From NCBI RefSeq assembly GCF_020216025.1, contig NZ_JAIWNC010000012.1, forward strand, positions 1 through 64,000: DNA of 64,000 nt. The letters are read 5' to 3'. Origin of the DNA: Jidongwangia harbinensis (GTDB lineage: Bacteria > Actinomycetota > Actinomycetes > Mycobacteriales > Micromonosporaceae). The notes under the pieces are model-generated. The model saw only the letters and a list, made by a program, of their open reading frames with translations. It searched no databases and had not been told where the DNA came from. Made by a program: the position numbers and the translations under genes. Position 1 is the stretch's first letter; the number at the start of each line of letters is the position of its first letter. Positions 1-64,000 of the stretch are shown one piece after another.

Positions 1-95
1 TGAACTGCGGCGTGAACGCCCGCCGAGGCCTCGACCGTTTCTTCCCCACGCTCTCCATGATGCTGGACATCCTCCCGGAGCCCTACGGCTCCTGA
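1..95 (+). CDS. C-terminal end of an unrecognised protein (partial)
   Basis: An open frame enters from the left edge (first full codon at base 3) and ends with TGA at 93-95. Only about 30 residues are visible, including RRGLDRFF and the ending DILPEPYGS. I recognise no family. The gene runs tail-to-tail towards metK, with a repeat-bearing gap and a palindromic hairpin between them. It could be a chance open frame, but reading frame and codon use look normal for a high-GC gene. Confidence 0.4.
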   Translation, partial: NCGVNARRGLDRFFPTLSMMLDILPEPYGS

Positions 96-146
96 TCTCA
101 GATGTCCGCCAAAACGGGGCAGGCCCACGGCGACGCCCGAGCCGAC

Positions 147-249
147 GTGCGGAGCCACGGCGCCCCACGCACCCGAAAACCACACACGCGGCACCACCCC
201 CAACCCAGCGCGCGAAACTACGGCGCCCTGCGCACCCGCAAACCACACG
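147..249 (+). repeat. Two copies of a dispersed intergenic repeat
   Basis: Copy 1 (147-185) and copy 2 (210-249) share the core ACGGCGCCC followed by GCACCCG, an A-rich step and CCACACGCGG. A third, diverged copy lies inverted at 23286-23325, downstream of aroE. Being short, intergenic and found in both orientations, they resemble a REP-like family, but that name is inference from three copies. Confidence 0.5.
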
Positions 250-506
250 CGGCACGCCCACGACCCGCTGCCGCGCGCCGGACTTCGCGGATCCGGCAGT
301 AGTGGCAGCCGAACAGTCGGTGCGATGCGGCTTCCGCCCCCAGAGGTCTACCGAGCTCCGAGGCTCACCGTGCAAGGGGGCATACCGCACCACAACGCAC
401 GCCGATCGGAAAACGGCGCCCTGCTAGCGCCGACGCCTCACGACGGTGAGGCGGACCCGGAAACCGGTCAGTGGAACGCCGGCGTCGTCTACCGGCCCAT
501 ACGACA

Positions 507-548
507 ACGCTGGTGTACCACTGGAGCGCTCCAGTGGTACACCAGCGT
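507..548. terminator. Perfect 42-bp palindrome downstream of metK
   Basis: A 21-base arm (starting ACGCTGGTGTACC) is followed immediately by its exact reverse complement, centred between 527 and 528. It begins 10 bases past the metK stop. The convergent position suggests a bidirectional transcription terminator. There is no T-run, which is common for actinobacterial terminators. A protein-binding site is the alternative. Confidence 0.7.
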
Positions 549-557
549 CTCGATCGG

Positions 558-1748
558 TCAGGCGGCGGCGTTCTTCAGGTCCTGGGCGCGGTCGGTGCTC
601 TCCCAGCGGAGGTCCGGCAGCTCCCGGCCGAAGTGGCCGTACGCCGCGGTCTGCTGGTAGATCGGGCGCATCAGGTCGAGGTCCCGGATGATCGCGGCCG
701 GGCGCAGGTCGAACACCTCGCTGATGGCCTTCTCGATCCGCTCGACCGGCACGTTCTCGGTGCCGAACGTCTCCACGAAGAGCGAGACCGGGTGCGCCTT
801 GCCGATGGCGTACGCCACCTGGGTCTCGCACCGCTCGGCGAGTCCGGCGGCGACCACGTTCTTGGCCACCCAGCGCATCGCGTACGCCGCGGAGCGGTCC
901 ACCTTGGACGGGTCCTTGCCGGAGAACGCGCCACCGCCGTGGCGGGCGTAGCCGCCGTACGTGTCGACGATGATCTTCCGTCCGGTGAGGCCGGCGTCGC
1001 CCATCGGGCCGCCGATCTCGAAGCGGCCGGTCGGGTTGACCAGCAGCCGGTAGCCCTCGGTGTCCAGGTCGAGGCCGTCCAGCTCGGGCCCGATCACGTG
1101 TTCGCGCACGTCGGGCGTGAGCAGCGACTCCAGCGAGATGTCCGCGGCGTGCTGCGAGGACACCACCACGGTGTCCAGGCGCACCGGGCGCAGGCCGTCG
1201 TACTCGATGGTGACCTGGGTCTTGCCGTCCGGCCGCAGGTACGGGATGGTGCCGTCCTTGCGGGCCACGGACAGCCGCCGGGCGAGGCGGTGCGCGAGGG
1301 CGATCGGCAGCGGCATCAGCTCGGGGGTCTCGGAGCAGGCGAAGCCGAACATCATGCCCTGGTCGCCGGCGCCCTGCGAGTCCAGCACGTGGTCGGAGTC
1401 GCCCTCGCGCAGCTCGATGGCGCTGTCCACGCCCTGCGCGATGTCCGGCGACTGCGCCCCGATCGACACGCTGACGCCACAGGAGGCGCCGTCGAAGCCC
1501 TTCTTCGACGAGTCGTAGCCGATGCCGAGGATCGTCTCGCGGACGATCGCCGGGATGTCCGCGTACGCCTGCGTGGTCACCTCGCCGGCCACGTGCACCT
1601 GGCCGGTGGTGATCAGCGTCTCCACCGCCACGCGACTGCGCGGGTCCTGCGCCAGCAGCGCGTCGAGAATGCCGTCGCTGATCTGGTCAGCGATCTTGTC
1701 CGGGTGGCCTTCCGTGACCGACTCGGAGGTGAACAGGCGGCGTGCCAC
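558..1748 (-). CDS. metK: S-adenosylmethionine synthetase
   Basis: Cytoplasmic enzyme that makes S-adenosylmethionine from methionine and ATP. The 396 residues match the usual family length. Visible motifs are GHPDKI near residue 14, [10 protein letters not shown] at about 126-135, and the glycine-rich phosphate-binding loop [10 protein letters not shown] at about 271-280 followed by SKVDRSA. The start is GTG at 1748. It lies 8 bases downstream of coaBC and is probably co-transcribed with it. The product is also the amino donor for BioA, encoded about 4 kb upstream. Confidence 0.97.
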
Positions 1749-1756
1749 GGTGCTCC

Positions 1757-3031
1757 TCAGATTTCGTCGAGTGTCTCGTTGCGCGGAAGTGTAGTCATTG
1801 CCCGGGCCTCCCCGTCGACCCGTCCCATGGCGGTGACGTGCGGATCAAGCCGGGCCACGACCGCATCCCAAACGGCGTCCGCGACGTTGTCCTTGGGCTG
1901 CTCGCCGAGTGTGACGTTGCTGCCGTCGGCACCCAGGATGGTGACCGTGTTGGTGTCGGCGCCGAAGACCAGATCCGTGCCGACCTCGTTGACCACGATC
2001 AGGTCGGCCCGTTTGCGGACCAGCTTGGCCCGGGCGTTGGGCAGCGCGTCGTGGGTCTCGGCGGCGAACGCGACCAGGACCTGACCTGGGTTTTTCGCGG
2101 CACCGAGGGCGGCCGCGATGTCCGGGTTGGTGACCAGTTCGAGCGTGGGCGCCGTACCGTCGCCGGATTTTTTGATCTTCTGGTCGGCCCGGGCGGCGGG
2201 GCGGAAGTCGGCGGGGGCGGCGGACATCACCACCGCGTCGGCGTCGGCCGCCGCGGCGAGCGTGGCCTGCCGGAGTTCCTCGGTGGTGCCGACCCGGACC
2301 AGGTCGGCGCCGGCCGGGTCGGGCAGGGTGACGTTCGCCGCAATCAGCGTCACCCGGGCTCCGCGGGCGACCGCGGTACGGGCCAGCGCGTACCCCTGTT
2401 TGCCGGAGGACCGGTTGCCGAGGAAGCGGACCGGGTCGAGCGGCTCGCGGGTGCCGCCGGCGGTGACCACGACGTGCCGGCCGATCAGGTCGGCGGTCGG
2501 GCCGCGGCGCAGCACCCGGCGGGCGATCTCGAAGATCTGCTCCGGTTCGGGCAGCCGGCCCTTGCCGGTGTCCGCGCCGGTGAGCCGGCCCACCGCGGGT
2601 TCGATCACCACCGCGCCCCGGGCCCGCAGCAACGCGACGTTGGCCCGGGTGGCGTCGTGCTCCCACATCTCGGTGTGCATGGCCGGCGCGAACACCACCG
2701 GGCAGGTGGCGGTGAGCAGCGTGTTGGTGAGCAGGTCGTCGGCCAGGCCGTGGGCGGCCCGGGCCAGCACGTCGGCGGTCGCCGGGGCCACCACCACCAG
2801 CTCCGCGTTCCGGCCGATCCGGACGTGCGGCACCTCGTGGGCGTCGTCCCAGACCTCGGTGGCGACCGGGCGGCCGGACAGCGCGGCCCAGGTCGGCGCG
2901 CCGACGAACTTCAGCGCCGAGGCGGTCGGCACCACCCGTACCGAATGTCCGGACTCGGTGAAGAGCCGGAGCAGTTCGCAGGCCTTGTACGCGGCGATGC
3001 CGCCGCAGACGCCGAGTACCACCTCGGTCAT
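1757..3031 (-). CDS. coaBC: Bifunctional phosphopantothenoylcysteine synthetase/decarboxylase
   Basis: Catalyses two consecutive coenzyme A steps: joining cysteine to 4'-phosphopantothenate, then FMN-dependent decarboxylation to 4'-phosphopantetheine. The N-terminal half is the flavoprotein (CoaC) domain, with CGGIAAYKA near residue 10 and the region APAMHTEMW. The C-terminal half is the CoaB domain with [16 protein letters not shown] and NRSSGKQG near residues 190-215. The Asn of the classic PAMN motif is His here. I recall the same form in other actinobacteria, so I do not read it as loss of function. The ATG start at 3031 follows a GGGGGAG ribosome site. Confidence 0.95.
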
Positions 3032-3055
3032 GTGCTCCCCCGGAAGAAACGATGA

Positions 3056-3084
3056 AACCCGCGCCCCGAGGAGGGACGCGGGTT
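3056..3084 (-). terminator. Hairpin between rpoZ and coaBC
   Basis: AACCCGCG (3056-3063) pairs perfectly with CGCGGGTT (3077-3084) across a 13-base loop, and read on the minus strand it is followed by TTTC. It lies 21 bases after the rpoZ stop and 25 bases before the coaBC start. It probably terminates or attenuates read-through from rpoZ into coaBC. Confidence 0.65.
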
Positions 3085-3104
3085 CGGTGTGGCTGCGGTC
3101 AGGG

Positions 3105-3368
3105 TCAGGGGTTGTCGGTCGCCTCGGCCGTGAGCAGGCCGGCGTTGATCTCCCGCATGGCGATCGACAGGGGCTTCTCCTGCGGAGTGGTCTCCACCAG
3201 GGGGCCGACGTACTCCAGCAGGCCCTCGCCCAGCTGGCTGTAGTAGGCGTTGACCTGGCGGGCGCGCTTGGCCGCGAAGATCACCAGCGAGTACTTCGAC
3301 GAGGTCTTGTCGAGCAGCTCGTCGATCGGCGGGTTGGTGATGCCTTCGGGGTTGGCGATGGTTCCCAC
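3105..3368 (-). CDS. rpoZ: RNA polymerase omega subunit
   Basis: Small subunit that helps fold and assemble the beta-prime subunit of RNA polymerase. The 87-residue product contains the omega signature [20 protein letters not shown] near residues 13-32 and [11 protein letters not shown] after it, with an actinobacterial-type C-terminus. The start is GTG at 3368 with GAGGA upstream. It sits in the usual actinobacterial order mihF-gmk-rpoZ-coaBC-metK. Confidence 0.96.
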
Positions 3369-3403
3369 GGTGTTTTACGTCCTCTGCGATTGCTGGACTC
3401 TAG

Positions 3404-3445
3404 CGACTACGGAACTGCGACTGCGGAACTCCGACTACGGAACTC
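3404..3445. repeat. 14-bp tandem repeat x3 at the gmk stop codon
   Basis: Three head-to-tail units of CGACTACGGAACTC type (3404-3417, 3418-3431, 3432-3445), differing at one or two positions. The last unit contains the gmk stop codon (TAG, 3435-3437) and its final Gly-Val-Pro codons, so the repeat looks like local duplication of the gene end into the gmk-rpoZ gap. Confidence 0.85.
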
Positions 3446-4052
3446 CGGCGCCCGGATTCGGCTGTGCGGGCGCCAGATATGACGAACCGAGCAATCCTAC
3501 CAGCTCGTCCGCGGCACGCTCGACGAAGTCGTTGACGACGGTCCGGTCGAATTCCTTCTCGGCCGCCAGTTCCTCGTCGGCGTGGGCCAGGCGACGCTTG
3601 ATCGTTTCCTCGTCGTCGGTGCCGCGGCCGACCAGCCGCCGCTTCAGCTCCTCGACGCTCGGCGGCGCGAGGAAGACCAACTGCGCCTCGGACATCGCAG
3701 CCCGGACCTGCCGGGCGCCCTGCAGGTCGATCTTCAGCAGGACCGGCCGGCCCTGCGCGAGCCAGCCCTCGACCTGGGCCCGGGGCGTGCCGTAGAGGTT
3801 GCCCGCGAACTCTGCCCATTCGAGCAGCTGCGCGCCGTCGATCAGGCGCTGGAATTCGGTACGGGTGACGAAGTGGTAGTGCTCGCCGTCGATCTCGTAG
3901 TCCCGCTTCTTGCGAGTGGTCACCGAGACCGACAGCTTGATCCATGGCGAACGCGCCCGGATCAGCTCGATCACACTGTCCTTGCCGACCCCGGAGGGGC
4001 CGGACAGAACAGTGAGGCGGGCTGCCGGGCGCGCGTCGTCATCCATGCTCAC
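3435..4052 (-). CDS. gmk: Guanylate kinase
   Basis: Converts GMP to GDP with ATP. The 205-residue product has the P-loop [10 protein letters not shown] near residues 17-26, the GMP-binding [22 protein letters not shown], and [12 protein letters not shown]. The GTG at 4052 is preferred because AGGA lies 8 bases upstream; an ATG two codons in is possible. It starts 26 bases after mihF and is probably co-transcribed with it. Confidence 0.95.
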
Positions 4053-4078
4053 GGCTCATTCCTACACGAGCCGATGAG

Positions 4079-4396
4079 TCAGTTCGCAGCGAACTCCCCC
4101 AGGAGGGCCTTACGCTGCTGCTCGCCCAGACCGCGCAGACGCCGGCTGTCAGCAATCTTGAGCTTCTCCATGATCTGGGTGGCCCGGATCTTGCCGATGC
4201 CGGGCATCGCCTGCAGCACGGCGGACACCTTCAGCTTGCCGACGACGTCGTCGCCTTCGGCACGCTCGAGCACTGCGGCGAGGGTGGTCTTGCCGGACTT
4301 GAGCTGATCCTTCAGCTCAGCCCGGGCCTTGCGAATCTCCGCGGCCTTCTCCAGCGCGGCTGCACGCTGCTCGGGGCTCAGTGACGGGAGCGGCAC
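4079..4396 (-). CDS. mihF: Mycobacterial-type integration host factor, nucleoid protein
   Basis: Actinobacteria-specific DNA-bending, nucleoid-organising protein, unrelated in sequence to the E. coli IHF pair. The 105 residues carry the helix-two-turn-helix segment PGIGKIRATQIMEKL followed by IADSRRLRGLGEQQRKALL. The GTG start at 4396 has GAGGAG 5 bases upstream. It lies next to gmk, as in most actinobacteria. Confidence 0.94.
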   Translation of the reverse strand: MPLPSLSPEQRAAALEKAAEIRKARAELKDQLKSGKTTLAAVLERAEGDDVVGKLKVSAVLQAMPGIGKIRATQIMEKLKIADSRRLRGLGEQQRKALLGEFAAN

Positions 4397-4464
4397 CAGT
4401 TCTCCTCAGGTCCCTATCGCGGCGGTAGTCCAATACCGGCGCATCTGTGAAACGTGGTGTGCCA

Positions 4465-4501
4465 GGGAACCAAAGGGGCATGTGGTTCCCGGCGCCGGGA
4501 A
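4465..4501. promoter_or_regulatory. Overlapping inverted repeats between pyrF and mihF
   Basis: Two symmetric elements overlap here. GGGAACCA and TGGTTCCC are 8-bp arms about 10 bases apart, and TTCCCGGC-GCCGGGAA at 4486-4501 is a perfect 16-bp palindrome. They lie in the 184 bp gap after pyrF and about 70-105 bases upstream of mihF. They may be the pyrF terminator, an operator for mihF, or both. Confidence 0.5.
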
Positions 4502-4580
4502 AACTAGCGGTCAACGAGGGATTCGGCAACGTGGGGGTACCCCTCGATCACCTCGGGGCGGGCCTGCTAGGCGGCCTGTT

Positions 4581-5411
4581 TCACCCCAGTACGGCGCGGC
4601 AGGCCTCCGTCGCACGCAGGGCCGCGGCGCGCAATCCGGCCACGTCGGGGCCGGCGCCGAGCACATCCCGCGAGTACGAGGGCAGCACGTTATGCAAGCT
4701 TTCGCCGAAGATCGTCCGGAGGTTTTCCGGGCTTCCACCCTGTGCGCCGAGGCCCGGGGCGAGCAGCGGACCGTTCACCTTGGACAGGTCGTGACCGGTG
4801 TCCCCGATGGTTGCTCCGACCACGAGCCCGAGGCTGCCGAGTGGGTCCGCACCCGCGTTGACCTGCGCAATCTCGTCGATCACGGTCTGCGCGACGGTCC
4901 GTCCGTCGGCGCCGCGAGCATGCTGGACGGACGCTCCCTCCGGGTTGGACGTGAGCGCGAGAACGAAAACACCGCCGCCGTGAGCGGCCGCCATGTCGAA
5001 CGCCGGGCGCAGCGAGCCGACGCCGAGGTAGGGACTGACAGTAATCGCGTCGGCACACAACGGGCTGCGCGGATCGAGGTATGCGCCTGCGTACGCGGCC
5101 ATCGTCGAGCCGATGTCGCCGCGCTTCACGTCGAGCAGGACCAGAACGCCGGCCTCCCGCGACTGTCGGATAATTGACTCAAGAACTCCGATGCCACGTG
5201 ACCCAAATCTCTCGAAAAACGCCGACTGCGGCTTGAACACCGCCACCCGATCGGCCAGTGCATCGACGACCGTACGGGCGAAGCGTTCCAGGCCGGCCAC
5301 ATCGTCCGGGAGACCCCAGCTCTCCAGCAGAGCGGCGTGCGGATCGATGCCGACACATAGCGGGCCGCGCTCCGCGACGGTCCGGTGGAGTCGTTCTCCG
5401 AAGGTCTGCAT
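4581..5411 (-). CDS. pyrF: Orotidine 5'-phosphate decarboxylase
   Basis: Last step of UMP synthesis, decarboxylating orotidine monophosphate. The 276-residue protein belongs to the longer type-2 class. Visible are CVGIDPH near residue 20, FKPQSAFFERFGSRG, and the catalytic LLDVKRGDIGSTMAAYA with its Asp-Lys-Asp pattern near residues 92-97. It is the last gene of the pyrimidine operon, 21 bases after bioA. Confidence 0.95.
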   Translation of the reverse strand: MQTFGERLHRTVAERGPLCVGIDPHAALLESWGLPDDVAGLERFARTVVDALADRVAVFKPQSAFFERFGSRGIGVLESIIRQSREAGVLVLLDVKRGDIGSTMAAYAGAYLDPRSPLCADAITVSPYLGVGSLRPAFDMAAAHGGGVFVLALTSNPEGASVQHARGADGRTVAQTVIDEIAQVNAGADPLGSLGLVVGATIGDTGHDLSKVNGPLLAPGLGAQGGSPENLRTIFGESLHNVLPSYSRDVLGAGPDVAGLRAAALRATEACRAVLG

Positions 5412-5432
5412 GCGCGAATTCCCTCTTCCGTG

Positions 5433-6839
5433 TCAGGTGGCGGACACCGCGGCGGTGATTCCCCGGGTAATGCGGGCGACATCGTCGTCACCGGTCAGGT
5501 ACGGCGGCATGGTGTAGATCAGGTCCCGGAACGGCCGCAGCCACACGCCCGCGTCCACCGCGGCCGCGGTGGCCCGCGGCAGGTCCACGTCGTGGTCCAG
5601 CTGGACCACGCCGATCGCGCCGAGCACCCGGACGTCCGCGACCCCCGGCGCGCCCCGCAGCGGCGCCAGGCCGGCCCGCAGGCCGGTCTCGATCCGGCGG
5701 ACGTCCGCGGCCCAGTCCCCGGACCGCAGCAGCCCGATCGACGCGTTGGCGACCGCGCAGGCCAGCGGGTTGCCCATGAACGTGGGCCCGTGCGCCAGCC
5801 CGCCGCCCTCGCCCGCGGAGATGGCCCGGGCCACCGCCGGGGTGCAGAGCGTGGCCGCCAGCGACAGGTAGCCCCCGGTCAGGGCCTTGCCGAGGCAGAG
5901 GATGTCCGGCGTCACCCCGGCCTGGTCGGCCGCGAAGAACGATCCGGTACGCCCGAAGCCGGTGGCGATCTCGTCGAAGATCAGCAGCACCCCGTGCGCC
6001 GCGGTGACCTCACGCAGCACCCGCAGGTACGCCGGATCATGGAACCGCATGCCGCCCGCACCCTGCACCACCGGCTCGACGATCACTGCGGCCAGCTCAC
6101 CGGCGTGCCGTTCCACCGTCTCGGCCAGCCCAGCGGCGTAGCCCGGGTCGAACCCGGCCGGCGGGACGTTCGCGAACACCTGCGCCGGGAGCACCCCGGT
6201 CCACAGCGCGTGCATACCGCCGACCGGGTCACAGACGCTCATCGGGTGGAACGTGTCGCCGTGGTACCCGCCCCGCCAGGTGGCCAGGCGCTGCCGCTCC
6301 GGGCGTCCCAGGGCACGCTGGGCCTGCAGCGCCATCTTGATCGCCACCTCCACCCCCACCGAGCCGGAGTCGCAGAGGAAGACGTGCTCCAGCCCGTCCG
6401 GGGTGATCTCCACGAGCGTGCCGGCGAGTTCGACGGCCGGCGCGTGGGTGAGGCCGCCGAACATGACGTGGCTCATCCGGCCCGCCTGCGCGGTTAGCGC
6501 CGCGTCCAGGACCGGGTGGCGGTAGCCGTGGATGGCCGCCCACCAGGACGACATGCCGTCGACGAGTTCGCGGCCGTCGGCCAGGGTGAGGCGGACGCCT
6601 TCGGCGCTGTCCACCAGGTAGGGGTCGGTGCGGCCGGGCATCGGGCCGTAGGGATGCCAGACGTGGGCCCGGTCCCGCGCCAGCAGATCGGCGATCGCCC
6701 CCGAGTCCGGCCCCTGCCGAGCCGACACCGGTCCGGGCCCGGAAGGCCGATCCGTGCCGGAAGGCCGATCCGTGCCGGAAGGCCGATCCGTGCCGGATTG
6801 CTGGACCGGACCCGAATGCTGAGCCGGACCGGCGGTCAT
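5433..6839 (-). CDS. bioA: Adenosylmethionine-8-amino-7-oxononanoate aminotransferase
   Basis: PLP enzyme of biotin synthesis that transfers the amino group of S-adenosylmethionine to form 7,8-diaminopelargonate. The 468 residues show [22 protein letters not shown], the cofactor segment [26 protein letters not shown], and the PLP lysine in [12 protein letters not shown]. Its start overlaps the pyrD stop by 4 bases (ATGA), so it is translationally tied to the pyrimidine genes although it is a biotin enzyme. The first roughly 40 residues are non-catalytic and carry three copies of SGTDRP. Confidence 0.93.
6741..6794 (-). repeat. 18-bp in-frame repeat x3 in the bioA N-terminus
   Basis: Three exact copies of an 18-base unit (6741-6758, 6759-6776, 6777-6794) encode the hexapeptide SGTDRP three times before the catalytic domain. 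Being in frame and outside the fold, they probably have no catalytic effect. Confidence 0.9.
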
Positions 6840-7864
6840 CGTCCGGCCCGTGCCTCGTGCCGGTCGGCGGCCCGCGCCACCGCCTTCACCAGAGCCGGGC
6901 CGCGGTAGATGAACCCGGTGTAGAGCTGCACCAGCGACGCGCCCGCGTCGAACATCCGGGCCGCGTCGTCCGGGTCGAGGATCCCGCCGACCCCGATGAT
7001 CGGCAGCCGCCCGCCGGTCTCGGTGTGCACGAAGTGGACCACCTTGCGGGCGCGTTCGGTCAGCGGGCGACCGGAAAGCCCGCCCGCCTCGGTGGCGCGT
7101 GGCCGGTCGGCGTCGGACAGGCCGTCGCGGGCCAGGGTGGTGTTCGTGGCGATCACCCCGGCGGCGCCCGCTGCCAGGCAGACCTCGAGCAACTCGGCGA
7201 TGGCCGGCTCAGTGAGGTCAGGGGCGATCTTCACCAGCACCGGCACCTTGCCGACCAGCGCGGACAGCAGCGCGGACAACGACGACTTGTCCTGCAACGT
7301 GCGCAGGCCGGGGGTGTTCGGCGAGGAGACGTTGACCGCGATGTAATCCGCGTACGGGCGGAGCAGCTGGTAACTGGCCAGGTAGTCCTGGACCGCGTCG
7401 GCCAGCGGGGTGACCTTGGACTTGCCGAGCGAGATGCCCAGCGGCACGCCGAGCGGCCCGGCACCGGCCAGGCGCTCGGCCAGCGCCGCCGCACCGGCGT
7501 TGTTGAAGCCCATCCGGTTGATCACCGCCTCGCTGTCCCGGAGGCGGAACAGGCGGGGCCGGTCGTTACCGGGCTGCGCGTGCGCGGTGACCGTCCCGAC
7601 CTCGACGAAGCCGAACCCCAGGGCCGGCCAGGCGGGCAGGGCCACGCCGTTCTTGTCCATGCCGGCGGCCAGCCCGACCGGGTTGGGGAACCGCACGCCG
7701 AACGCCTCGACCGGCGCCGCGGTGGCATAGCGGCGGCGGAGCACCGCGAGGGCGCGCGGGCCCAGCCCGGCCAGGCGGCGCAGCGTGAACTCGTGCGCCG
7801 CCTCGGCGTCCCCGCCGCCGACCCGGAAGAGCACCGGCCGCAGGGTGTGCTCGAACGCGCTCAT
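6836..7864 (-). CDS. pyrD: Quinone-dependent dihydroorotate dehydrogenase (class 2)
   Basis: Membrane-associated FMN enzyme that oxidises dihydroorotate to orotate and passes electrons to the quinone pool. The 342-residue length and N-terminal helical extension fit class 2. Visible are [13 protein letters not shown], the catalytic-Ser loop [25 protein letters not shown] and the phosphate-binding IIGVGGI. It is separated from carB by a 154 bp gap containing a duplicated segment and overlaps bioA by 4 bases. Confidence 0.95.
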
Positions 7865-7922
7865 CCCCGCACCTCCGCCACCGCCCGCTCCGCGGACGGC
7901 CTGACCCCGCCGGCAGCCGCCG

Positions 7923-7995
7923 GCCCGAAGAGCGACAAAGCCGCGCCGCCAGACACCCGCCCGAAGAGCGACAAAGCCGCCCCGCCAGACACCCG
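7923..7995. repeat. 36-bp direct duplication between carB and pyrD
   Basis: Two adjacent copies of a 36-base unit containing GCCCGAAGAGCGACAAAGCC and CCGCCAGACACCC occupy most of the 154 bp gap. They differ at one base. They lie just upstream of pyrD on its coding strand. I see no hairpin or ribosome site inside them. Confidence 0.75.
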
Positions 7996-8018
7996 CCCGG
8001 GGCGCGGCGTCGGGCCGG

Positions 8019-11329
<3,311 letters not shown>

Positions 11330-11330
<1 letters not shown>

Positions 11331-12436
11331 CAGGCTCTCTTTTCCACGAGCTCGACGAAACGGTCGAACAGGTAGTCCGCGTCGTGCGGGCCCGCGGCCG
11401 CCTCGGGGTGGTACTGCACGGTGAACGCGGGCACGTCGCGCGCCCGCAAGCCCTCGACCACATCGTCGTTGAGGCAGACATGGGAGACCTCGACGCCGCC
11501 GAAGTCGGTGTCGATCACGGTGTTCAACGGCGCGTCCACCGCGAACCCGTGATTGTGGCTGGTGACCTCGACCTTGCCGGTGGTCCGGTCCAGCACCGGC
11601 TGGTTGATGCCGCGGTGGCCGTACCCCAGCTTGTAGGTGCCGAAGCCGAGCGCCCGGCCGAGGATCTGGCTGCCGAAGCAGATGCCGAACAGCGGCATCT
11701 GCCGGCGCATGACCTCGCGGGCCAGCGCGACCGGGTGGTCGGCGGTGGCCGGGTCGCCCGGGCCGGGCGAGAAGAACACCGCGTCCGGGCCGACCGCGAG
11801 CAGGTCCTCCACGGTGGACGTGGCCGGGAAGACGTGCGTGGTCACGCCGCGTTCGGCCAGCCGGCGGGCGACGTTGCGCTTGATCCCCAGGTCCAGCGCG
11901 GCGACCGTGTAGCGGTGCTCGCCGACCGCCGCGACGGTGTACCGCTCCGCCGTGCTGACCTGCGCGGAGAGGTCGGCGCCGGTCATCGGCGGCTGCTCCA
12001 GCACGCGGGCCCGCAGCGACTCCGGATCGAGGTCGAGCGACGACACGCCGACCCGCATCGCGCCGCGCGAGCGCAGGTGCCGGGTCAGGGCGCGGGTGTC
12101 GATGCCGGAGATGCCGACGATCCCCTCGGCGGCGAGGCGGTCCTCCAGCGCGGCGGTGGAGCGCCAGTTGGACGGGCGCCGGGCCGGGTCGCGGACCACG
12201 TAGCCGGCCACCCAGATCCGGTCGGACTCGTCGTCCTCCGGGTTGACCCCGGTGTTGCCGATCTGCGGGGCGGTCTGGACCACCACCTGCTTGTGGTACG
12301 AGGGGTCGGTCAGGGTTTCCTGATAACCGGTCATGCCGGTGGTGAACACGGCCTCGCCGAAGGTCTCCCCGTCGGCGCCGTAGGAGGTGCCGGCGAACGT
12401 GCGTCCGTCCTCCAGCACCAGGATCGCTGGTTTCAT
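11330..12436 (-). CDS. carA: Carbamoyl phosphate synthase, small (glutaminase) subunit
   Basis: Hydrolyses glutamine and channels ammonia to CarB. From the ATG at 12436 the 368 residues begin [19 protein letters not shown]. The class I amidotransferase nucleophile is the Cys in [13 protein letters not shown], with the catalytic His and Glu in [13 protein letters not shown] near the C-terminus. The upstream in-frame extension overlaps pyrC and is rejected. The start overlaps the pyrC stop by one base. Confidence 0.97.
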
Positions 12437-13698
12437 CACTTGACGGCCTTCCCGTCCAAGACTGTCGGCTCGCCCCGGAGGAAGGTCGCGACGATGCGAC
12501 CCGGCAGGGTGGTGCCTGCGTACGGTGTGTTGCGGCTGCGGCTGGTCAGCCCGGCCGGGTCGACGACCCGGCGGGCGGACGGGTCCACCAGCGTGAGGTT
12601 GGCCGGCGTGCCGACCGCGAGGTCGGTGCCGTGCCCGGTCAGGCCCGCGATGCGGGCCGGCGTGCGGGACATCCGCTCGGCGATCAGCTCCCACTGCTCA
12701 CCGAGGACGGACAGGACCACCGGCAGGGCCGTCTCCAGGCCCACCATGCCGGGTCGGGCGTACGCCCACTCGCACTCCTTGTCCTCCACGGCGTGCGGGG
12801 CGTGGTCGGTGGCGACGATGTCGATCACCCCGTCGATCAGCGCCTGCCGGAGCGCGGCCACGTCGGCGGCGGTGCGCAGCGGCGGGTTCACCTTGAAGAC
12901 CGGGTCGTAGCTGGTCGCCAGCTCGTCGGTGAGCAGCAGGTGGTGCGGCGTCACCTCGGCGGTCACCCGGACCCCGCGGGCCTTGGCGTGGCGCAACACC
13001 TCGACCGACCCGGCGGTGGAGACGTGACACACGTGCAGGCGGCTGCCGACGTGCTCGGCGAGGAGCACGTCGCGGGCGATGATCGCCTCCTCCGCCACGG
13101 CCGGCCAGCCGGTGAGCCCGAGGCGGGTGGAGACCTCGCCCTCGTGCATCTGCGCGCCCTCGGTGAGCCGCGGTTCCTCGGCGTGCTGGGCGATGATCCC
13201 GTCGAACGCCTTCACGTACTCCAGGGCGCGGCGCATCAGGCGCGGGTCGGCGACGCAGTGGCCGTCGTCGGAGAAGATCCGCACTCCGGCCGCCGAGGTG
13301 GCCATCGCGCCCAGCTCGGCGAGCTGCTTACCGGCCAGGCCGACGGTGACCGCGCCGATCGGCTGCACGTCCACCAGGCCGGCCTCGCGGCCCAGCCGCC
13401 AGACCTGCTCGACCACGCCGGCGGTGTCGGCGACCGGTGAGGTGTTGGCCATCGCGCACACCGCGGTGTACCCGCCGACCGCCGCGGCGCGCGAGCCGGT
13501 CTCCACCGTCTCGGCGTCCTCACGGCCCGGCTCCCGCAGGTGGGTGTGCAGGTCGACGAGGCCGGGCAGCGCGACGAGCCCGTCGGCGTCGACGGTCTCG
13601 GCGTCCGCGACGGCGCCGGAGATCATGCCGTCGCGGACGAACAGGTCGGCCGGCTCGGCGCCGAGCAGCGACACTCCCTTGATGCGGTACGCGGTCAC
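12436..13698 (-). CDS. pyrC: Dihydroorotase
   Basis: Zinc enzyme that closes carbamoyl-aspartate to dihydroorotate. The 420 residues fit the class I type. The metal-binding HxH is in [11 protein letters not shown] near residue 50, with [19 protein letters not shown] and the catalytic ATDHAPH further on. It overlaps pyrB by 4 bases at its 5' end and carA by 1 base at its 3' end. Confidence 0.96.
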
Positions 13699-14618
13699 GC
13701 TTTTCCTCCGAGCAGCAGGTAGAGAACCGCCATCCGGGCGCTGACACCGTTGGCGACCTGTTCGACGATCGTGGACCGGGACGAGTCGGCCACCTCCGGC
13801 GCGATCTCCATGCCCCGGTTCATCGGACCGGGGTGCATGACGATCGCGTGCGACGGCAGCTTCCGCATGCGCGGCACGTCGAGTCCGTAGCGGCGGGAAT
13901 ACTCCCGGGCGGACGGGAAGTAGGAATCCTGCATCCGCTCGGTCTGCACCCGCAGCATCATCACGACGTCCGCGTCGGGGAGGACGCTATCCAGGTCGTA
14001 CGACACTTTCGGGCCGCCCGCCATCGCGGCGACGATGTCCACCGGAATGAGTGTCGGCGGGCCGACCAGGGTGACCTTCGCGCCCAGCGTGGCGAGCAGC
14101 AGCACGTTGGAGCGCGCCACCCGGCTGTGCAGCACGTCGCCGACGATCGCCACGTTCAGGCCGTCGATCCGGCCCAGCCGCGACCGCATGGTGTACGCGT
14201 CCAGCAGCGCCTGGGTCGGGTGCTCGTGGGTGCCGTCGCCGGCGTTCACCACCGAGCCGTCCACCCAGGACGCCAGCCGGTGCGGGGCGCCGCTGGCCGG
14301 GTGCCGGATCACCACCGCGTCGGCGCCCATCGCCTGCAGGGTCAGCGCGGTGTCCTTCAGGCTCTCGCCCTTGGAGACGCTGGAGCCCTTGGCGGAGAAG
14401 TTGATCACGTCGGCGGAGAGCCGCTTGGCCGCCGCCTCGAACGAGATCCGGGTGCGGGTGGAGTCCTCGTAGAACAGGTTCACCACGGTACGGCCGCGGA
14501 GCGTGGGCAGCTTCTTGACCTCGCGGCCGGCCAGGGTGGCCATCTCCCCGGCGGTGTCCAGGATCAGGGTGGCGGTGGCGGCGTCCAGGTCCGCGGCGGA
14601 CCGCAGATGCTTGATCAT
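13695..14618 (-). CDS. pyrB: Aspartate carbamoyltransferase, catalytic subunit
   Basis: Joins carbamoyl phosphate and aspartate, the committed pyrimidine step. The 307-residue product has the carbamoyl-phosphate loop [11 protein letters not shown] near residue 51, [14 protein letters not shown], and [11 protein letters not shown]. No pyrI regulatory subunit gene is present, as expected for an operon led by pyrR. It overlaps pyrR and pyrC by 4 bases each. Confidence 0.97.
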
Positions 14619-15193
14619 GAGGCTCCTCCGGTCAGCCGGACCTCGTCCGGGCCACCGTCGATCTCGGTCAGCGACACGCGGACGCTCTCGGCCTGCGAGG
14701 TGGGGATGTTCTTGCCGACGTAGTCGGCGCGGATCGGCAGCTCCCGGTGCCCTCGGTCGACGAGCACGGCGAGCTGCACGGAGCTGGGCCGGCCGACGTC
14801 GTTGAGCGCGTCCAGGGCGGCGCGCACGGTGCGGCCGGAGAACAGCACGTCGTCGACCAGGATCACCCGGCGGCCGTCGATGCCGTCGCCCGGCAGTTCG
14901 GTCTTGCCGAGCGCCCGGGTGGCGTGCAGCCGCAGGTCGTCGCGGTACAGCGTGATGTCGAGGGAACCGATCGGGATGTCGATGCCCTCGAAGGCGTGGA
15001 TCCGGGCGGCGAGCCGGCGGGCCAGCGGGACACCCCGGGTCGGGATGCCGAGCAGCACGGTGCCGGTGGCGCCGGAGGTCTTCTCGAGGATCTGGTGCGC
15101 GATGCGGTCGACGACCCGTTGCAGGTCGGACCCGCTGAGAATGGTCTTGCCCGGAAGGGCATCGTCGTGCGTGTCTGCGCGTGGGTATGCCAC
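14615..15193 (-). CDS. pyrR: PyrR, UMP-responsive RNA-binding regulator / uracil phosphoribosyltransferase
   Basis: Binds pyr operon mRNA when UMP is plentiful and has weak uracil phosphoribosyltransferase activity. The PRPP-binding motif is [20 protein letters not shown], and [13 protein letters not shown] is also visible. I start the gene at GTG 15193 (192 residues), not the upstream in-frame GTG at 15217, because AAGGAGG lies at 15206-15200, six bases before 15193, and the upstream codon falls inside the PyrR-binding hairpin. It is the first gene of the eight-gene operon. Confidence 0.95.
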
Positions 15194-15199
15194 GGCGGA

Positions 15200-15225
15200 C
15201 CTCCTTCCCCGCCTCACGGGACGGG
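15200..15225 (-). promoter_or_regulatory. PyrR-binding hairpin next to the pyrR ribosome site
   Basis: Read as RNA on the minus strand: CCCG, a bulged U, CC, the loop CGUGA, GG, CGGG, then AAGGAGG. This fits the PyrR binding-loop consensus (ARUCCNGNGAGGYU) at every position except the outermost A-U pair, which is a C-G pair here. The right stem ends two bases before the Shine-Dalgarno sequence, so PyrR-UMP binding would be expected to block translation initiation of pyrR, as described for mycobacteria, rather than act by transcription attenuation. Confidence 0.82.
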
Positions 15226-15390
15226 TCGTTAAAGGACGTCTGGGCGGGTCCCGGTGGACGCGGACCCGAGCGCTGACGCTACGTTACCAGTGCACGTGGC
15301 GGCGATCATGGTGACGTGGCTGACCTCTGAGAATGCGGACGTTTGTGGGCAACTTTCACACTGACCCCGCGACTCATCGGTAACCAACAC

Positions 15391-15419
15391 TTGACCAGGG
15401 ATGGCAAAGTACGTACCGT
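15391..15419 (+). promoter_or_regulatory. Predicted bldD promoter
   Basis: TTGACC at 15391-15396 and TACCGT at 15414-15419 are spaced by 17 bases, a good sigma-70-type match about 64 bases before the bldD start. BldD is known to autoregulate in Streptomyces, but I could not place an unambiguous BldD box here. Confidence 0.6.
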
Positions 15420-15482
15420 CACGCTGCGTAGCGATCGCGGGGGAAGAACCCTCCGGGCCAGCACAGTACTGGGAGTGTCCGA

Positions 15483-15971
15483 ATGCCGTCTGAGTACGCC
15501 AAGTCGTTGGGCGCCCGCCTGCGCTCCATCCGCCAGCAGCAGGGCCTGTCCCTGCAAGGCGTGGAAGAGAAGTCGAACGGCCGGTGGAAGGCCGTCGTGG
15601 TGGGTTCGTACGAGCGCGGCGACCGTGCGGTCACCGTGTCGCGTCTGGCCGAGCTGGCCGACTTCTACCGCGTCCCCGTTTCGGAACTGCTGCCCGACGG
15701 CAGTGGTATCCGGCTCGAGGCCACCAACAAGATTGTGCTCGACCTGGAGAAGCTGTACGACACCACGGGCGAGGACCTTGCCTACGTGGCGCGGTACGCC
15801 CGCGCCATTCAGCAGCAGCGCGGCGACTACAACGGCCGGGTCCTCTCGATCCGCGCCGACGACCTGCGCGCTCTGGCGATCGTCTACGACATCTCGCCGT
15901 CCGGCCTCATCGAGCGCCTGACCGAGCAGGGTGTGCTGGTCGCCGACCCGCGCGCGTTCTTCGCCAGCTGA
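15483..15971 (+). CDS. bldD: BldD, c-di-GMP-responsive developmental master repressor
   Basis: Represses sporulation genes during vegetative growth; tetrameric c-di-GMP drives its dimerisation and DNA binding. The 162 residues contain an N-terminal XRE-type helix-turn-helix (residues 7-65, EKSNGRWKAVVVGSYERGDR). The C-terminal c-di-GMP signature RxD-X8-RxxD is intact: RGD at 113-115 and RADD at 124-127. It is divergent from pyrR and convergent with nusB. It implies a sporulating life cycle controlled by c-di-GMP. Confidence 0.96.
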   Translation: MPSEYAKSLGARLRSIRQQQGLSLQGVEEKSNGRWKAVVVGSYERGDRAVTVSRLAELADFYRVPVSELLPDGSGIRLEATNKIVLDLEKLYDTTGEDLAYVARYARAIQQQRGDYNGRVLSIRADDLRALAIVYDISPSGLIERLTEQGVLVADPRAFFAS

Positions 15972-15983
15972 ACCGGCTTCGCG

Positions 15984-16013
15984 AAGAGGGACCCACATCT
16001 GTGGGTCCCTCTT
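15984..16013 (+). terminator. Intrinsic terminator after bldD
   Basis: AAGAGGGACCCACA (15984-15997) and TGTGGGTCCCTCTT (16000-16013) form a perfect 14-bp stem with only two bases between the arms, followed by TTGTCT. It begins 13 bases after the bldD stop. As a symmetric hairpin between convergent genes it can also stop transcription arriving from nusB. Confidence 0.9.
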
Positions 16014-16055
16014 TGTCTGCACCGGCCGAACCGGCTGATCAACAATGACCCGGGG

Positions 16056-16490
16056 TCACCGGGTGGCGAACTCGGCGATCCGGCCGAGGATGCCGTTCAG
16101 GAACCGAGGGCTGTCGTCGGTGGACATCTGCTTGGCCAGCTCGACCGCCTCGGTGATCGCCACCGGGTCGTCGATGTCCGCCTCGTAGAGCAGCTCGTAC
16201 ACCGCGATCCGGGCCAGGTTGCGGTCCACCACCGGCATGCGGTCGATGGTCCAGCCCTCGGCGTAGCTGGCGATCAACTCGTCCACCCGGTCCAGGTTCT
16301 CCGCGACGCCCTCGACCAGCCCGATCGTGTAATCGAGGTGGTCGGGGTGCGGCTTGGCGATCCGCTCCAGATAGGCGGTCAGCACCTGGCGGGGTGGAAG
16401 ATCGCGCAGATCCGCCTCGTAGAGCACGTCGAGGGCCCGTTTGCGCGCCTTCCGGCGCGCGGGCATCTGGGTCTTGGGGCCCTCAGCCAT
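16056..16490 (-). CDS. nusB: Transcription antitermination protein NusB
   Basis: Binds boxA RNA with NusE/S10 to allow antitermination in rRNA operons. The 144 residues start AEGPKTQMPARRKARKRALD, with the all-helical NusB fold ending DSPRFLNGILGRIAE. It overlaps efp by one base (TGATG). The short basic N-terminal lead is common in actinobacteria. Confidence 0.94.
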   Translation of the reverse strand: MAEGPKTQMPARRKARKRALDVLYEADLRDLPPRQVLTAYLERIAKPHPDHLDYTIGLVEGVAENLDRVDELIASYAEGWTIDRMPVVDRNLARIAVYELLYEADIDDPVAITEAVELAKQMSTDDSPRFLNGILGRIAEFATR

Positions 16491-17047
16491 CAGCTACGGC
16501 CAAGGTAACGGCCGTCCCGCGTGTCGACCTTGATCTTCTCGCCGGTGGTGATGAACAGCGGCACCTGCACGGTGGCGCCGGTCTCCACGGTGGCCGGCTT
16601 GGTGCCGCCGGTGGACCGGTCGCCCTGCAGGCCCGGCTCGGTGTACGTCACTTCGAGGAACACGCTGGTGGGCAGCTCGATGTAGAGCGGCACGCCCTCG
16701 TGCGTCGCGACCGTCGCCTCGGCCTCGGGCAGCAGGTAGTTGGCCGCCTCGCCGACCGTGCCGTCCGGCACCGGGATCTGGTCGAAGGTGTCCAGGTCCA
16801 TGAAGACGAAGTCGTCGCCGTCCTTGTACAGGTACTGCATGGTGCGCTTGTCCACGGTCGCGGTCTCGACCTTGGTGCCGGCGTTGAAGGTCTTGTCGAC
16901 GACCTTGCCGGACAGCACGTTCTTGAGCGTGGTGCGCACGAACGCCCCACCCTTGCCCGGCTTGACGTGCTGGAACTCCACGACGGCCCACAACTCGCCG
17001 TCGAGGTTGAGCACCAGGCCGTTCTTCAGGTCGTTGGTGGAAGCCAT
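16490..17047 (-). CDS. efp: Translation elongation factor P
   Basis: Relieves ribosome stalling at polyproline stretches. From the ATG at 17047 the protein has 185 residues with KOW, central and C-terminal OB domains. The tRNA-contacting loop reads [11 protein letters not shown] near residues 29-39, with the usually modified Lys in the centre. No epmA/earP-type modification gene lies in the window. The in-frame extension upstream of 17047 overlaps aroQ in another frame and is rejected. Confidence 0.96.
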
Positions 17048-17102
17048 GTCCTGCCTTGTTTGTGAACGATCAGAGGGTGACCGAGCGAGTCTACCGGCGC
17101 AT

Positions 17103-17546
17103 TTACCCGCGCGGCGAATCGGGTGGACCGGCCAGGTGTGCCAATGCCAGGCGGTAACCGTCCACGCCGAGCCCGCAGATGACGCCGGTGGCGATCGCCG
17201 AGACGACGGAGTGGTGCCGGAACTCCTCCCGGGCGTGGATGTTCGACAGGTGCACCTCGACGAGCCGGGCGCGGAGCATCGCGCAGGCGTCCCGGACCGC
17301 GTAGTTGTAGTGCGACCAGGCACCGGGGTTGAGCACCACCGGCGCCTCCTCGTCCGCGGCGGCGTGCAGCCAGGCGAGCATCTCGTGCTCCGCGTCGGTC
17401 TGCCGGACCACCACGTCGAGTCCCAGTTCGCGGCCGTTCTGCTCGCACAGCGCGCGCAGGTCGTCGTACGACGTCCGGCCGTACACGTCGACCTGGCGGG
17501 TGCCCAGCCGGCCGAGGTTGGGGCCGTTGAGCACGTACACCCTCAT
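17103..17546 (-). CDS. aroQ: 3-dehydroquinate dehydratase, type II
   Basis: Third shikimate step, dehydrating 3-dehydroquinate. The 147-residue dodecameric type has the active-site lid [18 protein letters not shown] (catalytic Tyr near residue 22), [16 protein letters not shown], and [16 protein letters not shown] with the catalytic His. It overlaps aroB by 4 bases. Confidence 0.96.
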
Positions 17547-18619
17547 CGGGCGACCTCCTGGTAGGCCCGGTGCAGCGTGGCGTCGTCCGGACCGGTGAGG
17601 ATGGCCGGCGCGGCGAGCCCGTCGAGCACCACGAAGCGCAACGTGTCGGCCCGGGACTTCTTGTCCACCCGCATCGCGGCGAGCAGCTCGGGCCAGGCCT
17701 CGGCGCGGTACGTGGTGGGCAGCTTGAGCAGCTCCAGCACGGTGCGGTGTCGCTGGACGGTGGCCTCGTCGAGCCGCCCGGACAGCCCGGCCAGCGCGGC
17801 GGCGAAGACCAGGCCGACGGCGACCGCGTGACCGTGCTTCCAGGCGTACCGTTCACGCTTCTCGATGGCGTGCCCCAGCGTGTGGCCGTAGTTGAGGATC
17901 TCGCGCAGCCCCGACTCCCGCAGGTCGGTGCCGACCACGTGGGCCTTCACCCGGATCGCGCGCTCGGCCAGCTCGCGCAGCGCCGGCCGGCGCGGGTCGG
18001 CGGCCGCGGCCGGGTCGGCCTCGACCAGGTCGAGGATCGCCGGATCCGCGATGAAGCCGCACTTGACCACCTCGGCCAGCCCGGCGACCAGGTCGTCGGG
18101 CGGCAGCGTGTCGAGCAGGTCCAGGTCGCAGAGCACCCCGGCGGGCGGATGGAACGCGCCCACCAGGTTCTTGCCGGCGGCGACGTTGATGCCGGTCTTG
18201 CCGCCGACGGCCGCGTCCACCATGCCGAGCAGCGACGTCGACACCGGCACCCAGCGCACGCCGCGCAGCCAGCTGGCGGCGACGAAACCGGCCAGGTCGG
18301 TGACCGCTCCCCCGCCCACGCCGAGCACCACGTCGGTACGGGTGAAGGTGGCCGCGCCGAGCGCGTCCCAGCAGCGGGCGGCGACCTCGACGGTCTTGCC
18401 CGCCTCGGCGTCCGGCACCTCGATCAGCAGCGGCCGGATGCCGGCGGCGGTCAGCACGTCGGCGACCCGGCCGGCGGCCGGAGCCAGCGGTGGGGCGTGC
18501 AGCACGGCGGCGCGGGCGGCGCCGGCGAGCAGCGGCGGCAGGGTGCCGAACAGATCGCGGCCGACCAGTACGTCGTACGGCCGGTCGCCGGGCACGGGAA
18601 TGCGGGTGACCTCGTCCAT
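17543..18619 (-). CDS. aroB: 3-dehydroquinate synthase
   Basis: Second shikimate step, converting DAHP to 3-dehydroquinate with NAD and a metal. The 358 residues show [51 protein letters not shown] and the metal-ligand histidines in [12 protein letters not shown]. In many actinobacteria aroK lies directly upstream; here a three-gene block separates them, so aroB must have its own promoter in the 69 bp gap to the RHH-Clp_N gene. Confidence 0.96.
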
Positions 18620-18643
18620 CGCGGGTCAGCCTAGTGCGCGGCC

Positions 18644-18682
18644 CATGGGGTTATATTTTTCTAACCCCATGCGGGTTATAAC
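18644..18682 (+). promoter_or_regulatory. Operator and leaderless promoter of the RHH-Clp_N gene
   Basis: CATGGGGTTA (18644-18653) and TAACCCCATG (18662-18671) are perfect 10-bp arms around TATTTTTC. A further palindromic GTTATAAC lies at 18675-18682. The core GGGTTA thus recurs in alternating orientation. TATAAC at 18677-18682 is a good -10 box exactly 6 bases before the ATG, predicting a leaderless transcript. The layout suits autoregulation by the RHH domain of the downstream protein. Confidence 0.75.
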
Positions 18683-18688
18683 TAGGGC

Positions 18689-19393
18689 ATGCCGAAAATC
18701 AACGTGTACCTTCCCGACGATCTGGCCGATGCCGTCCGCGACACCGGCATACCCGTCTCGGCGATCTGCCAGCGCGCCCTCGATCAGGCCGTCCGCCGGA
18801 TCACCGCGATCCGGCAGACCGTTCTCGGCGAACTCACCGACGCCGATCTGGCCGCCCGCCTGCCGTCCTTCACCGCCCGCGCGGTCGCCGTGCTCGGGCT
18901 GGCCCGCGACTCCGGCGCGTCCCCGGTGGGCACCGGACAGCTGCTGCGCGCGGTGCTGGACGAGGGCAACAACCTGGCGCTGCAGGTGCTCGGGTCGATG
19001 GAGGTCTCCACCGCCGACCTCACCGCCGTCCTGACCCGGGCCGCGACGGACGAGCCCGGTGACGCCGGCGGCCTGCGGTTCAGCGTCCCCGCCGCGCACG
19101 CGCTGGAGCTGTCGGTGGGCGAGGCGACCGCGTTCGGGCACAACTACGTGGGCTGCGAGCACCTGCTGATCGGCCTCGCCGCCGAGCCGGACGGGGTCGC
19201 CGGGCGGGTGCTGCGCGAGGCCGGCGCGGACCCCAAGGCGGTACGCCGGGCGGTGTCCGCGGCCCTGGCCGGCTACAGCCACCTGCGCGCCCAGACCGCG
19301 CCGCCCGCCCTGCTGAACGCGCTCCGGCAGGAACTGGCACCGCTGGTCAGCCGGATCGAAGCCCTGGAGGCGGGCTATCCGCGACCGGCGTAG
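18689..19393 (+). CDS. Ribbon-helix-helix / Clp N-domain fusion protein, probable autoregulator
   Basis: 234 residues. Residues 1-45 (MPKINVYLPDDLADAVRDTG) look like a ribbon-helix-helix DNA-binding domain of the kind found in antitoxins. Residues about 60-185 resemble the duplicated Clp N-terminal (adaptor/substrate-binding) fold, with LGLARDSGASPVGTGQLLRA in the first repeat and GHNYVGCEHLLIGLAAEPDG in the second. There is no ATPase domain, so it is not an unfoldase. It may sense peptides or misfolded protein and repress its own promoter, but that is inference. Its 3' end overlaps the WYL regulator tail-to-tail by 19 bases. Confidence 0.8.
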   Translation: MPKINVYLPDDLADAVRDTGIPVSAICQRALDQAVRRITAIRQTVLGELTDADLAARLPSFTARAVAVLGLARDSGASPVGTGQLLRAVLDEGNNLALQVLGSMEVSTADLTAVLTRAATDEPGDAGGLRFSVPAAHALELSVGEATAFGHNYVGCEHLLIGLAAEPDGVAGRVLREAGADPKAVRRAVSAALAGYSHLRAQTAPPALLNALRQELAPLVSRIEALEAGYPRPA

Positions 19394-20358
19394 CCGGCGA
19401 GACGGCCGGCCAGGTCGGCCACGGCATCCCGCAGTTCCGCCGGCCCGACCACCGTGAACGGATGACCGAGACCGGCCAGCAACTGCGCCATGCCGGGCAG
19501 GCTCTGCGCCCGGCAGCGCAGCCGCACCCCGCCGTCCGCCTCAGCCAGGTCGCCGACCGAGGCCGGCACCCGCGCCCGCAGCTCGGCCAGGTCCGCCTCC
19601 ACCAGCACCTCGACCTCCCAGGTCCACGGCAGGCCGGCCAGCTGCCCGCGCAGATGGGCCACCGGGTCGAAGTCCGGCGGCGGCGTGAACCGGGCCGCGG
19701 TGGGCCGGGCCGCCGCGATCCGGTCCACCCGCAGCGACCGGACCTCGCCGCTGCGGTGGTCGTGGCCGACCAGGTACCAGCGGCCGGCGTGGAACACCAC
19801 GCCGTACGGGTCGACGTCGCGCTCGGTCGTGGGACCCCGCCAGCTCCGGTACGTGACGGCCAGCCGCTCCCGGGCCCGGGTCGCGGCGCCCACGGTGAGC
19901 AGCGTGCCGGTGTCCGGCGGCGCATGCTCGGCCGCACTCCCCGGCGCCGGCGGTGGACGGTCCCGTAGCGTGAACCCCAGCGACCCGCGCAACGCGGCCA
20001 GCCGCTCGGCCAGCGGACGCGGCAGCACCCGGGAGATCTTCGCGGCCGCCGCGGCCGCCGCCGGCGCCTCGGTGCTCAGCCCCAGCCGCTCCGCCGCCAC
20101 CAGCCCGAGCAGCACCGCGACCGCCTCGTCGTCGGTGAACATCAGCGGCGGCAACTTGAAGCCGGGCAGCAGGCGGTAGCCGCCGTACCGGCCCCGGACG
20201 GTGGTCACCGGGATGCCGAGGTCGGCCAGCGTGCCGGCGTACCGGCGGACCGTGCGTTCGTCGACGCCGAGACGCCCGGCGAGATCCGGACCGGTCAGGT
20301 GCCGGTGCGCCTGGAGCAGTTCCAGCATCGCGAGGACGCGGGACGCGGGATGAGCCAT
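19375..20358 (-). CDS. WYL-domain transcriptional regulator
   Basis: 327-residue regulator: an N-terminal winged helix-turn-helix (HLTGPDLAGRLGVDERTVRRYAGTL, residues about 18-45), a central WYL ligand-sensing domain (YGVVFHAGRWYLVGHDHRSGEVRSLRVDRI) and a C-terminal WCX extension. WYL proteins bind small ligands or nucleic acids. The ATG at 20358 is chosen because earlier starts run into the divergent hydrolase. An 11-bp inverted repeat in the shared 61 bp promoter gap is its likely operator. Confidence 0.88.
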   Translation of the reverse strand: MAHPASRVLAMLELLQAHRHLTGPDLAGRLGVDERTVRRYAGTLADLGIPVTTVRGRYGGYRLLPGFKLPPLMFTDDEAVAVLLGLVAAERLGLSTEAPAAAAAAAKISRVLPRPLAERLAALRGSLGFTLRDRPPPAPGSAAEHAPPDTGTLLTVGAATRARERLAVTYRSWRGPTTERDVDPYGVVFHAGRWYLVGHDHRSGEVRSLRVDRIAAARPTAARFTPPPDFDPVAHLRGQLAGLPWTWEVEVLVEADLAELRARVPASVGDLAEADGGVRLRCRAQSLPGMAQLLAGLGHPFTVVGPAELRDAVADLAGRLAGYAGRG

Positions 20359-20373
20359 GGCGACATTCTCCCG

Positions 20374-20402
20374 CGATACCGGGCGGAACCTGCCCGGTAT
20401 CG
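20374..20402. promoter_or_regulatory. Inverted-repeat operator between WYL regulator and hydrolase
   Basis: CGATACCGGGC (20374-20384) and GCCCGGTATCG (20392-20402) are perfect 11-bp arms separated by GGAACCT. The site occupies nearly half of the 61 bp gap between two divergent genes, so one bound dimer could control both. TAGCGT at 20407-20412, seven bases before the hydrolase ATG, could be its -10 box. Confidence 0.8.
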
Positions 20403-20419
20403 TGCGTAGCGTCGGCCGC

Positions 20420-21124
20420 ATGACGACCTACCTCCTGGTTCCCGGCATGTGGCTCGGCGCGTGGGCGTGGCGCGACGTCACCCGGACGCTGCGCGCCCGC
20501 GGCCACGACGTGTACCCGCTCACCCTGACCGGCCTTGCCGACCGCTCACACCTGCTCGGCCCCGGCGTCGACCTGGACACCCACATCGCGGACATCGTGC
20601 GGCTGGTCGAGGCGGAGGACCTGCGCGACGTCGTGCTGGTCGGGCACAGCTACGGCGGGCTGCCGGTCAGCGCCGCCGCGCTGCGGCTCAAGGCGCGGAT
20701 CAGGCAGGTGGTGTACGTGGACGCCGGACCGCTCCCGGAGGGCACCAGCCAACTGGCACTCGGCGGCGAGGACCCGGCCGGGTTCACCGACGGCACGGTG
20801 CCGCCGCGGCCCTGGGACGCGCAGGCCGACCCGGTGCTGCTGGCCGGCCTGGACGACGCGGCGCTGACGCTGTTGCGTACCCGCGGCACCCCGCACCCGC
20901 TGGCCGCCGCCGCCCAACCGCTCGGCACCCGGGCCACCTCCGCGGACCTGCCCACGGCGCTGGTCGCGTGCACCTTCCCGCCCGATCGGATCGCCGCCAT
21001 GCAGGCCGCCGGCCACCCGTTCTTCGCCGGCCTGACCGAGGCCCGGATCGTGTCGCTGCCCACCGGGCACTGGCCGATGCTGAGCGAACCAGAGGCCCTG
21101 GCCGAGGCGCTGCTCAGCCTTTGA
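20420..21124 (+). CDS. Alpha/beta-fold hydrolase (esterase-like)
   Basis: 234 residues. The oxyanion region is LVPGMWLGAWAWRDV, the nucleophile elbow GHSYGG places Ser at residue 77, and the catalytic His is in TGHWPMLSEP near residue 217. This resembles the small soluble esterase/hydroxynitrile-lyase-like branch. The substrate is unknown. The start is ATG 20420; the upstream in-frame extension would overlap the operator and the WYL gene. The last codons and stop are duplicated into the downstream repeat. Confidence 0.85.
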   Translation: MTTYLLVPGMWLGAWAWRDVTRTLRARGHDVYPLTLTGLADRSHLLGPGVDLDTHIADIVRLVEAEDLRDVVLVGHSYGGLPVSAAALRLKARIRQVVYVDAGPLPEGTSQLALGGEDPAGFTDGTVPPRPWDAQADPVLLAGLDDAALTLLRTRGTPHPLAAAAQPLGTRATSADLPTALVACTFPPDRIAAMQAAGHPFFAGLTEARIVSLPTGHWPMLSEPEALAEALLSL

Positions 21125-21203
21125 ACAGTGCGGCGCTCAGCCTTTGAGCAGTGCGGCGCTCAGCCTTTGAGCAGTGCGGCGCTCAGCCTTTGAGCAGTGC
21201 GGT
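21112..21203. repeat. 23-bp tandem repeat x4 joining two convergent gene ends
   Basis: Four head-to-tail 23-base units beginning GCTCAGCCTTTGAGCAG start at 21112, 21135, 21158 and 21181. The first has one substitution. The first unit holds the hydrolase stop (TGA 21122-21124) and the last holds the aroK stop on the other strand (21183-21185). Each unit can fold into GCTCA-GCCTT-TGAGC, so the array is also a row of four small hairpins that could act as a bidirectional terminator. Confidence 0.93.
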
Positions 21204-21686
21204 CACCTCGGCCGCGATGTCCTCCGGGGCGCGGCCGTCGGTCGCCACGGTGTGCGTGGCGACCTGTGCGTACAGCGGGCGGCGCTGCTCCATCAGGTAT
21301 TTGAGGGTGGCCCGGGGGTTCACCGCGAGCAGCGGCCGCCCGGGCCCCAGGCCGACCCGCTTCACCGCGTCGGTCAGCTCCACGGACAGAAACACGACGG
21401 TCTGCGCGGCCAGGGCCGCCCGGGTGTCGTCGTTCAGGATCGCGCCGCCGCCCAGCGCCAGCACGCCGTCGAACGACGCCAGCGCGGACGCGATCGCGGC
21501 CGACTCCAGGGCCCGGAACGCCGGCTCCCCCTCGTCGAAGAAGATCTCCGGGATCGGCTTGCCGGCCTCCGCCTCGACCATCGCGTCGGTGTCCGCGAAC
21601 GGCACACCCAGCAGCGCCGCCACCGCCTCACCCACGGTCGTCTTCCCGGCGCCGGGCGGACCGACCAGAACCGCCGCGGGCGCCAT
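21183..21686 (-). CDS. aroK: Shikimate kinase
   Basis: Phosphorylates shikimate at O3. The 167-residue product has Walker [17 protein letters not shown] near residues 8-23, [20 protein letters not shown], and the shikimate-binding ALGGGAIL. Its ATG shares a base with the aroC stop, so the two are translationally coupled. The final Leu-Leu-Lys-Gly codons fall inside the 23-bp repeat. Confidence 0.95.
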
Positions 21687-22864
21687 CAGCGGATCGGCAG
21701 ACTGTCGAGGTAACCGGCCACGTTGCGGCGGATCTCGGCCACCGAGTCACCACCGAACTTCTCGGTCGCCGCCTCCGCCAGCACCAGCGCCACCATGGCC
21801 TCGGCGACCACCGCGCCGGCCGGCACCGCGCACACGTCGGACCGCTGGTTGATCGCCGTGGTGGCCTCGCCGGTGACGACGTCCACGGTCTGCAGCGCCC
21901 GGTTCAGCGACGAGATCGGCTTCAGCGCCGCGCGTACCCGAAGATTCTCGCCGTTGGTGATGCCACCCTCGAGACCGCCCGCGCGATCGGTGACCCGCCG
22001 GACCCCGTCCGCCGTCGGCACGATCTCGTCGTGCGCCACCGAACCGCGGGACCGCGCCTGGGTGAATCCGTCACCGATCTCCACGCCCTTGACGGACTGG
22101 ATGGACATCAACGCGGTGGCCAGCCGGGCGTCCAACTTACGGTCCCACTGCACATGCGATCCCAACCCCGGGGGTACGCCGTACGCCAGCACCTCCACGA
22201 TCCCGCCGAGCGTGTCCGCGTCCTTCTTCGCCGCGTCCACCTCGGCCACCATCCGCGCACTGGCGTCCGGGTCGAGGCAGCGCAGCGGGTCGGCGTCGAT
22301 CCGGTCCGCGTCGTCCGGGGTCGGGATCAGTCCCGCCTTCGCGGCCACCGGGCCCAGCTCGATCACGTGCGACACGACGTCGATGCCGAGCGCCTGCTTC
22401 ACCAGCGCCTTCGCCACCACGCCGACGGCCACCCGGGCCGCGGTCTCCCGGGCACTGGCGCGCTCCAGGATCGGACGGGCGTCGGTGTGACCGTACTTCT
22501 GCATGCCGGCCAGATCGGCGTGCCCGGGCCGGGGCCGGGTCAGCGGCGCGTTACGGGCCAGCGACGCCAGTTCCTCCGGGTCCACCGGGTCGGCGGCCAT
22601 CACGGTCTGCCACTTCGGCCACTCCGAGTTGCCGATCCGGACCGCCACCGGGCTGCCGATCGTGACACCGTGGCGTACGCCCCCGATGATCTCGATCACG
22701 TCCTGCTCGAACGACATCCGCGCGCCCCGGCCGTAACCGAGACGGCGGCGCGCGAGATCACGGCCGATGTCGTCGCTCGTCACCCGCACGCCGGCGGGTA
22801 CGCCCTCGAGTAGGGCGACGAGCGCCGGGCCATGGGATTCACCTGCGGTCAGCCAGCGCAACAC
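21686..22864 (-). CDS. aroC: Chorismate synthase
   Basis: FMN-dependent last step of the shikimate pathway. The 392 residues begin [14 protein letters not shown] (signature 1), followed by [20 protein letters not shown] and [30 protein letters not shown]. The start is GTG at 22864. Upstream lies a 1.07 kb gap without genes, so a promoter for aroC-aroK should lie just 5' of it, although I could not identify a convincing one. Confidence 0.96.
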
Positions 22865-23001
22865 GGGTCACAGTCTGGCATGCCGCACCGGGCGGCCGCC
22901 GCCTCCCCGGCCGCGTCCCGAGGTGCGGACCGGGGGCTTCGTGGTGTGGGGCTTTCGGCGTGCGTGTGGCGTCGAGCGTGTGGATCTCGAGCGCGGGGCT
23001 G

Positions 23002-23277
23002 GAGGAGCGTGAGGATTTCGAGCGCGCGGGGCCAGAGGAGCGTGAGATTTCGAGCGCGGGGCCAGAGGAGCGTGAGGACTTCGAGCGCGCGGGGCCAGAG
23101 GAGCGTCAGGACTTCGAGCGCGCGGGGCCAGAGGAGCGTCAGGACTTCGAGCGCGCGGGGCCAGAGGAGCGTCAGGACTTCGAGCGCCGGGCCGGAGCGT
23201 GAGGACTTCGAGCGCCGGGCCGGAGCGTGAGGACTTCGAGCGCCGGGCCGGAGCGTGAGGACTTCGAGCGCCGGGCC
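23002..23277. repeat. Compound minisatellite: six 30-33-bp units then three 28-bp units
   Basis: Units of GAGGAGCGTGAGGACTTCGA plus GCGCGCGGGGCCA start at 23002, 23035, 23065, 23098, 23131 and 23164. They are followed by three 28-base derivatives (GGAGCGTGAGGACTTCGAGC plus GCCGGGCC) at 23194, 23222 and 23250. The 28-base form is a deletion derivative of the longer unit. Units are contiguous with no unique spacers, so this is not CRISPR. Confidence 0.93.
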
Positions 23278-23285
23278 GGACGAGC

Positions 23286-23325
23286 CGTGTGGCTTTTGGG
23301 AGCGGAGCGCGCCATATCTCTGCAC
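23286..23325 (-). repeat. Inverted third copy of the dispersed repeat
   Basis: Read on the minus strand this reads GTGCAGAGATATGGCGCGC then TCCGCTCCCAAAAGCCACACG. It aligns with the two plus-strand copies at 147-185 and 210-249 through GTGC, the A-C/T-GGCGC core, CCC and the terminal CCACACG. Confidence 0.5.
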
Positions 23326-23570
23326 GCCCGCGCCGTGGCGACCGAGCGTGTCGAGTTCTGGCGCGGAACTAACCATCCCTCCACACGCCGCGCAATTACG
23401 TGGCTGGAGCCGCGTCACAGGCGGTGCAAATAGGGCGAACCTGATCGGCGCGAGGTTCCACTCCGCCCTACGCCACCGCGCGACGATGCCAGCGTCCCCG
23501 CGCCCCGTCACACAGCACCACCCAGCCCACATCCCACCCGTGCTTCGCCCGCCCGCACCCCCAGATGCGT

Positions 23571-23640
23571 CGATCTTGGACCCGTGGTGCCCGATTCGTG
23601 GACGCCATGCGCTTTTGTCCCCACCACAAGTCCAAGATCG
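23571..23640 (-). terminator. 19-bp stem-loop downstream of aroE
   Basis: Arms CGATCTTGGAC-CC-GTGGTG (23571-23589) and CACCAC-AA-GTCCAAGATCG (23622-23640) enclose 32 bases. In plus-strand RNA two C-A mismatches break the stem. In minus-strand RNA the same positions form U-G pairs, so all 19 pairs close. That asymmetry suggests it works on transcripts leaving aroE, probably as a terminator or 3'-end stabiliser. Confidence 0.6.
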
Positions 23641-23689
23641 AGGAGGTGAGGACGGAGCCCGCGACGGGGGGCGGCGCGGAGTCCGCGGC

Positions 23690-23910
23690 GGCACGGGCAG
23701 CGGGGAGGCGGGGCGGCACGGGCAGCGTGGAGGCGGGGCGGCACGGGCAGCGGGGAGGCGGCGGCACAGGCAGCGGGGAGGCGGCGGCACAGGCAACGAC
23801 CAAACCGACAGCACCACGACAGGACCGACGACGGCACAGGCAGCGACCAAACCGGCAGCACCACGACGGAACCGACGACGGCACAGGCAACGACCAAGCC
23901 GACAGCAGCG
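23690..23910. repeat. Nested 23-25-bp and 47-bp tandem arrays
   Basis: Four units of GGCACGGGCAGCGGGGAGGC type (23690, 23715, 23740, 23763) are followed by two 47-base units and a partial third (23786, 23833, 23880) that begin with the same GGCACAGGCA and continue ACGACCAAACCGACAGCACC. The shared lead suggests the longer unit arose from the shorter. The array ends about 25 bases before the aroE stop. Confidence 0.88.
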
Positions 23911-23935
23911 CCACCAGCGGCGGGGTGGGTGCGGG

Positions 23936-24766
23936 TCAGCGGAGGGAGGCGGCCGCCGCCAGTGCCTCGCGCATGGCGACTTCCGGGGCTGGCGCCACGC
24001 CGGTGAACTGCTCGAACTGGCCCAGCGCCTGCGCCAGCAACAGGTCGAGGCCGGACGCCACCCGGACGCCGTGTGGTGATGCCGCCTCGGCGATCGGGGT
24101 GGGCCACGGGTCGTAGACCGCGTCGAACAGGACGCTGCCGGGGCGCCACCGGACCGTCGCGGCAAGGGGGTCGGCGGCGCCCCTGGGGACCGTGGAGAGG
24201 ATCGCGTCGGCGCCGAAGCCGGCCGGTGCGTCGGTCCAGTCGAGGCGGTGCAGGCGCAGGCCCAGTGCTTCGGCGACGGCACGCAGGTCGTCGGCCGCCT
24301 CCGCTCGGCGGGTCACCACGGTCACCTCGTCGGCGCCCAGCTGGGCCGCGGCGGCCAGGGCGGCGCGGGCCGTTCCGCCGCCGCCCAGGACGGTCACCGT
24401 GGGACTGTCGGGTACGCCGGCGTCGCGGAGTACGCGCACCATGCCGGGGATGTCGGTGTTGTCCGCGTGCCAGGTGCCGTCGGGGCGGCGTACCAGCGTG
24501 TTGGCCGCGCCCACCGCGACGGCCGCCGGTGTCGCCGAGGCCGCGACCGACAGCGCGGCCTCCTTGAGCGGCATGGTCAGCGACAGTCCGACCCAGTCGG
24601 GGCCGAGGCCGCGCACCAGGTCGGGCAGTTCCGCGGCGGCGCACTCGATCGCGGTGTACGTCCAGTTCAGCAGCCCGGCGGCGGCGAAACCGGCGGCGTG
24701 GACGACCGGCGACAGCGAGTGTGCGATGGGCTTGCCGCACACCGCGGCTCGACGGCCGACCGTCAC
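23936..24766 (-). CDS. aroE: Shikimate dehydrogenase
   Basis: NADPH-dependent reduction of 3-dehydroshikimate to shikimate. Visible are CGKPIAHSLSPVVHAAGF near the start (shikimate binding), LSLTMPLKEAAL with the catalytic Lys, HADNTDIPG, and the NADPH site VLGGGGTARAAL. I place the start at GTG 24766 (276 residues), overlapping the mltG stop by 4 bases (GTGA). A start further upstream would lie entirely inside mltG. Confidence 0.94.
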   Translation of the reverse strand: MTVGRRAAVCGKPIAHSLSPVVHAAGFAAAGLLNWTYTAIECAAAELPDLVRGLGPDWVGLSLTMPLKEAALSVAASATPAAVAVGAANTLVRRPDGTWHADNTDIPGMVRVLRDAGVPDSPTVTVLGGGGTARAALAAAAQLGADEVTVVTRRAEAADDLRAVAEALGLRLHRLDWTDAPAGFGADAILSTVPRGAADPLAATVRWRPGSVLFDAVYDPWPTPIAEAASPHGVRVASGLDLLLAQALGQFEQFTGVAPAPEVAMREALAAAASLR

Positions 24767-25953
24767 AGGACCCCGTTCTTTTCCGCGATCTGGCGGTTCC
24801 GGTTGTGCTCCTCGTTGGTGGTCGCGAACGCCGAGCGGCCCTTCTTGTCGATCGCGACGAAGTACAGCCACGGACCCTTCGGCGGGTTCATCGCGGCGCG
24901 GAGGGCGGCCTCACCCGGGTTGTTGATCGGGGTGGGGGTCAGGCCCGGTTTGCCGTGCAGGCGGTACGGGTTCTTCGGGTCGCGCAGCTCCTCGTCGGTC
25001 ATCTTTCCCGAGGGCTTCGTCGGCCGGCCGGTGAGCTGGTAGTAGTAGTTGATCCCGACGTCGAACTCGAGGCAGTCGCAGAAGAAGTCGCCGCTGTACA
25101 GGCGGTTATAGGCGACCCGGGCGATCTTGCCGTAGTCCTCCTGGATGCCGCCCTCGGCCTGGGCCAGCGACGCCACCGTGAGCGCCTCGTACGGGCTGAT
25201 GTCGCGGTCCTGCTCGACCTTGGCGACGAAGTCGAGCTTCTTGGCCACGGACATGAAGTGCTGGACCATCGTCTCGAGAATCTCCGCGGCGGTCGCGTTC
25301 GGCTCGAACTCGTAGGTGTCCGGGAACAGGAAGCCCTCGATCGACTTGGTGACCTTCTGGTCATCGGTGCGGTTGAACCAGAAGTCCGGCACGCCCAGCG
25401 CCTCGGGGTCCTTGGCCGCGGCCTTGAAATCGGCGACCGGGATGCCGGTGCCCTTGGCGAGGATGTCGTACACCTGGAAGGTGGTCTTGCCCTCCGGGAT
25501 CGTGACGCCCTTGCTGACCCGGGACTTGGGGTCGAGCAGCAGCTTGACCGCTTCGTCGCCGGACATCTGCTTGCGCAGCTTGAACGTCCCGGACTGGATG
25601 TTCTGGCCGCGGGGGTTCTCCTCGGCGGCCTCGACGAACGCCTTGGTGCTCTTCACCACGTCGGCCTCGACGAGCACGTTGCCCATCTGGGTGAGCGACG
25701 AGTTCTCCTTGATCTGCACCTGGACGGTGCCGGTGCCCGGTCCGTCGTAGTCGGCCGCGGTGAAGAAGTCCTTGATCTTGTTGTAGCCCAGGAACGCACC
25801 GCCGCCGAGCACGGCGAGCAGGATGAAGGCCATCAGGAACGCGACCGTCGACGTACCGGCGCCGCCACCCTTGCCGCCACGCGAACCGCGCCGGTGCCGG
25901 GGTTTACCGCGTTCGGCCTGTTCGTCGAACGCCAGATCCAGCTCGTCGATCAT
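24763..25953 (-). CDS. mltG: Endolytic murein transglycosylase MltG
   Basis: Cleaves nascent peptidoglycan strands within the glycan chain. The 396 residues comprise a cytoplasmic basic tail (residues 1-35), one membrane helix (TSTVAFLMAFILLAVLGGGAF, about 34-54), a LysM-like segment and the YceG/MltG domain. The catalytic Glu is in ALTVASLAQAEGG, and FLFPDTYEF and PINNPGEAALRAA are family hallmarks. The gene lies between ruvX and aroE with 4-base overlaps on both sides, a common actinobacterial order. Confidence 0.94.
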   Translation of the reverse strand: MIDELDLAFDEQAERGKPRHRRGSRGGKGGGAGTSTVAFLMAFILLAVLGGGAFLGYNKIKDFFTAADYDGPGTGTVQVQIKENSSLTQMGNVLVEADVVKSTKAFVEAAEENPRGQNIQSGTFKLRKQMSGDEAVKLLLDPKSRVSKGVTIPEGKTTFQVYDILAKGTGIPVADFKAAAKDPEALGVPDFWFNRTDDQKVTKSIEGFLFPDTYEFEPNATAAEILETMVQHFMSVAKKLDFVAKVEQDRDISPYEALTVASLAQAEGGIQEDYGKIARVAYNRLYSGDFFCDCLEFDVGINYYYQLTGRPTKPSGKMTDEELRDPKNPYRLHGKPGLTPTPINNPGEAALRAAMNPPKGPWLYFVAIDKKGRSAFATTNEEHNRNRQIAEKNGVL

Positions 25954-26411
25954 CGTGTCTGCCTCCGCTGCGCGTCCAGCCAGCTCTGCAGGATCTCCAC
26001 CGCGGCTGCCTGATCGACAACCGCCCGTTGGCGCTTCCCTCGGACGCCACGTTCGGCCAGCCTACGGGTTGCGACCACGGTCGACATCCTCTCGTCCGCC
26101 AGAACAACCGGCACATGCGTCATCGCACGGGTCAGTCGCTCAGCGTACCCACGGATGTCGATGGCGGCAGGCCCCTCCGCGCCGGTCAGGCGCACGGGGA
26201 GGCCGACCACGATCTCCACCGCCTCGTATTCGGCCACGAGGCGTACGAGCTCGGCTATGTCTGCGGGTACGGAATCGGCGGCCGTCCCCATGTCTCGTGG
26301 GAGCGTGACCAACGGAGTGGCCAAGATCCCGTCGGGGTCACTCATCGCGACCCCGACACGGACCTTACCGACATCGACACCCAGCCGCCTACCCCGCGGC
26401 CGTGGGTTCAT
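25950..26411 (-). CDS. ruvX: YqgF/RuvX, putative pre-16S rRNA processing nuclease
   Basis: RNase H-like fold protein linked to 16S rRNA 5'-end maturation and once proposed as a Holliday junction resolvase. From ATG 26411 it has 153 residues. The first acidic residue is in LGVDVGKVRVGVAMSD, then VVGLPVRLTGAEGP, VVLADERMSTV and VDQAAAVEILQSWL. Longer in-frame starts overlap alaS in another frame and are rejected. Confidence 0.93.
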   Translation of the reverse strand: MNPRPRGRRLGVDVGKVRVGVAMSDPDGILATPLVTLPRDMGTAADSVPADIAELVRLVAEYEAVEIVVGLPVRLTGAEGPAAIDIRGYAERLTRAMTHVPVVLADERMSTVVATRRLAERGVRGKRQRAVVDQAAAVEILQSWLDAQRRQTR

Positions 26412-26427
26412 CGGTTCCGCCTTCCGC

Positions 26428-29112
26428 TCAGGCGGCGTCACCGACCGCCTTCTCCACCGCCGCCAACAACGCCGGCACCTGATCCGCCGGCACGCCGCCA
26501 CCCTGCGCGAGGTCGGCGTTACCGCCGCCCCGGCCGGACAGCGCACCCTTGACCAGGTCGGCCGCGGACAGTCCGCGGCCCTTGGCCGCCGCGTTCAGCG
26601 CCACGATCAGCGACGCCTTGCCGTTGGCGCGCGCCGTCACCGCGACCACCGCGGGGCGGGCCGCGTCGATCTTGCCACGGATCTCCTGCGCGAGGGTACG
26701 CACGTCGTTGCCCGCTGCCCCCTCGGGTGCCTCGGTGCCCACGTACGCCACTCCACGCACATCCTTCGCCTGCGCCGCGAGCGCGCCCGCACCGCCCAGC
26801 ACCATCTGGGCGCGCAGCTTCTCCAGTTCCTTCTCCGCGTCCCGCAGCGCCGTCACGGTCTGCTCGACCCGGTCCGCGACCTGGTCGCCGGGGACCCGGA
26901 ACAGCTCCGCCAGCCGGGACACCAGCAGGTGCTCCTTGGCCAGGAAACCGAACGCGTCGATGCCGACCAGCGCCTCGACCCGGCGCACCCCGGAACCGAT
27001 GGACGACTCGTGCAGGATCTTCACCACGCCGAGCTGGCCGGAGCGGGCCACGTGGGTGCCACCGCACAGTTCCCGTGCGTAGTCGCCGACCTCGACCACC
27101 CGTACCTCGTCGCCGTACTTCTCACCGAACAGCGCCATCGCGCCCAGCCGGCGCGCCTCCTCCTGCGAGGTGATGAACGCGTGCACCTCGAGGTCGCGCA
27201 GCAGCACCTCGTTGACCTGCTGCTCCACGTCGTGCAGCACGGACGGCGACACCGCGCCCGGGGTGTTGAAGTCGAACCGCAGCCGGCCCGGCGCGTTCAG
27301 CGAACCCGCCTGGGTGGCCGACTCGCCGAGGAAGTCGCGCATGGTCTGGTGGATCAGGTGCGTCGCGGTGTGCGAGCGGGAGATCGCCTTGCGCCGGGTC
27401 ACGTCGATCTCGGCGAAGCCGGCCTCACCGGCACGCACCTCGCCGCGGACCACCCGCGCCTTGTGCACGATCAGGCCGGGCAGCGGCTGCTGCACGTCGA
27501 CCACCTCGACCTGGCCGCCGCCCACGTTGATCAGGCCGGTGTCCGCCTGCTGGCCACCGCCCTCGGCGTAGAACGGCGTGGTGTCCAGGATGAGTTCCAC
27601 GAACTCGCCCTCGCCGGCCGCCGGGATGCTCGCGCCGCCGGAACCCAGTACCGCCCGGACCCGGGACTCGCGGGAGACCTCTTGGTAGCCGGTGAACTCG
27701 ACCGGGCCGCCCGCGTCCAGCACCGCACGGTACGCCGACAGGTCCAGGTGACCGGTCTTGCGCGCCGCCGCGTCCGCCTTGGCACGGGACCGCTGGTCCG
27801 CCATCAGCCGGCGGAAGCCGTCCTGGTCGACCTGCAGCCCCTGCTCGGCCGCGATCTCCAGGGTCAGGTCGATCGGGAAGCCGTACGTGTCGTGCAGCTG
27901 GAACGCCTGCGCGCCGGAGAGGGTCTGCTCCCCCGCCGCCTTCTTCTCGGTGATCGCGGTGTCCAGGATGGTGGTGCCGGCGCGCAGGGTGGACAGGAAC
28001 GCGTCCTCCTCCGCGTACGCGTAGGTGGAGATCCGGCCGAACTCCTCGGCCAGTTCCGGGTACGACGGGGACATGCAGTCCCGCGCCACCGGCAGCAGCT
28101 CGGGCAGCGCCGCACCCTGCCAGCCGAGCAGCCGCATGGCCCGGATCGCCCGGCGCATGATCCGGCGCAGCACGTACCCGCGGCCCTCGTTGCTCGGCGT
28201 GACGCCGTCACCGATCAGCATCAGCGAGGTGCGCACGTGGTCCGCGATGACCCGCAGGCGTACGTCGTCGGGGTGGGACTGGTTCGCCGCGTGGCCGGAC
28301 TGCGTGCCGTACCGCTTGCCGGTCAGCGCCGCCGCCCGGTCCAGGATCGGCTTGACCTCGTCGATCTCGTACAGATTGTCGACGCCCTGCAGGATCGACG
28401 CGATCCGCTCCAGGCCCATGCCGGTGTCGATGTTCTTGGCCGGCAGCTCGCTGACGATCCGGAACTCCTCCTTGGAGCGGACGTCGGCGATCTCGTACTG
28501 CATGAAGACCAGGTTCCAGAACTCCAGGTACCGGTCCTCGTCGACCTCCGGGCCGCCGTCCGGGCCGTAGTCCGGCCCGCGGTCGTAGTACAGCTCGGAG
28601 CACGGTCCGGCCGGGCCCGGGATGCCCATCGACCAGTAGTTGTCCTTCTTGCCGCGGCGCACGATCCGCTCGGCCGGCAGGCCGGTGCGCCGCCACAGGT
28701 CGATCGCCTCGTCGTCGTCGAGGTAGACGGTCGCCCAGATCCGCTCCGGGTCCATGCCGAACCCGCCCTCGGTGACCGGCCGGGTGGACAGATCCCAGGC
28801 CAGCTGGATCGCACCCTCCTTGAAGTAGTCACCGAAGGAGAAGTTGCCGTTCATCTGGAAGAACGTGCCGTGCCGGCTGGTCTTGCCGACCTCGTCGATG
28901 TCCGGGGTACGGATGCACTTCTGCACGCTCGTCGCCCGCTGGTACGGCGGGGTCCGCTGGCCCAGGAAGAACGGCACGAACTGGACCATGCCGGCGTTGA
29001 TGAACAGCAGGTTCGGGTCGTCGATGGCCGGCAGCGGGGCACTCGGCACGACCGCGTGCCCGTTGGCCTCGAAATGCGCCAGAAAGCGCCGTTTGATCTC
29101 CGCCGTCTTCAT
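26428..29112 (-). CDS. alaS: Alanyl-tRNA synthetase
   Basis: Charges tRNA-Ala; 894 residues. The class II catalytic core begins [18 protein letters not shown] with [15 protein letters not shown]. The editing domain has the metal motifs [10 protein letters not shown] and ELCGGTHV, and the C-terminal DHHA1/oligomerisation region ends [19 protein letters not shown]. It overlaps the small membrane protein gene by 4 bases at its 5' end. Confidence 0.97.
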
Positions 29113-29414
29113 CGCTGGCCCTCCTGGGCATGCCGCCCGCGTGTGCCGGTCTGCTCGTCGTCGCGCAGGTCGGCGAACTCGTCGTGATACAACTCGCCCG
29201 AGGCGAAGGCCTGCTGGATCTCCTGCTCCCGTTCGGCCATGCCGATGCGGACGTCGTCCACGAAGCTACGCATCGACTCGACCAGGCCGCCAGCGGATTC
29301 CGAGAGCGACGTGGCGATGCCGGACGGGGTGAACTCGTTCGCCTTCCGGGTCAGCTTGCGGACGGCGAGGGCGCCGACCGCGAGACCGACACCGAGCCAA
29401 AGAAGGCGCTTCAT
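29109..29414 (-). CDS. Small membrane-anchored protein of unknown function
   Basis: 101 residues from ATG 29414. An N-terminal membrane helix ([20 protein letters not shown], residues 2-21) is followed by a soluble, charged, probably helical tail with [25 protein letters not shown] know no function. Proteins of this shape commonly sit between a DUF948 gene and alaS in actinobacteria, and the 4-base overlap with alaS argues for co-expression. The longer upstream start lacks a ribosome site. Confidence 0.75.
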
Positions 29415-29439
29415 GTGGATGGTTCCCTTCTCGGAAAGC

Positions 29440-29898
29440 TCAGCGGGCGGCGCGGGCGGCCTTGCGGCGCTGCTTGAGGGTGGCACGGACCTCGCGCTCG
29501 TCCTCCGCGTGGCGGCGGGCGGCGGCGGCCTTGCGCACGCCGTAACCGAACGAGGCCACCTTGATCAACGGGTTGGCGGCCGCCGCGGACACGACGGTGG
29601 CCAGGTTGGCCACGCTGGCCGTGACGTTCTGCGCGTGGCTGGTCATCGTGTCGACCTTGGCGAGCTGGAGGTTCACACCGTCCAAAGTGACCTGGACCTG
29701 TCCGAGCGCGGTGTTGACGTGCTGCACGGACTGGTTGACGTCACCCAGCAGCGGGCCGGTGCGCTCGTTCAGCTCGTTGATCGTCCGGGTGGCCGCGTCC
29801 ACGGTCTTGCCGAGCTTCAGAATCGGTACGGCGAGCACGAGGACGAGCATCAGGAAGGCGCCCGCCGCGATCAGGCCTGCGATTTCTCCGGCGTCCAT
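29440..29898 (-). CDS. DUF948 family membrane protein
   Basis: 152 residues. One N-terminal membrane helix (IAGLIAAGAFLMLVLVLAVPIL) is followed by a long amphipathic/coiled-coil stretch (KTVDAATRTINELNERTG through VDTMTSHAQNVTASVANLATVV) and a basic tail. This fits the DUF948 family; function unknown. ATG 29898 is preferred over the TTG three bases earlier because GAGGAG lies 7 bases upstream. Confidence 0.82.
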   Translation of the reverse strand: MDAGEIAGLIAAGAFLMLVLVLAVPILKLGKTVDAATRTINELNERTGPLLGDVNQSVQHVNTALGQVQVTLDGVNLQLAKVDTMTSHAQNVTASVANLATVVSAAAANPLIKVASFGYGVRKAAAARRHAEDEREVRATLKQRRKAARAAR

Positions 29899-29980
29899 CA
29901 AGCGTCTCCTCTACTGGCGGGTGATCGGGTCGTACGGCAGGACAACGTGCAGACCCTACCGTCCGTGACCGCTGCCCGCG

Positions 29981-32900
29981 TCACGACGGTGACGGTGTCG
30001 GCTCCAGAAGAGGATCGTTACTGAGAACGGGATCCGGCGTCTCGCCCACCGGCCCCGGCGTGACCGGTTTGCCGCGCGGATCGGTGACCGCGTTCTGCAC
30101 CTTGATGCTGACCGTCGAGCCGACACACTTCTCCGGGTCCGCGGTGGGCACCACGCCGCTGGACGGCACAGCCGCCGGGTTCTGCGCGGCGACCGCGTCC
30201 ACCGCACACTGCGGCAGCCGCACCCACAGGTCCAGAGTGAACTCGTCACGCCGCCAGCAGGTGTACCGGCCGTCCGTGACCGGCTGCTCCGGGCACGCGG
30301 CGACCTGCCACGACTGCCAACCGGCGCCCTTGAGCGCGGTGGCGTACGCGTTGGCGGTCTCCTCGAACGGCCGCTCCGACTGGGCGGTACGTTCGCGGAA
30401 CCGGCACTCCAGGAAGCACCACCGGCTGCCGCTGCTGCGGTCGTCGACGTCGTTCGCCGCCCAGGACGGCACGTCGAGCGCGTCCAGCGAGTGGAAGACC
30501 GGGTCCCGGCTCACCGACCGGATGCCGAACAACAACGGCAGCAGGCCCAGCACCACCACGCTGAGCGACACCAGGGTCAGCACCCGCAGGCGGCGCTTGG
30601 CCCGCAACTGCCGGCGCAGCTGGGAACGGGCGCCGCGCAGGCCCCCCGCCTGGTCGGAGTCGTCCCGATCGGGGGCCGGGACCGGATCGGCGCCGGGTCG
30701 GACCACGGCCGGCGGCCGGGCCGGGGCGCCGGCGACACTCGCCCGGGCCACCCCGGTCGGGCCGTCGTCATGGATCGGGGGTACGGCCGCACCGGCGGCC
30801 CGGCCGGTCGCCGGAGTGCCGACCACGCGGCCGGACGGCGGTTCGACGGCGGCGCGGGCCGGGCCGGGCGGACGACCCGCATCGGCCGGGGGTGCGGCAG
30901 CGGAACCCGCGGCGGTTCGTGCCGTCGGACCGGCGCCGGGGCGAATCGGCGCCGAGGCACCGGCGCGGGCCGGAGATCCGGCGCCGGGACGGACCGGCGC
31001 CACGGCGCCCGGGCGGACCGTTCCGGTGCTGGACGCCCGGGACGACACGGGCCCGGACTGGTCGGTACCCGGCGGCGCGGCCGGTGGGCGGGCGCGGCCG
31101 GCCGGCTGACCGGGTCCGGGCGGGGCTGGCGCGGCGGCCCGGCCGGTGACGTCGCCCGGAAGGGGCCGTGCCGGGTCGCCCGGAAGTGGGCGAGCAGGAT
31201 CGCCCGGAAGTGGGCGAGCCGCGTCACCCGGCAGCGGGCGAGCAGGATCGCCCGGAAGTGGGCGAGCCGCGTCACCGGGAAGTGGGCGAGCCGGGTCGCC
31301 GGCCAGCGGGCGAGCCGGGTCGCCGGGTAGCGGGCGTGCGGGTGCCGGCGGGTTTAGCTGGCCGGGCGCCGGTGCGGCGGCCCGGGACGTCACCTCGCCG
31401 GTAGCGTGCCGGCTACGGCCGGTCACGTCGCCCGTGGGCGAGGGTCCGGCCGGCCGGATCGGCTGACTGACCGTCCCGGGTTGCCGCCGGGCCGGAGGCG
31501 GGGAACCTGGCTGGCCCACGCCGGGCTGAGTGCCGCCCGGCTGGCCGAAGCCCGGTGGGGTGACGCCGGGTGGGGTGACGCCGGGTGGGGTGACGCCGGG
31601 TGGGGCCGCGCCGGGCCGGACCGCGCCCGGGGGTGTCGTCCCTGGGTTCGGGGCACCCGCACGGCCGGGGTCGGTCGGGTCGGCGCCGGGCGGGACCGCG
31701 GCCGGCCGGACCTGTCCCCGCGTGGGGCGGCCACGCTGAGGCGCCTGCCGCGGCGGCGAACCCGGCTGTGCCGAACCGGTCACCTGGCCGGTGCCGGCAG
31801 CGCCGCCCGCTGCGCCCGGTCTGCCCGGCCGGGGCAGCCGGCCGCTGGCCCGGCCGGCGGGCGTCCCCGGGGCTTCGCCGGGACGTTGAATGACTCCGGA
31901 CGGGCTGTCCGCCATGGCTCCGGCCCGTCCCGGGACGGCCGGGGTGCGCGCACCCTGTCGACCCGGTACCACCGGTGGAACCACGGCGGCCGAGGCGCGT
32001 GCGGGCTGAGCAGGCCGGGCCGGGCCAGGCACGGCCGGCTGGCCCGGGACGGCGGGGTTCCGGCCGGGACGGCCCCGGCCCTGGGTACCGACGGGCCACC
32101 CGCCGGTACGGTCCTCCGCCGCATCCGGCGCGGCCGGGTCCCGGCCGGGACGGCCCCGGCCCTGGGTACCGACGGGCCACCCGCCGGTGCGGTCCTCGGC
32201 TGGGTCCGGAGCGGCCCGGCGGCCGGCGCCCGAGGTGGGCCGGGTGCCGCCGAGGCCGCCGCCCGGAATGGGCCCGGAGTGCTGACCGCCCGAAACCGGG
32301 GCACCCGGACCGGGCACCGCACGCTGACCACCGGGCACGGCATGCTGACCACCGGACGCCGCATGCTGCCCGCCCGGAACGTGCTGACCGCCCGATCCGT
32401 GCTGACCGCCCGGAACGTGCTGACCACCGGACCCGTACTGGCCGCCGGAGACATGCTGACCACCGGAAGCGTGCTGACCGCCGGAGACCGGCGCCGACGC
32501 GGGCCGGGAGTGCTGACCGCCGGAGATCGGCCGGGAGACCGGACCGGAGTACGGCCCGCCCGAGACCGGACCGGAGTGCTGACCGCCCGAGACCGGACGC
32601 GGCATCGGCCCGGAATGCTGGCCGCCCGGGGCGGGACCGGAATGCTGGCCGCCCGGGGCGGGACCGGAATGCTGGCCGCCCGGGGCCGGGGCGGAATGCT
32701 GGCCGCCCGGGGAGTGCTGGCCGTGGCGGCCGCCGTCGGTGTCGGGCCGGCCGTGCCGCCCGGTCCCCTCGTCGGCGTCGTCGGGTGCGGGCAGGCGGGC
32801 GCGCCGGCCGGTGGCACCGCCGCCGTACCGGTTCTCGGCGTCGTCCGGGTCGGGCCGGAAACGGCGACCGGTCCCCCGGCCGTCGGTGTCCCGCGTCGGC

Positions 32901-33970
32901 ACCTGGGCGTATTCGCCGCTGGCGTGCCGGCCGGTCGGGTAGTCGTCGGCCGGCGTGGGACGGGGCGGCTCGGCATGACGGGACGGCCCGTCCGCCGGCG
33001 CCGGGAAGCGGCCCGCGGGGACGCCCGCCGGCCCGGGCGGGGCGGCGTGCCCGGCCGGGCGTGGTGCGGCCGGATCGGCGGTGGGGGTGCCGTACTGGCC
33101 GGGTACCCGGCCGGTGCCACGCGGCGGCACGGCGGACGGCGGTACCTCGGGGGCGTTTCCGGTCAGCGGGACGGCCGACACCGGCCCGGACGGACCGTAG
33201 CGGCCGGGCGGGGCGGACACCGGGCCCGCGGAGGGGGTACCGCCGCGTCGGGCCGGCGGCGGGACGGACGGGGGCACGGCGGACGGCGGCACGGCGGACG
33301 GCGGACGGCCGGCCGGAGGTTGGCCGGAAGGCGGTTGGGCGGGCGGACCGGACACCGGCCGGCCGGCGCCGGGCGGGGGCGGCGCGACCGGCGGAATCCG
33401 GCCGCCGAATTGTCCGGAAGTCATCTGCCGACGACTCTGACCTGGCCCGGACCCGTCCGGCGCGACTCCGTCCGCGGGGCGGCGGCCGGGCGGCGGCGCG
33501 ACACCCTCCGACGGACGCCGGCCGGGCGGCGGCGCGACACCCTCCGACGGACGCCGGCCGGGCGGCGGCGCGACACCTTCGGACGGGCCCCGGCCGGGCG
33601 GCGGTGCCGCGCCCTCCGGGGAACGGCGGCCGCGGACCGGGGCGGCGGGCGGCGGCGTGGACGCACCGGGGCCTGCCGGGTCGGCGTTGCTCAGGTAGCC
33701 GGGCAGGTCGTCGTCGGGTTCCTCGTCCGGCCCGGGCGCCACCTTGCCGGACTTGCTGGCCCGGCCTTCGCCCGGTGTGCCCGGTCCGATCGCACCGCGT
33801 TGCTGCTTGGCGGTGCGCAGGTCGTCGAGCCAGCCGGTCTCCTCGGTGGGCACCACTTCGGGCTCGACCGGCTCCGGGCGGCCGCGGCCGAACAGCCGGC
33901 GACTCCGGCCGGTCTGCTCGCTGCGCTGGTCGGCGTCGTCGTCGGGCCGCTCGGCACCCCGCGGTGTCAC
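29981..33970 (-). CDS. 1,329-residue disordered protein with one membrane helix and a Cys-rich external domain
   Basis: I know no family for this protein. The first roughly 1,100 residues are Pro/Gly/Ala/Arg-rich and repetitive. Visible blocks are [12 protein letters not shown] units, about ten GGQHSGP-type units, GVTPP units and eight ARPLPGDP octapeptides. A basic stretch ([11 protein letters not shown]) precedes a single helix ([21 protein letters not shown], about 1,130-1,150). About 180 residues follow with six cysteines ([32 protein letters not shown]), suited to three disulfides outside the cell. The GTG start overlaps the rarA stop by 4 bases, implying coupled translation. Confidence 0.8.
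31150..31345 (-). repeat. 24-bp in-frame array encoding ARPLPGDP octapeptides
   Basis: Eight to nine tandem 24-base units inside the giant RarA-linked gene encode ARPLPGDP or ARPLPGDA octapeptides. The unit is a multiple of three, so copy number can vary without a frameshift. Confidence 0.85.
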
Positions 33971-35757
33971 GGCTGTCCCTTCTCGGCGGTCTCGGCACCG
34001 CCGTCGTCCTGCCCTGCCCGGTCTCGGTCCGTCCTGTCCTGCTCAACCGCGCTGCCCGGCTCAACCTTGCCGTCCGGCGCAACCTTGCCGTCCGGCGCAA
34101 CCTTGCCGTCCGGCGCAACCACGCTGCCCGGCTCAACCACGCTGCCCGGCTCAACCACGCTGCCCGGCTCAACCACGCTGCCCGGCCCGGTCGCGCCGGG
34201 CGGCCCGGAGATGCGCGCCGCGTCCTCCGGGGCCGGGCCGTCCGGCCCGGAAGCAGCACCGGGCAGAGAGCCTACGGTCGATCGAGCCGTCCCGCCTTCG
34301 GCCGAAGGGCCGACGGGCGTACCCACGCCGGAACCGTGCCCGACCGCCCCCCGATCGCGTGCGACCGGGTCGGCACCGCGTGCCGCGGTGCCGCGGACGA
34401 TGCGCCGCAGCCGGGGCAGCCGGTCCACCACGGCACGCTCGGCGCCGTGGTCGGAGGGGTGGTAGTAGTCCGCGCCGACCAGGTCGTCGGGCGCGTACTG
34501 CTGGGTGACCACGCCGCGTGGGTCGTCGTGTGGGTAGCGGTAGCCCTTGCCGTGACCCAGGCCACGTGAGCCCGGATAGTGGGAGTCGCGCAGGTGGGCC
34601 GGCACCGCGCCGCCGCGGCCGGCGCGGACGTCGGCCATCGCGGCGCCGAGAGCGGTGGTGACGCTGTTCGACTTGGGCGCGGTGGCCAGGTGCACGACGG
34701 CCTGGGCCAGGTTCAGCTGGGCCTCGGGCAGGCCGACCTGCTGCACCGCCTGGGCCGCGGCGGTCGCCACCTGCAGCGCCTGCGGGTCGGCCATGCCGAC
34801 GTCCTCGCTGGCGAAGATCACGATGCGGCGGGCGATGAACCGGGCGTCCTCGCCGGCCACCAGCATGCGGGCCAGCCAGTGCAGCGCCGCGTCCGGGTCG
34901 GAGCCGCGCATGCTCTTGATGAACGCGCTGGTCACGTCGTAGTGGGCGTCGCCGTCGCGGTCGTAGCGCACGGCCGCGATGTCGACCGCCTTCTCCGCGG
35001 TGGCCAGGTCGATCTCGGCCACGCCCTGGGCGGCCGCGGACGACGCCGCCGCCTCCAGCGCGGTCAGTGCCTTGCGGACGTCGCCGCCGGCCAGGCGTAC
35101 CAGATGCTCCTCGGCCTCGGCGGCGAGCGTGACCGCGCCGCCCAGGCCGCGCGGATCGGCGACCGCGCGGCGGATCAGGGTGCGCACCGCGTCGGTGTCC
35201 AGGGACTGGAGGGTGAGCAGGACGCAGCGGGACAACAGCGGAGAGATGACCGAGAAGTACGGATTCTCCGTGGTCGCGGCGAGCAGCGTGACCGTGCGGT
35301 CCTCGACGGCCGCGAGCAGGGAGTCCTGCTGGGTCTTGCTGAACCGGTGCACCTCGTCGATGAACAGCACGGTGGGCGGCCCGCCGGCGCGGCGCTGGCG
35401 GCGGGCGGTCTCGATCACCGCGCGCACGTCCTTGACGCCGGCGGAGAGCGCCGACATGGCCACGAACTTACGGTCCGTAGCGGCGGCCACCAGATGAGCG
35501 ATGGTCGTCTTGCCGGTGCCGGGCGGTCCCCACAGGATCACCGACATCGGGGTGGCACCGGTGACGAGTTGCCGCAGCGGCGCGCCGGGCGCCAGCAGAT
35601 GCTTCTGGCCGACCAGCTCATCGATGCTGGCCGGGCGCATCCGGACGGGCAGCGGCGAGTCCGCGGAGGGCGCGGCGAAACCGGCGGACGGCCCGTCGGA
35701 CGTCGCCGTGGTGCCGACGCCGCCCGGCTGCAGGGGGAAGAGCCCGTCGAGTTCCAT
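33967..35757 (-). CDS. rarA: Replication-associated recombination protein A (RarA/MgsA)
   Basis: AAA+ ATPase that acts at stalled replication forks. The 596-residue product has Walker [17 protein letters not shown], Walker [16 protein letters not shown], sensor [11 protein letters not shown] and the C-terminal MgsA region [15 protein letters not shown] and [12 protein letters not shown]. Family members are about 430-450 residues. Here roughly 140 extra disordered C-terminal residues follow, including four GSVVEP-type and three APDGKV hexapeptides. The ATG at 35757 is the best start; the longer upstream frame overlaps the MFS gene. Confidence 0.93.
34060..34190 (-). repeat. 18-bp in-frame repeats at the rarA 3' end
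   Basis: Seven tandem 18-base units near the gene end encode three hexapeptides of the APDGKV type and four of the EPGSVV type. They sit in the disordered tail after the conserved RarA domains. Confidence 0.85.
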
Positions 35758-35830
35758 CAGCACCGAGAGTACCGGCCCGCCCTCGACTGCCGGAAATGCG
35801 GCGAAGGCGGGCCGGTGCCGGGTAGGCGCG

Positions 35831-36043
35831 TCAGCCGCGGCCCGGACGCCGTCCGTAGAAGCGCCGGCCGGAGCTGCCGTTGCCGGCCCGCGGGCCACTG
35901 CCCACGCCGGCCAGGTAGAGCGAGAGGAGCAGCAGGCCGAGGGAGGCGAACGTGGGGAAGTTGAACAGGTCGGTCGTCTGCACGTCGAGCAGATCGAGCA
36001 ACAGGTAGATGCCGAAGACGACGGCGGCGGCAATGGCGAGCAT
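35831..36043 (-). CDS. Small membrane protein, two predicted helices
   Basis: 70 residues from ATG 36043, which has GGAGG about 8 bases upstream. Helix 1 is [20 protein letters not shown], a short loop DLFNFPTF follows, then helix 2 [13 protein letters not shown] and a basic Gly/Arg-rich tail. No family recognised. It lies between the MFS gene and rarA. Confidence 0.65.
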
Positions 36044-36083
36044 GTTGGTTCCTCCGGGGGGTGAGAGCGCTTGTGAAGTGCTG

Positions 36084-37361
36084 TTACCCCACCGCTGGCT
36101 GCGGCGAAACTCCATCCTGGAGCGCTCCCACCGGCGGCCGGTGCCGGCCCACCAGATACAGCGGCGCGGCCACGGCCAGGACGACCGCGCCGATCAGCAT
36201 CGCCCAGGCGGTGCCGGCCTGGGCGGCCACCGCGGTCAGCAGGACCAGACCGAGCGCGCTGCCGGGCTGGCCCACCATCGAGTTCAGCGACAGCAGGCTG
36301 GCCCGGTACGGCCCGTCGACCTGGCGGTGCAGCAGCCCGGAGTGCACCGGGTCGGCCGCGCCGTGCACGGCGTAGCAGAGCAGGAACGCGCCGATCACCC
36401 CGGCCGGCCCGGCGAACCACGCCATCCCGGCGACCGTGACGCCCTGGGCGAGGCGCAGGGCGAATCCGGTCCACGGCGCGCCGATCCGGCGGGTGAGCAG
36501 CGGAATCAGTGCGGCACCGGCGGCCGAGGCACCCCAGCCGGCGGACCCCACCGGCCCCATCAGCGCGGCCGCCCGTTCGGTGTCGCCGACCACCTCGGCG
36601 AGGCGGACCGGCATCAGGGTTTCGAACGTGGTCATGCCGAAGCCCCAGAACAGTTCGACGGTGATCAGCGCGGCGATCACCCGGGAGCGGCGGACCAGCC
36701 GGAGCGCGCCGCCGATCGCGGCGGGCACACCGCGCGCCGAGGCGATCAGCGCGGCCGGTCCGCGGGCCGCACGCGGTTCGGCCATCAGCGCCGCCACCGC
36801 CACCAGCAGGGCCAGCTGGACGCCGACCGCGACCAGGACCGGAAGCGTCAGCGCGGACACCGGCCCGGCCGGGCCGAGCGCCACGACGCCGCCGGCCAGC
36901 AGCGCGCCCCCGGCGATCGCGAGACCGGCCACCACGCCGCTGCGGCTGAGCCCGGTCTCGATGTCGGCCCCGGCGTCGGCGGCCAGCGCCTGGTCGACGT
37001 ACCAGGCCTCCAGCGGGCCGCTGTCCAGTGCCCGGTGCACGCCCTGGAGCAGGAAGACCGCCATGAACAGCGCGACCGTGTCGGCGACCCCGAGCAGGGC
37101 GAGCGCGGCCAGGTTGACCGCACCGGCGAGCAGCAGCACGGGCCGCCGGCCGATCGCGTCGGACAGGCCCCCGGTGGGCAGTTCCAGGACCAGGACCGTG
37201 ATTCCCTGTACGGCCGCCGCCAGCCCGACCTGCGCGATGGTGAGCCCGCGCTCCAGCGGCAGCAGCACGTACACCGGGATCATCAGGCCGACCGGGAACC
37301 ACCGCAGGCCGAGCAGGAACAGGAACCGGCGCTGCACCTGGACCGGAGTGAGAACCGTCAC
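36084..37361 (-). CDS. MFS transporter
   Basis: 425-residue major facilitator with about 12 hydrophobic helices. The first-loop motif is [20 protein letters not shown] (residues about 60-80). Substrate unknown; drug efflux is a common role of such proteins. It overlaps the ArsR-type regulator by 4 bases, so the pair forms a regulator-transporter operon controlled by the palindrome at 37937-37960. Confidence 0.88.
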
Positions 37362-37930
37362 GACGGACCCACCCGGGGCACGCCGTACAGATAGAGCTGG
37401 ACCTGCCGGGCGTCGGGTGCCGGCGCCGCGGCGGTCTCCCGCCGGTGCCGCTCGATCACCTCGTCCAGCTCACCGATGAGCCGGCCCAGCTGACCGGCGT
37501 TCAGGTGCAGGACGTAGTCCGAGAAGTCGGTCGCCTCCTGCCACTCCACCGGCTCGTTCTCCTCCGCGCGGTGCCAGTCCTCGACCAGATCGGCGAGCCG
37601 GCGCACGCCGTAGGAGTTGAGCCAGTCGGCCGCGGCCATGGCGTCCTCGTCGCCGGCGTACGCGCTGCGCCGCCAGCTGCTCACGTCGTGCGCGGAGCGC
37701 CACCAGCGCTCCCGGCCGCGCCCCGGGCGGTCCTCCTCGACCAGGCCGACGTCGGCGAGCTGGCGCAGGTGGTAGCTGGTGGCGCCGGTGTTGGTGCCGA
37801 GCGCCCCGGCCAGCCCGGTGGCGGTGGCCGGCCCGTCGAGCCGCAGCTGGGCGAGCAGCCGGGCCCGCAGCGGATGGGCCAGGATGCGGATCTGCCGCGC
37901 GTTCAACTCGACGTGCCGGAGTTCCGCCAT
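37358..37930 (-). CDS. ArsR-like winged-helix regulator
   Basis: 190 residues from ATG 37930. An N-terminal winged helix ([49 protein letters not shown]) matches ArsR-type regulators. The C-terminal half is helical and lacks an obvious cysteine metal site, so the inducer is probably organic. It is expressed from a promoter covered by its presumed operator and is predicted to be leaderless. The in-frame extension upstream would cover that operator and is rejected. Confidence 0.88.
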
Positions 37931-37964
37931 GCATCCACAATATCTGTGCACAGAAATTGTGCAA
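37931..37964. promoter_or_regulatory. Operator and leaderless promoter of the ArsR-MFS operon
   Basis: ACAATATCTGTG / CACAGAAATTGT (37937-37960) form a 24-bp palindrome with one mismatched pair. On the minus strand TTGCAC (37964-37959) and TATTGT (37942-37937) are -35 and -10 boxes 16 bases apart, with the -10 box ending 6 bases before the ATG. The operator therefore lies squarely across the promoter. The divergent acetyltransferase gene begins 28 bases to the right. Confidence 0.78.
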
Positions 37965-37988
37965 GGTATCTCTGGATAGCATCGGACG

Positions 37989-38462
37989 ATGATCGAGGCA
38001 CGACCGGCCGGGCCGGCGGACGCGGACGAGATCATGCGCCTGCGCGGCGTGATGATCGGCAGCATGACCGGCGGCCACCCGGTCACCGGCGACTGGCAGC
38101 AGGCCGGCGCGGACGTGGTGCGCCGGCTCCTGACCGGCCCCGACCCGGCGGTCGCCGCCTTCGTGGTGGACCGCCCGGACGGCGACGGACTCGCGGCGTG
38201 CGTGGTCGGGCAGATCGATCAGCGACTGCCGGGTCCGCGCGATCCGACCGGACTGCGGGGGTACGTCTACAACGTGGCCACCGACGCCGCCTACCGCCGC
38301 CGCGGCTACTCCCGGGCCTGCATGCGGGCGCTGCTGGACTGGTTCGGCACCCGCGGCGTCGGCACCGTCGACCTGCGCGCCTCGGCGGACGGCGAGCCGC
38401 TGTACGCATCGCTCGGCTTCGTCCGTACCCCCGACCCGGCGATGCGCCGCGTCGCCCCTTGA
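37989..38462 (+). CDS. GNAT family N-acetyltransferase
   Basis: 157 residues. The acetyl-CoA-binding segment is VYNVATDAAYRRRGYSRACMRALLDW (residues about 92-117), with the RxxGY/S pyrophosphate loop, and a late YASLGFVRTPDPAM. Substrate unknown. It diverges from the ArsR-type regulator and may share its operator. Confidence 0.85.
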   Translation: MIEARPAGPADADEIMRLRGVMIGSMTGGHPVTGDWQQAGADVVRRLLTGPDPAVAAFVVDRPDGDGLAACVVGQIDQRLPGPRDPTGLRGYVYNVATDAAYRRRGYSRACMRALLDWFGTRGVGTVDLRASADGEPLYASLGFVRTPDPAMRRVAP

Positions 38463-38495
38463 CCTCGACCAGGCTTCAGGTTGCACGCTGCCCGA

Positions 38496-39590
38496 ATGAC
38501 CGACGGGATTCTGGACGAGGCGCTGGAACGGCTACGCGACACCGGCCCGGAACGCCACGGCTGGCTGTCCAACCACGCACCGATGGCGGCCGAGGCCCTG
38601 GTGCGGCACGGCCACGGCACGGACGTGCACCGCTTCCTCGACGACTACGCACACCGGCTGGAGGAGGCACCCCGCGGCATCGCCCCGATCGCGCCGGACG
38701 AATGGCGCGACCCGCTCGGCGACCCGACACGCACCGGCGACTGGATCGCCTTCTTCGACCGGGCGGTCCGCGACCGGCCGTGGACCGACGTGCTGACCGA
38801 GTGGTGGCCGCGCCTGCTGCCCGGCATCGCGGCCGGCGCCACGCACGGCGTGATCCGGGTCGGGCATGCGGTCCGGGCCCTGCGCGCCCAGGAGACCCGG
38901 CCGCGGATCGCCGAACTCGGCCGCGGACTCGCCTACTGGGCGGCCCGCTGGCAACCACTCGCCCCGGCCGGCGCCGGTCCGTACCGCCGGTCGGACCCCC
39001 GGGCCGCGCTGGACGCCGTGCCCCGCGTACCCGATCAGCGGTTCGGCATCCGGAACCGCCTGGCGCAACTCGCCGACCTGCCCGGCCCACCGCGGACCGC
39101 GGCCGACGGGTCCGCGGCGCAGGGCCTGGCGGAGATCGTCGAGGCCGCGGTGCTCCGGCATCACACGCGCGGGTACGGCAGTCCGGTGATGCTGGTGCAC
39201 GCCGCGACGGCACCCGCCGCGGTCCTACGCGCCCTGCCGTCCCTGCCCGCCGCGCTGCACGCATCCGGTCTGGCCGCCGGATGGGCGGCCGCCGCCGCGG
39301 TGACCGCCGCCTACTCCCCCGCCGAGGCCCACCCGCCGGCCCGGCCCGGCGATCCGGCGGACCCGGCGACCAGCACAGACCGGGCGGCGCGTCCCGGCGA
39401 CCCGGCGACCAGCACGGACCGGGCGGCGCGTCCCGGCGACCCGGCGTCCAGCATGGACCGGGCGGCGCGTTCCGGCGACCCGCACGCGATCAAGTTCGCC
39501 GACGCGGCCGTGGAGGCGTACCGGCGGCACGCCGACCCGGCGCTGCTCGCCGCCGCCGACCACGCCACCACGCTGATCGCGGCGGACTGA
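38496..39590 (+). CDS. Questin oxidase-like protein (DUF4243)
   Basis: 364 residues. The family pattern is clear: HGWLSNHAPMAAEALVRHGHG near residue 18, DYAHRLEEAP, and WWPRLLPGIAAGATHGVIRVGHAVRAL near residues 105-131. Fungal questin oxidase is a Baeyer-Villiger-type enzyme; the bacterial role is unknown. An in-frame repeat of PGDPATSTDRAAR interrupts the C-terminal part. The 3' end is 3 bases from the convergent GyrI-like gene. Confidence 0.82.
   Translation: MTDGILDEALERLRDTGPERHGWLSNHAPMAAEALVRHGHGTDVHRFLDDYAHRLEEAPRGIAPIAPDEWRDPLGDPTRTGDWIAFFDRAVRDRPWTDVLTEWWPRLLPGIAAGATHGVIRVGHAVRALRAQETRPRIAELGRGLAYWAARWQPLAPAGAGPYRRSDPRAALDAVPRVPDQRFGIRNRLAQLADLPGPPRTAADGSAAQGLAEIVEAAVLRHHTRGYGSPVMLVHAATAPAAVLRALPSLPAALHASGLAAGWAAAAAVTAAYSPAEAHPPARPGDPADPATSTDRAARPGDPATSTDRAARPGDPASSMDRAARSGDPHAIKFADAAVEAYRRHADPALLAAADHATTLIAAD
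39347..39480 (+). repeat. 39-bp in-frame repeat in the questin oxidase-like gene
   Basis: Three adjacent 39-base units, plus flanking partial units, encode PGDPATSTDRAAR-type peptides near the protein C-terminus. They interrupt a conserved alanine-rich segment and look like a recent minisatellite insertion that kept the frame. Confidence 0.85.
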
Positions 39591-39593
39591 CCG

Positions 39594-40082
39594 TCAGTCC
39601 GCCAGGCGGAACAACAGCACGGTCTCCCACTTGTGCATGTCCGGCTGCTCGGCCGGGTTCGTCATCAGCATCTCCAGGCGGCAGCCCCAGACCTCGCCCT
39701 CCAGCGTCTGCGTCACGTCGAACGCGAGGCCGTGGTCCCGCCCCCAGTCCAGCAGCCGGGCGGTGACCGCCATCAGCTCGTCCGGATGCCCGACGTGGGT
39801 GACCGTGGCGTACCGTCCGGCGGGCAGCGTGTCGGTGAACGTGGGCTCCGCCACGTCGACCGGCCCGCCCACCGGAATGCCCGCCTCGACCACCAGCTCG
39901 GCCGACATGTCGATCACCCGGTACCGGAAGAACGGCGGCCCGACGATCGGCGCACCGCGCTCCGCCAGCCAGCCGAACATCGTCGGCAGGTGGTCGGCGA
40001 CCGTAGCGAACTCCGTCATGGTGATCGTTTCGCGCCGCCCCACATAGGGCTGTTCGGCGCGCTGGACCACGGTCGGCTCCAT
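39594..40082 (-). CDS. GyrI-like / AraC effector-binding domain protein
   Basis: 162 residues from ATG 40082. The fold elements MEPTVVQRAEQPYVGRRETI, the acidic FTDTLPAGRYATVTHVGHPDEL and the C-terminal EGEVWGCRLEMLMTNPAEQPD match stand-alone GyrI-like small-molecule-binding proteins. No DNA-binding domain is present. It may bind a cationic or amphipathic ligand; role unknown. Confidence 0.8.
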   Translation of the reverse strand: MEPTVVQRAEQPYVGRRETITMTEFATVADHLPTMFGWLAERGAPIVGPPFFRYRVIDMSAELVVEAGIPVGGPVDVAEPTFTDTLPAGRYATVTHVGHPDELMAVTARLLDWGRDHGLAFDVTQTLEGEVWGCRLEMLMTNPAEQPDMHKWETVLLFRLAD

Positions 40083-40212
40083 GGCCGCCTCCGCTTCCAC
40101 ATCCGATGCACACGTCAGAAAGGGCAGAAACGGATCCGCGACTCTGCGGCCGCCGCTCACCGGTCAAATCGTACCGGCCGAATCGCCGCAGTCCAGGCAC
40201 CGGCGGAGTGGA

Positions 40213-41001
40213 TCAGATGCAGTCGGATGCCGGACGCAGTGGCGTGCGCAGCAGCGCGGCGGCCCGGGCACTGTCCAGGCGTACGTCCGCGGGCCGGGCG
40301 CCGAGGCCGCTCTCCGCGATCGTGCTCACCGGGACGGCCGACGGGTCCAGGCCGTGCGCGGCGGCGACCAGCCGGCCCAGGTCGGCCCGGCTCAGCGCCT
40401 CCGGACCGGCCACGTTGATCGTTCCGGAGTAGCCGGACGCGGCCAGCTCGAGCACCGCCGCGGCCAGGTCGGCGACCGCGACCGGGCAGCGGAACTCGTC
40501 GCTGAACAGGGCGCCGGACCGGCGGCCGGTGCTCAGGTCCAGGGCGAGCTGGATCTGCTTGCTGCGGTCGTCGCCGATGATCAGCGAGGTGCGGACGATC
40601 GCCGCCGCCGGGTCGATCGCGGCCACGGCGGTCTCCGCGGCGGCCTTCGCGGCGCCGTACCGGTGCACCGGGGTGGGCTCGTCGTCGTCGAGGTACGGCG
40701 TCGGCCGGCCGGCGTGCAGCGCGTCGGTGGACACGTGCACCAGCCGCGCGCCGACGTCGGCCGCGGCGAGTGCCACGTGCGCGGCGCCGTCCGCGCAGAT
40801 CGCCCACGAATCCGCCCGGTAGGCGCAGTTGACCAGCACGTCCGGCCGCAGTTCGCGGACCAGGCTCAGCACCGCGGAACGGTCGGTGATGTCCAGGTCC
40901 GCCGAGGACGTGCCGGTGACGTCCGGCCCGGCCACCGACGCCAGCCGCGCCACCTCGCCGCCGAGGTAGCCGCTGGCGCCGACGACCAGGACACGGGTCA
41001 G
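40213..41001 (-). CDS. RmlD-like sugar-nucleotide reductase (SDR), probable CTG start
   Basis: About 262 residues. The Rossmann motif is [15 protein letters not shown], with [20 protein letters not shown] and the catalytic YGAAK. It resembles dTDP-4-dehydrorhamnose reductase and related SDRs. No ATG, GTG or TTG lies between the aspS-coding region and the nucleotide-binding motif. The only in-frame candidate is CTG at 41001-40999, which overlaps the aspS TGA as CTGA. A GTG inside the domain would remove the glycine motif. Confidence 0.8.
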
Positions 41002-42800
41002 TTGGACCGCTCCACCGGAGCGGCGACACCGTCGGTGCCGGGGGTCGCGGTGGTCGCCTTCGGCTTGGCGTCGATGCCGGCCTCGAGCCGCTGCTGCGCG
41101 GTGATCGGGGTCGGTGCGGAGGTCAGCGGGTCGAATCCGCCGCGGGTCTTCGGGAACGCGATGACCTCGCGGATCGACTCGTTCCCGGACAGCAGCATGC
41201 AGGTCCGGTCCCAGCCGATGGCGATGCCGGCGTGCGGCGGCGGACCGTACTTGAACGCCTCCAACAGGAAGCCGAACTTGTCCTGCGCCTCCTCCGGCGA
41301 GATGCCGAGCAGGTCGAACACCCGGGACTGGACGTCGCCGCGGTGGATACGGACGCTGCCGCCGCCGATCTCGTTGCCGTTGCAGACGATGTCGTAGGCG
41401 TACGCCAGCGCCCGGTCCGGCGCCGTCTCGAACTTGTCCGCCCATTCCTCGTTCGGCGAGGTGAACGGGTGGTGTACCGCGGTCCAGCCGCCCTCGTCCG
41501 TCTTCTCGAACATCGGCGCGTCCACCACCCAGCAGAACGCCCACGCCGACTCGTCGATCAGCCCGGAGCGCCGGGCGATCTCGATGCGGGCCGCGCCGAG
41601 CAGTTCCTGCGCCTCCCGGCGCTCGGTGGAGGCGGCGAAGAACACCGCGTCGCCCGGCTTCGCCCCGACCGCGTCGGCCAGGCCGGACAGATGCGCCTCG
41701 GACAGGTTCTTGGCGACCGGCCCGCGGGCCGCGCCGGTCTCCGCGTCCAGCACCACGTACGCCAGGCCGCGGGCACCGCGCGCCTTCGCCCAGTCCTGCC
41801 AGCCGTCCAGTTCCTTGCGGGTCTGCGTGGCGCCGCCCGGCATCACCACGGCGCCCACGTACCCGCCGTTGTCGATGGCGCCGGCGAACACCCGGAACTC
41901 GGTGCCCCGCAGGTAGTCGGTGAGTTCGGTGAGTTCCACGCCGTACCGCAGGTCGGGCTTGTCGGAACCGTACCGGTTCATCGCGTCGTGCCAGGTGATC
42001 CGCGGGATCGGCGTCGGCACCGTGTGCCCGGCCAGCTCGCCCCAGAGCTTGACGACCAGTTCCTCGCCCAGCGCGATGATGTCGTCCTGGGTGACGAACG
42101 ACATCTCGATGTCCAGCTGGGTGAACTCGGGCTGCCGGTCGGCGCGGAAGTCCTCGTCGCGGTAGCAGCGGGCGATCTGGTAATACCGCTCCATGCCGCC
42201 GACCATGAGCAGCTGCTTGAACAGCTGCGGGGACTGTGGCAGCGCGTACCAGGTGCCCGGCTGCAGGCGGACCGGGACCAGGAAGTCGCGGGCACCCTCC
42301 GGGGTGGACCGGGTCAGCGTCGGCGTCTCGATCTCCAGGAAGTCCCGGGCGTGCAGCACCTCGCGGGCGATGTGGTTGGCCCGGGAACGCAGCCGGAGGG
42401 CCTGCGCCGGGCCGCTGCGGCGCAGGTCGAGGTAGCGGTACCTGAGGCGCAGGTCGTCGGACGCGGTGATGTCGTCGTCCACCGGCAGCGGCAGCGGCGC
42501 CGACTCGGACAGCACGGTCAGCGCGCTGGCGGTCACCTCGACGTCGCCGGTCGGCAGGTCGGGGTTCTCGTTGCCGGCCGGGCGGCGGGTGACCTCACCG
42601 GTCACCGTGACGCAGTATTCGTTGCGCAGCGCGTGCGCGTCCTCCTCGCGGAGGACGACCTGCACCACACCGGAGGCGTCCCGCAGGTCGACGAAGATGA
42701 CACCACCGTGGTCGCGCCGGCGGGCCACCCACCCGGCGAGCGTCACCGTCGTGCCGGCGTCGCCAGCGCGCAGGCTGCCGGCGTCATGGGTACGGATCAC
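40998..42800 (-). CDS. aspS: Aspartyl-tRNA synthetase
   Basis: 600 residues: an N-terminal OB-fold anticodon domain ([20 protein letters not shown]), the class II core ([44 protein letters not shown]), the bacterial GAD insert, and motif 3 in [16 protein letters not shown] 40-residue Thr/Ala/Pro-rich tail ends the protein. Many actinobacterial forms also charge tRNA-Asn (followed by GatCAB), which the sequence alone cannot settle. Confidence 0.96.
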
Positions 42801-42911
42801 GGGAAGGTCTCCTCACAGGGTTCACGGACGCAACCGACATTCTGTCAGGGGCGCCCGGGTCACGTGCCCGCCGGGCCGGACCTTGCCCCCGGCGCCGCAC
42901 CGGTGCCGCGG

Positions 42912-43763
42912 TCACCTGGCACCGACGAACCAGCCGTCCACCAGCACCGGCACCGCGACCGAGTCGGTACGGGCGCCGGCCAGCGTGACGTCGTCGGGGT
43001 AGCCGTCGCCGATCAGTTCGCGCCCGCTGGCGCAGGCCGCCAGCGCCCCCGGCAGGTCGCCGGCGACGTCCCGGAACGCGGCGAGCGCCATCCGGGCCTC
43101 CGGCGACAGCATCTGCCGGGCCGGCACCGGGAGTCCGTCGGTGAGGGCGGCGATGAAGGCGCCCGCACCCCACAGGTCCTCGACCGCCGGCCGGAGCGGC
43201 CCGCCGTCCCAGCGTTCCCCGGCCGCCACCACCGCGACCGTGCCACCACCGAACGCCGCGGCCGTCGCTGCCGCCATCGCCTCCCCGCCCGCGCGCTGAC
43301 CGGGCGAGGCAGGACGGTCGTCGGCGCGTGACCGGATCCACGCCGCGGCCGCCGCCGCGTTGCGCAGCGACACCCCCACCACGGTGGCGCCCGCGTCGGC
43401 GAGCCGGGCCGCGACCGTCGAACCGTTCGGTGACGGCAGCACCAGCCGCTCCACGCCGGTCGCCCGCAGCACGCTCCCCGGCGAGAGGCTCACCTGCCCG
43501 GCCCGCGCCGCCGACCGGCCGACCGCCAGCGTGGCACCGTGCGCACGGGCCACCGCGTGCGCGGACTCGTCCCGCCACCGGTACGGCAGGACCGCGATCC
43601 CCCGTTCCACCGCGACGGTGAGCGTGGTGGTGAACGACAGCACGTCCACCACCGCCACGAACGCCGCGCCGGGTGCCACCGCGTCGGCGCCTTCCGGTCC
43701 CCAGTCGAACCGGACCGCGTACCCGGCCTGGGTGTAGCAGTCCCTCACCACCGCGGCCGCCAT
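42912..43763 (-). CDS. 2-phosphosulfolactate phosphatase (ComB) family protein
   Basis: 283 residues from ATG 43763, or 278 from GTG 43748, which would overlap the hemerythrin stop by 4 bases. Family features are VAVVDVLSFTTTLTVAVERG near residue 38, LPSPNGSTVAARLADAGATVVGVSLRNAAA, and the late MLSPEARMALAAFRD. In methanogens ComB acts in coenzyme M synthesis. Actinobacteria lack that pathway, so the true substrate is unknown. Confidence 0.82.
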   Translation of the reverse strand: MAAAVVRDCYTQAGYAVRFDWGPEGADAVAPGAAFVAVVDVLSFTTTLTVAVERGIAVLPYRWRDESAHAVARAHGATLAVGRSAARAGQVSLSPGSVLRATGVERLVLPSPNGSTVAARLADAGATVVGVSLRNAAAAAAWIRSRADDRPASPGQRAGGEAMAAATAAAFGGGTVAVVAAGERWDGGPLRPAVEDLWGAGAFIAALTDGLPVPARQMLSPEARMALAAFRDVAGDLPGALAACASGRELIGDGYPDDVTLAGARTDSVAVPVLVDGWFVGAR

Positions 43764-44182
43764 TCGCCCGGGTCGAGGGCGTCGAGAACGCCGGCGAGCC
43801 GCTTCTCCTCCCAGACGAAGTGCGACTCCAGCAGCGCGGCGAGCCCGTCCAGCTCGGCGCGGGCACCGTCCTCGTCCAGGCGCTGTGCCAGCTCGGCGAG
43901 TCGCGCGAGCATGCCGGCCACCATGCGGTGGTCGCGCTCCAGCCCGTCGAGGACGTCCCGCAGTTCCGGGTGGCGCGCGGCCAGTAGCGGGAACACCGAC
44001 GTGTCCTCCTCGGTGTGGTGCCGGGTCACCGCGGCGCAGAACGCCAGGCAGTGGTCGGCCAGCTCGCGCGGCGGCGGTGCGCCGTCGCGCAGGTCGTCCA
44101 GTGCGCCGAGCAGCCGCACATGCGTCTCGATCAGCTGCTGACCCAGCGCGGTCAGCCGCCCGTACTCCTCGTCGTCCGCCAC
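43745..44182 (-). CDS. Hemerythrin HHE-domain protein
   Basis: 145 residues, a four-helix bundle. Candidate diiron ligands are His in ETHVRLLG, HHTEEDTSVFP, LERDHRMVAG and ESHFVWEEKRL. Such proteins bind oxygen or iron, or sense oxidative conditions. The 3' end overlaps the ComB-like gene. Confidence 0.85.
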   Translation of the reverse strand: MADDEEYGRLTALGQQLIETHVRLLGALDDLRDGAPPPRELADHCLAFCAAVTRHHTEEDTSVFPLLAARHPELRDVLDGLERDHRMVAGMLARLAELAQRLDEDGARAELDGLAALLESHFVWEEKRLAGVLDALDPGEWRPRW

Positions 44183-44293
44183 GAAGATCCCATGGTCCGG
44201 CGCCTCCGTACCCTCGGCGGTCTCCTGGCCGGGTGCACCGCGACGCTGTCCCCGATCCGATCAAACCGGCACGGGCGCCGTCAATCCGCCCGG

Positions 44294-44851
44294 CTATGGC
44301 GCCCTCCGCACCGAGCCGGACCCGGCCACCGACGCGGAAAGCGTGGCCAGGTCGTAACGCCAGTCGTGACAGCGGATCGGGTGGCCGGCCGGGTACTCGA
44401 AGTCGCACTCGCCGAGCAGCTCGAACCCCGCCGTGCGGCAGACCGCGTCGGACGCCGCATGGCCCACCTTCGGGTACGCGTGCGCCCACCGGCACCGTCC
44501 CACCGCGGCGGCGAACCCGAGCGCGGTGACCGTGGCGGCCCGGGCGAGCCCGCGGCCCTGGTGGCCGGGCAGCACCTTCCAGCCCATCTCGTACACCGTG
44601 TCGCCCTGCCACTGCCGCTCCCAGTAACCGACCGACCCGACCGGCTCGGCCACGCCCGGAACCAGGATCAGGAACATCCGACCGGTGCCGGCGCCGGTGA
44701 ACGCGAGGATCCGCCGGTGCCGGGCGACGATCGAGTCCTCGGTCTCGGTGCCGCCCAGATAGGTCTTCATCGACGGGATGTTGGCGCGGTGCTCCAGTGT
44801 CAGCCCGCGCCCGTCCCACGCCTCCAGCCAGAAGTCCGTGTCCGCTGCCAT
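44294..44851 (-). CDS. GNAT family N-acetyltransferase
   Basis: 185 residues from ATG 44851. Visible are GTGRMFLILVPGVAEPVGSVGYWER, the CoA loop VLPGHQGRGLARAATVTALGF and ANK-like ending GHAASDAVCRTAGFELLGE. It resembles RimJ-type acetyltransferases; substrate unknown. It is well separated from hemerythrin (111 bp) and has no operon partner. Confidence 0.83.
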   Translation of the reverse strand: MAADTDFWLEAWDGRGLTLEHRANIPSMKTYLGGTETEDSIVARHRRILAFTGAGTGRMFLILVPGVAEPVGSVGYWERQWQGDTVYEMGWKVLPGHQGRGLARAATVTALGFAAAVGRCRWAHAYPKVGHAASDAVCRTAGFELLGECDFEYPAGHPIRCHDWRYDLATLSASVAGSGSVRRAP

Positions 44852-44895
44852 GCCGAAATCGTCTCGCGCGGGTACGACAGTTCCGGCCGTCCACG

Positions 44896-45132
44896 TCAGA
44901 TCCCGGAGCCGGAAACGCCGAACGTGGAGCCGGTCGGACCCCAGGCGGGCGACGTCCCGCCGCTCCACACCGCCTCGGCGAACGCGCACAACCGGGGAAC
45001 GCCAGGTGGTCGACCCGGTTGCCGCACGCCGCGGAGCCAGCCGGCGACCTGTTCCAGGCCGGGCGCGGCGGACAGGGCCAGCTGCGGCCCGAGTTCGCGG
45101 ACGCCCGCGTGCCGGAGCGGTCTGGGGATCAT
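44896..45132 (-). CDS. Possible small hypothetical protein (uncertain)
   Basis: A 78-residue frame starting 14 bases after the D-amino-acid enzyme stop, with GGGGAC before its ATG. The segment GLEQVAGWLRGVRQPGRPPGVPRLCAFAEAVW has the look of real helices. I recognise no family. It could be a degraded gene end or a chance frame in the 294 bp gap. Confidence 0.3.
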   Translation of the reverse strand: MIPRPLRHAGVRELGPQLALSAAPGLEQVAGWLRGVRQPGRPPGVPRLCAFAEAVWSGGTSPAWGPTGSTFGVSGSGI

Positions 45133-45145
45133 CGGCGTCCCCGGC

Positions 45146-46363
45146 TCAGAAGTAGGTGTGCAGGACGTCGACCACGTGCAGGTCGTCGTCGACCACCGGG
45201 ATCTCCCGCCACTTGTCGAACGCCGTACACGGGTGGGAGAGCCCGAAGCGCAGCAGGTCGCCCGGGGTGACCTGCACGCCGGGCGGAACCGACAGGTAGG
45301 TGTGATGGTCGTTGAGCCGGGTCACGGCGAGGCCGGGCGCCGGTGCCAGCGTGCCGCCCCGGCGGATCGCGGTGACCACCGGCAGGCCCTCGTCGATCGG
45401 CGCGTCCCGTTTGCCCATCCCGGCGATCGCCAGCCCCGGCTCCGGTGTCGACAGCACCTGCGCCCACATCTCCAGCGCCGGCACCAGCGGGCCCTCGCCG
45501 GGCACCCGGTTGAACGGCGTCCGCTCCCGGTAGAAACCGTCGTCGTGGGTGACCGAGGCGCCGCTGCGCAGGATCAGCCGGCCGGGCCCGGCGCCGGCCA
45601 GCCGCTCGGCCACCCGGTCGAACCAGGCGCTGCCGCCCGCCGACACCAGCGGCCGGGCCGGCAGCAGGCCGGCGGCGGAGAGCGTCCGCACCCCCTCGGC
45701 GAGCCGGTCCAGGAACGCGTCGACCTCGGCCAGCTCGGCGAGCTGGCCCTCGTATCCGGTGACGCCGACCAGGTCGAGCCCGTCGGCCGCGGCGGCCGCG
45801 CGGGCCACCGAGGCGAGATCGGCGAGGGTACGGCAACCGGTGCGCCCGCCGGCATGCCCCAGCTCGACGAGCACGCGCAGCACGCCGGGGTGACCGCGCA
45901 CCGCGGCGGCGGCCACCTCGACCCCGGCCACGGAGTCGACCTGGAAATACACCTCGGCGCCGCGGGTGTGCTCCGCGGCCAGCCAGCGCAGCGCCGTCGG
46001 ATCGAGCACCTGGTTGGCGATCAGCACCCGGGACACCCCGAGGCGGCGCAGGACCAGCGCCTGGTTGGGCGTCGCCACGGTCATCCCCCAGGCGCCGGCC
46101 GCGAACTGCGCGGCGATCAGCCCGGGCGCCATGGTGGTCTTGGCGTGCGGTGCGAAGTCGAACCCGTGGCGGGCGCAGTAGGCCGCCATGGTGGCCACGT
46201 TCGCCTCGACCGCGGCGCGTCTGACCACCAGCACCGGCCAGGTGAAGCCGCCGTCGAACAGGCCCGGCCGCGTCTCGGCCAGCTCCGCCGCGGTCCGCAC
46301 GCCGTCGGGCGCCCAGAAGCCCTTGGCGCGCCAGTCGATCGGCCCAGCGGGGATGTCGAGCAT
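45146..46363 (-). CDS. D-threonine aldolase / D-serine dehydratase-like PLP protein (amino acid deaminase)
   Basis: 405 residues from ATG 46363. The fold III (alanine racemase-like) PLP lysine is in FAPHAKTTMAP near residue 70. The C-terminal D-serine dehydratase-type domain has the metal-ligand His and Cys in GLSHPCTAFDKWREIPVVDDD. It probably deaminates or cleaves a D-amino acid. It is divergent from the deacetylase and RidA genes, which fit the same catabolic theme. Confidence 0.88.
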   Translation of the reverse strand: MLDIPAGPIDWRAKGFWAPDGVRTAAELAETRPGLFDGGFTWPVLVVRRAAVEANVATMAAYCARHGFDFAPHAKTTMAPGLIAAQFAAGAWGMTVATPNQALVLRRLGVSRVLIANQVLDPTALRWLAAEHTRGAEVYFQVDSVAGVEVAAAAVRGHPGVLRVLVELGHAGGRTGCRTLADLASVARAAAAADGLDLVGVTGYEGQLAELAEVDAFLDRLAEGVRTLSAAGLLPARPLVSAGGSAWFDRVAERLAGAGPGRLILRSGASVTHDDGFYRERTPFNRVPGEGPLVPALEMWAQVLSTPEPGLAIAGMGKRDAPIDEGLPVVTAIRRGGTLAPAPGLAVTRLNDHHTYLSVPPGVQVTPGDLLRFGLSHPCTAFDKWREIPVVDDDLHVVDVLHTYF

Positions 46364-46457
46364 GACGAGGCAGCCTCCCGAGTCTTGACCGCCGGAACCG
46401 GGGTCCAGCACGCTGTGGAAGCTACCAAGCACCGCCGACAGTTTCGGAGGCGTCCGC

Positions 46458-47699
46458 GTGCCGGAGCCGTACGACCTGGTGTTCACCGGCGGCGACGTGC
46501 TGGACCCGGGTGGCGGCCGGTCCGGGCGGCTGGACGTGGCCGTGCGCGGCGGACGGATCGCCGCGGTGGGAGCGGACCTGGGCGGCGGCGCCCGCCGGAC
46601 CGTCGACGTCACCGGGCGGCTGGTCACGCCGGGCCTGGTGGACCTGCACACGCACGTCTACCCGGGCGCCGGCTACTGGGGCGTCGACCCGGACCCGATC
46701 GCCTGGTACACCGGCGTCACCACCTGGGTGGACGCCGGTTCGGCCGGGGCGTACACGCTGGCCGGGCTGCGCGCGGCGACGGCCGGGCGGCGGGTCCGCG
46801 GGCCGGTGCTGCTGAACATCGCCGGACCGGGGCTGGCCGCGCGTACCGGTGAGGGTCGTGATCTGGGTTCCTGCGACGCCGAGCTGGCCGCCCGGACCGT
46901 GCGTGACCACCGGGATCTGGTCGTCGGGATCAAGGTGCGGATCGACGCCGAGACCGTCGGTGGCAACGGCGTCGAGCCGTTGCGCCGCGCCCTGGCGGCG
47001 GCCGGTGCCGGCGGGGTGCCGGTGATGGCGCACGTCGGGGTGGCGCCGCCGGCCGTCGACGAGGTGCTGGAACTGCTGCGGCCCGGGGACATCGTCACGC
47101 ACTGCGCGAGCGCGTTCGCCCGTCCGCTCGGCGCGGCGGCGCTCGCGGCCCACCGGCGCGGCGTGCTCTTCGACATCGGACACGGGTCCGGCGGGTTCTC
47201 GTTCGAGGTGGTGGAGGCGCAGCTGGCGAGCGGGCTGCCGCCGTACACGATCTCCACCGACCTGCACGCCCGCTCGCTGTACGGTCCCGCCTTCGACCTG
47301 CCCACCACCATGGCGAAGCTGCTCGCCGCCGGCCTTTCGCTGTCCGACGTGGTCGCGGCGACGACCGTGCATCCGGCCCGGGCCCTCGGGCTGGCCGCCG
47401 GGACTCTGGTCGTGGGCGTCCCGGCCGACCTGGCCGTGTTCCGGGTGGAGGAGGGCGGGTTCGAGGTGGCCGACGCGCACCGGCGGATCCGGCGGGCGCC
47501 GCTGCGGCTGGTCAACGAGCAGACGTACGTCGCCGGGCGGCGCCTGGACCCGCAGCTGCCGGCCCCGCCGCCGGAGTGGATCCCGCTGACCGACGCCCAG
47601 CGCGCCGCGCTCGCCCGGCGGGAGGATGATCTCCGTAGCCTGCTCGCCACGCCTCTGGTCGGTGTGGACGGGCTGGCCGAGCAGTTTCCCGTCCGCTGA
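46458..47699 (+). CDS. Amidohydrolase/deacetylase family metalloenzyme
   Basis: 413 residues from GTG 46458, with GGAGG upstream. The metal HxH is in [14 protein letters not shown] near residue 60, followed by [15 protein letters not shown] (probable bridging Lys), [13 protein letters not shown] and ISTDLHARS. This matches the metal-dependent N-acyl-amino acid/deacetylase subgroup. Together with the divergent PLP enzyme and RidA, a role in N-acyl-D-amino acid breakdown is likely but unproven. Confidence 0.86.
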
Positions 47700-47713
47700 C
47701 CGAGGGAGTCCCC

Positions 47714-48091
47714 GTGCCCGCACGCGCCGTCCACACCGACCAGGCCGCCCCACCCGGCGGTCCGTACTCGCAGGCCGTCGTGGCCGGCGACACCGTCTAC
47801 CTGGCCGGTGCGATCCCGGCCCGGCCGGACGGCACCCGGGTCACCGGCAGCTTCGCCGAGCAGGCGCACGCCGCCTTCCGCAACCTCGCGGCGTGCGCCG
47901 AAGCCGCCGGCGGCAGCCTGGAGCAGGCCGTCCGGGTCGGCGTCTACCTGCGCGACTTCGGCGACTTCGCGGAGCTGAACGAGATCTATGCGCAGTACCT
48001 GACCGGGGCGAACCCGCCGGTGCGCACCACCATCCCGGTCGCGCTGGAGGGCATGGCGATCGAAGTGGACGCGATCCTGTACCTCGGCTGA
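47714..48091 (+). CDS. RidA family enamine/imine deaminase
   Basis: 125 residues from GTG 47714, 14 bases after the amidohydrolase. Family features are [21 protein letters not shown] and, near the C-terminus, [10 protein letters not shown], with the Arg that binds the substrate carboxylate. RidA proteins hydrolyse the reactive imines released by PLP deaminases, which suits the divergent deaminase. Confidence 0.9.
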
Positions 48092-48150
48092 GCGCCCCGG
48101 TTTTGTCGGTGGGTCGTGCTTTGATCAGTGGGCCGCACGGTTCACCGGGG

Positions 48151-48166
48151 GTTACACATCGGAAAC
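48151..48166 (+). promoter_or_regulatory. GlnR-type box upstream of ureA
   Basis: GTTAC (48151-48155), six bases ACATCG, then GAAAC (48162-48166) exactly match the actinobacterial GlnR half-sites gTnAC-n6-GaAAC. The site lies 45 bases before the ureA start. GlnR is the global nitrogen regulator and controls urease genes in other actinobacteria. Confidence 0.8.
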
Positions 48167-48210
48167 GTACGGCTGCCAACATGCGCTGGGCGACAGACAG
48201 GGAGGCCGGC

Positions 48211-48513
48211 TTGTTCCTCAGCCAGCACGAGCAGGAGCGTCTGCTCATCCACGTCGCGGCCGATGTGGCCCGGCGGCGGCGTGAGCGGGGGCTGCGGCTC
48301 AACCATCCGGAGGCCACTGCGATCATCACCGCGTTCCTGTTGGAGGGCGCCCGCGACGGGCGCACCGTGGCGGACCTGATGGACGCCGGCCGGCGCGTGC
48401 TGACCCGGGACGACGTCATGGACGGCGTGCCCGAGATGCTCGCCGAGGTGCAGGTGGAAGCCACCTTCCCGGACGGCACCAAGCTGGTCACCGTGCACGG
48501 GCCGATCTCATGA
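48211..48513 (+). CDS. ureA: Urease gamma subunit
   Basis: 100 residues beginning with a TTG start. GGAGG at 48201-48205 lies 5 bases before TTG 48211, and the translation from there ([20 protein letters not shown]) matches the normal gamma-subunit N-terminus. The in-frame ATG at 48181 would put that ribosome site inside the gene. [22 protein letters not shown] and VTVHGPI are family signatures. It overlaps ureB by 4 bases. Confidence 0.95.
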
Positions 48514-48920
48514 CCGTGCCCGGGGAGATCATCGCCGGCACCGGCGACATCGAGATCAACGCCGGGCGCACGGTGCTGGCCCTGACCGTGCGCAACACCG
48601 GAGACCGGCCGGTGCAGGTCGGTTCGCACTACCACTTCGCCGAGTCCAACGCGGCGCTGGAGTTCGACCGGGCCGCCGCCTGGGGCCACCGGCTGGCCGT
48701 GCCGGCCGGCACCTCGGTGCGGTTCGAGCCGGGCCTGCCGCGGGACGTCGACCTGGTGCCGCTCGCCGGGCGGCGCATCGTCCCCGGGCTGCGCGGGCTG
48801 GCCGGCGGCCCGCTGGACACCCCGCCGCCACCGGCGCCGGATCCGGCGGACATCGAGCCGGCCGGTTCGCTGGACGAGGACACCGAGCCCGATCAGCCGT
48901 CGAACGGGAGCCCGCGGTGA
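48510..48920 (+). CDS. ureB: Urease beta subunit
   Basis: 136 residues. Core signatures are [17 protein letters not shown] near the start, [17 protein letters not shown] and a typical FEPG segment. The last about 30 residues are an acidic Pro-rich tail. It forms the urease trimer-of-trimers with UreA and UreC. Confidence 0.95.
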
Positions 48921-48951
48921 GCCGGCCCCCCGCCCGGACCGGAGCACCGGC

Positions 48952-50670
48952 ATGAGTTTTCTCGACCGCGGCCGGTACGCCGCGCTCTACGGCCCGACCA
49001 CCGGCGACCGGATCCGGCTCGCCGACACCAACCTGCTCATCGAGGTCGAGGAGGACCGCAGCGCCGGTCCGGTCCCCGGCGACGAGGTGGTCTTCGGCGG
49101 CGGCAAGGTGATCCGCGAGTCGATGGGCCAGTCCCGGGCCACCCGCGCCGAGGGCACCCCCGACACGGTGATCACCGGGGTCGTGGTGCTGGACCACTGG
49201 GGCATCGTGAAGGCCGACGTGGGCATCCGCGACGGGCTGGTGGTGGCGGTCGGCAAGGCCGGCAACCCGGACACGATGGACGGCGTGCACCCCGGCCTGG
49301 TGATCGGCGCCGGCACCGAGATCATCGCCGGCAACGGCAAGATCCTCACCGCGGGCGCCATCGACAGCCACGTCCACCTGATCAGTCCCACCATCCTGGA
49401 CACCGCGCTGGCCAGCGGCATCACCACGATCATCGGCGGCGGCACCGGCCCGGCCGAGGGCACCAAGGCCACCACGGTCACGCCGAACGCCTGGCACCTG
49501 GCCCGGATGCTCGAGGCGATCGACGCATGGCCGATCAACGTGCTGCTGCTCGGCAAGGGCAACACGATGTCCGAGGAGTCGCTGTGGGAACAGCTCCGCG
49601 GCGGCGCCGGCGGCTTCAAACTGCACGAGGACTGGGGTACGACACCCGCGGTCATCGACACCGCGCTGCGGGTGGCCGACGCGTCCGGCGTGCAGGTGGC
49701 CATCCACACCGACACGCTGAACGAGGCCGGCTTCGTCGAGGAGACGGTGCGGGCGATCGGCGGGCGGTCGATCCACGCGTACCACACCGAGGGCGCGGGC
49801 GGCGGGCACGCACCGGACATCATCACCGTGGCCGGGCACGCCAACGTGCTGCCGTCCTCGACGAACCCGACCCGGCCGTACACCCGCAACACGCTCAGCG
49901 AGCACCTCGACATGCTGATGGTCTGCCACCACCTGAATTCGTCGGTGCCGGAGGACCTGGCGTTCGCGGAGAGCCGGATCCGCCCGTCCACGATGGCGGC
50001 CGAGGACCTGCTGCACGACCTGGGCGCGATCTCCATGATCGGTTCGGACTCGCAGGCGATGGGCCGGGTCGGCGAGGTGGTCATGCGCACCTGGCAGACC
50101 GCCCACGTGATGAAGGCGCGGCGCGGGTCGCTGCCCGGCGACGGCGCCGCCGACAACCTCCGGGCCCGGCGGTACGTCGCCAAGTACACGATCTGCCCCG
50201 CCGTGGCGCACGGCATCGCCGGTCAGGTCGGTTCCGTCGAGCCCGGCAAGCTGGCCGACCTGGTGCTCTGGGACCCGGCGTTCTTCGGTGTCCGCCCGGC
50301 ACTGGTGATCAAGGGCGGGATGATCGCGTACGCGCAGATGGGCGACGCCAACGCCTCGATCCCGACGCCGCAGCCGATGCTCCCCCGCCCGATGTTCGGC
50401 GCCTACGGCGTGGTCCCGTCGCAGACGTCGCTGGCGTTCGTCGCACCGGCCGCGATCGACGCCCTGGTCGGCGACCGGGTCGGCTGCCGGCGCGGGTTCG
50501 CACCGGTGGCGGACACCCGTGCGGTGGGCAAGGCGGACATGCCGCTGAACGACGCGCTCCCCCGCATCGAGGTCCAGCCGGACACGTTCGAGGTGCGCAT
50601 CGACGGCGAGGTGGTCGAGCCCGACCCGGTGACCGAGCTGCCCATGGCCCAGCGGTACTTCCTGTTCTGA
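48952..50670 (+). CDS. ureC: Urease alpha (catalytic) subunit
   Basis: 572 residues, the dinickel catalytic subunit that hydrolyses urea to ammonia and carbamate. Metal ligands include [10 protein letters not shown]; the carbamylated lysine is in [14 protein letters not shown] near residue 220; the mobile-flap Cys is in [11 protein letters not shown]. All active-site elements look intact. The TGA shares a base with the ureF ATG. Confidence 0.97.
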
Positions 50671-51314
50671 TGTCACTCGCCACCCTGCTCGTGCTCGCCG
50701 ACGGGCGGCTGCCGGCCGGTGGGCACGCCCACTCCGGCGGCCTGGAGACCGCGGTGTCGTCCGGCCGGGTACGCGACCTGGCCGGGCTGAGCGGCTTCCT
50801 GCACGGCCGGCTCGCCACGTCCGGCCGGGTCGCGGCCGCGTTCGCCGCCGCGGCCTGTGCCCGCACCGCGGAATGGCCGGTGTGGGACGCCGGCCTGGAC
50901 GCGCGAACCCCGTCTCCGGCGCTGCGCCGGGCGTCCCGCGCCCAGGGCCGGGCCCTGCTGCGCGCCGGCCGGGCCATGTGGCCGGTGGCCGCCGTCGGCC
51001 GGGAGCCACACCATCCGGTGGCGCTGGGCGCGGTGGCCGCCGCGGCCGGCCTGGACCCGGCGGCGGCCGCGGTGGCCGCCGCGCACGGCACGGTGACCGG
51101 CCCGGCGAGCGCCGCGGTCCGGCTGCTCGGCCTCGATCCGTACGCGGTGCACGCCCTGCTGGCCCGCCTCGCCCCCGAGTGCGACCGGATCGCGGCCGAC
51201 GCGGCGTCCCGCACCGCCGCCCCGGTCGACGACCTGCCCGCGGCCGGCGCGCCGCTGCTGGACATCGGCGCCGAACAGCACGCGACGTGGGAGGTGCGCC
51301 TCTTTGCCTCCTGA
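50670..51314 (+). CDS. ureF: Urease accessory protein UreF
   Basis: 214 residues, a helical GTPase-activating partner of UreG in nickel insertion. Visible are [21 protein letters not shown] near the start and GHVTG-like [21 protein letters not shown]. The start ATG at 50670 overlaps the ureC stop. The last codons (WEVRLFAS, stop) form the first copy of the downstream 48-bp repeat. Confidence 0.9.
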
Positions 51315-51493
51315 CTTTCCCACTCCCGACCGGCACCGAGGGTGCGCCGCCTCGCCTTCTCCCGTTCCGACTTCCCGACCGGCACCGAAGGTGCGCCGCT
51401 TCGGCGACTCACGTCCGGACCCCCGACCGGCACCGGGGTGCGCCGCCTCGCCCTTCTCCCTTCCGACTTCCCGACCAGCACCGGAGGTGCGCC
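51290..51493 (+). repeat. 48-49-bp degenerate tandem repeat x5 from ureF end to ureG start
   Basis: The anchor motif GGAGGTGCGCC (or close variants) recurs at 51290, 51338, 51387, 51435 and 51483. Each copy is followed by CTCGCCTTCTCCCGTTCC-like and GACTTCCCGACCGGCACC-like segments. The first copy is the coding end of ureF and includes its stop. The last copy supplies the ureG ribosome-binding site (GGAGG at 51483-51487). Confidence 0.88.
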
Positions 51494-52225
51494 GTGCACG
51501 CTGAGCAACCCGGCCATGACCACGAGCACGGTCCGGACGAGGTGCCGCACACCCACCCCGACCCCGGGGTCGACCCGCACGCGCCGCTGACCACCGGCCC
51601 GAGAGCGCTGCGCATCGGCATCGGCGGCCCGGTCGGGTCCGGCAAGACCGCGCTGGTCGCGGCGCTGTGCCGCACGCTCGGCGCGGAACTGCGGCTGGCC
51701 GTCGTGACGAACGACATCTACACCACCGAGGACGCCGACTTCCTGCTGCGCAACGGCGTCCTGCCGGCGGACCGGATCCGCGCGGTGGAGACCGGTTGCT
51801 GCCCGCACACCGCGATCCGCGACGACATCTCCGCCAACCTGGACGCGGTCGAGGACCTGGAGGCGTCGCTCGGCCCGCTGGACCTGGTCCTGGTGGAGAG
51901 CGGCGGCGACAACCTGACCGCCACGTTCAGCAAGGGCCTGATCGACCGGCAGATCTTCGTGGTCGACGTGGCCGGCGGCGACAAGGTCCCCCGCAAGGGC
52001 GGTCCCGGCGTGACCACCGCCGACCTCCTCGTGATCAACAAGACCGACCTCGCCCCGCTGGTCGGCGCGGACCTGACGGTGATGGACCGCGACGCCACGG
52101 CGCGGCGCGGGGCACTGCCGACCGTGTTCCTGTCGCTGGTCGAGGATCCCGCGGCGGCACCGGTGGCGGACTGGGTGCGGGCGCTGGTCACGGCCCGGGT
52201 GGCGGCCGCAGGCGCAAGCGGGTGA
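51494..52225 (+). CDS. ureG: Urease accessory GTPase UreG with His-rich N-terminus
   Basis: 243 residues from GTG 51494, which has GGAGG six bases upstream. Residues 2-30 are His-rich (seven His, e.g. GHDHEHG), a likely nickel-binding tail. The SIMIBI GTPase core follows: [31 protein letters not shown], the Cys-Pro-His metal motif [21 protein letters not shown] and INKTDL. The operon lacks ureE, so the His-rich tail may take over nickel delivery. Confidence 0.95.
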
Positions 52226-52469
52226 CGCCTGGTGGCAGCCGCGGACGCAAGCGGGTGACGCCTGGTGGCGGCCGCGGGGGCGAGCGGATGACCCCGGATA
52301 CCGACCGCAGGCGCGAGCGGGCGACCCCGGATACCGACCGCAGGCGCGAGCGGGCGACCCCGGATACCGACCGCAGGCGCGAGCGGGCGACCCCGGATAA
52401 CGGCCGCAGGCGCGAGCGGATGACCCCGGATGGCGACCGCGGAGGCGAGCGGATGACCCCGGGTGAACC
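52206..52469 (+). repeat. 33-bp tandem repeat x8 from the ureG stop to ureD
   Basis: Eight contiguous 33-base units (CCGCAGGCGCAAGCGGGTGA plus CGCCTGGTGGCAG and derivatives) start at 52206 and end at 52469. The first contains the last ureG codons and its TGA. Units 4-6 are nearly identical, indicating recent expansion. The array fills almost the whole ureG-ureD gap. Confidence 0.94.
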
Positions 52470-52496
52470 GGCGATGAGCCGCCGGGCGGGCCGCCG

Positions 52497-53306
52497 ATGA
52501 GGGCGTCGGCACGGATCGTGGCCGAGGCTGACGGCCGGGGCGGCACCCGCCTGGCCGTGCTCCGTGGTGAGTCGCCGCTCCTGCTGCGCCGCACCGGACC
52601 GGCCACCGCGGGCGGCGCCACCGTGCACCTGGTCGGCGGTGCCGCCGGTCCGCTGCGCGGGGACGACCTGCGGCTGGAGATCGAGGTCGGTCCGGGCGCC
52701 GAACTCGACGTGCGCAGCGTCGCGGCGTCGCTGGCACTGCCCGGGCGTCCCGGCATGCCGCCGTCGCGGCTGGCGGTGCGCGCGGCGGTGGCGTCCGGGG
52801 CGGCCCTGCGCTGGCTTCCGGAACCCCTGATCGCCGCGTCCGGCTGCGATCACCGGACGACCACCCACGTCGAGGTGGCGGCCGGCGGTCGCCTGGTCTG
52901 GCGGGACGACCTGGTGTGCGGCCGGCACGGCGAACCGGCCGGCGACGTCCGGACGCGGACCACGATCCGGTACGCCGGGGCCACCCTCTACCGGCACGAC
53001 CTGGCCATCGGGCCGGACGCGCCGGGCTGGGCGGGAGCGGCCGTCCTCGGCGGCCCGCCCCACGAACCGGCCGGCGCGGCCCAAGCAACCGACCCGCCCC
53101 ACAAACCATCCGGCGCAGGCTGGGCGACCGGCTCGGTGATCGTCGCCGGCCCGGACCTGCCGCCGGCGCGCGTCCTGCCCGGGGATGCCGCGGTGATGCC
53201 GCTGGCCGGTCCCGGCATGCTGGCGGTCGCCGTCGGCACCGACATCCGTGCGGTCCGCGCGGCCCTGGACCCGCTGTGCGACCCCGTCCCGGTCCCCACC
53301 GGCTGA
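52497..53306 (+). CDS. ureD: Urease accessory protein UreD (UreH)
   Basis: 269 residues, the scaffold that docks UreF-UreG on apo-urease. Visible are GRGGTRLAVLRGESPLLLRRTG, RGDDLRLEIEVGPGAELDVRSVAA, and ALRWLPEPLIAASGCDH. An Ala/Pro-rich insert (residues about 195-215) is unusual. The ATG at 52497 has only a weak ribosome site. Confidence 0.88.
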   Translation: MRASARIVAEADGRGGTRLAVLRGESPLLLRRTGPATAGGATVHLVGGAAGPLRGDDLRLEIEVGPGAELDVRSVAASLALPGRPGMPPSRLAVRAAVASGAALRWLPEPLIAASGCDHRTTTHVEVAAGGRLVWRDDLVCGRHGEPAGDVRTRTTIRYAGATLYRHDLAIGPDAPGWAGAAVLGGPPHEPAGAAQATDPPHKPSGAGWATGSVIVAGPDLPPARVLPGDAAVMPLAGPGMLAVAVGTDIRAVRAALDPLCDPVPVPTG

Positions 53307-53319
53307 TCCCGGCGGCCGG

Positions 53320-54447
53320 TCAGCGCAACGGCGCGAAGAACGCCCGGAGGTCCGCCGCCAGCGCCAGCGGTTCCTCCATCGCGACGAAGTGACCGCCCGG
53401 GTTGCCCTCCGGCCAGTGCACGATCGTGTTGTCCCGCTCGGCGAGCCGCCGGAACAGGGCCGGCCCGCCGCTGTACACGCCGGACGGCACCGCCTTCTGG
53501 CTGCGGGGCCAGGTGAACGCCGTGGTGTCGTACATCGGCCAGGACGACGAACCGGACGTGCCGGTCAGCCAGTAGACCGTCGCGTTGGTGAGCAGCAGAT
53601 CCCGGTCGATGGCCTGCTCCGGCTGCGCCACCGTGATCGCGAACTCGTTGAACTTCTGCATCAGCCAGGCCAGCTGGGCCACCGGCGAGTCGTGCCAGCC
53701 GTACCCGAACGTCTGCGGCGCGGCCCGCAGCAGGCCGTGGTGATCGACGCCGGTGCCCGCCCACTGCATGGTCGTCTCGTACTCGGCCCGGTCCGCCTCG
53801 CCGAGGGCGGCCACGTCTTCGTCGGTGGGGAAACCCAGACCACCGTTGACGTGTACGCCGACGACCCGGTCCGGGGCGATCCGGGCCACCTCGGGAGCGA
53901 CGTACGCGCCCAGGTCCCCGCCCTGCGTGCCGTACCGGTGGTAGCCGAGGCGCGTCATCAGTTCCGCCCACATCCGCCCGACCTGGCCGACGCCGAAGCC
54001 GGTGCGGCGCGGGCGGCCGGAGAAGCCGAACCCGGGCACGGACGGCGCGACCACGTGGAAGGCGTGTGCCGGGTCGCCGCCGAACCGCCGCGGGTCGGTC
54101 AGCGGGCCGATCAGGTCGGTGAACTCGACGATCGAGTTGGGCCAGCCGTGCGTGAGGATCAACGGCAGCGCGCCCGGTTCCGGCGACCGGACGTGCAGGA
54201 AGTGCAGGTCGATGCCGTCGATCTCGGTACGGAACTGCGGGAACCCGTTCAGCCGCTGCTCCTGGGCCCGCCAGTCGTAGCCGGTGCGCCAGTAGCCGGC
54301 CAGCTCGCGCAACCAGTCGACCGGCACGCCGCGCTGCCAGCCGTCGCCGGGCAGTTGCTCCGGCCAGCGGGTCCGGTCCAGCCGCGCGTGCAGATCGGCC
54401 AGTTCGGGTTCGGGCACGGCGATGCGGAAGTCTCGAATCTCGGTCAT
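53320..54447 (-). CDS. Epoxide hydrolase
   Basis: 375-residue alpha/beta hydrolase with the epoxide-hydrolase N-terminal segment (IRDFRIAVPEPELADLHARLDRTRWPE). The HGWPNS oxyanion loop is near residue 100, the nucleophile Asp178 lies in GTQGGDLG, and the catalytic His in NPGGHFVAMEEP. It probably opens epoxides with water; the natural substrate is unknown. It is convergent with ureD, 13 bases apart. Confidence 0.92.
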   Translation of the reverse strand: MTEIRDFRIAVPEPELADLHARLDRTRWPEQLPGDGWQRGVPVDWLRELAGYWRTGYDWRAQEQRLNGFPQFRTEIDGIDLHFLHVRSPEPGALPLILTHGWPNSIVEFTDLIGPLTDPRRFGGDPAHAFHVVAPSVPGFGFSGRPRRTGFGVGQVGRMWAELMTRLGYHRYGTQGGDLGAYVAPEVARIAPDRVVGVHVNGGLGFPTDEDVAALGEADRAEYETTMQWAGTGVDHHGLLRAAPQTFGYGWHDSPVAQLAWLMQKFNEFAITVAQPEQAIDRDLLLTNATVYWLTGTSGSSSWPMYDTTAFTWPRSQKAVPSGVYSGGPALFRRLAERDNTIVHWPEGNPGGHFVAMEEPLALAADLRAFFAPLR

Positions 54448-54490
54448 GCCACGACGCTAGGACCGGAAGCGGTCACTTCCCGTCCGCAAT

Positions 54491-54523
54491 CGGCTGGGCG
54501 GCCCCTGTGGCACCGCCCAGCCG
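54491..54523 (-). terminator. Terminator hairpin after the sigma factor gene
   Basis: CGGCTGGGCGG (54491-54501) and CCGCCCAGCCG (54513-54523) are perfect 11-bp arms with an 11-base loop, starting 10 bases downstream of the sigma gene stop on the minus strand. Confidence 0.85.
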
Positions 54524-54533
54524 GATGCGCGCG

Positions 54534-55436
54534 CTACGCGGCGACTGCGATGGGTATGCCGTGGCTGTCGGTCAGCGCCAGCCGGGTACGCAGGTTGCCC
54601 TCCTCCGCCACCCGGGCGAAGTACTCGGTGCGGCGCCGCTGCATGCAGCCCTTCCGGGTGCGCGGGCCCCCGGCGGCGACGGTGAGCAGCTCCGGTGCCA
54701 GCGAGCTGTTCAGGCCCTCGCGCAACAGCCGCAGCGCCTCGGTGCGCAGCTGGGAGATCCGGGACTCGGTCACCCCGAGCCGGGCGGCGACCTCGCTCAG
54801 CGGCTGCTCCTGCAGGAACGACTCGGTGACGACCATCCGCAGTCGTTCCGGCAGCGCCTGGATGGCCTGGTGCAGGTAACCCAGCCGTTCCCGCTTGAGG
54901 AGCAGGTCCTCCGGCCCCTCGGACTGTTCCTGCACCATCTCCTCAGCCGCCCCGGTGGGAAAGCCCTGCAGGCTCAGCAGCGCGGCCTTCTGCACGTCGT
55001 CCTCGACCGCGGCCAGTTCCGACAACCCGATGCCGAGCAGTCCGGCCACCTCGGCGTCGGTCGGGGTGCGGCCGAGCGCGGCGGTGAGTTCCTGCCGGGC
55101 CGCGGTGGTCCGGCGGGCGCGGGCCCGTACCGAACGGCTGGCCCAGTCCTGGCCGCGCAGTTCGTCGAGCAGTGCGCCGCGGATCCGGACGGCGGCGAAG
55201 CGGTGGAACGGGATGCCCCGGCTCGGGTCGAACGACCGCGCGGCGCCGAGGAGTGCGGCGAAACCCGCGGACGACAGGTCGTCGGCGTGGACATGGCCGG
55301 GTACCCGGTTGAGCAACTCCCGGACCAGATGGCCCACCATCGGCATGTTTTCGCGGATCAGGTCCTCGAGGTCGCGCGCACTCGGCGCGTCATGTGTGGT
55401 GCCGATGGTGGCGGGGAGATCATTCGTGGCAGTCAC
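54534..55436 (-). CDS. Sigma-70 family factor, FliA/WhiG type
   Basis: 300 residues from GTG 55436, with GAGGAGG five bases upstream. Region 2 (DDLSSAGFAALLGAARSFDPSRGIPFHRFAAVRIRGALLDELR), region 3 (near SVRARARRT) and region 4 (QEQPLSEVAARLGVTESRISQLRTEALRLL) are visible. This type directs motility or sporulation genes. In Actinoplanes FliA factors drive zoospore flagella, which makes this a candidate. A roughly 45-residue C-terminal extension of unknown role follows region 4. Confidence 0.88.
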   Translation of the reverse strand: MTATNDLPATIGTTHDAPSARDLEDLIRENMPMVGHLVRELLNRVPGHVHADDLSSAGFAALLGAARSFDPSRGIPFHRFAAVRIRGALLDELRGQDWASRSVRARARRTTAARQELTAALGRTPTDAEVAGLLGIGLSELAAVEDDVQKAALLSLQGFPTGAAEEMVQEQSEGPEDLLLKRERLGYLHQAIQALPERLRMVVTESFLQEQPLSEVAARLGVTESRISQLRTEALRLLREGLNSSLAPELLTVAAGGPRTRKGCMQRRRTEYFARVAEEGNLRTRLALTDSHGIPIAVAA

Positions 55437-55660
55437 GTGGTCCTCCTCGCTCGTGTGAACCGGTCGGCGGACCGGCTGACGAGGAGAACATTTGCCGTCG
55501 CAAGGTGCAGGCGCGGCGGAACTCGGTTGCTTTTGCGGTGTTTTTTGGGAGAAAGGCTCAGGTACGCCGGGCGGGCTGCACCGGGGCGGGCAGCGTGCGG
55601 GCGGAGCCGATCAGCGGGCGACGTGCGGGGCGGCCGGCGAGCCGGCGGAGTCCGGGCGGG

Positions 55661-55730
55661 CCGTCAGCTGGCGAAGTGCGGGCGGGCCGTCAGCTGGCGA
55701 AGTGCCGTCAGCTGGCGAAGTGCGGGCGGC
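55661..55730. repeat. 26/18-bp tandem repeat x3 at a gene end
   Basis: CCGTCAGCTGGCGAAGTG occurs at 55661, 55687 and 55705, twice with an extra GCGGGCGG tail. On the minus strand each copy spells His-Phe-Ala-Ser-stop, the C-terminus of the small gene that begins to its right, so its final codons and stop are present three times. Confidence 0.9.
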
Positions 55731-55965
55731 GCTGGGCCGCCAGCACGGTCCGCAGTTCGGCGCGCACCCAGCACATCCGGCGGACCGCTTCCTCCGGGTG
55801 GTCGCCGAACTCCGCGGCCACCGCGGCGGCGCATCCGTCGCTGCCGTGGCGCAGGATCATGGCCGTCACGGTCTGCTCGACCGTCTCCCGGCTCGGACGC
55901 TCAGACGGCTGCAGGTCGGAGACGAACAGCGCCTCCGCGGCCAGTTCCTGCACAGTGCTGATCAT
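55708..55965 (-). CDS. Small conserved actinobacterial protein of unknown function
   Basis: 85 residues from ATG 55965, with GGGGAG seven bases upstream. The opening STVQELAAEALFVSDLQPSERPS and the segment GCAAAVAAEFGDHPEEAVRRMCW are familiar from small uncharacterised actinobacterial proteins. It lies upstream of the FliA-type sigma gene on the same strand. Its stop codon is triplicated by the adjacent repeat. Confidence 0.72.
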   Translation of the reverse strand: MISTVQELAAEALFVSDLQPSERPSRETVEQTVTAMILRHGSDGCAAAVAAEFGDHPEEAVRRMCWVRAELRTVLAAQRRPHFAS

Positions 55966-56443
55966 GTCGAACTCCCCGTGTGCGACGACTTGCTCTGTGG
56001 CTAGCTGACACCCGCGCCGGTGCCGAAACGGAGGCTGGTCCGTTGCAGCTCGGTTGCCCTCATCTTCCTCGCGTGTGTCGAACCGGCCCGCAGGCACGCC
56101 GACGTTGTTTCGCTGTCTCTCCGGTGGCGCCGTCCGCGTCGCCGGCCGGTGCCCGGCCCGCCGATGCCGGCGTGCACGTCACCTAAGGGCCTTGTTACTC
56201 CGATACGATCCCGCTCGCACCCCAATTAACGCAACGCACCGGTCGGCTGTGCGACTCCGGAAAGCGCAGCTCAAGACGGTTATGCCCGGCCAATACGGCG
56301 AGAAACCGAAAGATCTGGCGAATGCCCCGCCGAGCGGGACCCGCCCGTCGCCGTTCGGCGGACGCTCCGGCTGCGCGCGACGCGCCACGGGACAGGACAG
56401 GCCGCCCCGGCAGTGCCGGGGCGGCCCGTGACGTCGCGGTGCC
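55966..56443. other. Intergenic gap upstream of the small conserved gene
   Basis: 478 bp without a supported gene. It holds the 5' leader of the small gene, an AT-richer island near 56185-56235 and the kinase terminator at 56400-56426. I found no convincing promoter pair or attachment site. Confidence 0.6.
56400..56426 (-). terminator. Terminator hairpin after the Ser/Thr kinase gene
   Basis: GGCCGCCCCGGC (56400-56411) and GCCGGGGCGGCC (56415-56426) form a perfect 12-bp stem with a 3-base loop, 18 bases downstream of the kinase stop. Confidence 0.9.
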
Positions 56444-58870
56444 CTACTCGTCCGCCGGGTCGGTGTCGGTGTCGTCGGTGCCCGGGTCGGGCTCCCCCGG
56501 CGGCGTGGTGACCGTCGAATCGGTCGGCTCGGTGGTCGGGTCGGTGGTGGTCGGGTCCGCCGTCGGGCAATTCGACTGGCACCCCGGCCCGGGCCCCGGC
56601 CCGTTGTTGCCGCCGCCGCCCGCGTTGGTCGTCGTCGTGGTGGTGGCCGTGGCCGTCGGTGTGGTGGTCGTGGTCGTGGTGGTCGTGGTCCCGGTGGTGG
56701 GCGGCGTGGTCGTGCCGGCCGCGCCGGTGGTGGTGGGCAGCGGCCCGGGGGTCACCACGCCGCCGGGGCCGATGATGATGCCGGGTGCCGGGTTGTCCTT
56801 GGCCGGCGGCCCGAACGTGTAGCCCTTGCCGTTGGCGAGCTTCTGCACCGGCCGGGACGGCTCTCCGGGCTTGCCCGACACATACGTCTCGCAGGTCTTG
56901 TTGTCCAGCTCGAAGACCATCGGCGGCTGGTTGCTCGCGTCGTACCGCCCGGTCACGTCCAGGGTGACGGCGTTCTGCGGGTTGAGCGTGCCCGGCGACT
57001 TGACCGTGACCGCGGTGCCCTGCTGGGTCAGCTGGACCTTGCCGTTGCCGGAGACGGTCTGGTCGCCCTGCATGATGAACCAGAGGTTCCAGTTCTTGAT
57101 CGGGGCGTTGTCCCGGTTGGCCACGGTGACCGTGGCCTTGAAGCGGTCACCGGTGTCCGACCAGACCGCGTAGCTGACCACACACTTCCCGGTGGCGGCC
57201 ACGATGCTGGGTTCGGGGAGCGACTTCGGCGACCGGCCGTCGTTCGAGCCGGCCGCGGTGGCGGTCAGGCTCCAGCCGTAGACGGCGACGCCGAGCAGCG
57301 CCACGGCGGCGGCCACGAACAGGACCCGCCGGCCCTGGGTGCGGTGCGGGCGGGACGGTCCGGCGCCGCCCGGGCCGGACGGACCGGGGCCGTGCGGCGG
57401 CGGTGCCGGCGGACTGCCGCCGCCACGCTGGGACGGGAGGCTGTCCGCGGGCCGGCCGGAGCCGGTGTACGCGGGCCGGATCGAGGTGGGCGGGCCGGCG
57501 GCCGATCCGGCGGAGGCCGGCGGGCCGGCGGCCGGCGCGGCGGCCACCTGCTGGGACCGCGGGGTTCCGGCGAAGCGGTTGTTGCGCCCGGGAGCCGGTC
57601 CCGGGCCACGGTTGTCGGCCGGGGTGTCCGGCAGCGCCGGCGCGTTCGGGCCGGCGATCGGCCCGGACGGCAGCGACGAGAGGTCGGCCGCCGGGTTCAT
57701 CGCGGCGGCGATGGGCCGGCCGGCGACCCGCTCGCCCGCGACCGCGGCCTCCACGTCCGCGACCGGGACCGGGATCGCGGTGCCGGGCGCCGGGGAGACC
57801 GGGGCGTCGATCGGCGCATCGTGGTGGGCGGCCGCCATCGCGGCGGCCGCGGCGGAGAGGCTCGACGGGCCGTCGGCGTGCACGGCGGCCACGCCGCGTC
57901 CGGCGGCGGGGGCCGGGGCGTAGCTGGACCGGGGGCGGCCGAGGCCGCCGGTGTACGGGTGCGCGGACGGCAGGATGGTGGTGTCCTCGCCGTTCTCGCC
58001 CCAGTCCGGGACCAGGCCGCGGACCGGCGACTCGGCCGAGATCCCGGCCAGCACGTGGGCCAGTTCGGCACTGGAGGGCCGGTCGTCCGGGTTCTTCTCC
58101 AGGCACCGGCCGATCAGCGCGGAGACCGCGGGCGGCAGGCCCTCGACCGGCGGCATCGGCTCGGGCTCGGTGTACTGGTGGGCGCGCAGCAGCGCGGTGG
58201 TGGTGCCGACGTCCCAGGGCAGCTGGCCGATCAGGGTGCGGTAGATCAGCAGGCCCACCGCGTACACGTCGGTGGCCGGGCTGACCTGACCGCCCTCGAG
58301 CCGCTCGGGCGCCAGGTAGGCCGGGGTGCCGAGCAGGCTGCCGTCGGGGTCGATGTCGTTTTCCCCGATCAGCGCGGAAATCCCGAAATCGACCACCTTG
58401 GCGCCGGACGAGGTGAGCATGACGTTGGCCGGGGTGACGTCGCGGTGCACGATGCCGCGGGCGTGCGCGCCGGCGAGCGCCGCGGAGACCTCGGCGCAGA
58501 TGCGCACGGCGGCGGGCCACGGCAGGCGCCGGACGCGGGCCAGTACGGCCGCCAGGGACTCGCCGTCGACCAGCTCCATCACGACGTACGGCACCGCTTC
58601 GCCGTCCGCGGTGGTGGCTTCGCCGTAGTCGTAGACGTTCGTGATGTGCGGGTGGCTCAGACGCGCGGCGGCCTGGGCCTCCGCACGGAGCCGGCGCCGG
58701 AACGAGGGATCGGCACTGGTCGACGGGGGCAGCACCTTGACCGCCACCTGTCGGCCGAGAACCTCGTCGAAGCCCCGCCACACCACTGACATCCCGCCGG
58801 CACCGAGCCGCTCGACCAGTCGATAGCGACCGGCCAGCAGACTCGAACCGGGCAGGTCCGTCGTGCTCAT
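56444..58870 (-). CDS. Receptor-like Ser/Thr protein kinase with CBM2-like ectodomain
   Basis: 808 residues from ATG 58870. The PknB-type kinase domain (residues about 16-275) has GAGGMSVV, Lys45 in VAVK, HRD at 142-144 and DFG at 161-163. The catalytic loop reads HRDVTPANV, so the usual Lys after HRD-x is Thr146. A disordered Pro-rich linker leads to a membrane helix (about 515-537). An external domain (about 562-661, CVVSYAVW through ELDNKTC) resembles a family 2 carbohydrate-binding module, and a Thr-rich acidic tail ends the protein. It may sense a cell-wall or environmental polysaccharide. Confidence 0.9.
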   Translation of the reverse strand: MSTTDLPGSSLLAGRYRLVERLGAGGMSVVWRGFDEVLGRQVAVKVLPPSTSADPSFRRRLRAEAQAAARLSHPHITNVYDYGEATTADGEAVPYVVMELVDGESLAAVLARVRRLPWPAAVRICAEVSAALAGAHARGIVHRDVTPANVMLTSSGAKVVDFGISALIGENDIDPDGSLLGTPAYLAPERLEGGQVSPATDVYAVGLLIYRTLIGQLPWDVGTTTALLRAHQYTEPEPMPPVEGLPPAVSALIGRCLEKNPDDRPSSAELAHVLAGISAESPVRGLVPDWGENGEDTTILPSAHPYTGGLGRPRSSYAPAPAAGRGVAAVHADGPSSLSAAAAAMAAAHHDAPIDAPVSPAPGTAIPVPVADVEAAVAGERVAGRPIAAAMNPAADLSSLPSGPIAGPNAPALPDTPADNRGPGPAPGRNNRFAGTPRSQQVAAAPAAGPPASAGSAAGPPTSIRPAYTGSGRPADSLPSQRGGGSPPAPPPHGPGPSGPGGAGPSRPHRTQGRRVLFVAAAVALLGVAVYGWSLTATAAGSNDGRSPKSLPEPSIVAATGKCVVSYAVWSDTGDRFKATVTVANRDNAPIKNWNLWFIMQGDQTVSGNGKVQLTQQGTAVTVKSPGTLNPQNAVTLDVTGRYDASNQPPMVFELDNKTCETYVSGKPGEPSRPVQKLANGKGYTFGPPAKDNPAPGIIIGPGGVVTPGPLPTTTGAAGTTTPPTTGTTTTTTTTTTPTATATTTTTTNAGGGGNNGPGPGPGCQSNCPTADPTTTDPTTEPTDSTVTTPPGEPDPGTDDTDTDPADE

Positions 58871-59030
58871 GTGCCCCCACATGCGCGATTCGAGAAAACG
58901 TCGAGAAGCACCGCCATGCGCCTCGGCGTCGGGGTGGTGTCTCGATCCTTCGGCGGACCGGGGCGTTCCCCTTCGACGGCGAGATGTTAGCCCAATAACG
59001 GCCTCGGTCTCGACCTCTCCAGGTGCGGCA

Positions 59031-59111
59031 TGACCTGCGGGTTGTCACGCAGGGTTAGGAACTTCGAGCCCCCGGTACGGGACCCGCCGGGAGCCGGAAA
59101 ACCGCAGGTCA
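59031..59111 (-). ncRNA. Candidate structured leader RNA of the kinase gene
   Basis: TGACCTGCGG (59031-59040) is perfectly complementary to CCGCAGGTCA (59102-59111). The same CCTGCG (59034-59039) can instead pair locally with CGCAGG (59048-59053). Two alternative stems competing for one strand are typical of switches or attenuators. The only gene downstream in a usable direction is the kinase, about 160 bases away. It matches no riboswitch class I can name. Confidence 0.35.
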
Positions 59112-59248
59112 GAGCGGTTTCGCCGGGCTTCGCGCGTCCCGATTGTTCGATACGTCGGAACTTGCCACTCTCACCCGTTCGGGTGGCCCCTCAGGGAATG
59201 GCTCTACCTGCAGTGGTGGGCGCGTCACTCTGCGAAAGTTTCGCGTGC

Positions 59249-59377
59249 ATGGAAACAACAATGTCGGAAGGACAACAAATCCCGACTACGCAGAGTTGCC
59301 ACCTGATTGATTCCGCCCGAACCGGCCCAGACCGGGGCTCTAGCTGCGCTACCTCGACTGATCGGCCCATACGTTGA
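59249..59377 (+). CDS. Possible small protein, 42 codons (uncertain)
   Basis: An ATG frame (or ATG 59261) ends with TGA seven bases from the convergent cphA stop. The product begins METTMSEGQQIPTTQSCHL and has two Cys and many Ser/Thr. Its first 15 codons are unusually AT-rich for this window. No good ribosome site is visible, but it follows the hairpin GCGAAA-G-TTTCGC. It could be a peptide or merely part of a structured RNA. Confidence 0.25.
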   Translation: METTMSEGQQIPTTQSCHLIDSARTGPDRGSSCATSTDRPIR

Positions 59378-59383
59378 CGTCGA

Positions 59384-62068
59384 TCATTCTTTTGTCGCCG
59401 CCGTCACGAGTCGTGCGTGTCCCGGGCCGGCCGGCACCGCACCCAGTTCGCCGAGGAGGGCCAGCATGGGCTGCAGCCGTTCGTACACCACCAGAACCAC
59501 CTCGCCGGGCGCGGCCAGTTCCAGGGCCGCGGTGACCGCCGAGCGGTAGCCGTCCGCGCGAACCGCCCGCAGCAGCGGGCGGCGCGCCCGCATCTCGCGT
59601 TCCACCAGGGCGGACACCTCACCGGGGGCGCGGCCCCGCGGATCCTCGTCGTCGTAGAGCACGGCCCGGGTCACGCCGTCCGCGAGCACCTGGGCGGACG
59701 CGGCGAGCAGATCGTCGCGCCGGTCGCCGGGCAGCGTCACCGCGGCCACGCAGCGGTCCGGGCCGAACATCCGGTGCAGGGTACGCAGCGCCGCGGCGAG
59801 CGCGGCCGGGTTGTGCGCGTAGTCCAGGAAGATCGAGACCTCGCCGCAGCGCAGCAACGTGCCCCGGCCGGGGTTGTGCACCGGCGGATCGAACTCGGCG
59901 AGGCGCTGCGCGACCACGTCCGGCGACGCACCGAGCGCCCGGGCGGCGGCGATCGCGGCGAGCGCGTTCGCGGCGGCGTGTCCGGCCGCTCCCCCGTACC
60001 CGCCCGGCAGGTCGGCCAGGCGCAGCAATGGCGTCCGCCGCGGCCCGGTGGCCTGGACCAGCCAGCGGTCCTGCAGCAGGTACGCGGTCCGGCCCTGGCT
60101 CAGGTGCGCCACCACCACCGGGTTCTGCGGATCGGTGCCGAACCACACCACCCGCTTGCGGTCCGCGCGCACCCGGGGCCGGTCGACGAGGCTGCGTACC
60201 CACGGGTCGTCGGCATTGAGCACCAGCGTGCCGCCGTCCCGCACGCGCTCCGCGACCAGCGCCTTGACGTGCGCGATGTCCTCGATCGAATCGAGGCCGT
60301 CCTGGCCGAGATGATCGGCGGTGATATTGGTGATCACGCCGACGTCGGTCCAGTCGTAGCCCAGCCCGCGCCGCAGGGTGCCGCCGCGGGCCGTCTCCAG
60401 CACAGCGGCCTGCACGCCCGGGTCGCCCAGCACGGTCTGCGCCGAGCGCGGGCCGGTGGCGTCCGCGCGCAGGATCGTCCGGCCGTCCACGGCCACCCCG
60501 TCCGTGCTGGCCAGGCCGACCGTCACCCCGGTGCCGGCCAGCAGGTGCGCGGTCAGCCGGGCGACGCTGGTCTTGCCGTTGGTGCCGGTGACCGAGACGG
60601 TCGGGATGCGGCCGTCCGCGCCGTTCGGGAACATCGCCCGGACGATGGCGTCGCCGACGTCGCGGGCCCGGCCCTGGACCGGTGCCAGGTGCATGCGCAG
60701 GCCGGGCACGGCGTTGACCTCGATCACGCCGCCGGTCACCTCGTCCGGGTCGCCGGCCGGCGGCGGCGGGTCGGCGATGTCGTGCAGGCGCAGGTCGATG
60801 CCGGCGATGTCCAGGCCGACCAGGGCGGCCACCCGCAGGCAGAGCCGGGCCACGTCGGGGTGCACCCGGTCGGTGACGTCCCGGCTGGTGCCCCCGGTGG
60901 ACAGGTTGGCGTTGTCCCGCAGCCAGACCTCCTGCCCGGCCATCGGTACGGTCCGCAGCGTGCAGTGCTGCCGTTCCAGGACCTGCCGCACCACGTCGTC
61001 GACGGTCAGCACGGTGAGCACCCGGGCGTGACCGTGGCCGCGGCGGGGATCCGCGTTGACCGCTTCGATCAGTTCCGCCACGGTGTGTTCGCCGTCGCCC
61101 ACCACGTGCGCGGCGACGCGCTCGGCGGCCGCGACCACCTCGCCCGCGACCACCAGGACGCGGTAGTCCCGGCCGGGCAGCTGCCGCTCGACCACCACGT
61201 CGCCGCCCGCCGCCGCGAACGCGCGCTGCACGTCGCCGGCCGTGTGCAGGTGCAGCGCGACGTGCTCGCCCTGGCGTCCGGCCCGCGGCTTGACCACCAC
61301 CGGCGCGCCCAGGTCGTACAGCAGGCGCACCGCGGCCTCCCGGGTCCGGGCCGCGCCGCCGGGCACCACCGGCACCCCGGCCTCGCCGAGCAGCCGGCGG
61401 GTGACCTCCTTGTCGCCGGCGATGTCGATGCCCACCCCGCCGGTGCGGTCGGTCATCGCGGCCCAGGCCAGGCGGCGGCGGTTCCCCCAGCCCAGGCGCA
61501 GCAGGCTCAGGTCGCCGAAGCGTTCCACCGGGATGCCGCGCCGGCGGGCCGCCGCGATGATCGCCGCGGTGCTCGGGCCGGTGGCCTCCCGTTCGGCGAT
61601 CGCCCGCAGCTCGGCGAGCCGGGCCCGCAGGTCGCACGGTGAGGCCGCCACCACGGCGGTGACCAGGTCGACCGCGGCGTCGAGCAGCGACGCGGGCAGG
61701 CTGGACTCCGGCGACTCGTCGACCGGGCATTCGATGATCACGTCGTACAGGCCGGGTTCGCCGGCCGACGCGGTGCGCCCGAAGCTGATGTCGCGCCCGA
61801 TCAGCTGGGACAGCTCGATGCAGACGTGCTCGGTGACGTGGCCGAAGTAGGTCCCGCCGCGCATCCGGCTGACGAACCCGCCCGGCGCCCCGGCCGCGCA
61901 GTGATGCTCGGCCAGGCCCGGCAGCGTCCGCAGCACCCGCTCGGTGAAGCCGGTGACGTCCGAGGTCTCCCGGCCGGTCAGCTCGTCCAGGCGCAGCCGC
62001 GCCACCACGGCCGGCCGGGACAGGTGCACGTTCGGTCCGCGCAGGCGGCGCAGGCTGATGATCTTCAT
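59384..62068 (-). CDS. cphA: Cyanophycin synthetase
   Basis: 894 residues from ATG 62068. It polymerises aspartate and arginine into cyanophycin, a nitrogen store. Domain order is the N-terminal CphA domain (KIISLRRLRGPNVH), an ATP-grasp region (VVKPRAGRQGEHVAL, GVIEVNAVPGLRMH) and a C-terminal Mur-ligase-like region with VTGTNGKTSVARL, NITADHLGQDG and DYAHNPAAL. The length fits the classic CphA1 type. It overlaps the cyanophycinase gene by 4 bases. Confidence 0.95.
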   Translation of the reverse strand: MKIISLRRLRGPNVHLSRPAVVARLRLDELTGRETSDVTGFTERVLRTLPGLAEHHCAAGAPGGFVSRMRGGTYFGHVTEHVCIELSQLIGRDISFGRTASAGEPGLYDVIIECPVDESPESSLPASLLDAAVDLVTAVVAASPCDLRARLAELRAIAEREATGPSTAAIIAAARRRGIPVERFGDLSLLRLGWGNRRRLAWAAMTDRTGGVGIDIAGDKEVTRRLLGEAGVPVVPGGAARTREAAVRLLYDLGAPVVVKPRAGRQGEHVALHLHTAGDVQRAFAAAGGDVVVERQLPGRDYRVLVVAGEVVAAAERVAAHVVGDGEHTVAELIEAVNADPRRGHGHARVLTVLTVDDVVRQVLERQHCTLRTVPMAGQEVWLRDNANLSTGGTSRDVTDRVHPDVARLCLRVAALVGLDIAGIDLRLHDIADPPPPAGDPDEVTGGVIEVNAVPGLRMHLAPVQGRARDVGDAIVRAMFPNGADGRIPTVSVTGTNGKTSVARLTAHLLAGTGVTVGLASTDGVAVDGRTILRADATGPRSAQTVLGDPGVQAAVLETARGGTLRRGLGYDWTDVGVITNITADHLGQDGLDSIEDIAHVKALVAERVRDGGTLVLNADDPWVRSLVDRPRVRADRKRVVWFGTDPQNPVVVAHLSQGRTAYLLQDRWLVQATGPRRTPLLRLADLPGGYGGAAGHAAANALAAIAAARALGASPDVVAQRLAEFDPPVHNPGRGTLLRCGEVSIFLDYAHNPAALAAALRTLHRMFGPDRCVAAVTLPGDRRDDLLAASAQVLADGVTRAVLYDDEDPRGRAPGEVSALVEREMRARRPLLRAVRADGYRSAVTAALELAAPGEVVLVVYERLQPMLALLGELGAVPAGPGHARLVTAATKE

Positions 62069-62886
62069 GCGGCTCGTCCCCGTTCTCCGGCGGGCGCGTC
62101 GAGGATCGACGGACGGCGGCCGGACAGCTCGAATCTGCAACCCGCGGGCAGGACGTGGATGCACGCGCCGGACAACGCGATCGCCCCGGACTCCGGCACC
62201 CGGATGTCGGTGGCCCCGCCGGCATCGACGACCGTCACCGAACCACTGCCGAGCACCTCGAAGGCGTCCCCCTCGGCCAGGATCGCGGTGTCCTCGTCGA
62301 TGCCCACGCCGAGCTCGTGCGGATAGTGCGCGACCGCGCTGAGCAGCCGGTTGAGCCGGCCCCGCTCGGCGAAATGCATGTCGATCAGGACGCCGGGAAG
62401 GAACTCCAGGCCGGGTCCGGTGCGCACGCTGTCCGTGGTCACCCCCGGGCCGTCCCCGCCGACGATCATCGTGCTGGACATCATGGCCGCGCCGGCGCTG
62501 GTCCCGCCCAGCACGACCCGCCCGGTGGCGACCAGCGACTGCAGCAGCGAGTCGGTCCGGGTGCCGCCCAGCACGGCGGCGATCCGGGACTGGTCGCCGC
62601 CGGTGAAGTAGACGCCGGTGGCCGATTCCAGCACCGCGGTGACCGCCGGGTCGTTGGCGTCCGGACGGGTGGCCAGCCGCAGCGCCCGGACCGCGCCGGC
62701 GCCCAGGTCACGGAAGGCCCGGACATGCTCGGCCTCCAGCACGTCGGGGGTGGTGCTGGCGGTGGCGATCACGACGACGGTGGCGGCCGGTCCCCCGGCG
62801 AGGTCGACGAACCGGCGCAGCAGTCCCGTTCCGGCCGCCCCGCCGATGATCAGCAGGCGGGCGCGGCGCGCCGTGTCGGTTAGCAC
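62065..62886 (-). CDS. cphB: Cyanophycinase
   Basis: 273 residues from GTG 62886, with GAGGGGGG just upstream. This serine peptidase of the S51 family degrades cyanophycin to beta-Asp-Arg dipeptides. Visible are LIIGGAAGTGLLRRFVD, VYFTGGDQSRI and the nucleophile Ser in VLGGTSAGAAMMS. It comes first in the operon, so breakdown and synthesis enzymes are co-expressed. No isoaspartyl dipeptidase gene lies in the window. Confidence 0.94.
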   Translation of the reverse strand: MLTDTARRARLLIIGGAAGTGLLRRFVDLAGGPAATVVVIATASTTPDVLEAEHVRAFRDLGAGAVRALRLATRPDANDPAVTAVLESATGVYFTGGDQSRIAAVLGGTRTDSLLQSLVATGRVVLGGTSAGAAMMSSTMIVGGDGPGVTTDSVRTGPGLEFLPGVLIDMHFAERGRLNRLLSAVAHYPHELGVGIDEDTAILAEGDAFEVLGSGSVTVVDAGGATDIRVPESGAIALSGACIHVLPAGCRFELSGRRPSILDAPAGERGRAA

Positions 62887-62930
62887 AGCACCCCCCTCGC
62901 CGCGTTGATCAGCCACCGTTGAGGTTAAAC

Positions 62931-62946
62931 GGAACAAAACCGAAAC
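62931..62946 (+). promoter_or_regulatory. Imperfect GlnR-like site upstream of cphB
   Basis: GGAAC, six bases AAAACC, then GAAAC lie 45 bases upstream of the cphB start. The second half-site is exact; the first differs from the GlnR consensus gTnAC by one base. It is A-rich and might simply be a promoter region. Confidence 0.3.
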
Positions 62947-63070
62947 ATTGGACTAATCACCGGCTTCGCCGCCCCCGTCCCGGGCCGCGTCGACCTTGGC
63001 GTTGCGGTGCGAACAGAAGCCGCGTCACACCCGCAACACCGGCACCACGAACTCCGGGAGGCAGGGGTGG

Positions 63071-63541
63071 TCAGCGGCGGCGGGCGCCGGGGCCGGGGCG
63101 GGGGGTGATGTCGCGGTTGGTGGTCACCCGGTGCTGGTTGGCGCAGTGGACCTCCACGTGCACCGCGCCGTCGCACGTGCGGTGGGCGAACTCCAGCGGC
63201 GGTCCCTCGGGGTCGCACAGGTAGGTGTCGCCCCACGCGGCGACGGCGATCAGCACCGGGTACAGGTCCAGGCCCTTGGGGGTGAGCCGGTACTCGTGGC
63301 GGACCCGGGCGCCGGGCTCCTGGTACGGCTCGCGGCGCAGCACCCCGTGTTCGACCAGCGTGGCCAGCCGGTTGGTCAGCACCTGCCGCGGGATGTGGGT
63401 GCGCACCCGCATGTCGTCGAAGCGGCGTACCCCGGAAAAGATCTCCCGGAGGACGACGAGCGTCCACTTCTCGCCGATGATCTCCATCGCGCGGCTGATC
63501 GTGCAGGTCTCGATGGACCACTCCAGGGCGGCGGGCGTCAT
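63071..63541 (-). CDS. HxlR-family winged-helix regulator
   Basis: 156 residues. The conserved opening ETCTISRAMEIIGEKWTLVVLREIFSGVRRFDDM contains the Cys often used for redox or electrophile sensing in this family. The wing is around HEYRLTPKGLDLYPVL. Further Cys and His residues in the tail (LCDPEG, RTCDGAVHVEVHCANQH) could bind a metal. It probably controls the divergent thioesterase. Confidence 0.9.
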   Translation of the reverse strand: MTPAALEWSIETCTISRAMEIIGEKWTLVVLREIFSGVRRFDDMRVRTHIPRQVLTNRLATLVEHGVLRREPYQEPGARVRHEYRLTPKGLDLYPVLIAVAAWGDTYLCDPEGPPLEFAHRTCDGAVHVEVHCANQHRVTTNRDITPRPGPGARRR

Positions 63542-63544
63542 GAC

Positions 63545-63592
63545 CCTAGAGGCTAGGTCTCATTGACAGACGCAGCAAACCGGTGGCAACCT
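63545..63592. promoter_or_regulatory. Overlapping divergent promoters of hxlR-type and paaI-type genes
   Basis: Minus strand: TTGCTG (63578-63573), 17 bases, TAGCCT (63555-63550), eight bases before the regulator ATG. Plus strand: TTGACA (63563-63568), 18 bases, CAACCT (63587-63592), six bases before the thioesterase ATG. Both transcripts would be leaderless or nearly so. CCTAG-AGG-CTAGG (63545-63557) is a small inverted repeat over the regulator -10 box. Confidence 0.55.
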
Positions 63593-63598
63593 GCGTCC

Positions 63599-64000
63599 AT
63601 GACGCAGACCCAGAGCGAGCGCAGCCGTACCTACTCCTGGACCGACCCGGCCGAGCACGCCGGACGCCTGGGTCGCGTCGGCGGTCTGGAGCTGTTGCGG
63701 GCCATGGCGTCGGGCGCTCTCCCGCCGCCACCGGTCATGCATCTCATCGACATGGGCGCCATGGAGGTCGAGGAGGGCAGCGTGACGGTGCATCTGGACC
63801 CCCGCGAGTTCCACTACAACCCGCTCGGCACGGTGCACGGCGGCGTGCTGTCCACGCTGCTGGACACGGCCGCCGCCTGTTCGGTGCACTCGACGCTGCC
63901 GGCCGGGGTGGCGTACACGACTCTGGATCTGAATGTGAAGTTCCTGCGCCCGGTCACCGTGGCGTCGGGGCGCCTGTGCTGCCGGGGCGACGTGCTGCAA
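63599..64000 (+). CDS. PaaI-like hotdog-fold thioesterase (runs off the window)
   Basis: At least 134 residues, continuing beyond the right edge. The hotdog motif is NPLGTVHGGVLSTLLDTAAACS, followed by LDLNVKFLRPVT. Such enzymes cleave aromatic or acyl-CoA thioesters. The about 60 residues before the hotdog core are an N-terminal extension. It diverges from the HxlR regulator, its probable controller. Confidence 0.88.
   Translation, partial: MTQTQSERSRTYSWTDPAEHAGRLGRVGGLELLRAMASGALPPPPVMHLIDMGAMEVEEGSVTVHLDPREFHYNPLGTVHGGVLSTLLDTAAACSVHSTLPAGVAYTTLDLNVKFLRPVTVASGRLCCRGDVLQ

Follow-up and report, generated by a model that had tools for sequence, protein, structure and literature searches.

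A reading frame of unusual length behind rarA

In Jidongwangia harbinensis a very long reading frame begins before rarA has ended, raising the questions of whether it encodes a protein, what such a protein might do, and whether the overlap makes it a partner of RarA. The window analysed here is a stretch of 64,000 nucleotides (contig NZ_JAIWNC010000012.1), in which the ORF list, the start overlap and comparison across loci define gene X at 29981..33970 on the minus strand, encoding 1,329 aa. Its start codon is a GTG at 33970-33968 and the rarA stop, TGA, occupies 33969-33967, so stop and start overlap, sharing 4 bases (...CAGCCGTGACACC...), as the first-pass annotation had described and both ORF list and sequence confirm. 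A Shine-Dalgarno-like AGAAGGGA lies 5' of the start at 33976..33983 (minus strand), within the last rarA codons.

The upstream gene, rarA (33967..35757, minus strand; 596 aa), was identified from the ORF list and from Pfam and NCBIfam matches as an AAA+ ATPase of the RarA/MgsA/WRNIP1 family, with AAA (E 2.6e-19), AAA_assoc_2 (E 1.2e-24) and MgsA_C (E 1.2e-69) domains. Beyond this core runs a disordered C-terminal tail of 141 aa (33967..34392 including the stop, minus strand), delimited by tail measurement and repeats, in which an 18-bp array of 8.1 copies at 34041-34186 encodes a hexapeptide repeat; the roughly 140 extra residues with hexapeptide repeats noticed at first reading are borne out. 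RarA outside the Micromonosporaceae is about 452-494 aa long (29 loci). The gene next after X encodes a DUF948 membrane protein (29440..29901, minus strand; Pfam and locus comparison), followed by a small DUF6167-like protein (29109..29486, minus strand; scoring 23.8 bits where the Pfam cut-off is 27) and alaS (26428-29112; ORF list and Pfam).

Evidence that X is a real gene

At about 80% GC long reading frames come cheaply, and ORFs of 864-1,019 aa overlap X. Codon-position GC was rejected as proof of coding for the long N-terminal arm because all three positions are high at this composition; third-position GC in the arm (0.74-0.90 per 100 codons) is not decisive. The evidence comes instead from a cross-species count of open frames, a control for the start signal and a check of the frame of the N-terminal tip.

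Of 31 loci with the long form of X, 26 carry an uninterrupted X frame between the rarA stop and the C-terminal domain; the remaining five frames are open over that stretch in 1, 0, 5, 5 and 2. Two of the five loci that fail the count have intact frames, the stop in L047 being that of rarA itself and L045 being open from a later start, leaving L034, L039 and L059 as truly broken. X is also broken between tip and domain in two of the three named Phytohabitans, and all these breaks could be either sequencing errors in repeats or real losses. A Shine-Dalgarno-like duplex (dG <= -6), 4-18 nt 5' of the overlap start, is found in 25 of 30 coupled loci, whereas of the 690 control windows taken further 5' within rarA 22.5% pass the same threshold. 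With a conserved motif within the first ~57 codons as well, X looks a real protein.

Architecture and the exoplasmic domain

The protein divides into a cytoplasmic arm (residues 1-1125; 30596..33970), a single membrane helix (residues 1125-1154; 30509..30598) and an exoplasmic six-cysteine domain (residues 1156-1300; 30071..30505), all on the minus strand. The arm is repeat-rich, net positive and judged disordered from its composition, residues 1-1120 being 21% Pro, 19% Gly, 14% Ala and 10% Arg. Hydrophobicity and modelling place the helix, with its strongly basic N-flank, in an N-in/C-out orientation. It is the only hydrophobic segment, and the cysteines lie at 1185, 1189, 1226, 1238, 1255 and 1282, in agreement with the one helix and six cysteines first reported. 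At full length X matched no family in Pfam or NCBIfam at E 1, which upholds the earlier statement that it matches no known family.

In the domain alignment, five cysteine columns are filled in 41 of 41 rows and the sixth, C103, in 40; the six presumably form three disulfides. In 38 of the 41 rows the helix carries more positive charge on its N-flank than on its C-flank, and the domain is therefore placed outside. An AF2 model of helix and domain reached a mean pLDDT of 84.9. When this was compared with known structures using VIA-align, the top six rows were 1tu1/PA94 (Z 8.1), EagT6 (8.1), SciW (7.9 and 7.8), DcrB (7.5) and LppA (7.0), with 90-113 residues aligned at an rmsd of 2.8-5.6, although by the tool's own note a Z of about 8 may reflect a common arrangement. 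Lower matches included BamC, MOG1, MTC28, PsbP and TiME, and the listed fold relatives span Z 5.0-8.1. We take PA0094/EagT6, SciW, DcrB, PsbP, MOG1, LppA, MTC28/Rv0040c and TiME to share one fold. A Foldseek search against the PDB gave nothing significant (best E 0.11), and the fold assignment rests on VIA-align. The published description of 1tu1 is Mog1p/PsbP-like (PMC4524185). As modelled, the X domain is probably an alpha/beta fold of this kind.

At the level of sequence, the domain had no useful match in the PDB (best E 1, a metal transporter), and the 41 rows searched against Pfam gave a best single-row E of 0.042 and no family common to two rows. Only five Pfam families appeared among these rows at E 1, none of them of the LpqN/MTC28 type, and the likeness to MTC28 is structural only (Z 5.5). 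The domain probably serves, on the external side of the membrane, to bind a protein or a ligand.

One domain, three anchors

Of 300 sampled Micromonosporaceae genomes, 287 carry the C-terminal domain, as do all 60 sampled genus genomes, that of the window included; in the class sample it was not found beyond the family. Its attachment to the membrane takes several forms. Seven loci from six genera (L057, L058, L060-L064) encode a short membrane protein of 175-197 aa, in which only a few tens of residues are cytoplasmic. In genus g40 (L075, L077) the domain is a lipoprotein with no cytoplasmic part, also behind rarA, recognised by a signal and lipobox (MRT...ALALTGCGG in both, a pattern read by eye). 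Its homology to the X domain was scored by hhalign at a probability of 94.2 (E 1.1e-7), against a maximum of 14.8 among 120 column-shuffled controls.

Thirteen of the 300 genomes had no domain match, and eight of these were searched for rarA, the other five (genera g13 and g23) lying outside that search. The eight comprised the two with lipoproteins, four with rarA and no recognisable X, one in which X is cut by the contig end (L079), and one (G097) with no rarA match.

In a RarA tree, a crown clade (support 100/98) held 30 long forms, two absences and one short form (247 aa); family members outside it were seven short forms, two lipoproteins, two absences and one motif-less protein of 419 aa. 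Across the sequences compared, the exoplasmic domain is the family-wide constant part of X, and the anchor varies by lineage. The direction of change may have been from short to long, on the evidence of a single gene tree whose fork at the family base is open. Open-licence titles and abstract openings on RarA and the membrane, on Mog1, PsbP and LpqN, on disorder in Micromonosporaceae, on Rv2559c/Rv2560 and on RarA in Actinoplanes do not describe X, which is an unnamed protein family present almost throughout a family of actinomycetes that produce antibiotics.

The arm and its conserved tip

The Pro/Gly/Ala/Arg-rich arm of the crown group ranges from 320 to 1,760 residues. It is net positive in 28 of 29 cases, exact 8-residue repeats cover 0-41% of it, and its DNA holds many tandem arrays. 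The length of the RarA tail rises with that of X (rho 0.74, n=33 of 39 loci; 0.56 among 26 long forms), neither value being corrected for kinship, and we read no function into the correlation; the six loci omitted were four scored as frame-broken (L034, L039, L059 and L045, the last later found intact) and two with no tail value (L035, L063). The variable length, the abundant repeats and arrays and this covariation are what would be expected if GC-rich repeat expansion at the rarA/X junction had neutrally extended the tail of RarA as well as the N-terminus of X, with selection on the exoplasmic domain only. We consider this rather unlikely, since the frame is open in 26 of 31 loci, the arms are almost uniformly positive, and one short segment is invariant at several residues.

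That segment, the tip (residues 43-57, 15 residues; 33800..33844, minus strand), was defined by alignment and a low-confidence model. Its consensus, EExGW[LI]xDLRxAK, was recognised at 28 of the 31 long-form loci: at 26 it was read from the region of the rarA stop and at two (L039, L045) further down. In the 26 sequences, which were chosen for holding the motif, E43, G46, W47, D50, L51 and A54 are invariant. Residues 46-57 are predicted to form an isolated helix in a disordered chain, at a mean pLDDT of only 62.6. Two crown loci (L046, L055) keep a long arm with no recognisable tip, and the tip is therefore not indispensable. In the genome of the window X was the sole match at E 10 among 150 scored of 626 first-look candidates. 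E 0.1 was passed by 19 of the 296 genomes in the class sample, three of them Micromonosporaceae; none of the others was convincing (best E 9.9e-4), and as they cover only pieces of the profile they were judged, without inspection, to be chance. On these searches the tip helix appears private to X.

The topology, the cysteine-rich outer domain and the single conserved inner docking helix would also suit transmembrane signalling, in which the domain senses a ligand or the state of the cell wall and alters the clustering of the arms, the tip recruiting a cytosolic enzyme or kinase. This is unlikely, given that the Pfam and NCBIfam searches revealed no known catalytic or signalling domain in X and that in g40 the domain occurs by itself as a lipoprotein.

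Linkage to rarA

Adjacency to rarA in relatives, on which the first-pass annotation had staked its proposal, held wherever the locus reaches rarA. Of 40 fetched loci, 38 have rarA directly 5' of X, and in the other two the contig ends first; of 80 named loci, all 56 that extend to rarA show the same order, and the remaining 24 end, or have a gap, 5' of the domain. Some genomes belong to both sets. One apparent X without rarA, in Actinoplanes sp. TFC3 (L135), was rejected; a 100-N gap interrupts its arm, so it is no exception. The 4-base overlap is kept in 52 of the 56 named loci, and is in frame and open in 30 of 39 (the window and 38 loci).

Such constancy, together with the joint rise in tail and X length, accords with the earlier proposal of a tether, by which the arm or tip would bind RarA or the replisome and a coupled RarA-X complex would hold stalled forks at the envelope. 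In E. coli, one study reports that gene pairs at short distance are enriched for subunits of a complex, 30.4% versus 6.8% (PMC10666635), which points the same way. However, the armless short and lipoprotein forms occupy the same place, and the tip motif is kept by three Phytohabitans and one Catenuloplanes in which the overlap is missing. The abstract openings on RarA that were consulted put it at forks or foci, and none names a membrane partner. Deleting rarA in E. coli is reported to have affected serS, the gene downstream (PMC9012371).

The neighbouring gene is also informative. In other families DUF948 lies directly behind rarA in at least 16 of 29 loci, a lower bound because L091 was tallied as 'other' despite a DUF948 match (the window's own locus, L097, is excluded), and in three of the 16 it starts at the same 4-base overlap; the four family genomes with no recognisable X likewise have rarA then DUF948. 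The coupling therefore does not single out a RarA-X partnership. By comparison of loci, X sits between rarA and DUF948, in an operon that has no X elsewhere. With armless forms at the same place and DUF948 behind rarA elsewhere, the tether of stalled forks is left unsupported: we regard it as quite unlikely as a whole, and unlikely as the ancestral function of X, although the arm of the long forms could possibly bind RarA.

A proposed role for X

We favour, with belief and doubt evenly balanced, a reading of X as a single-pass envelope protein restricted to the family, built around the exoplasmic six-cysteine domain and with the arm as a cytoplasmic tether. The domain would be a small, predicted Mog1/PsbP-like module with three presumed disulfides, held outside the membrane, according to lineage, as a lipoprotein, as a short membrane protein or as one with a giant arm. 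In crown species the arm would act as a long, flexible tether with one docking helix at its far end, which may hold a cytosolic partner at the membrane site of the domain, or signal to it from there. Length and sequence would be free to drift, the arm needing only reach, solubility and a mild positive charge. The overlapping start, preceded by a Shine-Dalgarno inside rarA, would set expression, and RarA need not be the partner.

A narrower version, in which the domain gained its arm of 320-1,760 residues and a docking helix that recruits RarA or part of the replisome to the envelope, is a long shot; if true, it would constitute a lineage-specific link from fork to envelope through translationally coupled synthesis. 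In any case, the series from lipoprotein through short form to giant arm, whose members keep the folded domain on one side of the membrane and have or lack the arm on the other, is a natural one in which the role of very long disordered arms can be tested, and the conserved tip offers an immediate handle on finding the partner.

Relation to known systems

Compared with RarA/MgsA/WRNIP1 proteins, the rarA core in the window is ordinary, and many crown loci add a long disordered C-terminal tail. Distant profile matches to the X domain occur in genus g62 (L216, E 5.3e-8; L218, E 6.8e-6), which share the pattern LP...D...HGDRFC..GCP...R.Y...GW, and in G460 (L074, E 8.7e-4). These are actinobacterial membrane or lipoprotein domains that differ from X in their membrane part, with no arm seen; L074 has no rarA in its 3.2 kb, and the L216 match sits on a contig other than that carrying the rarA of its genome.

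The predicted X domain aligns structurally with Mog1/PsbP-like proteins (Z 5.0-8.1), several of which are lipoproteins or secreted proteins of actinobacteria. It differs from them in having no sequence match, in its six conserved cysteines and membrane helix and, in the crown group, in its giant cytoplasmic arm. Proteins of the ZipA/FtsN type are single-pass proteins with Pro-rich disordered linkers, and X likewise combines one helix, a long low-complexity linker and a small folded domain, but in X it is the disordered part that is cytoplasmic and the folded domain that lies outside.

Gene order and features of the locus

Gene X (29981-33970, minus strand) lies directly behind the DNA-repair gene rarA (33967-35757, minus strand), whose product carries the Pfam domains AAA, AAA_assoc_2 and MgsA_C. 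As the first-pass annotation had described, the GTG start of X shares 4 bases with the rarA stop. The extra repeat-bearing RarA tail that it reported is also borne out, comprising 141 disordered residues with an 18-bp repeat (33967-34392, minus strand), as is the placing of X outside known families, with zero Pfam or NCBIfam matches. The named records that matched best came from Pseudosporangium ferrugineum, at 76% identity, and from Actinoplanes-type species, which suggests that the window belongs to the Actinoplanes group of Micromonosporaceae; the comparison may not have included the closest records. 3' of X, on the same strand, follow a DUF948 gene and one for a DUF6167-like protein; the Pfam run at the locus covered these two genes, rarA, X and an MFS gene 5' of rarA. 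Beyond the DUF6167-like gene lie minus-strand genes that are probably alaS, ruvX, mltG and aroE. Near aroE, a 33-bp tandem array (22991-23275; 9.2 copies, 93% match) contains a minus-strand open frame with the repeat ALEVLTLLWPR.

Evidence that X is a real protein

An open frame alone is weak evidence for X, because GC at the locus is ~80%, ORFs of 864-1,019 codons overlap the gene, and the arm has a GC fraction of 0.74-0.90 at third codon positions, taken per 100 codons. That X is a real protein nevertheless appears settled by cross-species comparison. Among 31 long-form loci (the window and 30 others, in which X bears the arm), the X frame runs without a stop between rarA and the domain in 26; the corresponding counts are 1 and 0 for the other two forward frames and 5, 5 and 2 for the reverse frames. 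Of the five remaining, the stop in L047 is that of rarA itself, L045 has an open X frame when read from a start ~100 nt downstream, and the frame is broken in L034, L039 and L059.

Start signals were compared in 39 loci (the window and 38 with rarA). In 30, a start codon shares 4 bases with the rarA stop and begins a frame that continues to the end of X; the other nine have no such overlap, X starting at -1 in L044 and at 0 in L047. A Shine-Dalgarno duplex of ≤ -6 kcal/mol lies 4-18 nt upstream of 25 of the 30 overlapped starts, compared with 22.5% of 690 control windows taken higher up within rarA. The last residues of RarA are alike in many overlapped loci (AGExHQ, AGKEQ), which may be, in our reading, the Shine-Dalgarno element read in the rarA frame. 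A conserved motif also falls within the first 57 residues of X.

Linkage to rarA and operon setting

The adjacency of rarA and X, which the first-pass annotation had proposed to check in relatives, is conserved: of the 40 loci fetched, six come from the same genus and 34 from others; two contigs end before rarA, and in each of the remaining 38 the gene directly upstream of X, on its strand, is rarA. In the named loci, the best 80 of 158, which are not independent of the fetched set because genomes are shared (e.g. L199 and L039), DUF948 lies 3' of X in 80/80, and 56 reach rarA, with an in-frame overlap in 52 of those 56. In the four exceptions, three Phytohabitans (L167, L173, L194) and one Catenuloplanes (L199), X starts further downstream and the conserved N-terminal tip motif is kept, ~130-530 nt past the end of rarA. 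The domain is out of frame with the tip in L173, L194 and L199/L039.

In the 24 of 80 named assemblies in which rarA was not reached (L134, L135, L137, L146, L150, L163, L164, L170, L171 and others), the ~3.6 kb that precede the X domain contain a contig end or, in L135, an N gap. Assemblies seem to break repeatedly in the repeat-rich arm, and X may therefore be under-reported in draft genomes.

Outside Micromonosporaceae (29 loci, each 3.5 kb at most), the gene after rarA is DUF948 in at least 16, alaS in four and other sequence in the rest, with DUF948 starting at -4 in three of the 16 and possibly in two more. From this order, X appears to sit within an operon that runs rarA-DUF948-alaS elsewhere, and the 4-base overlap is not peculiar to X.

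Distribution of X

Searches with the last 206 residues of X gave a match in 60/60 sampled genomes of the genus (own included) and 287/300 of the family, covering 39 of 44 genera. At class level, where counts rest on the scored portion of first-look candidates, a 41-row profile of the domain (A1) matched 4/394 genomes, three of them Micromonosporaceae and one weak, to a lipoprotein (L074); a second (A4), built mainly from short and lipoprotein forms, matched 17/296 at E < 0.01. Beyond three family genomes, the best A4 matches were in genus g62 (three genomes, L216-L218; E 5.3e-8 to 6.8e-6), where the two with a readable frame, L216 and L218, encode a membrane protein with a similar domain at its end. 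The other 11 were weak (E 2.8e-4 to 0.009), L219, L222 and L224 being those inspected. Judged from these class-wide counts, X appears specific to Micromonosporaceae, and its domain may have distant actinobacterial cousins.

Forms of X and their evolution

X is only 175-197 aa long at seven loci (L057, L058, L060-L064; six genera), where it consists of a short N-terminus, helix and domain. In genus g40 (L075, L077), a 131-132-aa lipoprotein without a cytoplasmic part stands behind rarA, and hhalign identifies its mature part as a homologue of the X domain (probability 94.2, E 1.1e-7; mature part alone 93.6; maximum of 14.8 in 120 shuffled controls). Four examined genomes (L076, L078, L080, L081) have no recognisable X, DUF948 following rarA, and the L079 contig ends inside an X bearing the tip motif.

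In a RarA tree of 73 rows, Micromonosporaceae form one clade (support 100/99), although the tree does not fix the branching order at the family base. Within this clade, 33 rows group as a crown (100/98) made up of 30 long forms (L079 entered as one by its tip), two absences and one 247-aa form; the family rows outside the crown comprise seven short forms, two lipoproteins, two absences and a 419-aa form that lacks the tip motif (L052). On the simplest reading, the exoplasmic domain is original and constant and the arm was added in the crown lineage; loss of the arm in the lineages outside is a less simple course that the tree also allows.

The disordered RarA tail reaches 178 residues in crown loci (the window, L037, L039, L066, L068, L069, L070), compared with a RarA of ~452-494 aa in the 29 outside-family loci. 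Tail length and X length increase together.

The cytoplasmic arm and its tip

Across 29 loci the arm spans 216-1,757 residues (the shortest that of L052, outside the crown; that of L059 partial), has a high content of Pro, Gly, Ala and Arg, Arg far outnumbering Lys, and has a positive net charge in 28, the exception being L052. Between tip and helix, no family-wide conserved sequence was seen in the arms, inspected unaligned. The tip, EExGW[LI]xDLRxAK, is present in 28/31 long-form loci (absent from L046, L052 and L055). Its distance from the overlap position is 18-48 residues in 25 of the 26 loci in which the open-frame comparison located it. Residues E43, G46, W47, D50, L51 and A54 are invariant in 26 aligned sequences, chosen for bearing the motif, and the tip of X is its sole match in its own genome. 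An isolated helix (46-57) is predicted there, in an otherwise disordered chain (mean pLDDT 62.6). The tip resembles a tethered docking peptide. Loci from four related genera (L047, L048, L050, L051) have a further short N-terminal motif behind the tip, RWSKLSAL, RWAKLSAL or similar.

RarA as a possible partner

The outer domain would bind something at the cell surface or wall layer and, in the crown group, the tip helix would catch a cytosolic partner, which the arm would keep near the outer domain's site. RarA is one possible partner; the first-pass annotation had suggested that the pair could tether stalled replication to the envelope, or that the link may be only genomic. Linkage and coupling favour a RarA-X complex, as does a prior from E. 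coli, where short-distance gene pairs are enriched in complex subunits (30.4% vs 6.8%; PMC10666635). This prior is lowered, however, by arm-less and lipoprotein forms occupying the same place behind rarA, by the coupling of DUF948 to rarA elsewhere, and by retention of the tip in species without the overlap; these three observations count against RarA as the partner.

Membrane topology and the exoplasmic domain

The helix flanks carry a mean charge of +4.7 (N side) and -1.0 (C side), with the N flank more positive in 38 of 41 rows, which places the arm inside and the domain outside by prediction. Five of the six domain cysteines are invariant in the 41 rows and the sixth is present in 40. As the g40 lipoprotein keeps, beyond its lipobox cysteine, only two others, aligned by hhalign near C103 and C115, these suggest one disulfide.

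The AF2 model of helix and domain together has a mean pLDDT of 84.9, and Foldseek gave no significant match. VIA-align ranked PA94 (1tu1), EagT6, SciW, DcrB and LppA at the top (Z 7.0-8.1, values near 8 being common according to the tool's warning), with BamC, MOG1, MTC28, PsbP and TiME lower down amid unrelated rows of similar Z. Structure 1tu1 is termed Mog1p/PsbP-like in PMC4524185, and a Mog1/PsbP-like fold is likely, rather than proven, for the modelled X domain.
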